Shown: piece by piece, positions 1 to 62,177 of the stretch
Numbering within the stretch: the first letter of the stretch is position 1
How the letters are laid out: every line of letters starts with the position of its first letter
Notes under the pieces: model-generated
Database searches by the model: none
What the model was told of the DNA's origin: nothing
What the model saw: only the letters and a program-made list of their open reading frames with translations
DNA from: Acidobacteriota bacterium
GTDB taxonomy: Bacteria > Acidobacteriota > Terriglobia > 2-12-FULL-54-10
DNA length: 62,177 bases
Direction of reading: 5' to 3'
NCBI GenBank assembly: GCA_009691245.1
Contig: SHUM01000015.1
Location: 1-62,177, forward strand
Position numbers and translations under genes: made by a program

Positions 1-405
1 CGCTTCTATCCATTGTGGTTTGAAGACGTGGATCTCTGTCTGCGGCTGAAGCGGGCAGGTGGAATGATTGTCTATATTCCCGACGTGGTGATCGAACACC
101 AAGGGGGGCATTCGCTCGCATCCGTCGATTTTTCAGAAAAGCAGGTTTACTGGTACCGCAACTTGATTTATTATGTGGGAAAGAATTTGGGCTGGCGGGC
201 TAGTTGCTTGGTTCGGGCCGCTCTGCTTTGTGGTTTGGGTTTGAGGATCGCGGCGGAGTTGACTGGGCTGGTGATTGGACCGATAATTGAGTGGATTTCA
301 TCAAGACCCCGCACGCAGTCCCGCGTCCGCAACGCGCGCGTAGCGGCCTATTGGCGAGCCGCTCGTGTGGCCTTTGCAAGCCACCCTGCAGTGCGCTTGG
401 CTTAA
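1..405 (+). CDS. Glycosyltransferase family 2, C-terminal part (5' truncated)
   Basis: The reading frame is already open at base 1 and ends with TAA at 403-405, so the gene starts before the window. The visible protein begins FYPLWFEDVDLCLRLKRAGG, the acidic ED-x-D-L segment found after the GT-A fold of family 2 glycosyltransferases that build surface polysaccharide. Towards the end there is a hydrophobic stretch of about 25 residues (AALLCGLGLRIAAELTGLVIG-like), probably a membrane association segment. It is followed by two more glycosyltransferase genes on the same strand, so it is read as the tail of an exopolysaccharide or O-antigen locus. Sugar and acceptor cannot be told. Confidence 0.8.
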   Translation, partial: RFYPLWFEDVDLCLRLKRAGGMIVYIPDVVIEHQGGHSLASVDFSEKQVYWYRNLIYYVGKNLGWRASCLVRAALLCGLGLRIAAELTGLVIGPIIEWISSRPRTQSRVRNARVAAYWRAARVAFASHPAVRLA

Positions 406-508
406 GGGGCCGTGAGCAATGGAATTGAGCAGCTTACATATCCGACGACACGGCTGGCTACGCCCGGGCTGGGCTGGGCGGTGCCGCTTAGAGGGACTGA
501 AATAACGT

Positions 509-1636
509 ATGGGGGATCAATTGACTGGGGTGACGCGCGCACCGCTCGTATCCATTTCCATCGTGACCTACAATAGCGGACCTTTTCTGAAGCGCTGCCT
601 GGATTCCGTGCTGGCGCAGGACTGGCCGCGGCTGGAAGTGATCGTCATTGACAACGCCAGCACCGACGATACGCGGAGCATCCTGGAAAGTTATCAAAAA
701 CGGATTAGCGTGATCTGGAACAAGCAGAATCGCGGTTTTTGCGGCGGGCAGAACCAGGGCATTCGTCGCGCTGAAGGCGACTGGGTCCTGGTGCTCAATC
801 CAGATGCCGCGCTGACCCCGGCATTTGTCTCCTCACTCGTCTCGGCCGGTGCCCAGGATCCCAACGCGGGCACGCTTTGCGGCAAGCTGCTGCGCGCCGA
901 GCCGGACCTCTCCATTTCCTGTATACCACAAGTGGACTCCGCCGGAATCTATTTCACGCCCACCTTCCGGCATTTTGATCGCGGCACACATCTTCCCGAC
1001 GGGCCGGAGTACAGTCAGCCAGCCTATGTATTCGGCGCCACGGGAGCGGCGGCATTTTATCGGCGCGCGATGATCGAAGATGTTTCGGTGGAAGGTGAGT
1101 TCTTCGACGAGGACTTTTTCTTTTCCCGCGAGGATGCCGATGTGGCCTGGCGCGCCCAGTTGTTCGGCTGGAAGTGCCTCTATGTTCCCCATGCAATTGG
1201 GTATCATGTGCGGCGCGTATTCCCGGGCGTACGGCGCAACCTGCCCTCGCTGATCAATCAACATTCGGTGAAGAACCGTTTCCTGATGCGCATCAAGAAC
1301 GCCACGTTTGGCCTGTATCTGGTGAATTTGTTTACCGTTACGGTGCGTGATCTGGGCATTCTGGCCTACTGCCTGGTCAGCGAACGCGGATCGCTTGCGG
1401 GGCTCGGCTTTGTCCTGCGCAACTGGAGCCGGATCATGGCCAAGCGGCGCATCATTCAGCAGCGTCGGCGCGTTTCGGATGATTACATGAAGGCCTGGTT
1501 CCGCTTTCAGCCCGTCACTTTTCCCGCGCCGTTTCTGCTCAAGCCGGAAGAGAACCTGCCGGTTGCCGCCAAGTCCGCGGCGGCGGCCATCGTCAATCTG
1601 CGTCCGGCCGGTTCGGGCCCCGAACGTTCTCGCTAA
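509..1636 (+). CDS. Glycosyltransferase family 2 (rhamnosyltransferase-like)
   Basis: 375 residues. The N-terminal GT-A fold is clear: VSISIVTYNSGPFLKRCLDS at about residues 14-33, the nucleotide-binding DNASTDDT at about 49-56, NRGFCGGQNQG at about 74-84, and the metal-binding NPDAA near residue 97. A second acidic block (FDEDFFFSREDADVAWR) matches the catalytic ED region. This pattern is typical of WbbL/RfbF-type rhamnosyltransferases that extend surface glycans at the inner membrane; the actual sugar is an inference. ATG start at 509 is preceded by GAGGGA. It lies between two other glycosyltransferases in the same orientation. Confidence 0.85.
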   Translation: MGDQLTGVTRAPLVSISIVTYNSGPFLKRCLDSVLAQDWPRLEVIVIDNASTDDTRSILESYQKRISVIWNKQNRGFCGGQNQGIRRAEGDWVLVLNPDAALTPAFVSSLVSAGAQDPNAGTLCGKLLRAEPDLSISCIPQVDSAGIYFTPTFRHFDRGTHLPDGPEYSQPAYVFGATGAAAFYRRAMIEDVSVEGEFFDEDFFFSREDADVAWRAQLFGWKCLYVPHAIGYHVRRVFPGVRRNLPSLINQHSVKNRFLMRIKNATFGLYLVNLFTVTVRDLGILAYCLVSERGSLAGLGFVLRNWSRIMAKRRIIQQRRRVSDDYMKAWFRFQPVTFPAPFLLKPEENLPVAAKSAAAAIVNLRPAGSGPERSR

Positions 1637-1705
1637 CTTTTCGTCTTACCCTTCCGTATACATTTACACTGGCATTTTCAACTTCGCCCGCTATCATGAT
1701 GATTG

Positions 1706-2854
1706 ATGAAGATCGCCATCTTGGGCACGCGCGGCATTCCGGCAAATTACGGCGGCTTTGAAACCTTCGCGGAGGAGTTGTCCGCGCGATTGGTGGAACG
1801 GGGTCACGAAGTTGTCGTCTATGGCCGCACCAACAACATTCAATATCGTGGTGACACCTATCGCGGCGTGCGCCTGAAGCTGCTGCCCACCATCCCGCAT
1901 AAATATCTCGATACCATTGCCCACACTTTTCTTTCCATCCTGCATGTGCTCCCACGGGATATCGAAGTGATCCTGATCTGCAACGCCGCCAATGCCGTGT
2001 TCTCCTTTCTTCCTCGCATGGTGGGAAAGAAGACTGTAAGCAACGTGGACGGCCTGGAGCGTCAACGCAAAAAGTGGAATGCGCTGGGACGCGCCTGGTA
2101 TCGCATCTCCGAGCGTTTGGCCACGGTGCTGCCGAATGGCATTGTTACCGATGCCGAGGTCATTCGCGCCTACTACGCCAAGCATTACGGGCGTGATTCC
2201 TGGTGTATCCCCTATGGCGCGGATGCGGAGAAAGTCGAGACGCGGGTGGCGCTCGATCGCTTGGGGCTTGTGCCGGATGACTACTTCCTTTATGTCTCCA
2301 GGCTGGAGCCCGAGAATAATGCGCTGCTGGTGATTCAAGCCTTCGAGCGCGTAGAGACGCGAAAGAAGTTGGTGATTGTTGGCGATGCTCCCTACGCGGA
2401 CGAATACATTGCGCGGTTGAAGGCAACCCCCAAAGCAAGCAATGCCTCGCGCATCCTGTTTCCTGGAGCCATTTACGGGGCTGGTTACCGGGAGCTGCAA
2501 TCGCACGCCTTCGCCTACGTTCACGCCACGGAGGTGGGAGGCACGCACCCGGCGCTGATCGAGGCCATGGGCCGGGGCTGCGCCACACTCTATCTGAATA
2601 CACCGGAGAACGCCGAGGTGGCCGGTGACGCCGCGATCCCCTTCACGCAGGATGCCGAAGTCTGCGCCCACCAAATGTCGCGGTTGATCGGCGATGAGGC
2701 TCTTCGCCAGCAATACAAGGTCCTTGCCCGCGCCCGCGTGTTGAGCCGTTACAATTGGGATGTGGTAACTACACAATACGAACAGATGCTCCAGCAGTTG
2801 CTCGCCGGCGGACGCAGCCCGAGTAAAGTTCCTCCTCCCCCTATACCTCATTAG
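1706..2854 (+). CDS. DUF1972 / GT4-type glycosyltransferase
   Basis: About 382 residues. The N-terminus MKIAILGTRGIPANYGGFET is the hallmark of the DUF1972 family, which forms the N-terminal Rossmann half of GT-B glycosyltransferases. The C-terminal half carries YVSRLEPENN, VIVGDAPY and the EVGGTHPALIEAMGRGC donor-binding segment of GT4 enzymes. It presumably transfers a sugar from a nucleotide donor during exopolysaccharide assembly on the cytoplasmic side. A TTG three bases upstream (1703) is in frame, but the ATG at 1706 fits the family start. It ends with TAG at 2852-2854. Confidence 0.85.
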   Translation: MKIAILGTRGIPANYGGFETFAEELSARLVERGHEVVVYGRTNNIQYRGDTYRGVRLKLLPTIPHKYLDTIAHTFLSILHVLPRDIEVILICNAANAVFSFLPRMVGKKTVSNVDGLERQRKKWNALGRAWYRISERLATVLPNGIVTDAEVIRAYYAKHYGRDSWCIPYGADAEKVETRVALDRLGLVPDDYFLYVSRLEPENNALLVIQAFERVETRKKLVIVGDAPYADEYIARLKATPKASNASRILFPGAIYGAGYRELQSHAFAYVHATEVGGTHPALIEAMGRGCATLYLNTPENAEVAGDAAIPFTQDAEVCAHQMSRLIGDEALRQQYKVLARARVLSRYNWDVVTTQYEQMLQQLLAGGRSPSKVPPPPIPH

Positions 2855-2974
2855 GAACACAGCCGGGTGCGATCTCCAATTTTGAGCAAGATGTTTATGC
2901 AACTTGACCGATAGCCTTGATAGCATGAATTGTTAAGGTTAGGTGTCGGCGAATGTTTCAGCCGGTAGGGGAGC

Positions 2975-4696
2975 TTGCAGAAGTGGCTAAAAAAAACAGA
3001 GTCAAGGAAAATCCCGCCGGCCCCCCCGCGTTCAAAGCCAATCGTGGCCTCAGAGCCTGAAGTCGAATCGCGTATGGAGTCGCCGTCTCCTCGTCCCGGT
3101 GGATTTTTCAAGAAGCTCTCGGGGTTATTTGGCGGGTCGGCCAAATCGGAATCAGCCGGGGAACCAGAAGACCCAACCGGGTCTTTGATAACTCTGTTTA
3201 CCGGTCGCGCGCCGGCGCGCGCGTTGCCCGCCGAGGATACCAAGCCTGCCAGCAACAAAGAGTCTTCCGCTCCCAAGAAGGCGGAGACGCCCGCAACGGA
3301 TAACGATGTAACTCTGCAAAAGGTGGGAGAGTTGGACCGGCTGCGCGAAGAAAATGGTGCCCTGAAAAAAAAGCTGGACGAAGAGCGCCAGCTCGCCCGC
3401 GTGCAACTGGGACAGATGGAGGTGCAGGGCAACGAACTGCGTTCGACCGCCGACAAAGTCCGCGGGGAGCGAGGGGATATCGAGGCCCGCGCCGCGGTGC
3501 TGCGCAAGTCCGTCACCGCGCTGGAGCGCCAGGTGCAGGACGAGCGGGAAAAATTCAACAAAGAGCTGGAGCGAACAGCCACACAGCGGGACACTCTGAT
3601 GCAGGAAGTAGCTGAGCTAAACGAGTGCATCGTCACGCTGGAGAAGGATCAGGAGGAGACGACTCTTTCCAACACGCGATCGACCACGATGGGACTGTCA
3701 ACGGAGATCGGTGCCAGCCACGCTCACATTTCAAGGCTGGAGTCGCTGGTGCAGCGTCTTGAGGATGAAGTCGAGAATTCGCAGCGAGAATTTGCCACAG
3801 AAAAAGAAAAGTCCCGGCGCACCGCCGATGAGTGGGAAGCAAAACTCAAGCAAAGTGAACGCGCCGTCAGCCAGGCGCACGCCGAGCGCCAACGCATTGA
3901 AGGCAGCGCTAGCATGGTGCAGATGGCTGTCGAAGCCCTCGAACAGCAGGTACGTGAGCAGCGTGAGGCGATGGAGTGTCAGGCCAAGCTGATGGACTCC
4001 GAGCGCAGCCAGGCTCGCGCCCGTTCGGGTGAGCAGGAGCAGAAGATTCTGTCGCTGCAAGCCCAACTGGAAGCCGCCAGCATGGTAGGCTCCATCGATG
4101 ACAATAGCGATACGACGGTCACTGCGTTGGATACCGCGCTGACCGAGACGCTCACCCACTCCGCGCTGGCCGAATCCCGCATCCTCCTATTGGATGGCGA
4201 GCTGGAGGCGACACGTAATCAGGTGTTGAAGGAGGCTGAATCCTCCGCCGAACGCATCAAGAAGTTCGAGGCGCGTTGGGAAGAAGTTCAGCAGCAGCTT
4301 TTGCCGAAGGATCAGGAACTGACCGAGTTGCGTCCGCTGGTGAATCAATTGAAGGCGCAGGTGAAGACGCTCAAAGCCGCGTTGGCCAAGGGGCAAGCTC
4401 AGGCGCAGGCTGGCGTTGCTGGCGCGGCATCCGGGACAGAGAACCAGCCGTTTGGTTTCAATGATCCCACCTTCGCGCAGACCGGAGTGCGGCTGCCCGC
4501 TGACATTGCGGAACCGTTCTATCATCAGACCATGGCGCCGATCACGGTGATGCTGGCTTGCGCGGACATCCTCAACATGAGCAAGAAAGTCGACCCCAGC
4601 CTGAAGAGCACCGTGGCGGAGTTCAAGACGCAGACGCAGACGCTCCTCGACCTGATCAAGCGCTATACTCTCCCGCCCGATTCAAAAGCCAGTTAA
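2975..4696 (+). CDS. Long coiled-coil protein with degenerate HisKA-like C-terminus
   Basis: 573 residues in the frame used here, with no close named family recognised. Residues 1-110 are Pro/Ser/Lys-rich and probably disordered. Residues about 110-460 are heptad-rich coiled coil with many Glu, Gln, Lys and Arg. The last 60 residues (from about 512) read FYHQTMAPITVMLACADIL and then a second helix (FKTQTQTLLDLIKRY), resembling the two-helix dimerisation domain of histidine kinases, but no ATPase domain follows. The start is uncertain: TTG 2975 continues the frame, while a GTG at 2983, ten bases after AGGGGAG, opens a different frame (AKKNRVKENP) that ends after about 26 codons; a later ATG at 3074 is also possible. 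It follows glycosyltransferase genes. Confidence 0.65.
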   Translation: MQKWLKKTESRKIPPAPPRSKPIVASEPEVESRMESPSPRPGGFFKKLSGLFGGSAKSESAGEPEDPTGSLITLFTGRAPARALPAEDTKPASNKESSAPKKAETPATDNDVTLQKVGELDRLREENGALKKKLDEERQLARVQLGQMEVQGNELRSTADKVRGERGDIEARAAVLRKSVTALERQVQDEREKFNKELERTATQRDTLMQEVAELNECIVTLEKDQEETTLSNTRSTTMGLSTEIGASHAHISRLESLVQRLEDEVENSQREFATEKEKSRRTADEWEAKLKQSERAVSQAHAERQRIEGSASMVQMAVEALEQQVREQREAMECQAKLMDSERSQARARSGEQEQKILSLQAQLEAASMVGSIDDNSDTTVTALDTALTETLTHSALAESRILLLDGELEATRNQVLKEAESSAERIKKFEARWEEVQQQLLPKDQELTELRPLVNQLKAQVKTLKAALAKGQAQAQAGVAGAASGTENQPFGFNDPTFAQTGVRLPADIAEPFYHQTMAPITVMLACADILNMSKKVDPSLKSTVAEFKTQTQTLLDLIKRYTLPPDSKAS

Positions 4697-4746
4697 ATGC
4701 CGAACTGTCGCGGCACGGTTCGCAACTCTGTTCACAGCATCGGCAA

Positions 4747-5502
4747 TTAACTGGCCAGGTACATCCCACCGTTAACGTGGATCACCTGCCCGGTGATGTA
4801 GGAAGCTTCCTCGGAGGCGAGGTAGCCCACGGCGTGAGCCACGTCGGCGGGTAGGCCCAGCCGACCGAGCGGGATACGCGCGAAGAGTTTTTCCTTTTGC
4901 TCGGGAGTGATGACTTCCGTCATGGCCGTCTCGATGAAGCCCGGTGCCACGGCGTTTACCGTCACCTTGCGCGAGGCCACTTCCAGCGCCAGCGCGCGGG
5001 TCAGTCCATTGATGCCCGCCTTGGACGCGACGTAGTTGGCTTGGCCGGGATTGCCCAACTGCGAGACCACCGACGTAATGTTGATGATGCGGCCCTGCCG
5101 CCGGCGAATCATTCCCGGCAGTACCTGCTGGATGCACAGGAACATCGAAGTTAGATTGGTGTTGAGAACCGCGTCCCAGTCTGTCCGCTTCATGCGCAGC
5201 ATGAGGCCGTCGCGAGTGATGCCGGCATTGTTGATCAAAATGTCGATCGGCCCGCAGCGCTCTTCAGCCTGATCGAAGCACTTCTTGATGCTCTCTTCGC
5301 TGGCCACATCCAACTCGAACGCCGCTGCGGCGTCCTCGGCATGGCGCGTCTGGCGAATCTCCGCGGCCAGGTCTTCGAGTTTTGCAAGATTGCGCGAAGC
5401 CACCGCCACCTTCGCTCCCGCTGCCGCCAACAACAGGGCGCAGGCTCGTCCGATACCTTGCGAAGCTCCCGTTACCAGCGCGATTTTTCCTTCGAGCGAC
5501 AT
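4747..5502 (-). CDS. fabG: 3-oxoacyl-ACP reductase FabG
   Basis: 251 residues, the usual length for FabG, a cytosolic NADPH-dependent enzyme that reduces 3-oxoacyl-ACP in fatty-acid elongation. The short-chain dehydrogenase signatures are all present: TGASQGIG at residues 11-18, NNAG at 91-94, and the catalytic Ser144, Tyr157 and Lys161 (YVASK). The C-terminus ends YITGQVIHVNGGMYLAS as in FabG. The open frame extends 96 codons further upstream through a hairpin repeat, but the ATG at 5500-5502 has a strong GGAGG eight bases before it and begins at the family start MSLEGK. It is the last gene of the yceD-rpmF-fabD-fabG run. Confidence 0.95.
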   Translation of the reverse strand: MSLEGKIALVTGASQGIGRACALLLAAAGAKVAVASRNLAKLEDLAAEIRQTRHAEDAAAAFELDVASEESIKKCFDQAEERCGPIDILINNAGITRDGLMLRMKRTDWDAVLNTNLTSMFLCIQQVLPGMIRRRQGRIINITSVVSQLGNPGQANYVASKAGINGLTRALALEVASRKVTVNAVAPGFIETAMTEVITPEQKEKLFARIPLGRLGLPADVAHAVGYLASEEASYITGQVIHVNGGMYLAS

Positions 5503-5520
5503 CGCTTGCCTCCGATTTTG

Positions 5521-5614
5521 CTTTGGTAGCCACGGTGAGCGTTGTTCTGGCCGTGGTCGTTTGGTCGCAACCATGGGTCCACGGCGAGAAAAATGCTCAC
5601 CGTGGCTACCAAAG
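5521..5614. repeat. Hairpin repeat family A, copy 1
   Basis: A long inverted repeat lies between fabD and fabG. The outer arms (5521-5540 and 5595-5614) are perfect 20-base complements, with a second inner pair GCCGTGG/CCACGGC. A second copy of the same element lies at 28282-28397 before xseA. As RNA it would form a long stem-loop between the two fab genes; whether it stabilises, processes or terminates the transcript cannot be told from sequence. Confidence 0.8.
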
Positions 5615-5615
5615 A

Positions 5616-6554
5616 CTAGCTCACCTGGATTGCGCTGAGCGCTTTTTCCAGACTCTTCACATCTTCCACGTTGACGCACGCAGCCGCGCGGTCGATCTGG
5701 CGGAGCAAGCCGCTGAGGACGCGGCCCGGCCCGACTTCCACAAACAGTTCCACTCCCGCCGCCAGCAACTTGCGCATACTCTGCTCCCACAACACGGGCG
5801 AGGGAATCTGGTCAATCACGCCCTGCCGCGCCGCGCTGCCGCCGCGAACTTCCTCGGCGCGCACATTGTTGATTAATGGAAATTCAAGATCGCTAAACAC
5901 CGTCGCGTTCAGCTCTGGCGCGAGACGTTCCTGCGCCGGGCGCATTAGGGCGCAATGGAATGGCGCGCTCACTGGCAGAGGTACGGCGCGCTTCGCTCCG
6001 GCTGCGGTTGCCAATGCCATTACGCGCTCAATGGCGGCCTTGTGTCCCGCGACGACGATCTGCTCGGCTGAATTGATATTGGCAGGACTGCAAATCTCTC
6101 CCTGCGCGGCTTCAGCGCACAGCTCGGTCACTTTGGCGATGCCGATACCCAGCAGCGCCGCCATCGCTCCGGTGCCAACGGGTACGGCCTGCTGCATGTA
6201 TTCGCCGCGATGGCGCACAATGCGCAGCGCGTCAGAGAAATTCAGCGCGCCGGCCGCCACCAGCGCGGAGTACTCGCCCAGACTGTGCCCGGCGACCGAG
6301 ACGGGCCGAATACCTTTTTCCTGAAGGACACGGTAGGCGGCTACGGAAGTAGCCAGAATGGCCGGCTGCGTGTTGGCGGTTAGTTGAAGCTGCTCAGCGG
6401 GACCGTCATAGCACATCTGCGAGAGCGGGAATCCCAGCGCCTGATCCGCTTCGTCAAATGCGGCGTGCGCGGCGGGAAAAGCCTCGGCCAGCTCACGGCC
6501 CATGCCGGGCGATTGCGATCCCTGACCGGGGAATAGAAATGCGATGGTCTTCAT
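5616..6554 (-). CDS. fabD: Malonyl-CoA:ACP transacylase FabD
   Basis: 312 residues, the usual FabD length. It loads malonyl groups from CoA to acyl carrier protein in the cytosol. Near the N-terminus FLFPGQGSQ forms the oxyanion loop. The nucleophile elbow is GHSLGE at residues 89-94, with Ser91 as catalytic serine. A conserved His occurs in SAPFHCALM, and the C-terminal VEVGPGRVLSGL segment is also typical. It sits upstream of fabG and downstream of rpmF in one minus-strand run. The plsX and fabH genes that usually stand between rpmF and fabD are absent here. Confidence 0.95.
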   Translation of the reverse strand: MKTIAFLFPGQGSQSPGMGRELAEAFPAAHAAFDEADQALGFPLSQMCYDGPAEQLQLTANTQPAILATSVAAYRVLQEKGIRPVSVAGHSLGEYSALVAAGALNFSDALRIVRHRGEYMQQAVPVGTGAMAALLGIGIAKVTELCAEAAQGEICSPANINSAEQIVVAGHKAAIERVMALATAAGAKRAVPLPVSAPFHCALMRPAQERLAPELNATVFSDLEFPLINNVRAEEVRGGSAARQGVIDQIPSPVLWEQSMRKLLAAGVELFVEVGPGRVLSGLLRQIDRAAACVNVEDVKSLEKALSAIQVS

Positions 6555-6663
6555 GGCGTGGAGATCATCTCCGGCGGATAGTCTTACTAGATCAAAATCG
6601 CCGGGTCGTCATCCGCCACACTGTGCGGAGGACTCCGGCGACTGGATCAGATCCGTACAAAAA

Positions 6664-6849
6664 CTATTTCGCAGTTGCCACTTTAATGACAGGGCGGCCT
6701 TTGTAATAACCACAACTCTTGCAGGCCGAATGCGCCAGACGCTTCTCATGGCATTTGGGGCAGTCCACCGTTTGGGTGGGGACCAAAAAATCATGAGCGC
6801 GGCGCGTGCCTTGGCGGGCATGTGAGTGGCGTCGTTTTGGATTGGGCAT
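6664..6849 (-). CDS. rpmF: 50S ribosomal protein L32
   Basis: 61 residues starting MPNPKRRHSHARQGTRRAHD, the classic L32 N-terminus. A zinc ribbon is formed by CPKC at residues 33-36 and CKSC at 46-49. L32 is part of the large ribosomal subunit. It lies 26 bases downstream of the YceD-like gene, the usual pairing in bacteria, and upstream of fabD. Confidence 0.97.
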   Translation of the reverse strand: MPNPKRRHSHARQGTRRAHDFLVPTQTVDCPKCHEKRLAHSACKSCGYYKGRPVIKVATAK

Positions 6850-6875
6850 TCTTTCCTCCGCGGAACATTTACGAA

Positions 6876-7391
6876 CTACTGTTTCTTGAAACTTTCGAGT
6901 CCGGCCAACCGGACGTCGATTTTTTCAGTCTTGCATGAGCACACGGTAAGATTGCGGTTCTGGCCACACTGCGGGCAAAGTCCCGCGCAATCTTCCCGGC
7001 AAACATTCTTCATGGGCAGGGTGAGCAGCACCTGCTCCTTCAGCACTTCATCGAGTTCGAGGCCGTGCCCCTCGTAAAACCCGATCTCCAGTTCCGCCGG
7101 CTTTACTTCGATCTCTTCCTCGCGCGCGATGGACTTCATCGGCCGGTAAAACAGATCATACTCAATATCAATGGGCCGCCGCGTCGGTTCCAGACACCGG
7201 TCGCAAATCGTCTCGACCACCGTGCGCAGCGAGCCAGACAGATGAATCTCCTGGCCCAGCAACTCGGCCACGCCCGTCGTCGTGAGCGGCTCAAGCTGCT
7301 TGATCTCGCTGCCAAAGCCTATACGGCCCGGCTGAAGAGTCTGCTGAAACTCCAAGGCATCTTTTTCAAGTTCATGTATGTCGATGAACAT
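6876..7391 (-). CDS. yceD: YceD / DUF177 family protein
   Basis: 171 residues. The conserved segment of the family, with DRCLEPT preceded by VETIC (a C-x2-C pair), lies in the middle. It is followed by the acidic block and the C-terminal NVCREDCAGLCPQCGQN, in which four cysteines could bind zinc. YceD proteins accompany rpmF in most bacteria and are linked to 23S rRNA and ribosome biogenesis; the exact role is not settled. The gene ends 26 bases before rpmF, so the two are probably co-transcribed. Confidence 0.9.
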   Translation of the reverse strand: MFIDIHELEKDALEFQQTLQPGRIGFGSEIKQLEPLTTTGVAELLGQEIHLSGSLRTVVETICDRCLEPTRRPIDIEYDLFYRPMKSIAREEEIEVKPAELEIGFYEGHGLELDEVLKEQVLLTLPMKNVCREDCAGLCPQCGQNRNLTVCSCKTEKIDVRLAGLESFKKQ

Positions 7392-7589
7392 GGCCCTGTG
7401 TCCTATCTACCGCAAAGCCGCATTGATCATTATACGTTAGATGTGAGGCGCGGGGGAAGCACTTCCGTCAAAAGTGAATCCAGCCAACGGCAAGCCAACC
7501 AGTTGTCATGTGGTAATTAGGTAAGTACATAAACGACTTGTGGAGGGACGTGGATAATTTTCCACAACAACCGGCAAACTATTGTTGAG

Positions 7590-7799
7590 ATGAAATTGAC
7601 TCAACTATCCGAACTTCTGTTAAGCGAACTGGCGACAAAAGTCGACGCCATCATGGCTTCAATGCCGGAAGCTGAACAACAGGAAAGAATAAAGCAGCTC
7701 AAGAAACATTCTTCTTCGCTGCGGCAAACGCCGCAAGCCAAAGTGCGTGAAACTCGGCAATCCTCGGGTCGACGCTCTGTATCCCGCAAATCCGCATAA
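7590..7799 (+). CDS. Small basic protein, unknown function
   Basis: 69 residues. The first 40 predict a helix (LSELLLSELATKVDAIMASM), and the last 30 are rich in Ser, Arg and Lys (RQSSGRRSVSRKSA), a nucleic-acid-binding type of tail. No family is recognised. It begins with ATG after a short AT-rich region and reads divergently from yceD. Coding status is uncertain because it is short and isolated. Confidence 0.4.
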   Translation: MKLTQLSELLLSELATKVDAIMASMPEAEQQERIKQLKKHSSSLRQTPQAKVRETRQSSGRRSVSRKSA

Positions 7800-7956
7800 T
7801 CTTCCCAAATCTTGTGGCCTATTGGCCGTCAGCGCGTCTTTGTATGCTTTGAAGATAGCATTGCGCCGATCCATCTACTTCTCATCCCTGGCTCCAGTTG
7901 ATCTACGCTTTACCATCTGAAAAGTTCCTCAATGCAATAATTTCGCGAGTAGCCGA

Positions 7957-9108
7957 TCAGGCGCGCGGGCCTGATCCGGCGTTCACCGGGCCGAACTGTT
8001 CCAGCGCGAGGCGGAGAACGTAGGGGTCGGTCATGCCCGCGATGTAGTCGCAGACCACGCGATGCAGCGGTGCCCCCCCTGCTGATTGCCGTGCCTGCTC
8101 GGCGTACCCGCGCGGCATCTTGTCGGGGTGATCGAGATAGAGTTGGAACAATCGATCCATGGCCAGCAGGCCCGCTTCGCGTTCGGGAGCCAGCGCGGGA
8201 TGCGCGTAGAGATGCTTATAGAGATACTTCTTCAGGATGTTCTTGTGCTCTGCCGCTTCCTTGCTGAACGCGATGATCCGTCGCGGGCAGGCTCGCACGT
8301 CGGCGACGGACTTGATCCCGAGCCGCGCGATCTCGGCCAACGAGTTTTCCATCAGATCGGTAGCCAGGAAGTTCAGGATCATCTTGATGACTTCATTGAA
8401 CTGCATCTTGGCGGCTGCGGCGGGATAGCACGCCACTACCTGCTGGAAGTATTCATCGAAGATGGGCAGGTCGGCGCGCAGCGAGTCGATGGTTAGCAGC
8501 TTGGCCTCCATGCCGTCGTCGAGGTCCGCCGTGTTGTAGGCGACCTCGTCGGCCAGGTCGATCAACTGGGCCTCCAGCGGCGGGCGCTGGTCCAGCGCGT
8601 ATTCACTTAGCTCGGGATGATGCTCGGGGGAGTAGTCGCGCGAGTGCTTGATGATTCCTTCGCGCACTTCAAATGTCAGATTCAGCCCGGCAAACTCGGC
8701 GTAGCGCTGCTCAAATGATTCGACGATGCGCAGGGCGTGCAGGTTGTGATCAAAGCGCTCGCCGAACTGCTGCATGATGCGGTCGAGAGTGTGTTCGCCG
8801 GCATGGCCAAAGGGCGGGTGGCCGATGTCATGGACCAGTGCGAGGGCCTCCACCAAATCTTCGTTCAGTCCAATCACGCCGGCGATGGTGCGCGAGATCT
8901 GGGCGACTTCAATCGTGTGCGTGAGCCGGTTGCGGAAGTGGTCGGAAAAGCGCGTGGTGAAGACCTGCGTCTTATTTTCCAGACGCCGGAAGGCGCGCGA
9001 ATGCACAATGCGGTCGCGGTCGCGCTGATAATCATTGCGATAGCGGTGTGGTGGCTCCGAGTGCCGGCGTCCCCTGGTGTCAGCGGTTTTTAGAGCGTAT
9101 TCGCGCAT
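7957..9108 (-). CDS. dgt: Deoxyguanosinetriphosphate triphosphohydrolase-like protein (HD domain)
   Basis: 383 residues. The HD-domain metal site is clear: His65 in RLTHTIEVAQ and the His93-Asp94 pair in ALVHDIGHPPFGHAGE. The N-terminus has the typical R-x2-YQRDRDRIVHSRAFRRL segment. Family members hydrolyse dNTPs to the nucleoside and triphosphate and so tune the DNA-precursor pool. The length fits the shorter dGTPase-like group rather than the approximately 500-residue E. coli Dgt, so true substrate specificity is uncertain. It follows the TPR membrane gene by about 50 bases on the same strand. Confidence 0.9.
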   Translation of the reverse strand: MREYALKTADTRGRRHSEPPHRYRNDYQRDRDRIVHSRAFRRLENKTQVFTTRFSDHFRNRLTHTIEVAQISRTIAGVIGLNEDLVEALALVHDIGHPPFGHAGEHTLDRIMQQFGERFDHNLHALRIVESFEQRYAEFAGLNLTFEVREGIIKHSRDYSPEHHPELSEYALDQRPPLEAQLIDLADEVAYNTADLDDGMEAKLLTIDSLRADLPIFDEYFQQVVACYPAAAAKMQFNEVIKMILNFLATDLMENSLAEIARLGIKSVADVRACPRRIIAFSKEAAEHKNILKKYLYKHLYAHPALAPEREAGLLAMDRLFQLYLDHPDKMPRGYAEQARQSAGGAPLHRVVCDYIAGMTDPYVLRLALEQFGPVNAGSGPRA

Positions 9109-9158
9109 AGCTGGAGGTGGCCTGATCGAATTCCGGCTCAGACACGAGCGCTCATGCT

Positions 9159-9872
9159 TTACTGGGCGGGAAGTTCCAGGATGCGCGCCGAAGCCATCTC
9201 GGCCAGCGAGGACTCGGGGAATTCTTTCTCAATTTCCTGATAAATAGTCCTGGCCTGGCCGGGGTTGCTGGTGCGATAAATATCGGCGAGCGCCAACTGC
9301 GCGGTTACCTTGGGCACTGTGCGCGTGGGGTTCTGCTCCAGTTCTTTGAGAATCTTTTCAGCGTCAGCGGCCTTGGACTGCTTCTGCAATGTGCCCGCCA
9401 GCGCCATCTTGGTTACCGAGCGAAAGTCCGCATCGCCTTCACCGGATAGTTCCTGTAATTGCTTTTCCGCCTCGGCATATTTCGCCAACCCCACCTGCGA
9501 AAGCGCGACGTAGTATTTCGCCCAGCGCGCCGCGGTGGTCCCGCTATGCTCATTGGAGACGGTAGTGAAATCCTTGATGGCAGCCTCGTAGCGCTCTGGC
9601 TCGGTGGCGAACCATTTGCCTGTATTCTCCGGCGCTTTCGTTGGGGTGACGGTCGCATGGTACGTATCGAGCGCCTTGCCGAAGGCCTCGGAAGCATTTT
9701 GATTGCGGCTGCGCAGGAACAACATCACGGCCAGGGCTAACACCACAACCCCGCCGCCGATGCCAATCCACTTAAGCAGCGGTCGACGGTGGTGCATGAA
9801 GTAATTCAGCCCGACGCCAAGTTGCGCGACCAGTTCATCCTTCTTCAGTTCCTGCTTTGTAAGCCTAGCCAA
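9159..9872 (-). CDS. Membrane-anchored TPR protein (YfgM-like)
   Basis: 237 residues with a TTG start at 9870-9872, chosen because GGAAGGAG stands six bases before it; the frame stays open 21 codons further upstream without a comparable site. After a short charged N-terminus there is one membrane helix at about residues 35-55 (WIGIGGGVVVLALAVMLFL). The rest is a periplasmic TPR solenoid with units such as YAEAEKQLQEL and ADAEKILKELEQN. The arrangement matches YfgM/TPR_21 proteins that accompany the Sec translocon and periplasmic chaperones. The role here is inferred from architecture only. Confidence 0.75.
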   Translation of the reverse strand: MARLTKQELKKDELVAQLGVGLNYFMHHRRPLLKWIGIGGGVVVLALAVMLFLRSRNQNASEAFGKALDTYHATVTPTKAPENTGKWFATEPERYEAAIKDFTTVSNEHSGTTAARWAKYYVALSQVGLAKYAEAEKQLQELSGEGDADFRSVTKMALAGTLQKQSKAADAEKILKELEQNPTRTVPKVTAQLALADIYRTSNPGQARTIYQEIEKEFPESSLAEMASARILELPAQ

Positions 9873-10000
9873 GTCCGGCTCCTTCCAATTGTCCACAAGA
9901 AAATTAATTGCGGCGACTGTTTCCCTCAATAGCAAGTTAACAATTACGCCAACTGATAATTATCGCCGATTTTTGAGCGCAGGCAAGCCTGCATTTCATC

Positions 10001-10028
10001 TACACCTCATTTTGTACACCTCATTTTG
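10001..10028. repeat. 14-bp perfect tandem duplication
   Basis: The 14-base unit TACACCTCATTTTG occurs twice head to tail at 10001-10014 and 10015-10028, in the divergent region between the TPR gene and rsmI. It looks like a recent slippage duplication. No function is evident. Confidence 0.8.
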
Positions 10029-10140
10029 AAGTTTCGAGAGTGGCATGGAAGGCATGGCTGGGAGCGTGGCGGGAGCACCTCTCATCCGTCCCTGGCGTCC
10101 CTGGCGGCCATGGCCAAACCGGCAAGACGGCGGTCGTGCT

Positions 10141-10170
10141 ATTCTGAGCGAGCTGGAGTGCGCTCAGAAT
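10141..10170 (+). promoter_or_regulatory. Hairpin covering the rsmI translation start
   Basis: ATTCTGAGCG (10141-10150) and CGCTCAGAAT (10161-10170) are perfect complements around a 10-base loop AGCTGGAGTG. The loop holds the putative ribosome-binding site GGAG (10155-10158). The 3' arm includes the first two bases of the rsmI start codon (ATG 10169-10171). Folding would partly hide the start codon while exposing the binding site. Translational control is an inference; the arms resemble the ends of hairpin family B. Confidence 0.5.
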
Positions 10171-11086
10171 GGCTAAACGAAATCCAGAATCTACCAGACC
10201 CTTGGCCGTAGTCGAAGGGTTGCCAGCCAACCCGCCTGGAGTGCTCTATCTGCTGGGCACTCCGATCGGTAACCTGGAAGATATCACGCTGCGCGCCTTG
10301 CGCGTGCTACGCGAGGTCGATTGCGTCGCCTGCGAGGATACCCGGCAGACGCAGAAGCTGCTCACTCACTTTGCGATTCAGACGCGCACCGTCAGCTACC
10401 ACGAGCATAACGAGATGACCCGCGCGCCGGAGCTGGTCTTGCAGCTTGAGCAAGGCGCGCGCATTGCGCTGGTAACGGATGCGGGCATGCCCTGCATCTC
10501 CGATCCGGGATACCGTTTGGTGCAGTTGTGCGCTCGTCATCGCATAACGGTGGTGCCTGTCCCGGGAGCCTCCGCGGTGCTGGCCGCGCTGTCCGCCTCG
10601 GGATTGCCGACGCACTCGTTTCACTTCGCTGGATTCCTGCCTCCACGCGACACCGCGCGCCGCAAAGCATTGTCCGGCCTGAGCGAAATTTCCGGCACGA
10701 TGGTGTTGTTCGAATCTCCACACCGGGTAGTGGACTTGCTCGTTGCCGTGCGCGATACGCTTGGCGAACGGCCCGTGGTGGTGGCGCGCGAGTTGACCAA
10801 GATTCATGAAGAGCTACTGCGTGGAAGATGCTCGGAGGTGTTAAGCGTTCTGCAGGGCAGGGAGAAAGTTCTGGGCGAGATCACCGTGCTGATCGGCGCG
10901 GCCGATGAGCACTCCGTCGCAGCACCGCAGGCAGATACTGGGAACGTGCCCATCGCCGACCGTGTGTTGCAATTGATGAATGAACACGGTGTCTCACGCA
11001 TGGAGGCATTGAAGCGCGCCGCCCGCGAGCGCGGCATCTCCAAGAGTCAGGCGTGGCGCGAGTTGGAATCCTCGCAGAAGCGCTGA
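10169..11086 (+). CDS. rsmI: 16S rRNA (cytidine(1402)-2'-O)-methyltransferase RsmI
   Basis: 305 residues. It carries the tetrapyrrole-methylase fold signatures of RsmI: LLGTPIGNLEDITLRAL near residues 28-44, CEDTRQTQKLL, ALVTDAGMPCISDPGYRLV and VPVPGASAVLAALSASGLP. RsmI methylates the ribose of C1402 in the 30S decoding centre using S-adenosylmethionine. The C-terminal HTH-like tail (SRMEALKRAARERGISKSQAW) is also typical. It stands alone, divergent from the TPR gene, and its start codon lies in a perfect hairpin. Confidence 0.95.
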   Translation: MAKRNPESTRPLAVVEGLPANPPGVLYLLGTPIGNLEDITLRALRVLREVDCVACEDTRQTQKLLTHFAIQTRTVSYHEHNEMTRAPELVLQLEQGARIALVTDAGMPCISDPGYRLVQLCARHRITVVPVPGASAVLAALSASGLPTHSFHFAGFLPPRDTARRKALSGLSEISGTMVLFESPHRVVDLLVAVRDTLGERPVVVARELTKIHEELLRGRCSEVLSVLQGREKVLGEITVLIGAADEHSVAAPQADTGNVPIADRVLQLMNEHGVSRMEALKRAARERGISKSQAWRELESSQKR

Positions 11087-11254
11087 GATCAAGTGTTTAC
11101 AACTCGGTACTGACGCCCGCCAGTTTATCTGCGCTACAATTTCAATTGCATCGTCGCCGTATCGTTCTGCATGAATGGCACATGGCAAGACCGCGACAAT
11201 GCAAAGCCATCCGCGTTATACTCGGGGTTTATGCCGGAAGACCAATTCTGAACT

Positions 11255-12001
11255 ATGCGCTATCTGATCCTCAGCGACATCCACGCTAACTACGAAGCGC
11301 TGCGCGCCGTGCTGATCTCGGCCAAGGGCGACTACGAAGACATTGTGTGTTGCGGCGACCTCGTCGGCTATGGCCCCGACCCAGACTCGGTGACTGACTG
11401 GGTGCGCCAGAACGTCAAGCGCGTGGTGCGCGGCAATCACGACCGCGCCTGCTCCGGCGTCAGCGACGCTCTTGAGTTCAACGAAGCCGCGCGCCTGGCC
11501 GCCTATTGGACTCGCTCGCACATGAAGCCGGAGAACATTGAGTATCTGCAGCAATTGCCCGCGGGGCCGCTGGTGATCGACGATATCTTCAGCATCTTCC
11601 ACGGCAGCCCGCGCGACGAGGACGAGTACGTAACCGTCTCCACTGAAGCCGCTGATTGCTTCGCGCTGATGACCCACCCGCTGGCCTTCTTCGGCCACAC
11701 GCACTTGCAGGGAGGGTTCCTCAAGACTATCCGCGAGAACGTGCTGGTGCTGCCCAGCGGCGTGGCCCGCGAGAGCGCCTTCCGCCTGCTGGAGATCCGC
11801 GAGGGCGAGGGCTACTACATCAATCCCGGCTCGGTCGGCCAGCCCCGCGACCGCGACCCGCGCGCCGCCTTCGCCATCTATGACACCAAGGGCTACATCG
11901 AGTACCGCCGCGTCCCCTATGACATCGAGACCACCGTCCGCAAAATGGTGGATGCCGACCTGCCCGAATTCCTCTCCTACCGCCTGACCGTAGGCCGCTA
12001 G
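11255..12001 (+). CDS. Metallophosphoesterase (YfcE-like)
   Basis: 248 residues. The calcineurin-like metal-binding blocks are complete: SDIHANYEAL near the start, CGDLVGYGPDP, RGNHD, and FGHTHLQG, followed by INPGSVGQPRDRDPRAAFAI. This matches bacterial YfcE/MJ0936-type phosphodiesterases, cytosolic enzymes with two metals; the natural substrate is unknown. It is a single gene on the plus strand about 170 bases after rsmI. Confidence 0.88.
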   Translation: MRYLILSDIHANYEALRAVLISAKGDYEDIVCCGDLVGYGPDPDSVTDWVRQNVKRVVRGNHDRACSGVSDALEFNEAARLAAYWTRSHMKPENIEYLQQLPAGPLVIDDIFSIFHGSPRDEDEYVTVSTEAADCFALMTHPLAFFGHTHLQGGFLKTIRENVLVLPSGVARESAFRLLEIREGEGYYINPGSVGQPRDRDPRAAFAIYDTKGYIEYRRVPYDIETTVRKMVDADLPEFLSYRLTVGR

Positions 12002-12380
12002 GCGTCCGCCAGGAATCGCTCCGCCACGTGTCAATAAATTCCCGGCAAACCCACTCTGATATTCGCCGGAAAGCCGCCTGTTTCGCCCACCACGCACGCC
12101 CGCCAAATTGCATAAAGAATCCACCCTGCCCAAAGTGCACACTTTCACGGAATTGCCCACTCTGACCAGATTGCCCAGTCCGTGCCAGATACTGAATGAG
12201 TGGATAGGGATTCGGGAAATCGGGGAAAGCCCCCGGGCATTTTCCCCTGCGCTCCTGCCGCCGTTCGCCGACAAATAACCAAAATTTTCCATTCTGACAA
12301 AATTCGCGGTTCTGCCGGCCTTCTCCCCGATTCCCGAGTTCCCACTCCACGACCGTGGTATATTCTCAGGCGTCGTTGCT
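12002..12380. other. Intergenic region with dispersed 21-bp repeat
   Basis: No credible gene is visible in these 379 bases. At 12128-12148 there is a 21-base sequence whose exact reverse complement occurs at 56256-56276; it contains the near-palindrome AAAGTG-CACACTTT. A short palindrome CCACGACCGTGG lies at 12348-12359, next to TATATT just before the methyltransferase gene. The surrounding sequence is low-complexity C/T-rich. Confidence 0.5.
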
Positions 12381-13294
12381 TTGCTGAGTGCCGAGATGCT
12401 TCTTCCTAAACCTTCGTTGGTGGCGAGAGTGTTGGGCCGGTCGGCCCGGCAAATGACTCTTTCCCAGAGTGAGTCGCTGGATATTCATGCCATCAGAAAA
12501 ATGATGGAGCCGTTTCGCAAGACGCTGCGCGCGGTGAAGGATGACATCTCCGCTGGTCTCACTCGGCCCCTTGCGCCTGACATGCCCGCCTTGCCCGCTA
12601 GTCCTGCCGGGGAATTTGCGTGGTACCCGTATGAATCGTTGATGAACTTTTATCCGCTGGAGCAGTTGCTCCGCGACGAGGACCGCTACTTCCTAAGCAT
12701 GGCGGGGGGCGAGCCGGTGCTTGATCTTGGCTGCGGCGACGGGGACGTTTCCCTCTTTCTGGAATCGCTGGGTTCCCAGGTTCACGCGGTGGATTTTCCC
12801 CCGACAAACTTCAATAACATGCGCGGCGTCCGTGCGCTGAAGGACGCGCTGCAATCATCGCTGGAAATATTCGAGGCTGATCTGGACGACCGCTTCACGC
12901 TGCCCGCGCCGCGCTATGGGCTGGCGTTTTTCTGCGGCATCCTCTATCACCTGAAGAATCCTTACTACGCGCTGGAGACGCTGGCCCGCCACGCCCGCTA
13001 CTGCGTGTTGAGCACGCGCGCTCGACCGCCGACCACGCCGTGCGCTTCCAGCATCACCCCATGGCCTATCTGCTCGACGCCGGCGAAGCCAACGGCGACT
13101 CGACCAACTATTGGATATTTTCCGAGGCGGGCCTGAAGCGGATCGTAAACCGCTGCGGCTGGGACCTGCGCGCATACACCACCACGGGTGACACACAAAA
13201 CTCCAATCCCAGCTCCGCAGATGCCGACGAACGCGCCTTCTGTTTTCTGGAGAGCCGCCAGTTGCCCGCCGCCGCAGCGCAAGGCACGCCGTAA
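12381..13294 (+). pseudogene. SAM-dependent methyltransferase, frameshifted
   Basis: The first frame (12381 to about 13015) carries the class I methyltransferase motif I, VLDLGCGDGDVSLF, and continues to GILYHLKNPYYALETLARHARYCVLSTR. It then runs out of family sequence. The expected continuation (VRFQHHPMAYLLDAGEANGD, FSEAGLKRIVNRCGW, ERAFCFLESR) is found in another frame that ends at 13294. A one-base indel lies around 13010-13025 in a CGCGCGCTCGACC stretch. The original protein would be about 304 residues. Either the gene is recently inactivated or the base is a sequencing error. TTG 12381 and ATG 12396 are both possible starts. The substrate is unknown. Confidence 0.75.
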
Positions 13295-13366
13295 TTCAAC
13301 ACTGAGCACATGAATGTCTCTGTTGCCCTCGCAGTTATTCTATAATCACGCCGTGGTTGCACCGTT

Positions 13367-13398
13367 GTTGTGTTCGCGTAGTGTTGTGCTCGCATAGT
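13367..13398. repeat. Two 16-bp direct repeats
   Basis: A 16-base unit beginning GTTGTG occurs at 13367-13382 and again at 13383-13398 with two differences. It lies between a TATAAT-like hexamer (13341-13346) and the flavoprotein start codon at 13452, directly before a second tandem array at 13405-13446. Confidence 0.75.
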
Positions 13399-13404
13399 AT
13401 CGTG

Positions 13405-13446
13405 ACTTCCTGTACGAAACTTCCTGTAAGAAACTGGCTGTAAGGA
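13405..13446. repeat. Three 14-bp tandem repeats upstream of flavoprotein gene
   Basis: Units ACTTCCTGTACGAA (13405-13418), ACTTCCTGTAAGAA (13419-13432) and ACTGGCTGTAAGGA (13433-13446) follow one another without spacer. The last unit contains AAGGA, close to the start codon at 13452, so the third copy may also provide the ribosome-binding site. Regulator binding or slippage are both possible explanations. Confidence 0.75.
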
Positions 13447-13451
13447 AGTGG

Positions 13452-14771
13452 ATGGAAACGAAAATGGGGCAAGTGCCAATGCCAACTAATTCGGCAACCG
13501 CCGCTAACGCGCGGGATGCTCACGAGGTGCGGCAGTCCTCCTGTTGCGTTGTGGGGGGCGGGCCGGGTGGGGTGCTGCTGGCGCTGCTGCTGGCGCGTCG
13601 CGGCATTGATGTAACACTGCTCGAGGCGCATCAGGATTTCGACCGCGAGTTTCGCGGAGACACCATTCATCCCTCGGTGCTGGAGTATCTCGATCAGCTT
13701 GGATTGTCCGATGCTCTGCATCAGCTTCGCCATGCCAAAATTTATGGACCGACGATTCAAACCGCCGACGGGCCGTTTCAGCCGTTCGATTTTCGCCTGC
13801 TCAAGACGCGCTTCCCTTACATCATGGTGATGCCGCAGACTCGGTTTCTCGAGTTCCTGACGAGGGGAGCTTCCCAGTACCCGAACTTTCATCTGGTGAT
13901 GGGGGCCAATGTCCATCGCTTGATCGAAGAAGACGGGCGCGTTTGCGGAGTGCAATACATGAGCAAGGACTCCGTGCTGCACGAAGTCCGCGCGCCGCTC
14001 ACGGTGGGAGCCGATGGGCGTTTCTCCAGGGTTCGTCAACTGGCGGGCCTGCAGGCGGTGAAGACTTCGCCTCCGATGGATGTGCTCTGGTTCCGATTGC
14101 CGCGATTAGCGAGCGACATGGAGGAGTCCACAGGCCTGTTGGGTCGATTTGCGAATGGGTACGTTCTTGCCATCATCGCTCGTGAAGACTGTTGGCAGCT
14201 TGGTTTGGTATTTCGCAAGGGACTTTATCACGAGCTGCGCGACGCGGGAATCGAGGCGCTGCGGCGAACGGTTGTCGATTTGGAGCCGCGCTTTGGGCCC
14301 CATGTGGAACACTTAAAGGATTGGCAAGAGTTGTCGTTGCTGTCCGTGGAGTCCTCGCGCTGCCCGCGCTGGTATCGCGAGGGCCTGCTGCTGATTGGCG
14401 ACGCGGCGCACGTCATGTCACCCGTGGGCGGCGTGGGCATCAACTACGCCATACAAGATGCCGTGGCAGCGGCGAATATTCTCAAGCAGTCACTCCTCGC
14501 TGGTTCCGTGACCACGGAACACCTCGCGGAAGTTCAGCGTACCCGCGAGTTTCCCACGCTGGTGATCCAGCAAATTCAGAGCTTCATGCAGGAGCGTGTG
14601 CTGCTGAATGTACTCAACTCCGACAAGTTAATCCGCATCCCAGCTTGGGTCCGTATGCTGCTGCGAGTGCCGGCGATCAGCAAAATACCCGCCTGGCTGC
14701 TGGCCTTCGGAGTCAACCGCCCGCGCGTGGAGGACCTCTCGCAAACTGCCGATGTTCATCTTGTAAACTAA
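13452..14771 (+). CDS. FAD-dependent monooxygenase (UbiH/PHBH-like)
   Basis: 439 residues. The N-terminal dinucleotide-binding motif VVGGGPGGVLLALLLARRG at about residues 34-52 and the second FAD site LLIGDAAHVMSPVGGVGINY near residue 315 define group A flavoprotein hydroxylases. The middle DTIHPSVLEYLDQLGL segment also fits this family. Such enzymes use NAD(P)H and oxygen to hydroxylate aromatic or quinone-like substrates; the substrate here is unknown. It has tandem repeat arrays directly upstream and is followed by an Fe-S oxidoreductase gene 78 bases downstream, so it may belong to the same redox cluster. Confidence 0.85.
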   Translation: METKMGQVPMPTNSATAANARDAHEVRQSSCCVVGGGPGGVLLALLLARRGIDVTLLEAHQDFDREFRGDTIHPSVLEYLDQLGLSDALHQLRHAKIYGPTIQTADGPFQPFDFRLLKTRFPYIMVMPQTRFLEFLTRGASQYPNFHLVMGANVHRLIEEDGRVCGVQYMSKDSVLHEVRAPLTVGADGRFSRVRQLAGLQAVKTSPPMDVLWFRLPRLASDMEESTGLLGRFANGYVLAIIAREDCWQLGLVFRKGLYHELRDAGIEALRRTVVDLEPRFGPHVEHLKDWQELSLLSVESSRCPRWYREGLLLIGDAAHVMSPVGGVGINYAIQDAVAAANILKQSLLAGSVTTEHLAEVQRTREFPTLVIQQIQSFMQERVLLNVLNSDKLIRIPAWVRMLLRVPAISKIPAWLLAFGVNRPRVEDLSQTADVHLVN

Positions 14772-14849
14772 CCTATGCTAGGCTCAGGTGTTCGGGACGC
14801 GAAGTCGCGGGCGCGGGTGTGGCTGAGAATCGAGTGAGGAGACGCTGCG

Positions 14850-16121
14850 ATGCAATTTGATATTCGCTCGGCGGAGTTTTGGGACGAGGCGGCCATGCAT
14901 CAGGAGATGGTGCGCGTCTTCGACGTCTGCCATTCCTGCCGCGTCTGCTATACGCTGTGCCCTTCGTTCGTGAAATTCTTCGAGGTTACCGACGACATCG
15001 CGGGCATCTTCGGCAATGTCGAGGAGCTGGACACCGAGCAAATTCATCTGGTAACCGACCTGTGCAATCAGTGCAAAATTTGCGATCCCATCTGCCCGTA
15101 CACGCCGCCGCACGCGCTTGATCTGGATTTTCCGCGCACGCTGGTGCGCTATAACTTTCTGCGCAAGAAGCGCGAGGGCGTCTCGTTGCGCGACCGCATG
15201 TTTGGGCACGTTGATCTGGTCGGCACCATGTCGAGCTGGTTCGCGCCGCTGGTGAACTGGGCCAACAATCATCCGCTGATCCGCGAGCAGATGCAGGAAT
15301 ATCTTGGCATCCACAAGGATCGCCATCTGCCGAAGTTCCACTTCAAGACGTTCTGGGACTGGGCCAAATGCCACGCCAAGCGTCAGGGGACAGGAAAAGA
15401 TAAAGTCCTTCTTTATTACACCTGCACGGTCAACTACAACGAGCCGGACATCGCCAAGGCCGCCGTTGCGGTGCTCGAAAAAAACGGCGTCGAATGCTGG
15501 ATACCGAAGCAGCAATGCTGCGGGCTGCCCTTCGTGGATTCCGGCATGCCCGATCATTTCATGAAGCAGGTGAAGGCCAACGTCGAACTACTCGTCGGCG
15601 CGGTACGCCAGGGCTATAAGATTGTCGTCCCCAGCGCGAGTTGCAGCTACATGCTCAAGCACGACTATCCCGACTACTGGCCCGGCGAGGAAGCCAAGCT
15701 CATCGCGCAGAATACTTACGACCTCTCCGAGTATCTGGTGATGCTGCACGAGCAGGGCAAGCTGAACACCGAGTTCTCGCAGAGCGCGGGGAAGATTCGC
15801 TATCACCAGCCCTGCCATTTGATGGCGCAGGAACACGGCATGAAGCCCAAGGACCTGCTGCAACTGATCCCCGGCACGGAAGTGAATCCGCTGCAATGCT
15901 GCAGCGGGCATGACGGCGCGTGGAGCGTGAAGACGGAATACTTTGAGGAGTCGATGAAGATGGGCGCGCCGTTGTTCAAGTTCATGGCGGCGGATGAGTC
16001 GGCCTGCTGTGCCAGCGACTGCCCACTCTCGGCGCTGCAGATCGAGCAGGCCACCGGACGCAAGGTGATCCACCCGATAGAAATAATGGCCAACGCCTAC
16101 GGTGTGGAGTACAAAAAGTAG
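14850..16121 (+). CDS. HdrD/GlpC-like Fe-S oxidoreductase
   Basis: 423 residues. Two [4Fe-4S] ferredoxin motifs stand near the N-terminus: CHSCRVCYTLCP (about 27-38) and CNQCKICDPICP (about 72-83). Two CCG-type domains of heterodisulfide-reductase subunits follow: QQCCGLPFVDSG near 220 and QCCSGHDGAW plus CCASDCPLS at the end, which could hold a non-cubane cluster. It is probably a cytosolic or membrane-associated electron carrier. In many bacteria this family sits with rubrerythrin and DUF3501; neither is next to it here. GAGGAG stands ten bases before ATG. It is 11 bases upstream of the lipocalin-like gene. Confidence 0.85.
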   Translation: MQFDIRSAEFWDEAAMHQEMVRVFDVCHSCRVCYTLCPSFVKFFEVTDDIAGIFGNVEELDTEQIHLVTDLCNQCKICDPICPYTPPHALDLDFPRTLVRYNFLRKKREGVSLRDRMFGHVDLVGTMSSWFAPLVNWANNHPLIREQMQEYLGIHKDRHLPKFHFKTFWDWAKCHAKRQGTGKDKVLLYYTCTVNYNEPDIAKAAVAVLEKNGVECWIPKQQCCGLPFVDSGMPDHFMKQVKANVELLVGAVRQGYKIVVPSASCSYMLKHDYPDYWPGEEAKLIAQNTYDLSEYLVMLHEQGKLNTEFSQSAGKIRYHQPCHLMAQEHGMKPKDLLQLIPGTEVNPLQCCSGHDGAWSVKTEYFEESMKMGAPLFKFMAADESACCASDCPLSALQIEQATGRKVIHPIEIMANAYGVEYKK

Positions 16122-16132
16122 GGAGCGCGCTG

Positions 16133-16648
16133 ATGGACTCGGTCACTCAGAAATTTCACGGGGCGTGGCGCTTTGTCTCCTCTATCCAGACGCTGGCCGA
16201 CGGCACGACGCGCCCCAATCCCGGCTACGGGCTGCATGGCGTGGGCAATATTATCTACACGCCGCAGGGCCGCATGATGGTGTTCATCATGGACCCCAGC
16301 CGCGCGCCGTGGGCCTTTGACGCGCATCCCACCGAGCCAGAACTGCGCGCCGCCACCAAGGGCTTCCTCGCCTATGGCGGCCGCTACGAAGTGCACGCGG
16401 GAGAAAATGCCGCGGAGGGCTACGTCCTGCACCACGTCGATCTGGAGCCGTCGCCCAACCGCGTGGGGAAGACGCTGCAACGTTTTTATACGTTTGCCGA
16501 ATCAGAAAACGGCACACGCCTGATCCTGCGCGCCGCCCCGCCGCTGCCCGCCGGCGTCGTCGAGTACGCCATCACCTGGGAGCGCCTCCCGGACCTAGCC
16601 ACATGCGTTGAGCGGTCTTGTGATACCGTGCCGCGCGCAGCACCGTAA
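16133..16648 (+). CDS. Lipocalin-like domain protein
   Basis: 171 residues without signal peptide. The sequence fits the lipocalin-like (PF13924-type) family: KFHGAWRFVSSIQTLADGTT at the start, then GNIIYTPQGRMMVFIMDPSR, a central FLAYGGRYEVHAGE, and the end LILRAAPPLPAGVVEYAITWERL. Members are small beta-barrels thought to bind or act on hydrophobic ligands, often near oxidoreductases. It begins 11 bases after the Fe-S oxidoreductase stop, so the two are almost certainly one transcript. Confidence 0.75.
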   Translation: MDSVTQKFHGAWRFVSSIQTLADGTTRPNPGYGLHGVGNIIYTPQGRMMVFIMDPSRAPWAFDAHPTEPELRAATKGFLAYGGRYEVHAGENAAEGYVLHHVDLEPSPNRVGKTLQRFYTFAESENGTRLILRAAPPLPAGVVEYAITWERLPDLATCVERSCDTVPRAAP

Positions 16649-16676
16649 CGCCCAACAGTCCGCGGCGCGATTTCGC

Positions 16677-16705
16677 TTGACAGCCTGCCTAACGTTCGTT
16701 AGACT
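16677..16705 (+). promoter_or_regulatory. Promoter with embedded TetR-type palindrome
   Basis: TTGACA at 16677-16682 and TAGACT at 16700-16705 are separated by 17 bases, a good sigma-70 type promoter. Between and overlapping them lies CTAACGTTCGTTAG (16689-16702), an inverted repeat with 6-base arms around TT, the size and form of a TetR-family operator. A TetR regulator gene is 1.5 kb downstream at 18267. Regulation of the OsmC-like gene by that protein is an inference. Confidence 0.55.
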
Positions 16706-16711
16706 TCATGT

Positions 16712-17224
16712 ATGGTACGCATCAGACGGATGGCTCAGACAGGTTTACGCGTCGTGGCGGTGATGAAGTCCCCCCACTGCGTGGTAGTGAAGGCGGCGTC
16801 AACGGAACCGAGTCGCCCGGTGGTGAATGCGGCGAAGAAGTCGCTCACGCTGGACATGCCGGAGCTGCTCGGCGGCAATGATCGTGGCGTGATGCCTCTC
16901 GAAGCGCTGATGGCGGCTTATGCCGGGTCGCTGAACGTTACCGGAAATTTTGTGGCGCACACCTCCGAGTTTGATCTCAAGAGTTGGCAGTTCACGGTGT
17001 GGGCCGAGTTTGATCCGAGCGGCATTTGGGGGCTGAACAAGGTTACCAAGCCCATTCACGTGGTGCATGTCGAAGCGACCGTGGTTACCAGCGAATCGGA
17101 GAAGCGATTGCGCGAGTTGCGCGCGACCACCGAGCAGCGCGATCCCCTGCACCAGTTGCTCAAGAAGGCTGGCGTGAAGTTCCAGCAGAAGTGGACACGC
17201 GTGAAGCCAGGTGGGCGCGCGTAA
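16712..17224 (+). CDS. OsmC family protein lacking the catalytic cysteines
   Basis: Up to 170 residues. The OsmC fold is recognisable in MPLEALMAAYAGSLNVTGNF (residues about 61-80), the beta strand SWQFTVWAEFD, and the IHVVHVEATV strand. In active peroxidases of the family the helix reads A-x-C, but here it is AGS, and the second conserved cysteine is also missing; the only cysteine is Cys24. It may therefore not be a thiol peroxidase. The start is unclear: ATG 16712 lies within ten bases of the predicted -10 box, so ATG 16730 or 16763 may be used, or the mRNA is leaderless. Confidence 0.7.
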   Translation: MVRIRRMAQTGLRVVAVMKSPHCVVVKAASTEPSRPVVNAAKKSLTLDMPELLGGNDRGVMPLEALMAAYAGSLNVTGNFVAHTSEFDLKSWQFTVWAEFDPSGIWGLNKVTKPIHVVHVEATVVTSESEKRLRELRATTEQRDPLHQLLKKAGVKFQQKWTRVKPGGRA

Positions 17225-17280
17225 AGCCAAAATAAGTTTTGGTTGTGCGCCGGATTTGCGTTACCTGGATTTACGTTAGG

Positions 17281-17298
17281 GCACGACTTTAGTCGTGC
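17281..17298. repeat. Dispersed palindrome (GCACGACT family)
   Basis: GCACGACT and AGTCGTGC are perfect arms around TT in the gap between the OsmC-like and diiron genes. A longer version with 16-base arms is present at 43618-43651. Nearby, 17332-17350 (CTGAGG/CCTCAG) and 17351-17364 (CAGCGG/CCGCTG) form further small hairpins. The gap of 271 bases thus consists mainly of hairpin elements. Confidence 0.65.
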
Positions 17299-17430
17299 CG
17301 ATGAAATTTGACGGCGCGAAGGGCTTCACCCCCTGAGGTACGTCCCTCAGCGGTTAAAACCGCTGGCAACATTCGCAGTTCAGGCACGGTTGAAACCTTG
17401 CCCTGACGACGGCAATTTGCAGACGAGTTG

Positions 17431-17460
17431 CAATTTGAGTTCGACCAATTTAAGTTTGAC
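17431..17460. repeat. 15-bp degenerate direct repeat before diiron gene
   Basis: CAATTTGAGTTCGAC (17431-17445) and CAATTTAAGTTTGAC (17446-17460) are adjacent and differ at two positions; a related CAATTT also occurs at 17413. They lie 36-65 bases before the start codon of the diiron protein, a position suited to an activator site. This is an inference from position only. Confidence 0.5.
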
Positions 17461-17495
17461 CGAATCAAGTTAGAAACAAGAAAGAGAGGCTACAC

Positions 17496-18218
17496 ATGGC
17501 AGGATTTACCGATAAGTTTGCATCACCCGCGGAGTTCCAGAAAGCTCCGCAGGAGTACAAGGACCTGTTCCTGAAGGTCATGACCATCCAGTCCGATTCC
17601 GAACTGGGCGGCCCGCACCTTTACGTCGAGAAGTGGATACTGGCCGCGCCCACCGCGGAAGACCAGATGATGCTGGCCAAGACGGCGGCGGAGGAGTTCG
17701 ACCATCATCGCAAGTTCGTGAAGATCATGGCCGATCTGAACGTGGACTTGAACTATCAGATTCGCAATGGCCGCGAGAAGCGCATGCTGGAGATTTTCCG
17801 CCTGCCGCTGGAAACCTGGGCCGACATGGGCGTTTTCGGCGCCTTCATCGACCGTGTGGGCGGCTATCATCTGAGCGATTTCGCCGAGTGCTCGTATCTC
17901 CCCTTGGCCAAAATCATTCCGCAGATTCTTAAAGAAGAGGCGCAGCACATCGCGCACGGCCTGCGCATTCTCGATACGCTGTGCCAGAGCGACGAGGGCC
18001 GCGCGGAAGTGCAGCAGTCGGTCGATCGCATGTATCCCCGCGCGCTGGACATGTTCGGCGTTACCGGCTCCAAGACCAGCGAGAAGTATCTTAACTGGGG
18101 CATCAAGCGCCGCTCCAATGAGCAGTCGCGCACCGAGTACCGCGAAGAGATGGTCAAGGTGATCGACCAGTTTGGCCTGAAGGAACCCGATCCGCTGAAG
18201 GGCCGGCACTATCTCTAA
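17496..18218 (+). CDS. Ferritin-like diiron protein of the phenylacetyl-CoA epoxidase (PaaA/PaaC) type
   Basis: 240 residues. Two E-x2-H motifs typical of carboxylate-bridged diiron oxygenases are present: Glu67-His70 in AAEEFDHHRKF and Glu148-His151 in KEEAQHIAHG, with Glu36 (SDSELGG) and acidic residues near 119-131 as further candidate ligands. The overall layout resembles the PaaA/PaaC family of aerobic phenylacetate degradation. No paaB, paaD or paaE partner is present, so the substrate is unknown. AGAGAGG precedes the ATG. The TetR gene follows 48 bases later. Confidence 0.7.
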   Translation: MAGFTDKFASPAEFQKAPQEYKDLFLKVMTIQSDSELGGPHLYVEKWILAAPTAEDQMMLAKTAAEEFDHHRKFVKIMADLNVDLNYQIRNGREKRMLEIFRLPLETWADMGVFGAFIDRVGGYHLSDFAECSYLPLAKIIPQILKEEAQHIAHGLRILDTLCQSDEGRAEVQQSVDRMYPRALDMFGVTGSKTSEKYLNWGIKRRSNEQSRTEYREEMVKVIDQFGLKEPDPLKGRHYL

Positions 18219-18266
18219 ACCGGGCTGTAATTAACCACACCGAAGCCGTCGGTTAGGGAACCAGCA

Positions 18267-18944
18267 ATGCAGAATGATACTGAGGGAGGGCTGGCATTTC
18301 GGGCAGGCACGCTGCTGCCCGCCACCCTCCCTCGTCCCCATGCAGCCAAGCTGGTGATCCGCGCCGATGCGCCGCGTCTCGATCAGATTCGCGCCGTCGG
18401 TTGCGATCTCCTTTTTCAATACGGCTATTCGGGCATGACCATGCGGCAGATCGCCGCGCGCCTCGCGATCAAAGCCGCCAGCATCTATTACCACTTCCCC
18501 AGCAAACAAGACATCCTGTTCGATCTGATGCGGCGCACCGCCACGGATCTGCTCGAAGGCCTGCGCCGGATCACGCAATCCGGCAAAGGCCCGGCCGCGC
18601 AGTTCGAGGACGCTGTGCGCTGGCACGTCCTGTTCCACACCCAGAAGCGCGAAGAGGCTTTTGTCAGCCACTCGGAACTGCGCTCGCTCGAACCCGATAA
18701 TCTCGAGGCGATTCTCAAGCTGCGCGAAGAATACGACCGCATGTTCGACTCCATCTTGAAGGAAGGGCACCGCCAGGGAATTTTCCAGGCGCAGCCGAAC
18801 GGCGTCGTGCGCAACGCCATCCTCACCATGTGTACGGCCACGGCGGGCTGGTTTTCGCCCGAGGGCCGCCTCTCCGCTTCTGAAGTCGCCGACCAGATGT
18901 GGAGCTTGATCGCCGCCGCGCTGCTCCCGCCCGCCGCAATATAA
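18267..18944 (+). CDS. TetR/AcrR family transcriptional regulator
   Basis: 225 residues. The helix-turn-helix is at about residues 36-78: FQYGYSGMTMRQIAARLAIK followed by the recognition helix AASIYYHFPSKQDILFDLM. The C-terminal ligand domain is all-helical and unassigned. Most family members repress nearby genes until a small molecule binds. It is last in the block of redox genes and a TetR-style palindrome overlaps the OsmC-like promoter, so control of this block is plausible. An intrinsic terminator overlaps its stop codon. Confidence 0.85.
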   Translation: MQNDTEGGLAFRAGTLLPATLPRPHAAKLVIRADAPRLDQIRAVGCDLLFQYGYSGMTMRQIAARLAIKAASIYYHFPSKQDILFDLMRRTATDLLEGLRRITQSGKGPAAQFEDAVRWHVLFHTQKREEAFVSHSELRSLEPDNLEAILKLREEYDRMFDSILKEGHRQGIFQAQPNGVVRNAILTMCTATAGWFSPEGRLSASEVADQMWSLIAAALLPPAAI

Positions 18945-18972
18945 TTGCATTCCGCTATGCGGCGATTTTTTT
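18932..18972 (+). terminator. Intrinsic terminator after TetR gene
   Basis: CGCCGCA (18932-18938) pairs with TGCGGCG (18958-18964), followed by seven T residues at 18966-18972. The stem begins inside the last codons of the TetR gene, whose stop codon is at 18942-18944. Confidence 0.65.
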
Positions 18973-18975
18973 TCT

Positions 18976-19060
18976 CGATGTCATTCTGAGCGAAGCGAAG
19001 AACCTGCTGTTGCCTGCCGTTGGGAGAAAATCATATCTTTCGCTGCGCTCAGGATGACAT
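18976..19060. repeat. Hairpin repeat family B, copy 1
   Basis: The element starts GATGTCATTCTGAGCG and ends CGCTCAGGATGACATC, forming a long imperfect stem. It is the first of eight copies in the window of the TCATTCCGAGCG...CGCTCGGAATGA type. Confidence 0.85.
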
Positions 19061-19112
19061 CGCCTGAATCGTTAGGCGAAGTAACCCGCATGGGTATCAG
19101 AAGGCTGAGGGC

Positions 19113-19871
19113 ATGTCTGCTGGATTAACTGCGCTGTCCAGTCTGAACAATAAGCATGCGCGCGACGTGCCGGTCGCGGAGATGCCGGGGCGCATCTCCA
19201 TCATCATTCCCGCGCTGAATGAGTCCGCCACGCTGCGCGATTGTCTGCCGGGCCGCCTGCCCCCGGAAGTCTGTGAAGTGATTCTTGCCGATGGCGGCAG
19301 CACCGATGCGACCGTCGCCATCGCCCGTGAACGCGGCTGGAAGATTGTGGCATCACCACCCGGACGCGCCACGCAAATGAACGCGGGCGCGGCATTCGCC
19401 ACGGGTGAAATTCTGCTCTTCCTCCATGCCGACACGGAACTACCCGAGCGCTACGCCTCCGAAATTCGGCGCGTGCTGGCGCTGCCGAAAATGCTCGCGG
19501 GCGCGTTTCGACTGGGGATTCGCTCCCCACGTCTCTCGCTGCGCATCATCGCCTGGCTGGCCAATTTCCGTTCAGCCACGCGGCAGCTTCCCTTTGGCGA
19601 TCAGGCGATCTTCATCTCCGCGGATCAGTTTCGCGACGTCGGCGGATATCCCGATCTGCCGATCATGGAGGACTACGAACTCATGCGCCGCCTGCGCCGC
19701 CGCGGCCGCGTCGGCCTCGCTCGCGGCAGCGTGCTCACCTCGGCGCGCCGCTGGCAGCGGCTCGGCGTTTTCCAAACTACGCTCATCAATCAGTCGTGCC
19801 AACTGGCGTATCGCTGTGGCGTCTCGCCGAATCGGATTCACCGTTGGTATTATGGATCGCGCTCGGAATGA
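19113..19871 (+). CDS. Glycosyltransferase, arsenosugar-type (TIGR04283-like)
   Basis: 252 residues. It has a compact GT-A fold: ISIIIPALNESATLRDCL, ILADGGSTDAT, the motif GRATQMNAGAAFATGEILLF, LHADTELP, and LPFGDQAIF with PIMEDYELMRRLR at the end. This set matches the TIGR04283 group, first named for arsenosugar biosynthesis; many members lie in other contexts. The partner genes expected for arsenosugars are not in the window, so the substrate is open. It precedes a TVP38 protein and a flavoprotein on the same strand. Confidence 0.75.
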   Translation: MSAGLTALSSLNNKHARDVPVAEMPGRISIIIPALNESATLRDCLPGRLPPEVCEVILADGGSTDATVAIARERGWKIVASPPGRATQMNAGAAFATGEILLFLHADTELPERYASEIRRVLALPKMLAGAFRLGIRSPRLSLRIIAWLANFRSATRQLPFGDQAIFISADQFRDVGGYPDLPIMEDYELMRRLRRRGRVGLARGSVLTSARRWQRLGVFQTTLINQSCQLAYRCGVSPNRIHRWYYGSRSE

Positions 19872-19908
19872 CAACAATGGAGCGGTCGGTATCGTGAGGC
19901 GCAAGGTA

Positions 19909-20628
19909 ATGGACCAGCAACCGATTAACCAATCCACAGCGCACGGCCAATGGTGGCGGCCCGTTCTTTTGGCCGCGGCGATACTGGCCGTACTCGCGCT
20001 GGCGCATCTGCTGGGCGTGCGGGAGCGGCTCGGCGGGCTGCGCGAATGGATTGCCACGCTGGGCGCGTGGGGGCCGGTGGTCTTTGTGCTGCTCTACACG
20101 GCGGCGGTGGTGGCGGCGCTGCCGGGTTCGCTGCTGACGCTGGCCGGCGGCGCGCTGTTCGGTGTGGTGAACGGCGTGGCGCTGGTGAGCATCGCTTCCA
20201 CGCTGGGTGCCTCCATCGACTTCCTCATTGCACGCTACTTCGCGCGCGCAGCCGTTTCGCGCTGGCTGTCCCGCAGCGAAAAATTCCAGATGCTCGATAA
20301 ACTGGCTGGCGATCGCGGCGCCATCATCGTCGCGCTGACCCGGCTGGTCCCGCTCTTTCCATTCAACCTGCTCAACTACGGATTCGGCCTCACCGCCGTG
20401 CCCTTTCGTACCTACGTTTTTTGGTCCTGGCTGTGCATGCTGCCGGGCACGGTGCTCTATGTGGCCGGCTCGGATGCGCTGTTCAGCGGCCTGTCGCAGG
20501 GCCGCGTACCATGGAATATCGTAGCCGTGATCGCGCTGATGGCCGCGCTGCTCGCCGTACTGATCCCCGTCGCTAGGCGCAGGCTCAACGCGCCGGTGCC
20601 GGAAGCCTCTCGAAAGGGAAAAGCATGA
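19909..20628 (+). CDS. TVP38/TMEM64 (DedA-like) membrane protein
   Basis: About 239 residues with five to six hydrophobic segments, for example VLLAAAILAVLALAHLLGV, GPVVFVLLYTAAVVAALPG and NIVAVIALMAALLAVLIPV. The SNARE-associated/VTT signature is visible as PGSLLTLAGGALFG and the later RLVPLFPFNLLNYGFGLT. Such inner-membrane proteins are linked to lipid scrambling or solute transport; the function here is not known. ATG 19909 is preferred; GTG 19894 is in frame. Its TGA overlaps the ATG of the following flavoprotein gene, showing translational coupling. Confidence 0.85.
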   Translation: MDQQPINQSTAHGQWWRPVLLAAAILAVLALAHLLGVRERLGGLREWIATLGAWGPVVFVLLYTAAVVAALPGSLLTLAGGALFGVVNGVALVSIASTLGASIDFLIARYFARAAVSRWLSRSEKFQMLDKLAGDRGAIIVALTRLVPLFPFNLLNYGFGLTAVPFRTYVFWSWLCMLPGTVLYVAGSDALFSGLSQGRVPWNIVAVIALMAALLAVLIPVARRRLNAPVPEASRKGKA

Positions 20629-22196
20629 GTCCGCTGCCGGAAAAATTCTTCGAGCTGGAACCGATGGATGCGCACAACAGCGCTTTGCTCGCTAATGTGC
20701 ATCCCGCCGATTGGCAGAATCCGCAGCCGCGCGCGCGTTACAACCTGGTAGTGATTGGCGCGGGTACGGCAGGTCTGGTAGCGGCGGCGGGCGCGGCGGG
20801 ACTTGGCGCAAAGGTCGCTCTCGTCGAGCGCGCCCTGCTCGGTGGGGATTGTCTGAACACGGGCTGCGTGCCCTCGAAGGCGCTCATCCGCGCCGCGCGC
20901 GCTGCGGCAGAAATGAACTTCGTGCGTGCGCTCGGCGGCTCGGCGGAGCGCGCGCCTGACTTTCCCACCGTCATGGAGCGGCTGCGCGCGCTGCGCGCCC
21001 GCATGAGCCGCCATGATTCGGCAGCTCGCTTTTCTTCGCTCGGCGTGGATGTGTTCATCGGCAGCGCGCAGTTCGCATCACCGCAAGCAGTGAAGGTGAG
21101 TGCCCAGTCTGGTGTTCATCGGCTGAACTTTTCGCGCGCTGTAATCGCCACGGGCGCCCGCGCCGTCATCCCGCCGATCCCGGGGCTGGCCGAAGCCGGG
21201 TACTACACGAATGAAACCATTTTCAATCTTACCGAGCTGCCGCGGCGCCTGATAGTCATCGGCAGCGGGCCGATCGGCTGCGAGCTGGCGCAGGCCTTCG
21301 CGCGGCTGGGCGCGACCGTGACGCTGGTGGAGAAGTCCGCGCAATTTCTCCCGCGCGAGGATGCCGCTGCCGCCGCCGTGCTGCTCGATGCGTTGCACCA
21401 CGACGGCGTGGATGTTCGGCTGCGCACATCCGTCGAGCGCGTTACCGTGGAGGGCGGCGAGAAGCGGGTGCAGGTCGCCAGCCATGGCGTCGTGGATGTG
21501 TTGGCAGCCGACGCGATTCTCGTGGGAGTGGGGCGCGCTCCCAACGTGGACGGGCTGGGGCTCAATGCCGCCGGAGTGAAGTATGACCGTGCCAACGGCA
21601 TTGCCGTGGACGACGCGTTACGCACGTCGAACGCGCGCATCTACGCGGCGGGCGATGTCTGCCTGTTGCATAAGTTCACGCACACCGCCGACGCCGCGGC
21701 GCGCATGGTGATTCAGAATGCGCTGTTCACTGTTGGTCCGCTGGGGCGCAGGAAGTGGAGCGACGTTATCATCCCCTGGTGCACTTACACGGATCCGGAG
21801 ATTGCGCGCGTGGGTCTCGATGAGAAGCAGGCCGCCGCGCGCGGCGTGGCCATCGACACCTTCAAGGTGGCCATGAGCGACGTGGATCGCGCCGTACTAG
21901 ATGCCGACGCGGCTTCTGCAAGCAACCGCCCCGCCGGCTTCCTGAAAATTAATGTGCGCCGCGGCACGGACGAGATTCTGGGCGCGACGCTGGTGTCGAG
22001 CCACGCCGGAGAGAGCATCAGCGAGATCACTTTGGCCATTACGCAGCGCATTGGGCTGGGCCGCCTGAGCGGCGTGATTCACCCTTATCCCACACAGGCC
22101 GAAGCGATCCGCAAATGCGCCGACGCCTATCGCCGCACGCGGTTGACGCCCGGCGTGAAGGCGCTGTTCGAACGCTGGCTGCGCTGGCGGCGGTGA
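20625..22196 (+). CDS. Mercuric-reductase-like pyridine nucleotide-disulfide oxidoreductase
   Basis: 523 residues. FAD site VVIGAGTAGLVAAAGAAGLG (about 41-60), redox-active GGDCLNTGCVPSK (about 72-84), NAD(P) site VIGSGPIGCELAQAFARLG, IYAAGDVC, and a C-terminal dimerisation domain with HPYPTQAEAIRKCAD. There is no N-terminal HMA domain and no vicinal cysteine pair at the C-terminus, so mercury reduction is doubtful; this subgroup often pairs with TVP38 proteins, as here (overlap ATGA). It probably reduces a small disulfide or other electrophile using NAD(P)H in the cytosol. Confidence 0.85.
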   Translation: MSPLPEKFFELEPMDAHNSALLANVHPADWQNPQPRARYNLVVIGAGTAGLVAAAGAAGLGAKVALVERALLGGDCLNTGCVPSKALIRAARAAAEMNFVRALGGSAERAPDFPTVMERLRALRARMSRHDSAARFSSLGVDVFIGSAQFASPQAVKVSAQSGVHRLNFSRAVIATGARAVIPPIPGLAEAGYYTNETIFNLTELPRRLIVIGSGPIGCELAQAFARLGATVTLVEKSAQFLPREDAAAAAVLLDALHHDGVDVRLRTSVERVTVEGGEKRVQVASHGVVDVLAADAILVGVGRAPNVDGLGLNAAGVKYDRANGIAVDDALRTSNARIYAAGDVCLLHKFTHTADAAARMVIQNALFTVGPLGRRKWSDVIIPWCTYTDPEIARVGLDEKQAAARGVAIDTFKVAMSDVDRAVLDADAASASNRPAGFLKINVRRGTDEILGATLVSSHAGESISEITLAITQRIGLGRLSGVIHPYPTQAEAIRKCADAYRRTRLTPGVKALFERWLRWRR

Positions 22197-22212
22197 TTTC
22201 CACACTTTTTTC

Positions 22213-22369
22213 GTCGTCATTCCGAGCGCAGCGAGGAACCTGCTTTTCTGCCGTGCCGCGTCTCAAAGCCGCGCGCGTCAGCAAGCCGACACGCTGGCGC
22301 GATCAGAAAACAGCAAAAGCATATTCCTCGCTTCCCGATAAATCGGGACAGGCCGTGAGGAATGACGAC
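22213..22369. repeat. Hairpin repeat family B, copy 2 (enlarged)
   Basis: The ends GTCGTCATTCC and GGAATGACGAC are perfect complements. The middle is longer than in other copies and carries a nested palindrome, CCCGATAAATCGGG. It stands directly after the flavoprotein gene. Confidence 0.75.
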
Positions 22370-22447
22370 AAAAAGTAACGCGAATAGTTTTCCAGCAACC
22401 TCTAAAGTCTCTCGCCTTTTTACCACCGGTTGTGGGATTCTAGAGGC

Positions 22448-22531
22448 ATGGGAAATAAAGATGCCAAGAAGCGTGAAGTCCGTAAGCCCAAGAAGAAGCC
22501 GGTAGTGGTAGCCCCGGCGCCGCAGCGATAA
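22448..22531 (+). CDS. 27-residue Lys/Arg-rich microprotein
   Basis: ATG 22448 to TAA 22529-22531 encodes a 27-residue peptide beginning MGNKDAKKREVRKPKKKP and ending in a Pro/Ala/Val tail. AGAGG stands five bases before the ATG. Short proteins with a MGNK-x-KKRE-KKPKK pattern recur in unrelated bacterial genomes to my knowledge, so this is probably a real gene and not noise, but I cannot verify this here. Its high positive charge suggests nucleic-acid binding. No function is known to me. Confidence 0.6.
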   Translation: MGNKDAKKREVRKPKKKPVVVAPAPQR

Positions 22532-22677
22532 CGTAGCGCGGATTCCTGGACCGGACGCCGAGCGAGCCTCTACTGGGCTTGCCGCCGCGCCGTCTTCAAA
22601 TCAGGATCGAATTCATTCATTGGTCTGAATAAATTTTCAATGGAACGTCATTCGCACGTATTGATAGAGGGGGATTC

Positions 22678-22911
22678 ATGGCAGCATCAAATGTTACGGT
22701 TCGCAACAACGGGCCGCTGGTGGTGGAAGGTGATTTTCAAATCTGCGATCAGGATGGCGGCGTGTTCGGACTGGCCGGGCGCACCAAGATCAGCCTGTGT
22801 CGCTGCGGCTTGTCAGAGAACAAGCCGTTCTGCGATGGTTCGCACGCTCGGCAAGGTTTCCAGAATATGCAGAAGGCCCGCGAGTTGCCTCCTCCCGCGC
22901 CGAAGCCGTAG
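22678..22911 (+). CDS. CDGSH iron-sulfur domain protein
   Basis: 77 residues. The motif SLCRCGLSENKPFCDGSH at about residues 40-57 gives the three-Cys, one-His ligand set of a CDGSH [2Fe-2S] cluster. The N-terminal half NGPLVVEGDFQICDQDGG also fits the bacterial single-domain family. Such proteins are soluble electron-transfer or cluster-transfer proteins. AGAGGGGG stands six bases before the start. It is followed by a strong bidirectional terminator. Confidence 0.92.
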   Translation: MAASNVTVRNNGPLVVEGDFQICDQDGGVFGLAGRTKISLCRCGLSENKPFCDGSHARQGFQNMQKARELPPPAPKP

Positions 22912-22965
22912 TTTGGCAAGGAATAGGTATTAGGCAATAGGGAACGCGGCACTGTGACGCAACGA

Positions 22966-22997
22966 AAAAAGCCCGTGCTACGATGCACGGGCTTTTT
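22966..22997. terminator. Bidirectional intrinsic terminator
   Basis: AAAAAGCCCGTGC (22966-22978) and GCACGGGCTTTTT (22985-22997) are perfect complements around the loop TACGAT. It lies between the convergent CDGSH gene and the DUF6580-like gene, so it can serve both. Confidence 0.92.
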
Positions 22998-23017
22998 AAT
23001 TTTCATGTGATGGCAGG

Positions 23018-23623
23018 CTAGGCGGTTGCTGTCGCGGTCTTCGCAGTGAGTGTGCGCGCGGCCATCGCATGCAGGCCGAACAGCACTCCCGTGTACAGCG
23101 CATCGCCCGCCAGCGTGGTGCCGAAGAACGGCAGCGCGGCGGCGTAGCATGTCAGCAGGCCCGCCAGCGTGTGCGGATACATCACCATGCCCGCTCCGCT
23201 ATCCGGCGCGAGCCACACCGCGAAATTGGTCAGCAGGAAAAACTGCGTGCTGCACAGCAGCGTCGCGCCGCCGAGCCGCGCCACGGAAAATTTCTTCAGC
23301 ATCGCGCGCCCGATCAGGACGTTGATCAGGAACGCCGCGTAGATGAACGGCGTGTTGAAGCGGAACATGTGGAAGCCTTGCGCGGCATATCCGTTGACGT
23401 AATAGAGCAGCACGTCGGTGATGGCCATCAACGTCAGCGGCATCGCGAATGCGCGCCAGCCGGAGAGTTTCGCGCCGCCGTAGAGGCTCATGCCGCCCAC
23501 CGGCGTGAAGTTCGGCGGATGCGGGATCAGCCGCGCCAGCGCCGCCGCCACCGTCAGACCAGACGCCAACAACGACGAGTGCCGCGCTTGAAGCTTGTTG
23601 GTTTCCGCGTGATTCAAATTCAT
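23018..23623 (-). CDS. DUF6580-like integral membrane protein
   Basis: 201 residues. After an N-terminal cytosolic stretch there is the segment RLIPHPPNFTPVGGMSLYGGA, which is characteristic of the DUF6580 family (small putative vitamin or metabolite transporters). About five hydrophobic helices follow, with FLLTNFAVWLAPDSG and HTLAGLLTCYAAALPFFG near the end. It is probably an inner-membrane transport component. Substrate unknown. It is convergent with the CDGSH gene. Confidence 0.75.
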   Translation of the reverse strand: MNLNHAETNKLQARHSSLLASGLTVAAALARLIPHPPNFTPVGGMSLYGGAKLSGWRAFAMPLTLMAITDVLLYYVNGYAAQGFHMFRFNTPFIYAAFLINVLIGRAMLKKFSVARLGGATLLCSTQFFLLTNFAVWLAPDSGAGMVMYPHTLAGLLTCYAAALPFFGTTLAGDALYTGVLFGLHAMAARTLTAKTATATA

Positions 23624-23742
23624 CTAGCGCTCCTTGTGCCTGTTCACGATCCGTTTCAAACTAATGCACCATTCTATTGCATGTAATGCGCGCTGTATAG
23701 CAGTTAGTGCGCGCGGCACTGTGACGCGACACGGGCGCACAA

Positions 23743-24885
23743 TCATTTCATCGCTACGATGTCGGCGCGGTTGGTGAAAGCGATGTAGTCGGCGAGCTTC
23801 TTCTTGGCGGCGCCAGAGTCAATCGTCTGCGCGGCCAGCGCGATGCCTGCATTGATGTCCGGCGCGCGGCCCGCCACGGCCAGCGCGGCTCCGGCGTTCA
23901 GCAGCACGATGTCTCGCTTGGGGCCTTTCTCGCCATCGAGCCCAGGATTCAAAATGGCGTGGATGATGGCCACGTTCTCGCCGATCTCGCCGCCGAGCAG
24001 GTCGCTCATCTTGGTGCGCGCGATGCCGTAGTCCTCGGGCTTGAGCCGCCACTCCTTCACTTCCTTGCCGTTGACTTCGCCGATCTGCGTCTCGGCGGTG
24101 GTGGTGATCTCGTCGAGGCCATCGAGGCCATGCACCACAAACGCACGGCGCGTGCCCAGCTCGGCCAGCACGCGGGCGTGCATTCCGGTCATGCGCGGCT
24201 CGTATACTCCGCTCAGTTGCGACGCTGCGCCCGCCGGGTTGCACAGCGGCCCCAGCATGTTGAACACGGTGCGAATCTTGATGTCGCGGCGCACCGGCTG
24301 CGCGTACTTCCACGCCGCGTGCAGCGACGGCGCGATCAGGAACGAGATGCCCACTTCGTCAATCGCGGCCGACATCGCGGCGGGCGAGAGGCCAACATTA
24401 ATGCCGATTGCTTCGATTACATCAACGCTCCCGCATTTTGACGAGATTGACCGGTTCGAGTGCTTGGCAATGCGCACGCCCGCGGCGGCCACCACGAAGG
24501 CCACCACGGTCGAAATGTTGAACGTACCGCTGACATCGCCGCCAGTGCCGCAGGTGTCCAGCATGTCGTTGTTCCAAGGCTCGGCGAGCGACTCGCGTCC
24601 TGTGTCCGACATATCCTGGGTGACCTTCACGTGTGCCCGTACCGGCGCGGCGTGGGCGCGGACAGCCTGCACGAAGCCGATCAGCTCCTCGGTCACTTCG
24701 CCCTTCATGCGCAGCGCGGTTACGAACATGGCAATCTGCATGCCGCTGGCCTTGCCGGCGAAAATTTCTTCCATGATGTCGCGCGCCTGCTCGCGCGTCA
24801 GATCCTTCCGCGCAAACAGGGTGGGCATAGCCTCAAAGAGGCGGTCCGGATTAAGCGCCGGCGGCGTGGGTGTAGTTGTGCTCAT
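23743..24885 (-). CDS. trpD: Anthranilate phosphoribosyltransferase
   Basis: 380 residues, somewhat longer than the common approximately 340. Catalyses transfer of phosphoribosyl from PRPP to anthranilate, the second step of tryptophan synthesis. Motifs: DTCGTGGDVSGTFNIST for PRPP/metal binding, KHSNRSISSKCGSVDVIEAI (the usual KHGNRAxSS is altered to KHSNRSISS), and FNMLGPLCNPAGA. No other trp gene is present in the window, so the pathway genes are scattered. The changed HSNRS may affect anthranilate binding but the rest is intact. Confidence 0.92.
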   Translation of the reverse strand: MSTTTPTPPALNPDRLFEAMPTLFARKDLTREQARDIMEEIFAGKASGMQIAMFVTALRMKGEVTEELIGFVQAVRAHAAPVRAHVKVTQDMSDTGRESLAEPWNNDMLDTCGTGGDVSGTFNISTVVAFVVAAAGVRIAKHSNRSISSKCGSVDVIEAIGINVGLSPAAMSAAIDEVGISFLIAPSLHAAWKYAQPVRRDIKIRTVFNMLGPLCNPAGAASQLSGVYEPRMTGMHARVLAELGTRRAFVVHGLDGLDEITTTAETQIGEVNGKEVKEWRLKPEDYGIARTKMSDLLGGEIGENVAIIHAILNPGLDGEKGPKRDIVLLNAGAALAVAGRAPDINAGIALAAQTIDSGAAKKKLADYIAFTNRADIVAMK

Positions 24886-24936
24886 GCGGTTGAGGTCAAT
24901 TCCATACTCAATCCTATGGTTGGTAACAAGCTATTT

Positions 24937-25191
24937 TTAAATCGCAACCACGACACGCTGAAACCAGATAATGAGAAATACCAGGCCAATTATTCCCATG
25001 TACCTGAGGTAAGTTGGATACCAGGGTTTCAGAACCATACTTGCGAATGGCCATTTTTGAAGGATTCTACCGCTTCTTAGAAATTTCTTTCGGTAGTAGG
25101 CTGCTACCCTTTCCGGCCTGAAGGCGCACAGTGCAAGAATCGCGGCCATGAGGATTGTACCGACAAGCAAGAAAAGCATTGGTGGATTCAT
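24937..25191 (-). CDS. Small two-helix membrane protein
   Basis: 84 residues with an N-terminal membrane helix (MLFLLVGTILMAAILALC) and a C-terminal one (YMGIIGLVFLIIWFQRVVV), separated by a basic loop containing RPERVAAYYRKKF. It is AT-richer than neighbours. No family is recognised. It lies alone between trpD and the sucC repeat region. Confidence 0.5.
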   Translation of the reverse strand: MNPPMLFLLVGTILMAAILALCAFRPERVAAYYRKKFLRSGRILQKWPFASMVLKPWYPTYLRYMGIIGLVFLIIWFQRVVVAI

Positions 25192-25388
25192 TCATGCCGC
25201 TCATTCTCCCCTCGGTCCTCGCTTTCCCAAAGGGCAACATTAACTTGAAACTTCCTACAATCTGAATCCGCAGGCAGGTTGCAAAGTACGCAGCCTTTCT
25301 CTTAAACTAGAATACTTTGCGAGTTGCATCAGACGGCGCTATGTCGCCGCGCCGCAAAGTCCATTCTAACGATAGCACGCCTGTTGGG

Positions 25389-25480
25389 GGAAGGAAGCAT
25401 AGGAGGCAGAGGAAGCATAAGACGCATAGGACAAGATTTTTCCTCTGCGTCTTTTGCCTCCTGTGCGTCCTCTGCCTCGG
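25389..25480. repeat. Repeat family C (GCAGAGGA type), copy 1
   Basis: The left half is GGAAGCATAGGAGGCAGAGG-like and the right half is CCTCTGCGTC...CCTCTGCCTC-like, giving an imperfect inverted repeat just before the sucC start. Related copies are at 27674-27770, 39438-39562, 49364-49459, 50032-50060, and partly 56876-56925. Confidence 0.7.
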
Positions 25481-25491
25481 AGTTCAAAACT

Positions 25492-26649
25492 ATGAAGATA
25501 CACGAGTACCAGGGCAAGGCGATTTTTCGCAAGTATAACGTGCCGGTGCCGGACGGTGAGATCACCGACACGCCCGAGGGCGCTGAGGCCATTGCCCGCA
25601 AGATGGGCAAGCCGGTTGTGGTGAAGGCGCAGATTCACGCCGGCGGGCGCGGCAAGGCGGGCGGCGTGAAGATTGCCAAGACGCCGGAAGAGGCCAAGGC
25701 CCACGCGGCGACCATTCTCGGCAAGAAGCTGGTTACCATTCAGACCAGTCCCGAGGGACAGATGGTCCGCACGCTGCTGGTGGAAGAGACGCTGCCCATC
25801 GCGCGCGAACTCTACCTCGGCATCGTGATGGACCGCGCCTCGTCCGGCGTGGTGTTCATGGTGAGCACCGAGGGCGGCGTGGAGATTGAGAAGGTGGCTC
25901 ACGAGACGCCGGAGAAGATTGTGAAGGAGCATGTCGTCCCTGGGCTGGGGTTGCAGGCTTATCAGGCGCGCAAGCTGGCTTTCGCGCTGGGCCTTTCCGC
26001 CGAGATGATTCCGCAGGCCACCGAGTTCATGATGTCGCTCTACCGCTGCTTCGAGGCCACGGACGCTTCGCTCGCCGAGATCAATCCCTTGGTGGTTACC
26101 TCCGATGGCCGTCTGATCGCGCTTGACGCCAAAATCAATTTCGACGACAACGCGCTGTTCCGCCACCCCGACATCCGCGAGATGCGCGACCTGCATGAGG
26201 AAGAGCCGCTCGAGGTGGAGGCCAGCAAGTATGCGCTGAACTACATCAAGCTCGACGGCACGGTCGGCTGCATGGTCAACGGCGCGGGCCTGGCCATGGG
26301 CACCATGGACATCATTCAATACGCGGGCGGCAGCCCGGCGAACTTCCTGGATGTCGGCGGCGGCGCGTCAGCGGAACAGGTGAAGCACGCCTTCGAGATT
26401 CTGCTCTCCGACAAAAACGTGAAGGCCGTCTTGATCAACATCTTCGGCGGCATCATGCGCTGCGACATTGTGGCCACCGGCGTAATCCAGGCGTCGAAGG
26501 AATTGGGCGTGAAGATTCCCGTGGTGGTGCGTCTCGAAGGAACCAACGTCGAACAAGGCCAGAAACTTCTGCGGGAGTCGGGCCTAAACTTTACAGTAGC
26601 CAATGGCATGAAGGACGCGGCGGAGAAGGTAGTGGCGCTGGCGAAGTAA
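25492..26649 (+). CDS. sucC: Succinyl-CoA synthetase beta subunit
   Basis: 385 residues starting [20 protein letters not shown], the family start; the open frame upstream runs through a repeat and is not used. The ATP-grasp domain shows [18 protein letters not shown], and the C-terminal part shows [24 protein letters not shown] and [11 protein letters not shown]. With SucD it converts succinyl-CoA and ADP or GDP to succinate and NTP in the citric acid cycle. sucD follows after 127 bases that hold a family B hairpin. Confidence 0.97.
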
Positions 26650-26661
26650 GCCTCTCCTGAT

Positions 26662-26742
26662 TGTCATTCCGAGCGCAGCGAGGAATCTGCTGTGCTGGAA
26701 TGACGGAGAAACAGCAGATTCCTCGCTGCGCTTGGAATGACA
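26662..26742. repeat. Hairpin repeat family B, copy 3, inside the sucCD operon
   Basis: TGTCATTCCGAGCG and a complementary end CGCTTGGAATGACA enclose an 81-base element between sucC and sucD. It occupies most of the intergenic space, so the sucCD mRNA would carry this stem-loop between its two cistrons. Confidence 0.85.
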
Positions 26743-26776
26743 GCGAGACAGACATTGTGGATTGGGGAAATAGATC

Positions 26777-27664
26777 ATGAGCATTCTGGTTGATGAGAAG
26801 ACGCGCGTAATCGTTCAGGGCCTCGGCCGCGAAGGAACGTTTCATGCCACGCAGTGCCTGAACTACGGCACGCAGGTGGTGGGTGGAGTGAAGCCCGGCA
26901 AGGGCGGCACGACGCAGGAAGTTGGCGACAAGAAGTTGCCCGTGTTCAATACGGTCGAGCAGGCGAAGAAGGAATTGAATGCGCGCGTGTCGCTGATCTT
27001 CGTGCCGCCGGCGGGCGCCGCCGACGCCATCATGGAGGCCGCCGCGGCGGACATCCCGCTGATCGTCTGCATCACCGAGGGTATTCCGGTGTTCGACATG
27101 GTGAAGGCCTGGGCGTATCTGAAGACGACGCGCTCGCGGCTAATTGGGCCGAACTGTCCCGGCATCATCTCGCCGGGCAAGTGCAAGATCGGCATTATGC
27201 CCGCGCACATCCACAAGCCGGGCCGGGTCGGCGTGGTCTCGCGCAGCGGAACGCTGACGTATGAAGCGGTCGGCCAGCTCACCGCGCTGGGCATCGGGCA
27301 GTCGAGCTGCATCGGCATTGGCGGCGATCCCATTATCGGGACGACGCACAAGGACGCCATCGAGATGTTCAACGCCGACCCCAACACCGACGCCATCGTC
27401 ATGATCGGCGAGATCGGCGGCACGGCCGAGGAAGAGGCCGCGGCCTACATCAAGGAATTTGTGACGAAGCCTGTAGTTGGATTCATCGCCGGACAGACCG
27501 CGCCTCCCGGCCGCCGCATGGGCCACGCCGGCGCCATCATCAGCGGCGGCAAAGGCACGGCGGCGGAGAAGATGTCGGTCATGCGCGACGCGGGAATCAC
27601 CGTGGTCGATAGCCCCGCGCAGATCGGCCAGGCCGTAGCGGATTGTTTGGGCGTGAAGAAGTAA
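26777..27664 (+). CDS. sucD: Succinyl-CoA synthetase alpha subunit
   Basis: 295 residues. CoA-binding domain near the N-terminus ([31 protein letters not shown]). [30 protein letters not shown], and the phospho-histidine site [14 protein letters not shown] are intact. It pairs with SucC in the citric acid cycle. ATG at 26777; the gene is followed by repeat C copy 2 and ndk. Confidence 0.97.
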
Positions 27665-27673
27665 ATCTGAAAC

Positions 27674-27770
27674 TAAGGAAGCAGAGGAAGCAGAGGAACG
27701 GAAATCGATATTTGGCATCGGATGTGCACCAATGTTTTGCTTCCTTTGCATCCTATGCCTCCTCTGCTTC
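27674..27770. repeat. Repeat family C, copy 2
   Basis: AAGGAAGCAGAGGAAGCAGAGG-type left half and TTGCTTCC...CCTCCTCTGCTTC-type right half form an imperfect inverted repeat between sucD and ndk. Confidence 0.7.
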
Positions 27771-27839
27771 AACCAATCGGGCGAAATCTCAACTGTGCAA
27801 CTGAGCATTAGCCCATCAGAAAAGTTTGGAGGAAACAGC

Positions 27840-28262
27840 TTGGCAGCAATGAGAACACTTGCGATTATCAAACCGGATGGCGTGCGTCAGAATAATATCG
27901 GCGACATCATCAAGATGTTTGAAGAAAACAAATTCAAGATTGTCGGCATGAAGATGCTGCATCTATCGAAGAAGCAGGCCGAAGGTTTTTACGCGGTGCA
28001 TAGCGCGCGGCCGTTCTTCGACAGCCTTACCACTTTTATGAGTTCCGGGCCGGTGGTGGTGATGGTGCTCGAAGGCGACGACGCCATCGCGCGTCTGCGC
28101 ACGGTGATGGGCGCGACCAATCCCGCCAACGCCGCCGAGGGCACCATCCGCAAGCGCTTTGCCACGACCATCGAGTACAACGTGATCCACGGCTCGGATG
28201 CGCCGGAGACGGCGGCGGTCGAGATCGCGTATTACTTCAACCAGCTTGTGCTGGTTGGCTAG
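27840..28262 (+). CDS. ndk: Nucleoside diphosphate kinase
   Basis: 140 residues. It begins [13 protein letters not shown] and carries the family signature with active-site His in [27 protein letters not shown] is also typical. It transfers the terminal phosphate between nucleotides. The start is assigned to TTG 27840, seven bases after GGAGG; ATG 27849 is in frame but 16 bases from that site. Position after sucCD is a common neighbourhood. Confidence 0.95.
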
Positions 28263-28281
28263 CGTATCCTCGTAATTGAAT

Positions 28282-28397
28282 GAAAGCGATTACGCATTGG
28301 TAGCCACGGTCGGCGTTTTTCTGGCCGTGGGTTTTCCAAGTGAGACACAAACCCCACGGCGAGAAAAGCGCTCACCGTGGCTACCACTAGCGCTTTC
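28282..28397. repeat. Hairpin repeat family A, copy 2
   Basis: GGTAGCCACGGT (28299-28310) and ACCGTGGCTACC (28374-28385) are perfect arms, extended by GAAAGCG (28283-28289) and CGCTTTC (28391-28397). The interior has GGCCGTGG...CCACGGC as in the copy at 5521-5614. It ends 16 bases before the xseA start. Confidence 0.8.
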
Positions 28398-28413
28398 GCC
28401 AGAGCCTCGCTCC

Positions 28414-29793
28414 ATGGAACCCAGTCAATTCCAACTCAGCTTCGCGGCGCCCGAGCGGCGCATCTTCAAGGTCAGCGAGCTGAGCAAGCGCGTGCGCGAG
28501 CGGCTGGAGACGGAGTTCGCCGACATCTGGGTCGAGGGCGAAATCTCCAACTACCGCCCCGCGCCCTCGGGGCACCTCTATTTCACATTGAAAGATGAAT
28601 CGGCGCAGTTGCGCTGCGTCTGCTTCAAGACCAGCGCGCGCCTGCTGAAGTTCCGTCCCGAGGACGGCTTGCAGGTCACCGCGCGCGGGCGCATCAGCGT
28701 GTATGAGGCGCGCGGCGAGTATCAGCTTTACGTCGAGTTGCTGGAGCCGCGCGGCGTGGGCGCGCTGCAATTGGCCTTCGAGCAATTGAAAAAGCAGCTC
28801 GCGTTCGAGGGCCTGTTCGCGGTGGAGCGCAAGAAGCCGTTGCCGCGTTTTCCACGCCGGATCGGCATCATTACTTCGCCGCGCGGCGCGGTGGTGCAGG
28901 ACATGATCCGCATCCTCGAGAGGCGGCACAAGAATCTGCATCTGCTGGTCTATCCCGTGCGCGTGCAGGGCGAGGGCGCGGCGGAGGAGATCATCAATGG
29001 CCTGCGCCACTTTCACACGGCGCCGCCCAAGGGCACGGCTGTCGATGTGATCATCATCGCGCGCGGCGGCGGGTCGCTCGAAGACCTGTGGGCATTCAAC
29101 GAAGAGAAGCTCGCGCGCGCGATCTCCAAATGCACCATTCCCATCATCTCGGCAGTGGGCCACGAGACGGATTTCACCATCGCCGACTTTGTCGCCGACC
29201 TGCGCGCGCCCACGCCCTCGGCGGCGGCGGAGCTGGTCATCGAGACCGCGGAGCAGATCGAGCAGCGTCTTGCCGCGTATGAGTCCAACATGCGCCGAGC
29301 CATCCAGTTTCAACTGTTGCAGCGCCGTCAGGAATTGACCGAGTGGATGGCAGGCCGCGGATTCCAGACGCTGCGCGCCGTGGTGGAGCAAGCCGCGCAG
29401 CGGGCTGACGAGGCCACCGCGCAACTGACCGAGGCCGCGCTGCTGGCGCTACGCAACGCCCGGCGGCGCTGGGAGCGCCATGATGCCGTGCTCCAGCACA
29501 TGGACCTGCGCGGTCGGCAACAGCGCGCGCGGCTGCAACTCGGACAGTTATCCGGCGAGATGGGCCAGCACATGCGCATGCTGTTGGGTGCGCGGCGTCG
29601 CTCGCTCGGACCTCTGCTCGCCCAACTGGATTCACTGAGCCCGCGTCGTATTTTGGAACGCGGCTACGCGATTGCCTTCGATGCGAATGGGAAAATTCTG
29701 AAGGATGCCGCGCAGTCCGGCGAGGGCCAGCCCATCACCGTGCAGTTAGCGCGCGGGCGGCTGGCGGTGAACGTCAACAAGATAATTCCGTGA
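28414..29793 (+). CDS. xseA: Exodeoxyribonuclease VII large subunit
   Basis: 459 residues. It has the N-terminal OB fold (FKVSELSKRVRERLETEFAD, VEGEISNYRPAPSGHLYFTL) and the catalytic domain with RIGIITSPRGAVVQDM, IARGGGSLEDLWAFN and SAVGHETDFTIADFVAD. A coiled-coil region follows. ExoVII degrades single-stranded DNA in repair. The start is ATG 28414, after hairpin A copy 2; the earlier in-frame start would read through the repeat. No xseB gene for the small subunit follows here. Confidence 0.95.
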   Translation: MEPSQFQLSFAAPERRIFKVSELSKRVRERLETEFADIWVEGEISNYRPAPSGHLYFTLKDESAQLRCVCFKTSARLLKFRPEDGLQVTARGRISVYEARGEYQLYVELLEPRGVGALQLAFEQLKKQLAFEGLFAVERKKPLPRFPRRIGIITSPRGAVVQDMIRILERRHKNLHLLVYPVRVQGEGAAEEIINGLRHFHTAPPKGTAVDVIIIARGGGSLEDLWAFNEEKLARAISKCTIPIISAVGHETDFTIADFVADLRAPTPSAAAELVIETAEQIEQRLAAYESNMRRAIQFQLLQRRQELTEWMAGRGFQTLRAVVEQAAQRADEATAQLTEAALLALRNARRRWERHDAVLQHMDLRGRQQRARLQLGQLSGEMGQHMRMLLGARRRSLGPLLAQLDSLSPRRILERGYAIAFDANGKILKDAAQSGEGQPITVQLARGRLAVNVNKIIP

Positions 29794-29811
29794 CAGTGGG
29801 TTGGTGTTCCC

Positions 29812-30033
29812 TTACAATGCTCCGAGGAAATTTTCGATGGTGAGTCCGGCTTTGGCGATGAGGCTGCGCAGCGTTCCCCTCGCAACCGTTGCATGTTAAG
29901 GAATCGAGAGCGTGGCGATACTTCCCTGCCTGGTCATGATCACGTGACTGCCGCGTTGCCGCGCGACCTACCACCCAAACTGATGGAACACGCGAACCAC
30001 TTCCTGTGGCGTCAAGATGGGAACCGGCGGCAT
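29812..30033 (-). pseudogene. hicA: hicA toxin remnant with two in-frame stops
   Basis: Read on the minus strand from ATG 30033, the frame gives MPPVPILTPQEVVRVFHQFG-W, then TAG (29968-29970), VARQRGSHVIMTRQGSIATL-SIP, then TAA (29896-29898), HATVARGTLRSLIAKAGLT and IENFL to the natural TAA at 29812. All parts are in a single frame and match the HicA mRNA-interferase fold, including the RGSH catalytic His. The two nonsense codons break a toxin of about 73 codons. The start overlaps the hicB stop (TGATG), as in an intact operon. Confidence 0.8.
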
Positions 30034-30239
30034 CAGACCGCGACTTCCACTTCCCGCACGGCCACCGTCAGCGGCAGGCCACTTTCGGCGCGAACCTCCA
30101 GACAGTCTTTGATGGCCTCACGGATGTTGCTCTCCGCCTCCGCTTCCGTCTCTCCCTGGCTCACGCAGCCGGGTATCGACGGGCATTCAGCGACAAACAT
30201 CCCGTCTTCGTCTCTGGTAATGGCAACCAAGAACGTCAT
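30033..30239 (-). CDS. hicB: HicB family antitoxin
   Basis: 68 residues: MTFLVAITRDEDGMFVAECP, SIPGCVSQGETEAEAESNIREA, then a C-terminal strand. This is the partial RNase-H-fold domain of HicB antitoxins, without a DNA-binding tail. It should bind and inhibit HicA, but the adjacent hicA carries two premature stops. It is therefore an antitoxin without a working local toxin, or an orphan under other selection. Confidence 0.85.
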   Translation of the reverse strand: MTFLVAITRDEDGMFVAECPSIPGCVSQGETEAEAESNIREAIKDCLEVRAESGLPLTVAVREVEVAV

Positions 30240-30343
30240 AGCTCAAGCCTCCAAAGATCTGAAATTTCCTGCATTCTCATTCTATCCCCGTTCCCTGTTG
30301 AGATCCTTCTCAATAGCACGGGTGGCGGCTCCCACGTCGGCAG

Positions 30344-31480
30344 CTACTTGGCGGCAGCGGTTTTCTGCTTGAGCGTCTGCGTGATCTGATCGATGAGGGT
30401 TTGACTCTCGCGGTCCAGGTCGGCTGACGTGCCTTGCGATGTAGCCACCTGACGGAGATGTTGGAGCGCGGCTTCGAGGTTGCCGGTCTGGCGGTAGAGA
30501 TCGCCCAGCTCGAAGTGAATGCGCGCGGCGGGCGCGCGGTCGAAGCCCGGCGCGGCGTCGCTGATGCGCTCGAGCACCTGTTCGTAGTGCAGGATGGCTT
30601 GCGGCAACTCGCCTTGGCCGCGATGCAGGGAAGCAATCTCCAGCGGGAAAATGTAGTTGCGCGGGAAGGCCGCGCCCAGAGCCTCCATGGCGCGTCGCGC
30701 GTCGGCGTGGCGCTTCTCGCGACGGTACATTACGGTGAGCAGAATGCGCGCGTCGTGCCGCGCGCTGTCGCCCGACTCGACCACCTTCTCCACCTTCTGA
30801 ATGCCGCGCTGCTTGTCGCCAGTCATGCCCACAAAAAAGAAAAGTACTTTCGCGGCGCGTGGCAGGCTGCCCAGCAAAAAATCGTAGAGGCCGGGGACCA
30901 GATAGCCATCGAAGTAGCGCGGGGTCGAGCGAATGAGACGGTTATGAAAGTCGTTGGCGCGGCGCGCGCTGCCGAGCGAATCGAGCAGGGCGCGATCGAT
31001 CAAGCCTTGATAAGTGGCGCGCGCCGCGTAGGCCACGCCGCAGGAGTAGAGCGCGGCCTCGTCGTTCTTCACCTTCTTCAGCCGCAGCTCGCAGAGCTGA
31101 ACCGCCTCGTCGTTCGACTGATGGAAGCGGTTGGCCAGCGCCGCGTCCGGAGTGATTTTCCTGGTGCGGAAGAAACGGTTCGACGCGCCGAATAAGTCGC
31201 CCTGCAAAGCGCCAGCGCGATACAGGAGTTCATAGAAATAGGACATGGCCACATGGTTGTGCCACGCGGCGTTCTGCGGATCGGCATCGCGCAGTTGCTC
31301 AAACAGCGGGATGGCCTGGCTATATTCGAGACTATAGAAATGGTCGAGCGCCTCGACGCGCAGCGCGGAGGTTTCCTCTGGCGTCAACGCCGCGGCGGGA
31401 GCGGGGACGAGCAGCGCGGAGAAAAGGAATCCCGCGAGAATTGTTGGGAGAAGAGCCGCGCGGCGCGGAGTTGAACCCAA
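30344..31480 (-). CDS. Exported TPR protein
   Basis: About 378 residues from TTG 31480, chosen because CAGGGAGAG stands five bases before it. A signal peptide follows (PTILAGFLFSALLVPAPAAA). The mature protein is helical with TPR units, including YSQAIPLFEQLRDADPQN at the start and ILHYEQVLERI and DLYRQTGNLEAALQHLRQ near the end. It is likely periplasmic or secreted. No enzymatic motif was seen. It is transcribed away from the HIT gene hairpin. Confidence 0.75.
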   Translation of the reverse strand: MGSTPRRAALLPTILAGFLFSALLVPAPAAALTPEETSALRVEALDHFYSLEYSQAIPLFEQLRDADPQNAAWHNHVAMSYFYELLYRAGALQGDLFGASNRFFRTRKITPDAALANRFHQSNDEAVQLCELRLKKVKNDEAALYSCGVAYAARATYQGLIDRALLDSLGSARRANDFHNRLIRSTPRYFDGYLVPGLYDFLLGSLPRAAKVLFFFVGMTGDKQRGIQKVEKVVESGDSARHDARILLTVMYRREKRHADARRAMEALGAAFPRNYIFPLEIASLHRGQGELPQAILHYEQVLERISDAAPGFDRAPAARIHFELGDLYRQTGNLEAALQHLRQVATSQGTSADLDRESQTLIDQITQTLKQKTAAAK

Positions 31481-31571
31481 GAATCTCTCCCTGAAAGTGA
31501 CTCGTCCTGCGCAGTGATATGGCACGTCCCATGATACGACAGTCGATCTAGCCCATTTTTACAATTAATGT

Positions 31572-31660
31572 ATCAGAGCCCCGACCGTCAGGGAGGGGGC
31601 ACGTTGGCCGGTTACCACAGACCGTTGCACGTGCCCCTCCCTGGCGGTCGGGGCTCTGAT
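31572..31660. repeat. Large GC-rich hairpin repeat
   Basis: ATCAGAGCCCCGACCG (31572-31587) pairs with CGGTCGGGGCTCTGAT (31645-31660), and the inner GGGAGGGG/CCCCTCCC and GCACGT/ACGTGC also pair. It fills the gap between the TPR and HIT genes. It looks like another dispersed element, though no second copy with the same sequence was found here. Confidence 0.75.
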
Positions 31661-31686
31661 TGCTCTGCACCAAAAGTAAAAATGAT

Positions 31687-32055
31687 CTAGCCGGGCGGCC
31701 ATGCCATGCCTCGCCCGCCGAGCAGATGCAGGTGAGCGTGGAAAACGGTTTGCCCGGCATCGCTGCCGGTGTTCATCACTACGCGGTGGCCGCCGGTGAG
31801 ATTCATCTGCGCAGCGAGTTGTGCGGCGACGCGATGCAGATGGCCCAGCACGGTCTCGTCGCTTGACGAAGCTTCGCCCGCCGAGGCGAAATGTTTGCGG
31901 GGGATCAGCAGAATATGCACCGGGGCTTGCGGGTTAAGGTCATGGAAGCCGATGCAGGAGTCGTCTGCGTAGGCGATCTTCGCGGGGATCTGTCCGGCGA
32001 CGATTTTGCAGAACAGGCACGATGGGTTGGCGGAGGCTGGATTGGTTTCAGTCAT
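31687..32055 (-). CDS. HIT family nucleotide hydrolase/transferase (HinT-like)
   Basis: 122 residues. The histidine triad is HAHLHLL near residue 106, and the N-terminal CLFCKIVAGQIPAKIAY is typical of the HinT branch. Such small dimeric enzymes hydrolyse adenosine phosphoramidates. It starts 12 bases after the stop of rlpA on the same strand and may be in one operon with it. Confidence 0.92.
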   Translation of the reverse strand: MTETNPASANPSCLFCKIVAGQIPAKIAYADDSCIGFHDLNPQAPVHILLIPRKHFASAGEASSSDETVLGHLHRVAAQLAAQMNLTGGHRVVMNTGSDAGQTVFHAHLHLLGGRGMAWPPG

Positions 32056-32067
32056 ATTGAATTCTCG

Positions 32068-32775
32068 TCAGTTTCGAACGGGGGAATCCACGCGCACGAT
32101 CAACGCTGGAAAAGTTTCTTCCTTCAGACTGGCGGCCAATTGAGCGGCCTCGGCCAGCGACGGCTTGGGCCCCACGCGCACGCGGTACATCATTCCATTG
32201 TTAGTGCGAACATTTTCAACGTATGCCGCGCCATATCGCACGGTCATGCGGCGCTGCAACTGCTCGGCGGTAGCGGCGTCGCTGAACGCGCCGATCTGCA
32301 CCGCGTAGCGATCGAGTCCCACGGCGGATTTTGTCGATAGTACTTCGATGCTCACCTTCGCCGTGCCGGGACCAATCATGGCAATCTGCTGCGCGGCGGC
32401 CTCCGACAGATCAATAATGCGCCCGCCGACGAACGGCCCTCGATCATTGATGCGTACCTGCACTTCGCGCTGATTGTCCAGATTGCGCACGTTCACCATG
32501 GTATCAAAGGGCAAAGTGCGATGAGCGGCGGTGAGCTTGCGCATGTCATAGACTTCGCCGTTGGCCGCGCGGCGTCCGTGATAGGGATGGCCGTACCAAC
32601 TGGCCATACCCACTTCCGACGTGCCCGGTTTTACCGCGCTGCCGCCGGGGCGCGCGGGAATACTGCGCGGAGCGGAAGCCTGCGTGCGTTTTTTTCCACA
32701 CGCTGAGGTCAGCAGTGCGGTCAGGCAAACGCAGAGTATCCAGTAACGAATGGACCGAGAGTCTGGGCGCGACAT
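32068..32775 (-). CDS. rlpA: RlpA-like septal lipoprotein with SPOR domain
   Basis: 235 residues from ATG 32775 (the upstream open frame is not used). The N-terminus is a lipoprotein signal with lipobox LTSAC. The double-psi beta-barrel RlpA domain follows: GMASWYGHPYHGRRAANGE, MRKLTAAHRTLPFDTMV and VRINDRGPFVGGRIIDLSEAA. The C-terminal approximately 75 residues form a SPOR domain (YAVQIGAFSDAATAEQLQRR), which binds denuded septal peptidoglycan. The family includes lytic transglycosylases acting at daughter-cell separation. Confidence 0.92.
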   Translation of the reverse strand: MSRPDSRSIRYWILCVCLTALLTSACGKKRTQASAPRSIPARPGGSAVKPGTSEVGMASWYGHPYHGRRAANGEVYDMRKLTAAHRTLPFDTMVNVRNLDNQREVQVRINDRGPFVGGRIIDLSEAAAQQIAMIGPGTAKVSIEVLSTKSAVGLDRYAVQIGAFSDAATAEQLQRRMTVRYGAAYVENVRTNNGMMYRVRVGPKPSLAEAAQLAASLKEETFPALIVRVDSPVRN

Positions 32776-32890
32776 AATTACTGCCTCATCCCGATTATAG
32801 AGACACCCGCCCACCGCAGAGGTGCGAAACGGCGAGTCGGTCGCGCCGGGTATATAATTCGTTAATAGGCAAATGAAAGCGTGAGGCGCA

Positions 32891-33826
32891 ATGCAGATAC
32901 CGCCGCGATGGCAATGGAAGATCAACCGCGCCCGCCAGCAATGGGCGGATCGCTGGGATCGCACGCGCACGATGGCCGGTGTGGTGAAGAATCAGCAGCG
33001 CATGTGTCCGTCCTGCCGCGCGTTGGTTGGTCGCGGAGAAAACACTTGCCCCATGTGCGGCATGGCTATGCATGAGGTGGCCCGAGGCGCCGTGGGCCGC
33101 TCGATGGAGCTCGCGCTTCCCAAGCAAGGCCGCGTGTCCTTCACCCTGCTCTTCGTCAATTCTCTGCTGTTCCTGCTCACGCTGATGGCCGCCATGCGGG
33201 TGATGGAGGGCGAGTTTAGCCTAGGGTCGCTGTTCGGCGGGATTGATGGACTGACGCTGGTGCAATATGGCGCGAAGTTTGGCCCGCTCATCGCGGACGG
33301 TGAATGGTGGCGGCTGGTGACGCCGATTTTCCTGCACGGTGGCGCCATCCATTTGGCGATGAACAGTTGGGTGCTGTACGATCTCGGTCCCAGCGTGGAG
33401 GGATTGTACGGGCGACAGAAATTTCTGGTGATGTACGTGCTGTGCGGCATCGGTGGCGCGCTGGGGAGTTTTCTGTGGAGTCCCTTGTCGGTGAGCATCG
33501 GGGCTTCCGGCGCGATCTTCGGCTTGATCGGCGTGATGATCGGTCGCAGTTATCAATATCGCGGCAGCGGCGGCTCCCTCGACCGCAGCATATTTGTTCG
33601 CTGGGCGGTATACATGCTGCTGTTCGGGATAATCATCCCCGGCATTGATAACGCAGCGCACGTTGGCGGACTGGTCGTCGGGCTGGCGCTGGGCTACGTG
33701 GTTGCAGATATGCCGCCCGCCGAGAGCCCGTCGCTGCTGTTGTGGAAGGCGTTGCAAGCAGCCACGATCCTGCTGGTGGCGGCTTCGTTCGTGTTGGTCA
33801 GACTCTATCCATATTCTCCTGTGTAG
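32891..33826 (+). CDS. Rhomboid family intramembrane serine protease with zinc ribbon
   Basis: 311 residues. An N-terminal cytosolic zinc ribbon is formed by C39-x2-C42 and C53-x2-C56. Six membrane segments follow, with WWRLVTPIFLHGGAIHLAMN, the catalytic Ser206 in GASGAIFG and catalytic His257 in DNAAHVGG. It should cleave transmembrane proteins within the inner membrane. The stop region overlaps by 29 bases the 3' end of the converging glycosyltransferase gene (33798). ATG at 32891; divergent from rlpA. Confidence 0.92.
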   Translation: MQIPPRWQWKINRARQQWADRWDRTRTMAGVVKNQQRMCPSCRALVGRGENTCPMCGMAMHEVARGAVGRSMELALPKQGRVSFTLLFVNSLLFLLTLMAAMRVMEGEFSLGSLFGGIDGLTLVQYGAKFGPLIADGEWWRLVTPIFLHGGAIHLAMNSWVLYDLGPSVEGLYGRQKFLVMYVLCGIGGALGSFLWSPLSVSIGASGAIFGLIGVMIGRSYQYRGSGGSLDRSIFVRWAVYMLLFGIIIPGIDNAAHVGGLVVGLALGYVVADMPPAESPSLLLWKALQAATILLVAASFVLVRLYPYSPV

Positions 33827-34928
33827 CCAGCAACTCTTCATACACCGCCCAGGTTTCACGCGCGCATTTCTCCCAGGAAAACAGGGCGGCGCGGCGCAGG
33901 CCTTGTTGGCGCAGGCTGGCGGCGAGCGATTGGTCGGATATTACGCGCTGCATGGCCGCGCTAAGTTGCTCAACATTGTGTGGGTCAATCAGCAATGCGG
34001 CGTCTCCGGCGACTTCCGGCATCGCCGCGACGTTGGAAGTAATCACCGGACAACCACAGCGCATGGCTTCCAGAATGGGCATACCGAAAGCCTCTTCGAG
34101 CGAAGGGAAGACCAACGCCGTGGCGCTCGCATAGAGTACGTTTAACTCCTCTGGCTGCATGTGTCCCGCGAACTGAACGCGGCCAGACAGATTCTCCCGC
34201 TGGACAAATTCTCTGATCTCCGGCGCTCCAAACCCGTCTGCGCCAACCACCACCAACCGAATATCCTTGAGCGGCTTCAAGGCCATAATCAGATTCTTGA
34301 GGTTCTTGCGAATCTGCACGGCGCCGACATTCAAGAAAAATGGTTCGCCGGGCGCGATACAGAGGCGGTGCGACAGGATCGCCGTCCTCTCCGCGTCCGT
34401 TACCTTCTCCGCGACAGCGACGCCGTGATGGACCACTCGAATTTTCTTGGCCAGCCGTGGGCGGTGCTCGGCGAGATGATCCTGCACCGCGCGGGAAACC
34501 GCGATGATGCGATCCGCCCTGGTGAGCGCGCTCTCAATGCGCCCGCCCATGTGGGAACGGAACGCGGTGGTGGAGTATTCGTCGGAGACGGACGGGTATC
34601 GCTCGTGCAGAGTAACCACGGTCCGCGCATAACTTCGCTCCGGAAGGCGCTGATTGAGGCCGTGGAAGAGATCGGCGCGGGGGAGTGTAATCCACTGGTC
34701 CATCAGCGGGGCGATGCGAAATTCCGGTGGCCAATTCTGCCGCCATGCGTGGCGCACAAATGGGCCCGGTCGGAAGCCGAGCACCACGCGATGAGCGTTC
34801 CGCTCCTGTGATCGAATCATGGCGCCGAGGGCGGCGATCAGTTGCGCCGAGTAGATGCCGATGCCGGTCGGCTGTGGGTCGGCGGCATAGGTGGCGTCAA
34901 GCGCGATGGTGGGGTTTGGAGGAGTCAA
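33798..34928 (-). CDS. Glycosyltransferase family 4
   Basis: 376 residues of GT-B fold. The N-terminus IALDATYAADPQPTGIGIYS binds acceptor. The C-terminal half has the donor site: NVGAVQIRKNLKNLI, LVFPSLEEAFGMPILEAMRC (E-x7-E motif) and CPVITSNVAAMPEVAGDAAL. It transfers an unknown sugar, probably in glycan synthesis. It lies 11 bases downstream of the sigma-54 response regulator gene on the same strand, an unusual pairing, and overlaps the rhomboid gene tail to tail. Confidence 0.9.
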   Translation of the reverse strand: MTPPNPTIALDATYAADPQPTGIGIYSAQLIAALGAMIRSQERNAHRVVLGFRPGPFVRHAWRQNWPPEFRIAPLMDQWITLPRADLFHGLNQRLPERSYARTVVTLHERYPSVSDEYSTTAFRSHMGGRIESALTRADRIIAVSRAVQDHLAEHRPRLAKKIRVVHHGVAVAEKVTDAERTAILSHRLCIAPGEPFFLNVGAVQIRKNLKNLIMALKPLKDIRLVVVGADGFGAPEIREFVQRENLSGRVQFAGHMQPEELNVLYASATALVFPSLEEAFGMPILEAMRCGCPVITSNVAAMPEVAGDAALLIDPHNVEQLSAAMQRVISDQSLAASLRQQGLRRAALFSWEKCARETWAVYEELLATQENMDRV

Positions 34929-34939
34929 TCGAACTAATA

Positions 34940-36379
34940 TTATACGGCTGCGCCGTACTGGCGCAACTTGCGATAGAGCGTAGTCTTGCCGATGCCGAGC
35001 ATGCGCGCGGCGAGTATCTTGTCGCCATCCGCCTCGGTGAGCGCGCGCAGAATGGCGCTCTTCTCCAGTTGCTCCAGCGGAACTACCCGACCAGAATCAT
35101 CCGCCAGGCCCAGGCCCAAGCCTAGGGGCGAGCGGACATTGGCAGGCAAGTCCGCGAGATCAATCATCGGGCCAGAGCCGAGCGTCATGGCGCGTTCCAG
35201 GACGTTCTCAAGTTCCCGAACATTGCCCGGCCAGCTATAGGCCAGCAAACGGTCGAGCGCGGCAGAAGAAAGACTCCACGGAGAACGAGCGGGTTGGGCG
35301 CCGGGCCGTGAAGAAAGTTTTTGAATCATCTGCTCGCACAGCAGCGGGATATCGCCTTTGCGCTCGCGCAGTGGCGGCAGCGCGATGGTGACCACATTCA
35401 GCCGGAAATAAAGATCCTTGCGAAACGCTCCGCTGCGGACGGCAGCTTCGATGTCGCGGTTGGTGGCGGCTATGATGCGCGCGTCAAAGGGGAAGCGGCG
35501 CGTGCCGCCGATGGGACGGAACTCCTTCTCCTGAATCACGCGCAGCAGGCGCGTCTGCAACTCGATGGGCAGTTCGCCGATTTCGTCGAGAAAAAGCGTG
35601 CCGTCGCGCGCCGCCTCCAGCAGTCCGGGCTTGTTGGTGTTGGCGCCGGTGAAGGCTCCCCGCACGTATCCAAACAGTTCGCTCTCGATCAGCGTAGGGA
35701 CCAGTGCTCCGCAATCGACCGGCGTGAACGGCTTGTTGGGCGCCGGGCCGGCATCATGGATCGAGCGGGCGACCAGCTCCTTGCCCGTGCCGCTCTCGCC
35801 GAGGATCAGGACGGAGGCGTGGCTCGGCGCGGCTCGCTGAATCATTTTGAATATCTGCTGCATGGGCTGCGATTGGCCGATGAGTTTGCCCAAGGCGTGC
35901 TGGCTGCGCAATTGTTCCCGCAACGAAAGATTCTCATCGCCTAGTTGCTGTTTTTCAGAGAGTTTGCGCAGCAATTGCCCCAGCTCCTCGGAGCCAAAGG
36001 GCTTGACGATGTAATCGGCGGCGCCCAGCTTCATGGCCTGCACGGCCGAGGACACGCTGGAGTAGCCGGTCATGATGACCACTTCAATGCGCGGATTACG
36101 CCGCTTGAGGACCTCCAGCAATTCGATGCCGCTCATGCCCGGCAGCTTCAGATCGGCGAGCACAATATCCACCGTCTGCCGCTCGATCACGTCGAGCGCC
36201 GCTCCCGCTGTGCCTGCCTGCGGCGCGCTGAAACCAAGCGACTCGACCACTCGCTGACAGTGTTTGCGCACCAACTCTTGATCATCGACAATCAGCACGC
36301 TAATGGGCGCGGTAGGGAAGCCGGGGCGGGGATTCTGGGAATTCGCCGCGGGAATCTGGGAGTGCTGGACAATGGTCAT
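34940..36379 (-). CDS. Sigma-54-dependent response regulator (NtrC family)
   Basis: 479 residues. Receiver domain at about 27-140 with phospho-acceptor Asp76 (VLADLKLPG) and the switch residues in MTGYSS and KPFG. AAA+ domain at about 165-400 with Walker A GESGTGKE (194-201), the sigma-54 contact GAFTGA (241-246), and LFLDEIGELP. Fis-type helix-turn-helix at the end (DKILAARMLGIGKTTLYRKL). It activates promoters of the -24/-12 type. No sensor kinase gene is adjacent; a GT4 gene follows after 11 bases. Confidence 0.95.
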   Translation of the reverse strand: MTIVQHSQIPAANSQNPRPGFPTAPISVLIVDDQELVRKHCQRVVESLGFSAPQAGTAGAALDVIERQTVDIVLADLKLPGMSGIELLEVLKRRNPRIEVVIMTGYSSVSSAVQAMKLGAADYIVKPFGSEELGQLLRKLSEKQQLGDENLSLREQLRSQHALGKLIGQSQPMQQIFKMIQRAAPSHASVLILGESGTGKELVARSIHDAGPAPNKPFTPVDCGALVPTLIESELFGYVRGAFTGANTNKPGLLEAARDGTLFLDEIGELPIELQTRLLRVIQEKEFRPIGGTRRFPFDARIIAATNRDIEAAVRSGAFRKDLYFRLNVVTIALPPLRERKGDIPLLCEQMIQKLSSRPGAQPARSPWSLSSAALDRLLAYSWPGNVRELENVLERAMTLGSGPMIDLADLPANVRSPLGLGLGLADDSGRVVPLEQLEKSAILRALTEADGDKILAARMLGIGKTTLYRKLRQYGAAV

Positions 36380-36502
36380 CCGCGAGCTGCCTCCGGGGGG
36401 ACGGACAGTACGAACAGAGCGTACCAGTGTGGAGTGTCGGGTGTGGACCCCAAAACTTAAATGGCTTGTAACGCTGGTTCACACGCAATCTGTTCCGGCC
36501 AA

Positions 36503-37171
36503 CTAGTCTAGCTGATTTTGCCCGCGCGCGACAGAACGTCCGGCGAGCGGCGTGATCGCGGCGGAACTAGCGTCCTGCTGGCCGGTACTCGCCGGCGCGG
36601 CAGCCGGCGATGGCTCCGGTGTGCGCAGACGTTCCGCGGTCCGCCAGGCATATTGGAGCCCGGAGACGATGGTAAGTAGCGCGGTGATGTAAATGCCCAT
36701 ATGCTGTGCGATGGGCAAAAAGTCCGTCGTAACGATGTGCTCGATCAGTGTCAATAGCACAGTGACGACGGTCGCTACGGTGGTGGCCTTTCCGCTCAGC
36801 GAAGGTGGAATGATGCCGCGCGTGGTGGCCAGAATCAGCACCAGCGATGTCATCAGGATGATTACGTCGCGGCTGAAAAACATGATGGTCAGCCACAGCG
36901 GAATTTCTCCGATGACCGTCAGAGCGATTAGGCAGGAGTTCAGCAGCAGCTTGTCGGCTATGGGGTCGAGATAGCGCCCGAGAGTGCTTTGCTGTCCCAG
37001 CCGCCGCGCCAATACGCCGTCTATACCGTCGGTGAGACCAGCAGCCAGCACCAGATAAAATGCGGCGTCAAATCTTCCGTAGAGAATGGCCAGAATCACA
37101 AAAGGGATCAGTACCAGACGCAACATGGTGATCTGGTTCGAGAGGTACAGAATTTGCGTGAGCAGTGACAT
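36503..37171 (-). CDS. pgsA: CDP-diacylglycerol-glycerol-3-phosphate 3-phosphatidyltransferase
   Basis: 222 residues. The CDP-alcohol phosphotransferase motif is complete: D-G-x2-A-R within TDGIDGVLARRLGQQST, followed by LGRYLDPIADK. There are five to six membrane helices, and the N-terminus has NQITMLRLVLIPFVI as in PgsA. It makes phosphatidylglycerol phosphate in the inner membrane. The Ala/Pro-rich 35-residue C-terminal tail is extra. It lies in a minus-strand run with the MerR-TPR gene and the sigma-54 regulator. Confidence 0.92.
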   Translation of the reverse strand: MSLLTQILYLSNQITMLRLVLIPFVILAILYGRFDAAFYLVLAAGLTDGIDGVLARRLGQQSTLGRYLDPIADKLLLNSCLIALTVIGEIPLWLTIMFFSRDVIILMTSLVLILATTRGIIPPSLSGKATTVATVVTVLLTLIEHIVTTDFLPIAQHMGIYITALLTIVSGLQYAWRTAERLRTPEPSPAAAPASTGQQDASSAAITPLAGRSVARGQNQLD

Positions 37172-37313
37172 CGGTTCCTATATTAGAACGGGGCAACACT
37201 ATTATAATCCAGCCACGGCATTTTCCAGCGTGTCAATTGCAATTACAACCAGATGGTGCAAATACAACCAGACAGATTGCCAATTAGAATTATTGGCACA
37301 ACCCCAACGCCGA

Positions 37314-38402
37314 TTAGCCGGCCTCTCCGTTCGGCTGAGGGGAGCGCAGCACTTGCCAGGCCTGCCAGGGATGCTGGGCAAGCCGGTGGCGGGCCAGCGC
37401 GGCCCACTTGCTGTCCGGGTCCAGCCGAAGATAGGCGCGCCAATTTTTCCAGGCCTGCCCGTGGCGGCCCAGCTTTTCATACACCAACGCCAGATTATAG
37501 CGTGGGTCGGGATATCGCGGGTCAATGGCGATGGCCTGCTCGTAGTGCTCAATGGCCTGCTTTGGCTGGCCAGTTTCGTCGGAGAGATTGCCCATATTGA
37601 AATGGGCCAGCGCGGACTGAGGATTCACTTTCAGCGCGTCGCGGTAGCACTGCTCAGCCTCAGGCAGCCGTTCGAGATTGTAATAGAGCGTGCCTAGGTT
37701 CAGCAGTGCGCCCAGGGCCTGCGGATTCAGCTCGATCGCGCGGCGGTACGCGCGGATCGCTTTGGGCCGGCCGTCGAGTGTCTGCTCCTCGCGCAACCCG
37801 GAGAGGAAAAAACGCTCCGCCCGTTGGACATTGGCCTCCAGTGATTTTCGCTCAGATGACATACCTGGCCTGGCGGCACTCCCGCGAACTGCCAGAGCCA
37901 CCGGCGCGGAACTCTGTGTCCCTGTGTAATCGAGCAGCAACTGGCCCGTGAGCGGCTCCATGCGCGTGCCCCGGAAGGTTACCAGAACGCGTTGGTCCTG
38001 TTCGCTGAGTCGCATCTCGCTGAATGGCCGGCGAATGCCCAGTGCGCCGAACCGCTGTTTCAGCGCGACGTGAATGACGCGCAGTTTGCGCATGGGCACT
38101 CCTCCCTTGCGCAGACGCAGTAACGTCTTTAGGGCCAGCAAGTCCGCGGCGGAGTAGCCATCCTTGTTCCTGGACGCCCCCGTGGCGGCTCCAATGGAAG
38201 ATTGTCTGGCCACATTTTTCGACCGCGGCCGCAACGCTGATGACGCGGTGGGCGGGCGCGGCGCATCAATCAAGCCGGCTCGCTGCCAGGCGCGTAACTG
38301 ACTCGCGCTCACGGCCAACATGCGCTGCAGATGGTCGATCGAGAAGCGGATTTCTTCCGTGGGAGGAATTGATTTCAGGCCCATTGATTGATCGCCCGCC
38401 AC
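37314..38402 (-). CDS. MerR-type HTH domain fused to TPR domain
   Basis: 362 residues. Residues about 18-105 resemble a MerR HTH (RFSIDHLQRMLAVSASQLRAW, GYSAADLLALKTLLRLRKGG) split by a Ser/Arg-rich insertion. The C-terminal half has at least three TPR units, for example ALGALLNLGTLYYNLERLPE and KQAIEHYEQAIAIDPRYPD. The combination suggests a regulator or assembly factor that binds DNA and protein partners. Whether the HTH still binds DNA is unclear. It stands upstream of pgsA on the same strand. Confidence 0.75.
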   Translation of the reverse strand: MAGDQSMGLKSIPPTEEIRFSIDHLQRMLAVSASQLRAWQRAGLIDAPRPPTASSALRPRSKNVARQSSIGAATGASRNKDGYSAADLLALKTLLRLRKGGVPMRKLRVIHVALKQRFGALGIRRPFSEMRLSEQDQRVLVTFRGTRMEPLTGQLLLDYTGTQSSAPVALAVRGSAARPGMSSERKSLEANVQRAERFFLSGLREEQTLDGRPKAIRAYRRAIELNPQALGALLNLGTLYYNLERLPEAEQCYRDALKVNPQSALAHFNMGNLSDETGQPKQAIEHYEQAIAIDPRYPDPRYNLALVYEKLGRHGQAWKNWRAYLRLDPDSKWAALARHRLAQHPWQAWQVLRSPQPNGEAG

Positions 38403-38807
38403 TTAAATTCGCGGTGGCGCATGAAGCTCCCTGTGAACAGATGCTGTGAATGCAATCTTCCATGCTAAACCAAAGCGATCAGCCCTGCCACTCAGAGGCT
38501 CTTCCTGTGCCACGAAATTCGCCGGACGCGGCTACCGATGCGCCGGGAAGATGCGCGGCTTTGGCTCGGCTGTAGTGCATGTCAGGAAATTGGAGGTTGA
38601 CAGAGGTTTTTGCGGGCCGGGATAATGCACTTGTACGGAAGGCGCGGCAAAGGGCCGACCGCCGGCGGATTTTCACTGGCTTTCCAGCGGTTTTCCAACG
38701 GCAGAGACGCGGCGACGTCTGCGCATGGCATTTTATTTCTGGCGGTTTACGCCGAGTGGCGAGAGGAGCATGGAAGAATTATGATGTTTTCAATGGGGGA
38801 GTTCCCA
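38403..38807. other. Divergent intergenic region without recognisable gene
   Basis: About 400 bases separate the MerR-TPR gene from the cyclophilin gene. Open frames exist on both strands but none has family sequence, and the plus-strand one simply extends the cyclophilin frame upstream. No strong promoter pair, hairpin or repeat stood out. It presumably holds two divergent promoters. Confidence 0.4.
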
Positions 38808-39431
38808 ATGAGTATCAAGATGACTATGATGCTGGGCGGCATGGTGCTGACGCTGGCCGGTATCCTGTCCACGCCGGGGCTGGCGCAGACCAAGCGCGCT
38901 CCGGGCACCTACGCGAAAATCGAAACCAATCACGGCGTCATCGTTATGGAGTTGTTCGAGAAGACCGCGCCCATCACCGTGGCCAACTTCACCGAGCTGG
39001 CCGAGGCCAAGAAGGAGTGGACGCATCCCAAGACCGGCGAGAAGAAGAAGTCCCGGTACTTCGACGGACTGATTTTCCATCGCGTGATTCCAAACTTCAT
39101 GATCCAGGGCGGCGATCCGCTGGGCGAGGGCTACGGCGGGCCGGGCTATAAATTCGTGAACGAGTTCTCGCCCACGGTGACGTTCGACAAGCCGGGACGG
39201 CTGGCCATGGCCAACTCCGGCAAGAACACCAACGGCAGCCAGTTCTTCATCACCGACGTGGTCGTTCCGCTCAAGGCCGAAGACTACACCATCTTCGGAC
39301 AAGTGGTCGAGGGTCTGGACGTGGTGAAGAAGATCGCGCTGGTGAAACGCAACCCCAGCGACAAGCCGCTCGAGCCGGTGGTCATGACCAAGGTGACCAT
39401 CGAACGCGTCGCCGCCGAAGCCGCGAAGTAG
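38808..39431 (+). CDS. Exported peptidyl-prolyl cis-trans isomerase (cyclophilin)
   Basis: 207 residues from ATG 38808, which has GGGGGAG eight bases before it. A signal peptide is followed by AQTKRAPGTY. The cyclophilin core is clear: FDGLIFHRVIPNFMIQGGDP, LAMANSGKNTNGSQFFI, and FGQVVEGLDVV. A short insertion lies at KEWTHPKTGEKKKSRY. It catalyses proline isomerisation during protein folding, here probably in the periplasm. The frame is open for another 66 codons upstream but has no better start. Confidence 0.93.
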   Translation: MSIKMTMMLGGMVLTLAGILSTPGLAQTKRAPGTYAKIETNHGVIVMELFEKTAPITVANFTELAEAKKEWTHPKTGEKKKSRYFDGLIFHRVIPNFMIQGGDPLGEGYGGPGYKFVNEFSPTVTFDKPGRLAMANSGKNTNGSQFFITDVVVPLKAEDYTIFGQVVEGLDVVKKIALVKRNPSDKPLEPVVMTKVTIERVAAEAAK

Positions 39432-39437
39432 CGGATG

Positions 39438-39562
39438 TTAACCGCAGAGGACGCAGAGGAACGCAGGGTAAGAAAAAAAACTGAGGGTACATGGAGGCAT
39501 CCATGTTCGGTATTTTCGCTTTAGGGTTTTACCCTGCGGACCTCAGCGTCCTCTGCGGTTAA
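39438..39562. repeat. Repeat family C, copy 3 (complete inverted repeat)
   Basis: TTAACCGCAGAGGACG (39438-39453) and CGTCCTCTGCGGTTAA (39547-39562) are perfect complements. Inner arms include ACGCAGGGTAA/TTACCCTGCG-like sequence and a small CATGGAGGCATCCATG palindrome at 39490-39505. This is the most complete copy of the family and lies between the cyclophilin and XdhC genes. Confidence 0.85.
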
Positions 39563-39579
39563 ATTACTGGAATTTGACT

Positions 39580-40410
39580 ATGGACATTTATCAGGAAATA
39601 TCGCGGTTACGCAAGGCGGGCGTCAAGTGCGCGCTGGCCACCATCGTCAACGTGCGCGGCTCCATCCCCAGCTATGAGTCGGCCAAGCTGCTGGTGCGCG
39701 AGGATGGCTCCATCTTCGGCACCGTGGGTGGCGGCTGCGTCGAGGCCGAGGTGTGGTCGGTGGCGCGTGAAGTGATGGAAGAAGAGAAGCCGCGCAAGCT
39801 TACATTCAATCTGAACAACGATCCGGCCTACGATACGGGACTGCTCTGCGGCGGCACGCTGGAGGTGTTTGTGGAACCGATTCTGCCCACGCCCACCGTG
39901 TACATCTTCGGCGCGGGCCATGTTTCGATCAGCCTGTCGAAGGTGGCGACGATGGCCGGCTTCGAGACGGTCATCATTGATGATCGCGAGAACTACGCCA
40001 ATCGCGAGCGCTTCCCCGAGGCGCGCGAAGTTCACGCGGGTGACTTCGATGAGGTCTGCGCCAAGCTGGAGCCGAACAGTTCGTCCTACCTGATCGCCGT
40101 TACGCGCGGGCACAAGGACGACATGCGCGTGCTGCGCTGGGCCGCAGGCACCGAGGCGCGCTACATCGGCATGATCGGCAGCAAGCGCAAAGTGCATGAG
40201 ATTGTCCACTTCCTCGAAGAGAAGGAAGGCATCCCGGTTGAGAAGCTGGCGCGCGTGCATGCGCCCATCGGCCTCGAGATCGGCGCCATCTCGCCGGAGG
40301 AGATCGCCATCAGCATTGTTGCCGAGATGATCGCCGTGCGCCGCAACGCGCTGGGCAATCGTTCAGACCAGTCGCCGGTAAAGACCAAATCCATCCTGGC
40401 CGTGTCGTAA
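39580..40410 (+). CDS. xdhC: XdhC/CoxI family molybdenum hydroxylase maturation protein
   Basis: About 276 residues. N-terminal XdhC/CoxI domain with CALATIVNVRGSIPSYESAK and GTVGGGCVEAEV; the C-terminal Rossmann domain has VYIFGAGHVSISLSKVATM, AVTRGHKDDMRVLRWA and RYIGMIGSKRK. Family members bind the molybdenum cofactor and insert it, sulfurated, into xanthine-dehydrogenase-type enzymes. ATG 39580 is preferred over TTG 39574. A MocA-like gene follows, fitting the same pathway, but no molybdenum hydroxylase is in the window. Confidence 0.92.
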   Translation: MDIYQEISRLRKAGVKCALATIVNVRGSIPSYESAKLLVREDGSIFGTVGGGCVEAEVWSVAREVMEEEKPRKLTFNLNNDPAYDTGLLCGGTLEVFVEPILPTPTVYIFGAGHVSISLSKVATMAGFETVIIDDRENYANRERFPEAREVHAGDFDEVCAKLEPNSSSYLIAVTRGHKDDMRVLRWAAGTEARYIGMIGSKRKVHEIVHFLEEKEGIPVEKLARVHAPIGLEIGAISPEEIAISIVAEMIAVRRNALGNRSDQSPVKTKSILAVS

Positions 40411-40437
40411 AGGGTATCCCCGCCCGCTTCTTAAAAT

Positions 40438-40541
40438 GTCGTCATTCCGAGGACCGGCGCACTTGGCCGGGCTGAGGAACCTGCTTTATATTTGTTAAGG
40501 CAAAACAAAAACAGGTTCCTCGCTGCGCTCGGAATGACGAC
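40438..40541. repeat. Hairpin repeat family B, copy 4
   Basis: GTCGTCATTCCGAG and CTCGGAATGACGAC are perfect arms, with an altered left half (GACCGGCGCACTTGGCCGG). It separates xdhC from the MocA-like gene. Confidence 0.85.
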
Positions 40542-40619
40542 AAGCGCGAGGGGCGATGAGCTGCGGAGGATTCGACTATTCCCACTTCATCCAGCGCACC
40601 CAGAGCAGCCTCTGCAGCG

Positions 40620-41258
40620 GTGCATCAGCTTCCAGTGGCCGGCATCATTCTCGCCGCCGGCGAGTCGTCGCGCATGGGCCGCGACAAGGCGCTACTGTCT
40701 CTGGGCCCGCAGACCTTTGTCGAGCGGTTGCTGGGCGTGCTGGCTGGCGCCCCGAATTCCAGGAAGTCGCCCATCGTTGTCGTGCTGGGCCATCATGCGG
40801 ATGAAATTGAGCGTGCCATTGAACCCGTACTGAAGCGGATTCCGCAGGCGCGTGCCGTGCGCAATCCCGATTACAAGCTGGGCCAGTTGAGTTCACTGCA
40901 AGCTGCGCTGCGCTCGCTCGCGAAGGACGAAGTATCCGGCGCGGTGGTGTGCCTAGTGGATCATCCCGCCGTGACGCGACGTGTGCTCGATCAGATGCTC
41001 GCGCGATTTGCCGAGACCAACGCCCCCGTGATTATCCCGACATTTCAAGGACGCCGCGGCCATCCCGTCCTGTTCGCGGCGCGCTTGTTTTCCGAGTTGC
41101 TGGCCGCTCCGGTTGATGAAGGCGCGCGCGTTGTGGTGCGACAGCACGCCGAGGAGTTGCAGTTAGTGGAGACGGACGAAGAGGACATCCTGTGGGACAT
41201 TGACCGCCCCGAAGATTACGAAATGCTGGTAAGGCGCTGGCGAGCCGAGCCCCAATGA
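40620..41258 (+). CDS. MocA-like molybdenum cofactor nucleotidyltransferase
   Basis: 212 residues. The nucleotidyltransferase signature GIILAAGESSRMGRDKALL is at the N-terminus. RNPDYKLGQLSSLQAAL, LVDHPAVT and RGHPVLFAARLF follow, as in MocA/CoxI-associated cytidylyltransferases. MocA makes molybdopterin cytosine dinucleotide; close relatives (MobA) use GTP, so the base is not certain. GTG 40620 is the start. Neighbour to xdhC. Confidence 0.85.
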   Translation: MHQLPVAGIILAAGESSRMGRDKALLSLGPQTFVERLLGVLAGAPNSRKSPIVVVLGHHADEIERAIEPVLKRIPQARAVRNPDYKLGQLSSLQAALRSLAKDEVSGAVVCLVDHPAVTRRVLDQMLARFAETNAPVIIPTFQGRRGHPVLFAARLFSELLAAPVDEGARVVVRQHAEELQLVETDEEDILWDIDRPEDYEMLVRRWRAEPQ

Positions 41259-41301
41259 AACAACACGACTTGTCGTGGGTCGCAAGCGAGCACCCCTTGT
41301 T

Positions 41302-41377
41302 TGTCATCCTGAGCGCAGCGAAGGATATGCTTTCCGTCAGAGTGAAAAGCATATCCTTCGCTGCGCTCAGGATGACA
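41302..41377. repeat. Hairpin repeat family B, copy 5
   Basis: TGTCATCCTGAGCGCAGCG and CGCTGCGCTCAGGATGACA are perfect 19-base arms, with a second inner pair GAAGGATATGCTTT/AAAGCATATCCTTC. A nearly perfect long stem of about 76 bases, the cleanest copy of this family. It lies between the MocA-like gene and the converging NifU-like gene and could act as a terminator-like structure without T-run. Confidence 0.9.
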
Positions 41378-41398
41378 GCCAGGGGTGTTTTTGGATTT

Positions 41399-41803
41399 CT
41401 ACAAAACCGGGGTGGGCTGGACTTTGGCGGGATCCACTTTCACTGCCGCCTTTAATGCGGCTTTTAACGCGTCCACGGCGAGCACGCTGGCGTGGCCGCT
41501 CTCCGGCGGCAGGCCGCCCAGCCGCGATGCGACATCAAATGACTTAATGCGCGCGGCATCGGCCAGCGATTTGCCCTGGATCATCTCGGTGAGCAACGAG
41601 CCGCAGGCGATGGACGCGACGCAACCCCGCGACTTGAAGCGCACCTCGGTGATGCGCCCATCGTCCACGCGCAGCGCGAGTCGCATGATGTCGCCGCACG
41701 CCGGATTGTTCGCCTCAACAATCACTGCCGGCGGCGCCAACTCTCCCACGTTGCGGGGATTCTGGAAATGATCGAGCATGGTTTGCGAATACATAGTTTT
41801 CAA
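41399..41803 (-). CDS. NifU/IscU-like Fe-S scaffold lacking one cysteine ligand
   Basis: 134 residues of the NifU N-terminal/IscU family: YSQTMLDHFQNPRNVGEL, NPACGD with Cys36 and Asp38, GCVASIACGS with Cys61, and GLPPESGHASVLAVDALKAA. In IscU the last motif reads H-C, giving His105 and Cys106; here it is His104-Ala105. One conserved ligand is thus missing, and an extra Cys67 is present. It may hold a cluster differently or be a non-canonical scaffold. It is not next to cysteine desulfurase genes. Confidence 0.85.
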   Translation of the reverse strand: MKTMYSQTMLDHFQNPRNVGELAPPAVIVEANNPACGDIMRLALRVDDGRITEVRFKSRGCVASIACGSLLTEMIQGKSLADAARIKSFDVASRLGGLPPESGHASVLAVDALKAALKAAVKVDPAKVQPTPVL

Positions 41804-41876
41804 AAATGATGAGTGGCGATTCGGATATCATTCTAGCACGCATTGAAGATTCCGGCGTCGATTGGAAGCGGCCACG

Positions 41877-42278
41877 ATGGGAAGCGAACAGATGAGGAGA
41901 GTGGTGGTAGCGGGATTAATCTGGCGCGACGGCCGGGTACTGGCCTGCCAGCGCCGCCTGAGTGATCGCTTTCCCGGCAAGTGGGAGTTTCCCGGCGGCA
42001 AGCTGGAGCCGGGCGAAACGCTGGAAGCCGCCTTGCGGCGCGAACTGGATGAAGAGCTGGGCATTCACGCCGAGCCGGGCGAGATCATCTGGCGCACCGA
42101 TCACCAGTATCCTGACTGCGATCCTGTCGAGCTGATCTTCTTTGCAGTTAGAAGTTTCACTGGCGAGCCGAAAAATCTCGCCTTCGCGCAGATGCGCTGG
42201 ATGCAACCAGCCGATTTGCTCACCTTGGATTTTCTGGAAGCCGACCTGCCGCTGGTGCGGAAGCTGGCTACCACTTAG
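41877..42278 (+). CDS. mutT: Nudix hydrolase, MutT type
   Basis: 133 residues from ATG 41877 with GGAAG eight bases upstream (ATG 41892 also possible). The Nudix box is complete: GGKLEPGETLEAALRREL followed by DEELGI. WEFPGGK before it and the C-terminal WMQPADLLTLDFLEADLPLV fit the MutT (8-oxo-dGTP diphosphatase) subgroup. Its TAG and the TAA of the opposite TPR gene overlap at 42275-42278. Confidence 0.9.
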   Translation: MGSEQMRRVVVAGLIWRDGRVLACQRRLSDRFPGKWEFPGGKLEPGETLEAALRRELDEELGIHAEPGEIIWRTDHQYPDCDPVELIFFAVRSFTGEPKNLAFAQMRWMQPADLLTLDFLEADLPLVRKLATT

Positions 42279-43477
42279 GGTGTGACTTCCGGTGCGGCAT
42301 CCAACCCCGCCAACTCCATCTGCGACAGGCTCTCCCTCATCCGCGCGGAGAAGGGTCCGTTGGGAGCAAGTTGCAGATACGCGCGCGCATGAACGGCGGC
42401 CCGCACATAATCTTCCCGGACCATAAAAATTTCCGCCAGCAGTGAGTGGACGTGCGGGAGTTTCTCCTCGCCCAGCCGGTTGGCATGCAGCGCGCTGTTC
42501 TCAGCGTTGGCCAAGTCGTTCAAGTTGTACGCCGCGATGGCGTGCAAAAAAGCGGCCAGAGGCAGCTTGGGGTCAATGGCGAGCGCGCGTCCAGCGGACT
42601 CGGCGGCCTCTTTCCACTGCTTGTCCTGCACCTGCATGGACGCAATATTGATGTAGGGCGAGGTGTATTCCGGATCGGCCGAGACGGCCATGTTGAACGC
42701 CTCGCGCGCTTTTTCCCGATCCTTGGTCATCAGGCGGACGCGGCCCATCTCATTCCAGGCTTCGGCGTATTTCGCATAAATCTCCACGGCCTTTTCGAGG
42801 CGTGGCAGCGCGGCATTGAGCTGGTTGCTTTCCAGATCCTTCACCGCCCGGTCAAACTCCCGCGCGGCTTCCTTGGGAACCATCAGCGAAGTTATGCTGA
42901 CTCCGCCACCCGCATTCTCGCCACCGATGCGCGCCAATCGAATGTTGCCCATCTCGACGCGATTCATGTCGGTGTTGGGTGGCACCGTGGCCGTGATCGG
43001 CATATAGCCCGCCATGGCGATCCGCAACTCGCATCCCGAAAGCGGATTCGCCGATTGCCCAATGGGACGTGTGCTGGACTGCTGCATGGGCTGAGGGCCC
43101 TCGTTACTGGCGCTGAAATCCATGTTGCTCTGGAAGGCGCTGGCCGTGCCGCCCACAGTGAACGTGAAGTATCCGCCGAGGTCGGTGTGGATCACCTGGA
43201 TGGTCCTCATGCCGCAGGTCAATTCAACCGTTACGGACTCACTGGGCGGGCGATTCAGATCGGTGATAATGCGGCCTGTTACAAAGACGGGCGAGTTGAA
43301 CTGATTATTGCTCTGCGTCGAGCGCGTCGCGCGCGGTTGCGAACTGCCACTGCTACCACCACCGCCACTCGATCCGCTCCCGCCGGTGCCCTGCGCTGCG
43401 GCAATGCCCGCGGCAAGCAGTATCGAGGCGGCGATGCTGACGCCCATCCACCGCAACGACGATTGCCCGTTTCCCAT
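42275..43477 (-). CDS. Exported protein with carboxypeptidase-regulatory-like and TPR domains
   Basis: 400 residues from ATG 43477 with GAAGAGG upstream. A signal peptide (ASILLAAGIAAAQ) is followed by a Gly/Ser-rich linker. A beta domain follows (SPVFVTGRIITDLNRPPSES, TDLGGYFTFTVGG) like carboxypeptidase-regulatory folds. TPR units follow, for example YAEAWNEMGRVRLMTKDREK and YTSPYINIASMQVQDKQWKE. Proteins of this layout are common in acidobacteria. It is likely surface or periplasmic; partner unknown. Confidence 0.75.
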   Translation of the reverse strand: MGNGQSSLRWMGVSIAASILLAAGIAAAQGTGGSGSSGGGGSSGSSQPRATRSTQSNNQFNSPVFVTGRIITDLNRPPSESVTVELTCGMRTIQVIHTDLGGYFTFTVGGTASAFQSNMDFSASNEGPQPMQQSSTRPIGQSANPLSGCELRIAMAGYMPITATVPPNTDMNRVEMGNIRLARIGGENAGGGVSITSLMVPKEAAREFDRAVKDLESNQLNAALPRLEKAVEIYAKYAEAWNEMGRVRLMTKDREKAREAFNMAVSADPEYTSPYINIASMQVQDKQWKEAAESAGRALAIDPKLPLAAFLHAIAAYNLNDLANAENSALHANRLGEEKLPHVHSLLAEIFMVREDYVRAAVHARAYLQLAPNGPFSARMRESLSQMELAGLDAAPEVTP

Positions 43478-43590
43478 GGCACACCTCTTCTGCTGACACC
43501 CTGGAACTCTTGCCTGCAATATACCAGATTCCGCCCCTCACCAGCGTATTTTTGTGGTGCCACGCCAACTGACCCACCGCGCAATCCCGG

Positions 43591-43667
43591 GTGGTGGGTC
43601 CGTTGGAATTTTTCAGAACGTCAGGGCACGACTTCAGTCGTGCCCTGACGTCAAACGGACCCACTAC
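43591..43667. repeat. Nested palindrome in divergent promoter region
   Basis: Inner arms ACGTCAGGGCACGACT (43618-43633) and AGTCGTGCCCTGACGT (43636-43651) are perfect, enclosed by outer arms GTGGTGGGTCCGTT (43591-43604) and AACGGACCCACTAC (43654-43667) with one mismatch. It stands between the divergent TPR and MsrP-like genes. A short version of the inner palindrome occurs at 17281-17298. Confidence 0.8.
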
Positions 43668-43756
43668 CCATTTCCATGATGTATTGTATTCTTCTCCGCG
43701 CGGGCTGATAATGACGGCAGCGGAGGTCGCCTGCGGAGGGACCAGCGGAGGGAATC

Positions 43757-44737
43757 GTGTTCAGCGTCAGAATACCGAAGAGCTGGGAGTTGCCCGAGCG
43801 CATGGCGACGCCGGAGCGCGCCTACTTCAATCGCCGGAAATTTATGGAGCGCATGGGAATGGCCGCCGGCGTCGCGGCAGCCTCGCGTGTGGGACTTGCG
43901 TCCGCGTTGCCATCCACTTTGCTTGCGGCGCAGGAAACGCCCAAGCCCGGCGGAGCTTCCCCCTATCCCGCGCCGCGCAACGCGAAATTCACGCTGGACC
44001 GGCCCGTCACCGCGGAGAAGGTCGCCACGCGCTACAACAACTTCGCCGAGTTCACTCACCAAAAGGAAGCGGTCTGGCTGCTCGTCGATAAATTCGAGAT
44101 CGAGCCGTGGACCATCCGCGTGCGCGGCCTGGTCAACAAGCCGCAGACCATCGACGTGCAGAAGTTGATCCGCGCGATGCCGCTCGAAGAGCGTCTCTAC
44201 CGCCACCGCTGCATCGAGGCCTGGTCGATGGCCGTGCCCTGGACAGGCTTCCCGTTCCGCAAGCTGATCGAGATGGTGGAGCCACGCAGCGACGCGCGCT
44301 ACGTCAGGATGCTCTCGTTCTATCGCCCCGATCAGGCGCAGGGGCAGCAGCAGTTGAAAAGCTGGCCGTGGCCCGACCGCGAAGCGCTGACCATGGAAGA
44401 GGCCATGCACGATCTGGCCTTCATGGTAACGGGCCTCTACGGCAAGCCCGTCCCCAAGCAGAATGGCGCGCCCATCCGCATCGCACTGCCCTGGAAGTAC
44501 GGCTTCAAGAGCCTGAAGTCCATCGAGGTGATCGAGTTCACCGACCAGCAGCCGCAAACCTTCTGGCACGAGATCGCGCCCACTCATCACGACTTCTACG
44601 CCAACGTCGATCCACGTGTCCCGCATCCGCAATGGTCGCAGGAGACCGAGCGCGACATCGAGACCGGCGAGCGCCGCAAGACCATTTTATATAACGGCTA
44701 CGGCGACCACGTCGCGCACATGTACGCGAAGCGGTAG
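43757..44737 (+). CDS. msrP: MsrP-like (YedY) molybdopterin oxidoreductase
   Basis: 326 residues. The Tat-type motif NRRKFMERMG (Arg26-Arg27) and hydrophobic segment indicate export with cofactor. The sulfite-oxidase fold includes the Mo-ligand Cys152 in RHRCIEAWSMAVPWTGFP and later ALPWKYGFKSLKSIEVI and PTHHDFYANVDPRVPHP. MsrP reduces methionine sulfoxide in periplasmic proteins. The haem partner MsrQ is not adjacent. It adds to the molybdenum-cofactor genes at 39580-41258 and 49774. Confidence 0.92.
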   Translation: MFSVRIPKSWELPERMATPERAYFNRRKFMERMGMAAGVAAASRVGLASALPSTLLAAQETPKPGGASPYPAPRNAKFTLDRPVTAEKVATRYNNFAEFTHQKEAVWLLVDKFEIEPWTIRVRGLVNKPQTIDVQKLIRAMPLEERLYRHRCIEAWSMAVPWTGFPFRKLIEMVEPRSDARYVRMLSFYRPDQAQGQQQLKSWPWPDREALTMEEAMHDLAFMVTGLYGKPVPKQNGAPIRIALPWKYGFKSLKSIEVIEFTDQQPQTFWHEIAPTHHDFYANVDPRVPHPQWSQETERDIETGERRKTILYNGYGDHVAHMYAKR

Positions 44738-44763
44738 CCAGTCAACAATTCGCAAACCTATAT

Positions 44764-44851
44764 GTCGTCATCCCGAGCGCAGCGAGGGATCTGCTTTTCC
44801 TCACTGGGGAAAATACAAAAGCAGGTCCCTCGCTGCGTTCGGGATGACGAC
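44764..44851. repeat. Hairpin repeat family B, copy 6
   Basis: GTCGTCATCCCGAGCGCAGC and a complementary end GTTCGGGATGACGAC enclose an 88-base stem-loop between the msrP-like gene and the converging B12-binding gene. Confidence 0.85.
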
Positions 44852-44868
44852 CATTAAGATTGGTTGGA

Positions 44869-45294
44869 TTAGTGAACGTTGGCGCGGATGAACTCGGCGA
44901 TCGAGTCCATGCGCGAGCCGGGCTGAAATACTTCGGCGACGCCCAGCGCCTTCATCTGCGGAATGTCGGCGTCGGGGATGATGCCGCCGAGCACCACTAT
45001 CACATCGTCCATCTGTTTTTCTTTCAAGAGCGCCATCAGGCGCGGGACGATGGTCGTGTGCGCGCCGGAGAGGATCGACAGACCGATGACCTGCGCGTCC
45101 TCTTGCTCGGCGGCGGCGACGATCATCTCCGGCGTCTGGCGCAGGCCGGTGTAGATGACCTCCATGCCGGCGTCGCGCAGCGCGCGCGCGATCACCTTGG
45201 CGCCGCGATCATGCCCGTCGAGGCCGGGCTTGGCCACGATCACGCGGATGTGTCTGCGCGGGGTTAACGCTGGAGTTGTTGATGAGGAGGCCAC
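44869..45294 (-). CDS. B12-binding subunit, methylmalonyl-CoA mutase type
   Basis: 141 residues. The cobalamin-binding signature is present: Asp-x-His-x2-Gly in [10 protein letters not shown] with His28, then GLSILSGAH and [13 protein letters not shown]. This corresponds to the C-terminal domain of methylmalonyl-CoA mutase as a separate small subunit. The large subunit is not in the window. It is flanked on both sides by copies of hairpin family B. Confidence 0.9.
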
Positions 45295-45356
45295 AGCGCA
45301 TGATATTCAGGCGCGCCCCGCGAAGTCAAATGTCGCCCATTACAATCCACCAAGAT

Positions 45357-45445
45357 CGTCGTCATCCCGAGCGCCGCAAGGGGCCTGCTGTTACTCAGTT
45401 GCGAAGTGCAAAAGCAGGTCCCTCGCGGCGCTCGGGATGACGACG
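45357..45445. repeat. Hairpin repeat family B, copy 7
   Basis: CGTCGTCATCCCGAGCG and CGCTCGGGATGACGACG are perfect 17-base arms of an 89-base element between the B12-binding gene and the TolC pair. Together with copy 6 it brackets a single gene. Confidence 0.85.
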
Positions 45446-45460
45446 TATTTAGGGTGATGG

Positions 45461-47347
45461 CTAGTTGGATGGAGATTCCAGCGAGATATTCGCGCGGTCG
45501 AGCAGCTTGCCGGTCGAGCGATCAAGCTCCACCCGCGCCTTGGCGTAGTTCACGCGCGCCTGCACCTCGGCGAGTTGCGCATTCAGCACGTCGCGCTGAA
45601 TGCGAATGACGTTGTAGGAGACAGATGTCCCCGCGCGCAGTTTCTTCTCCTCGGCGTCGAGCGTCTGCGTGGCCAAGCCCACGGCGCGCTCGGCGGCGGT
45701 GACCTGCGCTTTGGTCTGCATCAAGCCGATGATGGCGTTCCGTACTTCGAGGCGAATCTGGTTGCGCGTGCGCTCCAACGACGTTTCGGCCTGCCGGAGA
45801 TCGAGGCGCGCGCGCATATCGTCGGCCTGCGCCGCTCGATTGTGAGTCGAGAAGGAAAGAGAAAATCCGAAGGCGTACTCAGGGAAATCATATCGCGCAT
45901 TCTGCGCCAGCGCCGAACCGAGCGAACTCTCGCGTCCGCCGTTGGAGAGCACGCCGAAGACGTTCAGCGCGGGCTTCAGCCGGCGGCGCGTAAACCCCGT
46001 GGCCACCTGCTGATTCAGGATGTTGCCTTCGCCCTGCGCCAGCTCCGGACGGCTGGACATGGCCGCGGCCACGGCATCTTCCAGCGCGGGAATATCGGAA
46101 TCCTGCGGCTCGGGCAGGGGATCGAGCAACGTGATCCGCGCCGCGTTGACCGCATCATTCTCATCCGTCATCGACTTGCCGAACAAATTTTTCAGCCGCA
46201 GTTCGGCCACTTGCTGACTGGTTTGGGTGATGATCAAATCGCGCCGTCGCGCGGCCACTTCGGATTCGGCGGCAACCACGTCCAGCGGCGGCAGCGTGCC
46301 GATCTCGGCCTGGCGGCGATTGTCGTTCAATAAACGCTCGGCGACCACCAGCGCCTGGCCCGCCGACTCGACGCGCTTGCGCGATGCCGCGAGATCCCAA
46401 TACTGATTCTCCGCCTGCGCCATGCCGGTCATCAGTTGCTGACGGAAAACCTCGCGCGCGATGCTGCGATTGCGTTCGGCGACATGCTCGAAACGCCGAT
46501 TGATGGCGAAGCCCCAGCCCGCCAGCAGTTGCTGATTCATCTGGAAATTCAATCCCGAAGTAACCGAAGGATTGAACAGCAAAAATTGCTGCGTCGATTT
46601 TTGTCGCTGCGCATTGTAGCTGAGCGTGAAGCTGGTGCCGGACGTAAACGCCTGGACGTAGCGCGCCGAGAACGCCGTCGTCGATGTGGTAACGGTGGGC
46701 ACGCCGGAGATGCGCGTCGAGTTCAGAGGACTGGTGGTCCGGTCCTGACTGAAGTTCACAGTGAATGACGGGTCGTAACTGCCGCGCGGCCCAACGTTCA
46801 CCGCGCGCGCGTTGCCGCTGATTCCCCCGCCGCCTCCGCCACCACCACCACCTCCGCTGCCACCGAGTCCCGCGCCGATCGCTCCCGCGAAAAGTCCGCT
46901 GGGGACGCGCGCGCCGTCGGTGCCGCGCGGAGCCTGGCCAGCCTTGGCGCGCAGCAGGTCGGTCTCAGACATCTCCAGGTTGTAGCGCGCGGCGGCAAAA
47001 TCCAGGTTGTTCTCCAATAAGAGTTGGAACAAACCATCCAGTGAAAGCTCCAGCGTTCCGTTGCGCAGGTTTTCGCTTAGTCTAGCGGAGTTGGCGGCAG
47101 CGGGAGCGGGCAACGTCTTCGCGCGAAACGGTTCGAGCGAGCGCGGAAACCATGCGTGATCATCCGCGTTGATTAAGCTGGATGCCGGCTTTGGAGTTGG
47201 CTCGGGCGACTGCGCCACGGCGCTGCCCGCGGAAAATGCGAACGCCAGCGTCATCCCCACCGTAGCGAGCAAGCGAGTCCACGGAATTGCGAGTGGCAGC
47301 GCGCCAGTCGTGCAGCGGTCCTTATGGCATGTGGGAACGGGACTCAT
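45461..47347 (-). CDS. TolC family outer membrane protein with poly-Gly insert (second of pair)
   Basis: 628 residues. A signal sequence lies at about 25-46 (TVGMTLAFAFSAGSAVAQ). TolC/OEP motifs occur in both halves: SLDGLFQLLLENNLDFAAAR, NRRQAEIGTLPPLDVVAAES and the C-terminal RNQIRLEVRNAIIGLMQTKA. Residues 162-175 are a run of glycine with one Ser. The start overlaps the stop of the upstream TolC gene (TGATG), so the two are translationally coupled. No membrane-fusion or pump gene is adjacent. Confidence 0.88.
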   Translation of the reverse strand: MSPVPTCHKDRCTTGALPLAIPWTRLLATVGMTLAFAFSAGSAVAQSPEPTPKPASSLINADDHAWFPRSLEPFRAKTLPAPAAANSARLSENLRNGTLELSLDGLFQLLLENNLDFAAARYNLEMSETDLLRAKAGQAPRGTDGARVPSGLFAGAIGAGLGGSGGGGGGGGGGGISGNARAVNVGPRGSYDPSFTVNFSQDRTTSPLNSTRISGVPTVTTSTTAFSARYVQAFTSGTSFTLSYNAQRQKSTQQFLLFNPSVTSGLNFQMNQQLLAGWGFAINRRFEHVAERNRSIAREVFRQQLMTGMAQAENQYWDLAASRKRVESAGQALVVAERLLNDNRRQAEIGTLPPLDVVAAESEVAARRRDLIITQTSQQVAELRLKNLFGKSMTDENDAVNAARITLLDPLPEPQDSDIPALEDAVAAAMSSRPELAQGEGNILNQQVATGFTRRRLKPALNVFGVLSNGGRESSLGSALAQNARYDFPEYAFGFSLSFSTHNRAAQADDMRARLDLRQAETSLERTRNQIRLEVRNAIIGLMQTKAQVTAAERAVGLATQTLDAEEKKLRAGTSVSYNVIRIQRDVLNAQLAEVQARVNYAKARVELDRSTGKLLDRANISLESPSN

Positions 47348-49257
47348 CAGCGAGCCACCGCCGGAGTCAGGGACTTTGAGACGCTGCCGCTGAGCGCGTC
47401 CTGCAACTCGATGCCGTTGCGCGTCAGCGTTGCGCCCATGGCGCGGTCCATCTCCACCAATGCTTTCGAGTACCCGGCCACGGTCTGCACTTCGGCCTGT
47501 TGAGCGGCCACGTAGTCGCGCTCGCGCAAGATGAGTTGATAAGGAGTGGAAACGCCGGCGTCGAGTTTCTTCTGCTCGGCGTCGAGCGTCTGGCGAGCGA
47601 GGCGAGCTGCTTCCCGCGCTGCCTCCACCTGAGCTTTACCTTGCAGCAGTCCAATGATGGCTTGGCGCACTTCGAGCGAAACCTGATTCTGCGAGCGTAG
47701 CAGCGCGACCTGTTGCTGGCTGTTCTCCAGTTGCGCGCGGAGATTATCCGCCTGCGCCGCGCGATTGCGCACCGAGAACGAGAGACTCATGCCGCCGGCG
47801 GTCTCCGGGAAGTCATAGCTGAACGCCTGCCCCAGCGCGCCGCCCATGCCGCCCGTGGTCGGTGGCGTTGTGTTGGGGCTGTTGCCCTCCAGGCCCGAAC
47901 CGGAAAGCAAAGCGAAGGCCGCGAGTTCGGGCAGCAGACTTTGTTTGGTGAAGCCAAGCGAAAGCGTCTGGTTTTCGAGATTCCCCTCGGCCTGCCGCAG
48001 ATCAGGGCGATTCTCCAGCGCCGATTTCAGCGCGGCCTGCAACTCCGGGATATCCGCATCGCGCGGCGCGGGCATGGGAGCGGTGACCACAATGCTCGCC
48101 GTGTCCAGCGCCGGATCGTGCCGTCGCGTGAGCATGTTTTTCAGACGCGTCTCCTGCAACTGCATATTCGTCTCGGCAACGATCAAGTCGCGTTCGCGCG
48201 CGGCCACTTCCGAGTCGGCGGCCACCACGTCGAGCGGGGCCATGGTGCCGATCTCGGCCTGGCGGCGATTGTCCTCGCGCAGCTTGCGCGCCACGGTCAG
48301 CGACTGCGTGGCCACCTTCACGATTTCCTGAAAGGCCGCCAGGTCCCAGTAAGCGTTCTCGACCGCGACCAGAGCGGTGATCACCTGCTGGCGAAATACT
48401 TCTTCGGTGATGCGCCGGTTGTTGCGCGCCACGGTTACGAAGCGAAGGTTGGAGAGTTTGCCGCGCCCGTTCAGCAGCGGCTGGTTGATGCCGACGCTAA
48501 ATCGTGTGGAGACGGCCGGGTTGAACAGGCGATTCTCGGTGGTGCTCTGGCGCAGTCCGCTTAAGGATACGAAGTAGCTGGTGCCGGTGGGAAACAGTTG
48601 CGCGTAGGAGCCGGAGTAGGATGTCGCGGTGCTGGTGGAAGTCGGCGTGCCGGAGATGACGATGGAGTTCAGCGGCGAGCTGACGCGGTCCCAACTGAAG
48701 CCGAAACTGACGGCCGGATCGAAGCTGCCCACCTGGCCGATGTTGACCGCGCCGCCGCCGCCGGTGATGCCGCCGGCCGAGCCGGTTCCGCCGCCGCCGG
48801 TGTCGCCGGTGACCCCCGCGCCGAGCGCGCCGGAGCTTAATCCGCTGGGGACCGACGCGCCCTGCACGCCGCGCGCGGCCTGGCCGGACTGGGTGCGCAG
48901 CACGTCCACATCGGCCATCGGCTTCAGATAACGCTGCACGGCGATGTCGAGGTTGTTCTCGAGCGCGAGCGCGAGCGCGTCAGAAAGTGAGAGTTCCAGT
49001 CGCCCATCGCGAATGAGATCGCGCAGGCGCGGGCCGTTCTCCAGTTGCAGCGCGGGCACGCCCTGCTGACGATAGGGCGCGGTCGAGCGCGGGAACCAAT
49101 CAGTGCCGAGTGAAAAGTCGCGCAGGAATTCGTTGCCTGCCGGAGCATGGTTTTGCGCAGGCGCAGGCGAGTCTTGCGCGTGGGCCGCAGCGGCGGCCAG
49201 CAGAAATCCCAGGGCCAGCACGCGCGTGCTGGCCCGCCTGAATTTATGGAAGTGCAT
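47347..49257 (-). CDS. TolC family outer membrane protein with Gly-rich insert (first of pair)
   Basis: 636 residues from ATG 49257, which has GGGGG upstream. Signal peptide with cleavage near AHA/QDS. The motifs LSLSDALALALENNLDIAVQ, NRRQAEIGTMAPLDVVAADS, and ARQTLDAEQKKLDAGVSTPY match TolC coiled-coil barrels. Residues about 145-170 are Gly-rich (TGDTGGGGTGSAGGITGGGG). It is clearly paralogous to the downstream gene, sharing PSGL-x5-GAG before the Gly-rich stretch. Such proteins form trimeric channels in the outer membrane. Confidence 0.88.
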   Translation of the reverse strand: MHFHKFRRASTRVLALGFLLAAAAAHAQDSPAPAQNHAPAGNEFLRDFSLGTDWFPRSTAPYRQQGVPALQLENGPRLRDLIRDGRLELSLSDALALALENNLDIAVQRYLKPMADVDVLRTQSGQAARGVQGASVPSGLSSGALGAGVTGDTGGGGTGSAGGITGGGGAVNIGQVGSFDPAVSFGFSWDRVSSPLNSIVISGTPTSTSTATSYSGSYAQLFPTGTSYFVSLSGLRQSTTENRLFNPAVSTRFSVGINQPLLNGRGKLSNLRFVTVARNNRRITEEVFRQQVITALVAVENAYWDLAAFQEIVKVATQSLTVARKLREDNRRQAEIGTMAPLDVVAADSEVAARERDLIVAETNMQLQETRLKNMLTRRHDPALDTASIVVTAPMPAPRDADIPELQAALKSALENRPDLRQAEGNLENQTLSLGFTKQSLLPELAAFALLSGSGLEGNSPNTTPPTTGGMGGALGQAFSYDFPETAGGMSLSFSVRNRAAQADNLRAQLENSQQQVALLRSQNQVSLEVRQAIIGLLQGKAQVEAAREAARLARQTLDAEQKKLDAGVSTPYQLILRERDYVAAQQAEVQTVAGYSKALVEMDRAMGATLTRNGIELQDALSGSVSKSLTPAVAR

Positions 49258-49363
49258 GGGGAACCCCCGAAGCGTCATAGCGAAGGGCATCTTCAAGATG
49301 CTGGGTAAAAAGGTGGTGCTAATCGTCCAATGTATCACATCCAAATCGCGTTGGCGGATCGGC

Positions 49364-49459
49364 CACCGAGGCACTCAGACACAGAGCGAACGCAAGAATG
49401 TTAGATTCACGAACCACTAAAAGGGTTTCTCTGTGCACCTTTGCGTCCTCCGCGGTTAA
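49364..49459. repeat. Repeat family C, copy 4
   Basis: The left half holds GAGGCACTCAGACACAGAGCG and the right half TCTCTGTGCACC...GCGTCCTCCGCGGTTAA. The right end supplies the stop codon (49456-49458) of the small membrane protein gene. Confidence 0.65.
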
Positions 49460-49728
49460 TGCTCTTTCTTTCTTCGGAAGCGGAAGACCAGCACACCGTA
49501 GATGAATACGCAGAGCCAGAAGTCGATCAACAGGCCCAGGTCAATCTGATTGCGGCGGTGCCGCGCGTGCGGCGGCAGCCAGCGGTAGAGCAACGCGAAG
49601 TAAATGAAGTTGCCGCCGAGCACGGCGACAAAAGTCTTCCATTGGCGGCGCAGCAGGTCGCGCAGGCGCAAAGGGGGTGAGGGCGGACGAGTCGGCGTCG
49701 GCGTAGTCGGTGGCATAGTCGGTGGCAT
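49456..49728 (-). CDS. Small membrane protein, Pro/Thr-rich N-terminus
   Basis: 90 residues from ATG 49728 (frame also open to 49743). The first 22 residues are Pro/Thr repeats (MPPTMPPTTPTPTRPPSPP). Two hydrophobic helices follow, around FVAVLGGNFIYFALLYRWL and IDFWLCVFIYGVLVFRF, ending RRKKEH. No family is recognised. The stop codon lies in repeat C copy 4. It is divergent from the MoaD-MoaE gene. Confidence 0.6.
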   Translation of the reverse strand: MPPTMPPTTPTPTRPPSPPLRLRDLLRRQWKTFVAVLGGNFIYFALLYRWLPPHARHRRNQIDLGLLIDFWLCVFIYGVLVFRFRRKKEH

Positions 49729-49773
49729 CAATTGAGGATACAATGGAGTTTCGCCGCGTGGTATTCCTTCTCT

Positions 49774-50529
49774 ATGCAGATTCGTGTGCTATTCTTCGGG
49801 ATTCTCAAGGACGTTATTGGCTGCGCCGAGCAGCACGTCCAACTCGACGCGGGTGCAGACCTGGCGCAGCTTTACGCTGCAATGGAAGCGAAATATCCAG
49901 GCCTCGCGCGGCATCGCTCCAGCCTGAAGTTCTCGCGCAACCGTGAGTTTGTGGACGCGCGGCAGCGGCTGGAAGACGGCGATGAAGTGGCGCTATTGCC
50001 GCCGGTGAGCGGCGGGGTCGAAGGCCGGAATTTAACCACAGAGGGCGCGGAGGAAAGGCGCTGGGTCGTTCGCATCACGCGCGAGCCGATTGACGTGCGC
50101 GCGCTGGAGGCTGAGGTGGCGCGCCCCACTGACGGCGCAGTCGTAACCTTCGCGGGCATCGTGCGCAACAACTCGAAGATGCCGCTGCCGCCTCCGAATG
50201 AAGCCACGCGCGTGGAGCGCGAGACGCTGTATATGGAATACGAAGGCTACGAGCCGATGGCGCTCGAAAAGATGCGCGAGATTTGCGCCGCGCTCGTCGC
50301 CGAGCATCCCATTGGGCGCATCGGCATGGTGCATCGGCTGGGGCGGCTGGAGATTGGCGAGGCCAGCGTGGTGATCGTGGTCGCCGCGCCGCATCGCCCG
50401 GCGGCGTTCACGGCCTGCCGCGCCGCCATTGACCAATTGAAGAAGATCGTGCCGATCTGGAAGAAGGAATACTTCCGCGACGGCGCCGTGTGGGTGGAGG
50501 GTGAGCGGCTGGGCGCGCCCGCCTCCTAA
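49774..50529 (+). CDS. MoaD-MoaE fusion, molybdopterin synthase
   Basis: 251 residues. Residues 1-81 are MoaD, a ubiquitin-like sulfur carrier ending in LLPPVSGG with the Gly80-Gly81 that must become a thiocarboxylate. Residues about 97-251 are MoaE (TREPIDVRALEAEV, GAVVTFAGIVRNNS, RIGMVHRLGRLEIGE, AIDQLKKIVPIWKKE). The fusion resembles mycobacterial MoaX, which is cleaved after the Gly-Gly. Residues 86-96 are encoded by a copy of repeat family C (50032-50060). Cleavage here is an inference; the Gly-Gly is otherwise internal and unusable. Confidence 0.9.
   Translation: MQIRVLFFGILKDVIGCAEQHVQLDAGADLAQLYAAMEAKYPGLARHRSSLKFSRNREFVDARQRLEDGDEVALLPPVSGGVEGRNLTTEGAEERRWVVRITREPIDVRALEAEVARPTDGAVVTFAGIVRNNSKMPLPPPNEATRVERETLYMEYEGYEPMALEKMREICAALVAEHPIGRIGMVHRLGRLEIGEASVVIVVAAPHRPAAFTACRAAIDQLKKIVPIWKKEYFRDGAVWVEGERLGAPAS
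50032..50060 (+). repeat. Repeat family C fragment inside the MoaD-MoaE linker
   Basis: TTAACCACAGAGGGCGCGG and the following AGGAAAGGCG match the left half of family C (compare TTAACCGCAGAGGACGCAGA at 39438). It stays in frame and encodes the linker NLTTEGAEERR between the two domains of the fusion. Confidence 0.75.
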
Positions 50530-50553
50530 CAGCTTGCTGAAAATTTTGTGCTG

Positions 50554-50641
50554 GTTGTCATTCCGAGCGGAGCGAAGAATCTGCTGTTAACCTTTGCAGT
50601 GAAAGCTAAAGCAGATTCCTCGCTCCGCTCGGAATGACAAC
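50554..50641. repeat. Hairpin repeat family B, copy 8
   Basis: GTTGTCATTCCGAGCGGAGCG and the complementary end CGCTCCGCTCGGAATGACAAC are 21-base perfect arms. It lies just before the Hfq-like gene, whose start codon is 40 bases further. Confidence 0.85.
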
Positions 50642-50680
50642 TCACTGGTATTTTTGGATAGATTCTCGAAAGAGGAAATC

Positions 50681-51263
50681 ATGTTTAACGAACGACGACC
50701 ACCGATGTCTTCGATGCCCCGGGGGGGGGGGGGGCTCGCGCGGCCCGCGCCGTCCCAGTTCGCAGGGCGAAGGAGCGCAGGGGACTGGCCGGCCTCGGCC
50801 TGCCCAGCACAGCCCGGCAGCGCCTTCACAAAGCCAATTCGGCCCGGACCCGCGCGCTCCGGGCGCGCATCGTCAATCATCGGGCGGCCCGCGAGGACCT
50901 GGTGGTCCGCAGCACGGCGGTCCGCGGCGTCCCGGCACAGGCAGGCCGAGTCCGCGTCGCAGTGGCCCTGGACGCGGTGGCCTTGGGCGCGGCGGTCCGG
51001 AGCGTGGCGGTCCCAGCAGGCCGCGGCGCAACTTCGATGCCGAGGAGCCGGAAATCGACGAAACGCTCAGCGGCCCCATCGAGGCCGATTACCTGAAGAC
51101 GCTGGTGGAGGCGCGCGCGTCCATCGAGGTGCATCTGCGCAACGGCGAGACGCACTCCGGCACTATCGAATACTATGACCAGCGCTTCATCCGCCTGACG
51201 CCGCAAGGCGCGTCCAACAAATTTATTTTCAAGCATGACATCAAGTACATGCTGGAGAAGTAA
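50681..51263 (+). CDS. RG-rich Hfq-like RNA-binding protein, frame broken at a G14 tract
   Basis: The C-terminal 66 residues are an Hfq/LSm-like domain: YLKTLVEARASIEVHLRNGE, SGTIEYYDQRFIRL and FKHDIKYM (compare YKHA in E. coli Hfq). In front is a roughly 110-residue Gly/Pro/Arg tail. The ATG at 50681 has AGAGGAAAT directly upstream and gives MFNERRPPMSSMPR, but 14 consecutive G (50721-50734) put it out of frame; with 13 or 16 G the frames join, giving about 193 residues. The Hfq frame itself is open back to 50634 but has no good start. Real phase variation, ribosomal slippage and a homopolymer sequencing error are all possible. Confidence 0.75.
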
Positions 51264-51690
51264 CGCGGTGTACGACAGCGCGCAGGCTACCACGGCACGA
51301 TTTGGGTGCCGTGGGTGTTTCGCTCCGGCGTATACCAACGCGAATGCCCACGGCAGCAGCGCAAATGTTTGCGGAACTAATGCGAATGCCCACGGCAAAC
51401 CGTACCGATCCCCGCTGGGGATCCATAGGACAGCCGGGGGCACCGCCCCCGGACTTGATGCCTCCAAAGCGCGACGACCCTGAAAGGGTCGTACAGATCG
51501 AGCGGCAACGGAGGACGCACAGTTTGTACGACCCCTTCAGGGTCGGTGGATTATTGGAACGTGGTCACCGGGGGCGAATGCCCCCGGCTACACTCTGCAT
51601 CCCCTGCGGGGATGTACGGGGTTGAGAGGATGTGATGGTTGCGGAGATGGGCGCGGTGACATTCTCAATCTAAAAATTCTAACGGAACGG
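51264..51690. repeat. Mosaic of small hairpin repeats
   Basis: No gene is visible in about 430 bases. Direct repeats GCGAATGCCCACGGCA (51341-51356, 51383-51398); hairpins CCGGGGGC/GCCCCCGG (51434-51452) and a similar CCGGGGGCGAATGCCCCCGG near 51569; an inverted pair CGACCCTGAAAGGGTCGTAC (51474) versus GTACGACCCCTTCAGGGTCG (51526); and CCCCGCTGGGGAT against CCCCTGCGGGGAT. These units look like mobile intergenic elements that accumulated side by side. Confidence 0.75.
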
Positions 51691-51704
51691 ATTATTAATC
51701 ATCC

Positions 51705-52535
51705 ATGAGCGAAATGCTGAGTACTACCTGCGACATTGCCCGCGCGGCGGGCGCGATACTGATGGAGTTCTTCGAGCGGCGCGTGCGCGTCGAGTACAAG
51801 GGCGACGTGGACATTGTCACCGAGGCCGACCGCACGTCGGAGAAGTACATCATCTCGCAACTGCGCGAGAAGTTTCCCGAGCACTCCGTGATCGCCGAGG
51901 AAGGCGGCGGCTATGAACGGGCCTCGGGTTACGCGGCGGGCTACACCTGGTACATTGATCCGCTGGACGGCACCACCAACTTCGCGCACAGCTTTCCGGT
52001 CTTCGCCGTGTCGATGGGTCTCAAGAAGGACGACGAGATGGTGCTGGGCGTCGTCTACGATCCCACGCGCAATGAAATGTTCGCCGCCGAGAAGGGGCAG
52101 GGCGCTACGCTGAACGGCAAGCCCATGCGCGTGTCGTCCATCGCGCGGCTCGCAGAGGCGCTGGTGGCCACGGGCTTCCCCAGTCAGCGGCGGCACCAGA
52201 ATCCCAACATCCATTTCTATCACCAGTTCAACATGAACTCGCACGGCGTGCGCCGCCCCGGCTCGGCGGCAACGGACCTGGCCTACGTCGCCGCAGGCCG
52301 CCTCGATGCGTTCTGGGAGTTCAACCTGCACCCCTGGGACGTGGCCGCGGGCAAGCTGCTGGTCGCGGAAGCGGGCGGCCGCGTGTCCGACTCGACCGGC
52401 GCGCCGCACACCATGCAGAGCAACGCCGTGATGGCCTCGAACGGCCTGCTGCACGATCAAATGCTGAAAGAGTTCAACAACCTCTTCGCCGGCAAGTACG
52501 CCGCCGCGCTGCCCCCGCTGGTAAGGCCGGCGTAG
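51705..52535 (+). CDS. suhB: Inositol monophosphatase family protein
   Basis: 276 residues. The metal-binding signature motifs are present: EEGGGYERASG (Glu region), WYIDPLDGTTNFAHSFPVF and the C-terminal WEFNLHPWDVAAGKLLVAEAGG. It hydrolyses inositol phosphates or related sugar phosphates; SuhB relatives also join transcription antitermination complexes. ATG 51705. Convergent with the FAD-oxidase pseudogene. Confidence 0.93.
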   Translation: MSEMLSTTCDIARAAGAILMEFFERRVRVEYKGDVDIVTEADRTSEKYIISQLREKFPEHSVIAEEGGGYERASGYAAGYTWYIDPLDGTTNFAHSFPVFAVSMGLKKDDEMVLGVVYDPTRNEMFAAEKGQGATLNGKPMRVSSIARLAEALVATGFPSQRRHQNPNIHFYHQFNMNSHGVRRPGSAATDLAYVAAGRLDAFWEFNLHPWDVAAGKLLVAEAGGRVSDSTGAPHTMQSNAVMASNGLLHDQMLKEFNNLFAGKYAAALPPLVRPA

Positions 52536-52544
52536 TGTTTTCAC

Positions 52545-53903
52545 TCAAACCAGAAACGGCTTGTAGAATTTGGTGGTGAAGCGCGGGCGCGCCAGCTTGC
52601 TGGGGATTTTTACGTCGCCGGGCTGGAGCCATTGGGTTTGAATGGGCGAGGCGTTTCCGCCCAGCGTGTGAATCGCCACCTGGTTATACTCTTGAGCGAA
52701 TTGGTGCCATAGCGGGTCCGTCGGGTTCGAGCAGCAAGGATCAAACGAAAACGACACGCCCGGTCCGCTCGAATAAATTCCGAAAGTCTTCCGCGCCTTC
52801 TCGGGGCGGTGAACAAAATAGGCCGCCCAGCCCTTGGGCGCGAATCCCGTGCGTTCCTAAAACGCCTTGGTGAGTTTGTAGCTTTCCACGATGACGCGGG
52901 TGAGTTGCCCGAGGTCGTGTTCGTAATACTGAAAATCAAGACGACGCTCCCCGGGCGACGGCCGCCAGTATTCATTCACGAAATCATGGCGCGAATAGAC
53001 CAGCCCCTTGGGCTGCGGCGGCAACGGGACGCCGTCCATGCCGTGCTGGATGACCAGGCGCTTGGCGAGTCGATATTCATCGCACACCGGCTGCGACGCG
53101 GCGGGAGTGGCGGCGCCAGGCCCCGCCTTGAAGCGCTGATCGCAGAAACTCAGCAGGTGTTGCAGAATCACGATGGCGAAGAAAGCGTCGCACTCCTCGC
53201 GCATGCGCAGCAGAGCGGCGGCAAGATTCTCCGGCGAGTCCGCGGGCACCAGCGAGATGTCCGAGCGGCAGAGTGTGGCCGGACGCACCTCAAGCTGGCA
53301 CTCGACCACAATGCCGGAAAGTCCGAACGAGCATTTGAACTCATGGAATGCCGCGCCGTCTTTATGGTCAGACAGCGTGCGCAGGTCGCCGTGCTCATCG
53401 ACATAGGTCAGGGCGACGACATGCGCGGAGAAGTAGCCGGGGGCATCCAGCGACGATTCCTTGGTATCGCCGACGGCGACGGAGCCCACGGTGGCTTCTC
53501 CGATCTCCGCCTGAAACGCGATTTCCACGCCACGCGCCTGGAGCCACAGGTTCAGCTTCTTGAGCCGACACCCCGCCTGCACGCGGACCACCTGACGCCC
53601 CGTGGCATCGTGCTCGAGGCCCAGGACTTCATCCAGCTTGCGCGTACACAGCATGGTTCCTTCATCATTGACGAAAGTGGAGGTAACCGAGAGCAGCGCG
53701 CCCACCGGATTCACCGGCGATGGAAACCGCTCCGCATCACGCACCACGGCCTGCACGTCAGCGTAGCTTAAAGGCTCCGCATAGACGGCCGGCTTCGTCG
53801 CGTAGCTCAATCCCCAATTGCTGTATTCGCGGCCTTCAGTTTCGAGCAACCCCTGGAAGGGTTGCGCCTCACCCGCTTGGCCCTGGTCTGCGTTAGCATT
53901 CAT
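52545..53903 (-). pseudogene. FAD-binding (VAO/PCMH-type) oxidase with in-frame TAG
   Basis: The frame from ATG 53903 encodes an FAD-binding PCMH domain (YATKPAVYAEPLSYADVQAV, NPVGALLSVTST, GEATVGSVAVGDTK) and a long substrate domain, resembling sugar-lactone oxidases. At codon 349 (52857-52859) it meets TAG. After this stop the same frame continues without break: ERTGFAPKGWAAYFVHRPEK, GIYSSGPGVSFSFDPCC, to TGA at 52545-52547. The full length would be 452 residues. The continuation looks conserved, so the stop is recent or an assembly-level variant. Substrate unknown. Confidence 0.8.
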
Positions 53904-53992
53904 GGTTTTTAGTGAGTCATTTCACTCGGCATATTGCGCGAACGCAGGCCATTATTCCTTGCTCACACCCTGTTGTAAAGGGAAAGAAGCAA

Positions 53993-54176
53993 CTTCTCCG
54001 AGCCGCGACAGTGATGGAGTGGCCATGATGCTCGCTGGAGTGGCCATGATGCTCGCTGGCACGGCCACGTCCCGGCCGCACGAACCGTCCCGGTCAGTGG
54101 TTTGGGTTTTTCATTCCATCACCGAATCGCGTTCATCAATATGGTGGCCGCTCCATCACTGTCGCGGCTCGGAGAA
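53993..54176. repeat. Inverted-repeat-bounded element with 21-bp tandem duplication
   Basis: Arms at 53993-54026 and 54144-54176 are complementary with two mismatches over 33 bases (core GAGCCGCGACAGTGATGGAG). Inside, a 21-base unit occurs twice in tandem (54016-54036 and 54037-54057). The form, about 184 bases without coding capacity, is like a miniature inverted-repeat element. It lies between two nonsense-interrupted genes and ends 10 bases from the stop of one of them. Confidence 0.8.
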
Positions 54177-54185
54177 GATCCGCAA

Positions 54186-54599
54186 TCAACGCCGCTTCTT
54201 CTGCTCGTTCTCCGCGATGCGTGCCTTCACCAGCTTCTTCACCAGAGCGGCGGGCAGGGGCTTGTCCAGCGGGAAGTGGATCGTGCCGCCTTTGGATGTG
54301 GGATAGTCCTTCAGTTCTTTTGCGAGCGTCCTCATGATTGTCGTGCTCATCCCGAATAAACTGCAATGGTTGGTGAACGCGGCGAACGCCACCAATATCC
54401 CTTTATATTTGTACAACGGTATGCGGTAGCTGATGCCCTCGGTCGTCTCCTACGGCGCCACGGACTTGATCGCCGCGCGAATCTTCTGCAACGTGCCGCG
54501 CGCGGGCTCCGGCACGCCAGCGAGATATTCGTCCACCGTCATCGCAACGAGATTGCGTTTCGCGTCCGATGAGCGATCGCCAGCGGTCGATTTTTTCAT
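54186..54599 (-). pseudogene. DUF1801/YdhG-like protein with in-frame TAG
   Basis: Read from ATG 54599 the frame gives MKKSTAGDRSSDAKRNLVAM, VDEYLAGVPEPARGTLQKIR, AAIKSVAP, then TAG (54450-54452). It continues in the same frame with ETTEGISYRIPLYKYKGILV, AFTNHCSLFGMSTT, KGGTIHFPLDKPLPAALVKK to TGA at 54186. This is a complete DUF1801 (YdhG-like) protein of 137 residues broken once. The part after the stop has all the family features. Probably a recent nonsense mutation. Confidence 0.8.
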
Positions 54600-54774
54600 G
54601 ATCTCAATCCCCTAATGGAATTTCATTCCGGTCTAACGGTAGAGTCTAGCACCCGGCTGGGCGATGCCAAACACGTGAATGAGAGCCGTTCCGCCTGTTC
54701 CCGAATTACCAGACGCAACCCGGGTTGAGATGGAGTATGATCGCGCTGAAGAACCATTGTGAGGGAGGTAGCTT

Positions 54775-55872
54775 ATGTTGCGCATTGCGACGTTTAACTT
54801 GGAGAACCTGTTCACACGTCCGACGGCAATGAATGAAAATAGCGACGCGGTTGGCCGTCAGGCCATCGAAGATCATGCGGTGCTGAACGGCATTGTTGCC
54901 AAGGAAGTCTATACGGCGAATGACAATGCGCGGCTGATTACACTGTCGAATCGTTACAAGTTTCATGTGCTCAGTCCACCAGTCAATGCCTTCGTCCAGT
55001 TGCAGAAAATTCGCGGGAAACTATTCCGCAAGCCACAGAATGGCCCGCTGGAGGTCGTCGCCAATGGCCGAGGCGATTGGACAGGATGGTTTGAGCTGAG
55101 GCGGGACGATGTCAGGTGGGAAGCAACTTACAACACGGGACGCGTGATCTCCGAAGCGCATGCCGATATTCTCATCCTCGTTGAAGTGGAAAATCGCCCG
55201 ACGCTGAAGCGATTTTGCAAACAGGTGCTCGATGTTGAATTTCAAAGCGCATACCCGCACTTCATGGTGATTGACGGCAACGATGATCGCGGAATTGATG
55301 TGGGAATCGCCAGCCGCTTTCCCATTGTCCAGATGCGCTCGCATGTGGATGATGCCACACCGGCTGGAGGGGAGGTGTTCTCACGCGACTGTCCCGAATA
55401 CGATATTGATCTTCCGGGCGGCAAGCGCATGGTGATTCTGCCGAATCACTTTAAGTCAAAACGGAATGGAGACAATCAGGCCTCCATCAATCGCAGGAAA
55501 GCTCAGGCTGAGCGGGCTCACGCCATCGCTGTTGTGGCGCTCTCGCGCTCTGATCTGGTCGTGGTGGGCGGAGACCTCAATGACGTTCCCGATAGCGTCC
55601 CCTTGGCCGCGCTGTTTACGGACGGCTTTGCCGATGTAATCAACCATCCGAACTATCCAACGGATCGGCCAGGAACCTATGGGACCGGCCTTAAGACACA
55701 GAAGCTGGACTACCTGATTCTGTCGCCCAAGCTGCAAGCCAAGTTGCAGGATGTCGGGATTGAGCGGCGGGGGGCGTATCACCCAAACTTGTGGGAATCA
55801 TTCGATACCGTAAAGAAATCGGCTGACGAAGCCTCGGATCATCATCTGGTGTGGGCGGATTTCAATCTTTAA
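54775..55872 (+). CDS. Endonuclease/exonuclease/phosphatase family protein
   Basis: 365 residues. The DNase I-like fold motifs are present: ATFNLENLF at the start, LILVEVEN (metal-binding Glu), DGNDDRGIDVGI, VVVGGDLNDVPDS, and the C-terminal DYLILSP with SDHHLVWADF. It may act on DNA, RNA or phosphoesters. No signal peptide. GGGAGGTAGCTT precedes the ATG. It is AT-richer than neighbours and stands alone. Confidence 0.9.
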   Translation: MLRIATFNLENLFTRPTAMNENSDAVGRQAIEDHAVLNGIVAKEVYTANDNARLITLSNRYKFHVLSPPVNAFVQLQKIRGKLFRKPQNGPLEVVANGRGDWTGWFELRRDDVRWEATYNTGRVISEAHADILILVEVENRPTLKRFCKQVLDVEFQSAYPHFMVIDGNDDRGIDVGIASRFPIVQMRSHVDDATPAGGEVFSRDCPEYDIDLPGGKRMVILPNHFKSKRNGDNQASINRRKAQAERAHAIAVVALSRSDLVVVGGDLNDVPDSVPLAALFTDGFADVINHPNYPTDRPGTYGTGLKTQKLDYLILSPKLQAKLQDVGIERRGAYHPNLWESFDTVKKSADEASDHHLVWADFNL

Positions 55873-56411
55873 GGCTGGCGGCGCTACATACAACTACGCA
55901 AAATTGAAAAGATTTTTCGAGTTTTTCAAATTTTATTGAAACAGAAATGCGCGTACCGAGATTCTTTGGAAAATTTGGGTGATTTGGATTTTCTGGAAAA
56001 TTTTGGGCTTGGCAACGAGTCGGTGGGGTTTCACCGAGGATCACCCTATATCCATACTAAGGCGCGAAATTTTCCAAAGATGCGCAATTTGCGGAATTTT
56101 TCGGAGCGCAGGGTGGGGAGGCCGGGTAGTAAGCCGGTAGTAAGTATGTGCGGCGGGGCGAAGCTCCGGCGAACACGAGTGGTGACGGCGGCGGAATTTG
56201 GGAAACGACAGGTTGGCTAGACCGCGCCCCATTAGTGGTCAGGTTGGAATATCCTGTGAAAGTGTGCACTTTGGGCACAACCGCATATTCCGCGAATCTG
56301 TCAGCCTGAAGTCAGCCAGAAGTCAGGCGAATATTTGGTGAACATCTTGCGCCGCGCGGCATAATTTTTGGGATGGAATCTTGGGCGTGATCGCGCGGAC
56401 TTGGCGACCGG
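55873..56411. other. Intergenic region with dispersed repeats, no gene
   Basis: About 540 bases without recognisable coding sequence. It contains several GAAATTTTCC and AAATTTT-rich segments (for example near 55920-55940, 55994-56006 and 56066-56100), and a 21-base repeat at 56256-56276 that is the exact reverse complement of 12128-12148. It is AT-richer than the rest of the window. No terminator or promoter was convincing. Confidence 0.5.
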
Positions 56412-56801
56412 TTATTGGGATGATTTTGGTTGCTCGGTGGGCAGGCCGGACTCGGTCCATGTGCGCCAGCCGCCGGCGAGTGAGAGGACGCGGCGGTAGC
56501 CCATCTTCTGGAGGTTGTCCGCGGCGAGCGCCGAGCGGTACCCGCCGCCGCAGTAGAGAATGATCTCGGTGGCGGGGTCCGGCACGAGCGTCTCAATGTC
56601 GCGCTCGATGATGCCTTTGCACAAATGTTGTGCAGTGGGAATGTGTCCGGCGGCGAACTCGCTCGCCTCGCGCACGTCGATCAAAGCCTGAGTGTGGCTG
56701 CTATCGAGACGCGTGGCCAGCTCCGGCGCGGTGATTTCGGCGACGCGCGATTGGGCGTCCTCGACGATCTTTAGGAAGCGCGGCGAGTGTTGGTGAGCCA
56801 T
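56412..56801 (-). CDS. Rhodanese-like domain protein
   Basis: 129 residues from ATG 56801, preceded by AGGAGA. Single rhodanese domain: LIDVREASEFAAGHIPTAQH, the active-site loop LYCGGGYRS with Cys84, and LQKMGYRRVLSLAGGWRTW. Such proteins carry persulfide sulfur in the cytosol. The catalytic loop CGGGYRS has the six-residue size of sulfurtransferases. Confidence 0.92.
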   Translation of the reverse strand: MAHQHSPRFLKIVEDAQSRVAEITAPELATRLDSSHTQALIDVREASEFAAGHIPTAQHLCKGIIERDIETLVPDPATEIILYCGGGYRSALAADNLQKMGYRRVLSLAGGWRTWTESGLPTEQPKSSQ

Positions 56802-56922
56802 AATGTTCTCCTGCGCGGTGCGTTCAAAGGCCCATAAATAGACCGTGTAGCACGTATGCCCCAAAATGCAGCAGGTGCTTGTCCTTTGCTTCCTCTGCCT
56901 CGTGCCTCCTCAGCCTCGATCC

Positions 56923-57345
56923 CTACTGCACCATCTCGGCCGCCGCATTCTCTCTGCTGGCCGGAAGATGCGAGGCGTGATGGTGCACCAGATACCAGTT
57001 GCCGTCGCGCTGCACGAAGAGGTTGGTGGATTGCACCAGCGCGTTCTCGAACGAGCCATCGGCGGCGGAGGATATTTTCTCCACGCAGCAGACCCAGGCC
57101 ACCGACTCCTCCACGCGCACCGTTTGCAGGCTTACGGAGAGGCGCAGGAAGCGCGTGTTTTCGAATATCCTCTGCCAGCTTTCGCGGATCGCTTCCCAGC
57201 CCTCGATCAACTCCCATCCAGGATGGACACAGCGCGCCGCGTCGTCCTGCACCCACACAGCGTCCATCTGCTCCAGGCTGAGCGACTGCGCGGCGCGGTA
57301 AAAGTTCTTGTTGGCTTCCAGCACTGCTTCTTGTTCAGGAGTCAT
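56923..57345 (-). CDS. SnoaL/NTF2-like family protein
   Basis: 140 residues with the cone-shaped NTF2-like pattern: VLEANKNFYRAAQSLSLEQM, ARCVHPGWELIEGWEAIRES and the C-terminal NLFVQRDGNWYLVHHHAS. Relatives with CVHPGWE and HHH are common small cytosolic proteins of unknown or ketosteroid-isomerase-like function. It stands upstream of the rhodanese gene on the same strand, separated by a CTTCCTCTGCCTC-rich half repeat of family C. Confidence 0.85.
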   Translation of the reverse strand: MTPEQEAVLEANKNFYRAAQSLSLEQMDAVWVQDDAARCVHPGWELIEGWEAIRESWQRIFENTRFLRLSVSLQTVRVEESVAWVCCVEKISSAADGSFENALVQSTNLFVQRDGNWYLVHHHASHLPASRENAAAEMVQ

Positions 57346-57568
57346 CGTTACCCTTTATTCATAGGCCTCTGAGCGATCGGCACTGGCGCCAGCTCCTCGC
57401 CGGACGGCGTTCCAGCAGCGCTTCCTGCCGCACTCCACAAAGATAGGCATTATAGCATTGCACCAGCTATCCCCTGCTGCGCGCGTGCAATTGCCTGATC
57501 CGATTCTGTCGAAACCTTTTTCGCGGCCAAGGGTTTATACTACTTCTATATGTCCGCAGGAGGTGTGT

Positions 57569-58411
57569 ATGCACGCAATGATAAGGAATGCGCGAATGGT
57601 GTTGCTGGTACTCACCATGGTGATGGCCGCAGTTGGTGCCAGCGCATCGGCGCAAGAGGCTGCCGCGCCGGCGCAGTCGTCCACGCTGCCTGCGAGCACT
57701 GCGCCACCCAGCGCTGCGCCAGTTGACGCGGTGATCGCCGTGCCGACGCGCACGCGCATCCCATTGGTATTGGTCAACAGCGTCAGCACCAAGAACGCGC
57801 AGCCTGGCGACCGCGTCTATTTGCAGACCGCGTTCCCCATCGCCGAAAGCGGGCGCATCGTGATTCCCGAAGGCAGCTACGTTACCGGTACGATCACCGA
57901 AGTGAAGCGGCCCGGTCGCGTGAAGGGGCGCGGGGAAATCTATGTGCGCTTTGACACGCTGATGCTGCGCAACGGCGTGCAGCGCGACTTCCGCGGCACA
58001 GTCAGCGCGGTGGACGGCTCGCAGCCGAATCTCTCCGAGAAGGAAGGGAAGATCGAAGGCGACTCGAGCAAGGCCGACGATGCAAAGACTATTGCAGGGA
58101 CCGCCAGCACAGGGGCAATTATCGGCGGGGTATACAATGACAATGCCCTCGGCACACTTGTTGGGGGCGTAGGTGGCGCGGCGGCGGGCATGATCGGGGT
58201 GCTGCTGACGCGAGGCAACGAGGTGCAACTGTTGCGCGGCACGTCGCTCGAGATGCAGCTCGATCGCGAGCTGCGCTTCGCGCTCTCTGAACTTGATTTT
58301 CAGCCCGCTCCATACGGCGCGCCGCTGCCGACTCCAGCGCCGCAGACCGGCGGGTCGCTCGGTCGCGGAACAAGTTTCCCCAACACCAGCGGACCTTTCC
58401 CCAGACCTTAG
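57569..58411 (+). CDS. Exported protein with VirB10/TrbI-like beta domain
   Basis: 280 residues from ATG 57569, which has AGGAGG seven bases upstream. A signal peptide (VLLVLTMVMAAVGASASA) and a Pro/Ala/Thr-rich linker follow. The core (RTRIPLVLVNSVSTKNAQPG, GDRVYLQTAFPIAESGRIVI, PEGSYVTGTITEVKRPGR) resembles the C-terminal beta-barrel of VirB10/TrbI. A glycine-rich segment (GTLVGGVGGAAAGMIGVLL) follows. No other secretion gene is near, so it is more likely a free-standing envelope protein. Confidence 0.75.
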   Translation: MHAMIRNARMVLLVLTMVMAAVGASASAQEAAAPAQSSTLPASTAPPSAAPVDAVIAVPTRTRIPLVLVNSVSTKNAQPGDRVYLQTAFPIAESGRIVIPEGSYVTGTITEVKRPGRVKGRGEIYVRFDTLMLRNGVQRDFRGTVSAVDGSQPNLSEKEGKIEGDSSKADDAKTIAGTASTGAIIGGVYNDNALGTLVGGVGGAAAGMIGVLLTRGNEVQLLRGTSLEMQLDRELRFALSELDFQPAPYGAPLPTPAPQTGGSLGRGTSFPNTSGPFPRP

Positions 58412-58490
58412 CTCATGTCCCAGATCGAGCAACGGATGTTTAGGTCCCAGCTATCTCACAGGATAGTTTAATCATTTCAATAGTTAAGCG

Positions 58491-58519
58491 TTGACGTGCC
58501 TACTTCCATCTGCTATCCT
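58491..58519 (+). promoter_or_regulatory. Promoter of the str operon
   Basis: TTGACG (58491-58496) and TATCCT (58514-58519) with 17 bases between them give a good sigma-70 type promoter 150 bases before rpsL. No strong alternative stands closer. Confidence 0.65.
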
Positions 58520-58541
58520 TAGAAGGTTCCGCAGTCCTCTT

Positions 58542-58572
58542 GCTCCTTGCCATAGCGATGCCTATGGGGAGC
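58542..58572 (+). promoter_or_regulatory. Leader hairpin upstream of rpsL
   Basis: GCTCC...CCATAG (58542-58555) pairs with CTATGGGGAGC (58562-58572) around CGATGC, with a three-base bulge. It lies in the transcribed leader between the promoter and rpsL. It could be a ribosomal-protein-binding or stabilising structure; this is an inference. Confidence 0.45.
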
Positions 58573-58668
58573 GAAGGCGTGTTTCCTCCGGTGTATTGAA
58601 CGGAGAGGCCGGTGGAATCGTGAACTGAGGACTGGCGACGAAGAGTTTTGTGAGAGAGGGAATCGTAC

Positions 58669-59046
58669 GTGCCCACATTTAATCAATTAGTGAAATCAGG
58701 CCGCAAGCGGATGCGCGTCCGCACCGCGAGCCCGGCGTTGCAATCGTGTCCGCAGAAGCGCGGCGTCTGCACGCGCGTTTATACCACGACGCCGAAGAAG
58801 CCGAACTCCGCGTTGCGCAAAGTGGCGCGCGTACGGCTGACCAACGGCATTGAGGTAACGGCGTACATTCCAGGCGTGGGACACAACCTGCAGGAGCACT
58901 CGATTGTGCTGATCCGCGGCGGTCGCGTGAAGGATCTTCCCGGCGTGCGCTATCACATTATCCGCGGCACACTGGACACGGCCGGCGTCGCCAATCGCAA
59001 GCAGGGCCGCTCCAAGTACGGAGCCAAAAAGCCCAAGTCGTCCTAA
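58669..59046 (+). CDS. rpsL: 30S ribosomal protein S12
   Basis: 125 residues with a GTG start and GAGAGGG upstream. It begins [20 protein letters not shown] and contains [20 protein letters not shown] and [20 protein letters not shown], the streptomycin-linked regions. S12 shapes the decoding centre. The key Lys positions of wild-type S12 ([16 protein letters not shown]) are unchanged, so no streptomycin-resistance change is seen. First gene of the str operon. Confidence 0.98.
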
Positions 59047-59208
59047 GCAGGCTGTGCGTCGGTTCAGACGGTGAAGATTTGCAATGCAGATTTTTCGCTC
59101 GGCTTCATTTGAAAATTAGCACGGAGCAATTGGGGATTTAGCAATACGGTTTTTGAGTTCGGCTTGCGGGCAAAGATCCCGCGGCCCGGAGGGGAGCAAG
59201 TCTCTAGA

Positions 59209-59679
59209 ATGCCTCGTAAGGGACACATAGCGCGCCGCGTAATCAATCCAGACGGCGTATACAAATCGGATCTGGTTGTGAAGTTTATCAATTCGCTGAT
59301 GTACGGCGGCGAAAAATCCGCCGCGGAAAACATTTTCTATACGGCGATGAAGCAGGTTGAGGTGAAGGCGCAGACCGATGCGCTCACCGTATTCAAGAAG
59401 GCGCTTGAGAACATCAAGCCGGTGATGGAAGTTAAAACCCGCCGCGTCGGCGGTGCCAACTACCAGATTCCGGTGGAGGTCGGGCCGGACCGCCGCGTCA
59501 GCCTGGGCATTCGTTGGCTGATCAGCTTTGCCCGCGCGCGCAGCGAAAAAGGCATGATCGATAAGCTCGCTGGAGAGTTGCTCGATGCCTTCAATAACAA
59601 GGGTTCTGCCGTAAAGAAGAAGGAAGATACCCACCGCATGGCCGACGCGAACCGCGCGTTTGCGCATTATCGCTGGTAA
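59209..59679 (+). CDS. rpsG: 30S ribosomal protein S7
   Basis: 156 residues starting [20 protein letters not shown], the normal S7 start; the frame is open 15 codons upstream without use. [37 protein letters not shown] and [13 protein letters not shown] are typical. S7 nucleates assembly of the 30S head. GGAGGGGAGC lies about 12 bases before ATG. Confidence 0.98.
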
Positions 59680-59867
59680 CTTTTTTCAGTTCGAATTAGA
59701 TCGCAGGCGCGAGCTGAGGCCGTGCCGGTCGGTTGCCATATGCGCTTTCTGAACCAGTCTAAATCGCAGTTGAGCAATACGTACGAGCGCGAATCGGATA
59801 GCAGCAATCTAATTTTGCAAGGAGTATTTCCCGCTAGCACCACCCCCGGAGCCGGAACCGAAATTTT

Positions 59868-61958
59868 ATGCCACGCTCGCACCCATTAGAGAAGACGCGC
59901 AACATCGGCATCATGGCGCACATTGATGCTGGTAAGACCACTACCACTGAGCGCATCCTCTTCTATACCGGAATCACCCACCGCATCGGTGAGGTGCATG
60001 ACGGCACCGCGACCATGGACTACATGGCACAGGAGCAGGAGCGTGGCATCACCATCACCTCCGCTGCCACGACCTGTTTCTGGCGCGATATTCGCGTCAA
60101 CATTATTGATACGCCCGGCCACGTGGACTTCACGGCGGAAGTGGAGCGTTCGCTGCGCGTGCTCGATGGCGCAGTCGCCGTGTTTGATGCGGTGGCCGGT
60201 GTGCAGCCACAGTCAGAAACCGTATGGCGCCAGGCCGATAAGTACGGCGTGCCGCGCATCTGTTTCATCAATAAAATGGATCGTGTTGGCGCGGATTTCG
60301 ATCGTAGCGTCGAGACCCTGCGCACGCGGCTGAATGCGAAGCCTGTTCCGATTCAACTGCCCATCGGCAAGGAAGATTATTACCAAGGCGCGGTGGATCT
60401 GTTCAAAATGAAGGCGGTCATTTTCAGCAGCGAAACCCTGGGCGCTGAATTTGAAGTCGGTGAGATTCCCGCCGAGTTGCTGGTAGCGGCCAAGGCTGCG
60501 CGCGACTTCATGGTGGAGACGATCAGCGAGCACGACGATGCTCTGATGGAAAAGTATCTGGGTGGAGAAGAAATCAGCGAAAGTGAACTGCGCGCCGGTC
60601 TGCGTCGCGCTACCATCTCCTTGAAAGTGGTGCCGGTTGTTGCGGGTACCGCGTTCAAGAATAAGGGTGTGCAGCCGCTGCTCGACGCCGTGATCGACTT
60701 CCTGCCATCGCCACTGGATATTCCTCCGATCACCTGCGTTGACATGGACGGCAAGCCCGCCGAGCGCAAGGCAAATGACAGTGAGCCGTTCGCGGCATTG
60801 GTTTTCAAAATTATGACCGACCCCTTTGTGGGGCAGCTTTCCTTCCTGCGCGTATATTCCGGAGTCTTGAAAGTCGGCACGGGCGTGTTGAACGCCACAC
60901 GCAACAAGAAGGAACGTGTCGGGCGTCTGCTGAAAATGCACGCCAACAAACGCGAAGATATTGATGAGGTGTACTCGGGCGACATTGCCGCTGCGGTGGG
61001 ACTGAAAAACGTAACTACGGGCGATACCATCTGCGATGTGGCTCTACCTGTTGTTCTCGAAAACATTGATTTCCCGACGCCGGTGATTTCGGTTTCCGTT
61101 GAGCCCAAGACCAAGGCCGATCAGGACAAGATGGGCGTGGCGCTCAGCAAGCTGGCGCAGGAAGATCCCACGTTCAAGGTTCACACCGATCCCGACACGG
61201 CGCAGACATTGCTCTCCGGTATGGGCGAGTTGCATCTTGAGATCATCGTGGACCGCATGATGCGCGAGTTCAACGTGGCCGCCACAGTCGGCAAGCCGAT
61301 GGTGGCGTATCGTGAAACGATTCGCAAGTCGGCCGAGGCCGAAGGCAAGTACATCCGTCAGACCGGCGGACGTGGTCAGTACGGCCACTGCAAATTGTCT
61401 GTCGAGCCGATGGAACCCGGCAAGGGCTTTGAGTTTGTCAATAAAGTTTTTGGCGGATCGATTCCTAAGGAATATATCAAGCCGATTGAAGAAGGCATCA
61501 AGGAAGCGATGGAAGGCGGCGTGCTCGCTGGCTTCGAGATGGTCGATGTGCGCGTAACGCTGCTGGATGGCAGCTACCACGATGTGGACTCCTCGGAAAT
61601 GGCGTTTAAGATCGCTGGTTCGATGGGCTTTAAGGAATGCGTGAGACGTGCCAAGCCGGTGCTGCTGGAACCCGTGATGAGCGTGGAAGTGGTCGTTCCG
61701 ACGGATTATATGGGTGAGGTCATCGGCGATCTGAACAGCCGCCGCGGCCGCATTGATGGCATTGAGGAGCGCGCCGGCACACAGATCATTAAATCATTCG
61801 TGCCGCTGGCCGCTATGTTCGGTTATGCCACGGACCTTCGCTCGCGCACGCAGGGCCGCGCCAGCTACACCATGCACTTCGGACGCTATGAAGAGGCTCC
61901 GGCCTCCATCGCCGAAGAAGTGATCGCCAAGCTACAGGGGCGTACAGTCGAAAAATAA
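59868..61958 (+). CDS. fusA: Elongation factor G
   Basis: 696 residues, the standard length. The G domain has G1 [16 protein letters not shown]2 and G3 with [20 protein letters not shown], and G4 NKMD. Domains III-V follow, including [20 protein letters not shown] and [13 protein letters not shown]. It drives translocation of tRNA and mRNA on the ribosome using GTP. Third gene of the str operon; tuf follows 76 bases later. Confidence 0.98.
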
Positions 61959-62034
61959 CATTTGAGATAGAGTTAGGGCTTCTGGCTCGCGCAACTAAAC
62001 AACTACAGTTCGAGATCAAACTGAGAGGGCAGCG

Positions 62035-62177
62035 ATGGCGAAGGAGAAATTTGACCGATCGAAACCGCATTTAAATATCGGGACGATTGGGCACATTGAT
62101 CACGGGAAGACGACGTTGACGGCGGCGATCACGAAGGTGCTGAGTAAGCACGATCCGAAGATTCTGTTTCGGTCGTT
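62035..62177 (+). CDS. tuf: Elongation factor Tu, N-terminal part (3' truncated)
   Basis: The window ends 143 bases into this gene. The visible 47 residues start [20 protein letters not shown] and include the G1 loop [22 protein letters not shown]-Tu brings aminoacyl-tRNA to the ribosome. GAGAGGG stands eight bases before the ATG. It is the fourth gene of the str operon, and its codon usage (many GGG, ACG, GCG) looks a little different from fusA upstream. Confidence 0.97.

Follow-up and report, generated by a model that had tools for sequence, protein, structure and literature searches.

The Hfq-like gene and its split reading frame

The stretch of DNA analysed here (62,177 nt, referred to as the window) carries an Hfq-like gene on the + strand, between a MoaD-MoaE fusion gene encoding molybdopterin synthase (49732-50529, + strand) and a gene of the inositol monophosphatase family (51705-52535, + strand). 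MoaD and MoaE are fused into a single gene in the upstream neighbour. The Hfq-like gene is flanked by two families of dispersed repeats, each of which is present many times in this genome as well as in that of the sister species: a palindromic hairpin that starts CATTCCGAGCGGAGCGA and lies between the MoaD-MoaE and Hfq-like genes (50554-50641, strand not assigned), and a GGGGGCACCGCCCCCGG-type repeat (51400-51619).

The 5′ end of the gene extends from ATG 50681 to the first base of the codon for R14 (50681-50720, + strand; MFNERRPPMSSMP), with an AGAGGA ribosome-binding site just upstream of the ATG. The frame from this ATG reads MFNERRPPMSSMPR and then enters a homopolymer of 14 G at exactly 50721-50734 on the + strand, which forms the frame junction. 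At 14 G, the frame of ATG 50681 is one frame off the Hfq-like frame, which runs through a Gly/Arg/Pro-rich linker (50735-51062, + strand), presumably disordered to judge by its composition, and through an Hfq-like Sm domain with its stop codon (51072-51263, + strand; TAA at 51261-51263). A preliminary description of this DNA had proposed such a split, and we could confirm both the position of the tract and the one-frame offset. The G14 run was reproduced in none of 100 dinucleotide-preserving shuffles of the window, and runs of G elsewhere in the window reach at most 6 bases. Unique and coherent gene sequence lies on both sides of the tract, indicating that the run itself is real. All codons within the tract are GGG, as against 2 of the 29 glycine codons across the rest of the Hfq-like gene, which suggests that the run grew by slippage.

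We then simulated tracts of different lengths. With 10, 13 or 16 G the frames are joined, giving a protein of 192-194 aa that includes the Hfq-like domain; the preliminary description had named 13 and 16, and 10 works equally. Tracts of 11, 14 or 17 G give a protein of 164-166 aa, and those of 12 or 15 G a product of 137-138 aa, both without the Hfq-like domain. In silico, therefore, a change of length toggles an otherwise intact frame, on at 10, 13 or 16 G and off at the other lengths. The out-of-frame product at 14 G meets no early stop and continues for 165 residues of unrelated sequence to approximately position 51178. Between the tract and the domain, inspection of the Hfq frame revealed no start codon. 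Codon usage was considered for placing the frame change, and was uninformative in the linker, where a poor score for the Hfq frame is exceeded by that of a different frame; we attribute this to the G/P/R-rich composition.

A second ATG lies in the Hfq frame at 50634, at the edge of the hairpin repeat, and translation from it would give an open frame of 209 aa with no frame break at all. This extension (50634-50680, + strand) is an extremely improbable start, since the ATG is without a ribosome-binding site and sits inside the dispersed repeat, and the N-terminus that it would encode has no relative. The N-terminus from 50681, on the other hand, does have relatives: the stretch before the tract, MFNERRPP...MPR, resembles the MRFERPP... 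that is in frame in two other genera. This sequence resemblance makes it very probable that ATG 50681 was inherited as the start and that the frame breaks at the tract.

Fold and paralogs of the Hfq-like protein

The domain encoded downstream of the tract scored close to the cut-off of 27 bits for the Hfq family PF17209 of Pfam, with 29 bits in a domain search and 26 bits in the longer protein. A sequence search of the PDB returned Hfq proteins as matches. The AlphaFold model of the protein had a mean pLDDT of 79, and the best 50 PDB matches found with Foldseek were all Hfq (top E-value 5e-5, TM-score ∼0.73 by query length). Judged by sequence and predicted fold, the domain is thus a divergent Hfq-type Sm fold, in support of its earlier assignment.

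Like Hfq (PF17209) and the Hfq-related Sm proteins (PF21979), the protein has the Sm fold and the Sm2 K-H pair, its FKHD aligning with YKHA, and the DQ of the GQIESFDQ stretch is also present. Unlike Hfq, it carries a long N-terminal Gly/Arg/Pro-rich extension, and at several positions of the rim and the distal face its residues are not those of E. coli Hfq. In the PDB alignment the rim arginine patch is mostly not kept, the aligned residues being VEAR, and the distal-face residues Y25, I30 and K31 of the E. coli protein align with H, E and T. A score of 27 bits against the NCBIfam Hfq equivalog TIGR02383 is also far under the cut-off of 61.7.

Moreover, the genome has a canonical Hfq besides. 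Three Hfq-like genes are present, at C24:3790-3972, C8:43065-43211 and C15:51090-51251, the last being the gene studied here. Canonical Hfq is the separate, intact gene on contig C24 (77.7 bits), and the gene on C8 is a second divergent paralog. Three Hfq matches were also seen in six of the eight relatives of the class that we checked, and two in the sister genome and in one other. Since canonical Hfq is intact elsewhere, the gene at the G14 tract is a third, divergent Hfq-like Sm protein and not the main Hfq of the cell. The term ‘global RNA regulator’ used for it in the preliminary description is not supported for one of two divergent paralogs.

Relatives and long G/C tracts in the genus

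The gene is intact in two relatives from other genera, where the N-termini MRFERPPFRKRP and MRFERPPFQNRNMPR are in frame with the domain, indicating that the halves before and after the tract are one gene. Where the flanks were read, the relatives’ gene also adjoins MoaE or inositol monophosphatase. From a scan of GTDB contigs we obtained no more than two relatives, both distant, in MAGs that bear the title DeepCast. The placement of the genome in Acidobacteriota is through named relatives only. In the other genera of the family, no run of at least 7 bases was found at the tract position. A non-homopolymeric site in relatives had been put forward as evidence against length variation; the relatives of other genera are indeed non-homopolymeric here, but their linkers are too divergent to align. 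The sister species was considered as an arbiter of tract length. Its contig ends within the hairpin repeat, 5′ of the Hfq-like gene, which we counted against phase variation, and the same-genus ortholog is absent from its assembly; the three poly-G-ended contigs of this assembly are other loci.

The frame is broken as assembled, and a fixed one-base indel could have made the gene a recent pseudogene. This is quite improbable, as the remainder of the gene is intact, the domain has a strong coding signal and other members of the family have retained the gene. Programmed recoding, with slippage of RNA polymerase or a +1 slip of the ribosome on a fixed run of 14 G producing both forms, is very improbable. 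A homopolymer of 14 bases can be slippery, and the domain can be reached solely by slippage or from the poor start at 50634. However, a conserved slippery site is absent in the relatives, and the tract is made of G, whereas transcriptional slippage typically occurs on runs of A or T (PMC3711429). With regard to the ribosomal slippage proposed earlier, a shift of +1 (or -2) would fit 14 G, but a slip of -1 lands in the wrong frame.

We compared the G/C tracts of the studied genome (G000) and of the sister genome of the same genus (G001) with those of five other genomes of the family. Internal tracts of at least 12 bases number three per genome in both members of the genus and zero in the five others, and the density of runs of at least 9 bases, taken as counts per genome length, is two to three times the mean of these five. 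The long internal tracts of the sister genome are not obviously within genes, a finding that counts against phase variation. Both internal 14-mers of G000 lie at gene starts, within codons 1 to 14, and both genes have a ribosome-binding site; this enrichment at gene starts consists of two tracts only and was noticed after the fact. Two further tracts sit 36-38 bases upstream of start codons. Loss of mismatch repair could be rejected as the cause of the tract excess, because mutS and mutL are both present and intact; nothing therefore points to unusual instability, and this too was counted against phase variation.

The second 14-mer of G000 is a C14 run directly after the ATG in a gene whose product, ∼430 aa long, is a multi-pass membrane protein (G000:C24:18490-18503). 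It is also one base too long, and one base fewer places the gene in frame. We considered this gene as an arbiter of tract length and found no close ortholog. The G/C tracts of 9 bases within three genes of G000 are all in frame, indicating that the assembly data are good to nine bases. One of the genes in G000 with such a run is CoA-ligase-like, with an in-frame G9 close to its start, at about codon 13 (G000:C7:15610-15618).

These observations bear on whether the count of 14 is correct. The true tract may be in frame, most simply with 13 G, and the gene ordinarily expressed, with the extra base being an artefact of sequencing, library PCR, assembly or consensus calling; this is a serious possibility, if somewhat below an even chance. 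On short-read platforms reliability drops as homopolymers lengthen, and the main error is a wrong length (PMC11140927). Some contigs of both genomes terminate in poly-G of 16-26 bases (G000:C50; G001:C44, C210 and C301), suggesting trouble with G runs. The C14 run is exactly one base over as well, as a systematic over-count would give, but the two tracts would agree in phase by chance in 1 of 9 cases, so that this is weak evidence. A frame break seen as a singleton is in general likely to be an error or a plain indel (PMC3711429). On the other side stands the unique, coherent sequence that flanks the tract. If 14 is a miscount, the locus cautions users of draft genomes that real genes are broken at long runs of G.

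Possible phase variation and known contingency loci

A tract at the start of a gene, combined with an offset of one base, has the look of a phase-variable gene, and a consistent over-count by one gives the same pattern. Switching of the Hfq-like gene by a length-variable tract is plausible, at a likelihood just short of even. In such a mechanism, the 5′ coding end of a functional-type Hfq-like gene would have acquired a long, slippage-prone G tract, the length of which would shift by single bases through replication slippage. The protein would be made where the tract of a cell or lineage has 10, 13 or 16 G, and an unrelated product of 137-166 aa in all others, and the locus would act as a poly-G switch of the contingency (phase-variable) type. 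Phase-variable genes are known mostly for surface-exposed proteins, and some for DNA-modifying ones (PMC3711429), and are not known for Hfq-like proteins; this was counted against phase variation here.

A broader proposal is that poly-G contingency tracts are in use in this genus of Acidobacteriota, and that one of them stochastically switches the RG-rich Hfq-like protein and so provides phase-variable post-transcriptional regulation. We regard this as unlikely. Neither phase-variable Hfq nor homopolymer switching in Acidobacteriota was found in the literature searched, nor was the combination of poly-G phase variation, Acidobacteriota and an RNA-chaperone-like protein. Should tract lengths vary in cells, poly-G phase variation would be extended to a genus of Acidobacteriota and to a protein of this kind.

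The poly-G and poly-C contingency loci of Neisseria, Campylobacter and Helicobacter are the closest basis for comparison. Unlike those loci, the tract described here is known from one assembled sequence, in which length variation is not seen, the product is of an RNA-binding type and neither a surface nor a DNA-modifying protein, and the host is a probable member of the Acidobacteriota with mutS and mutL. Like them, it has a long G tract within its first codons, and its gene is otherwise intact and one base off in the assembly.
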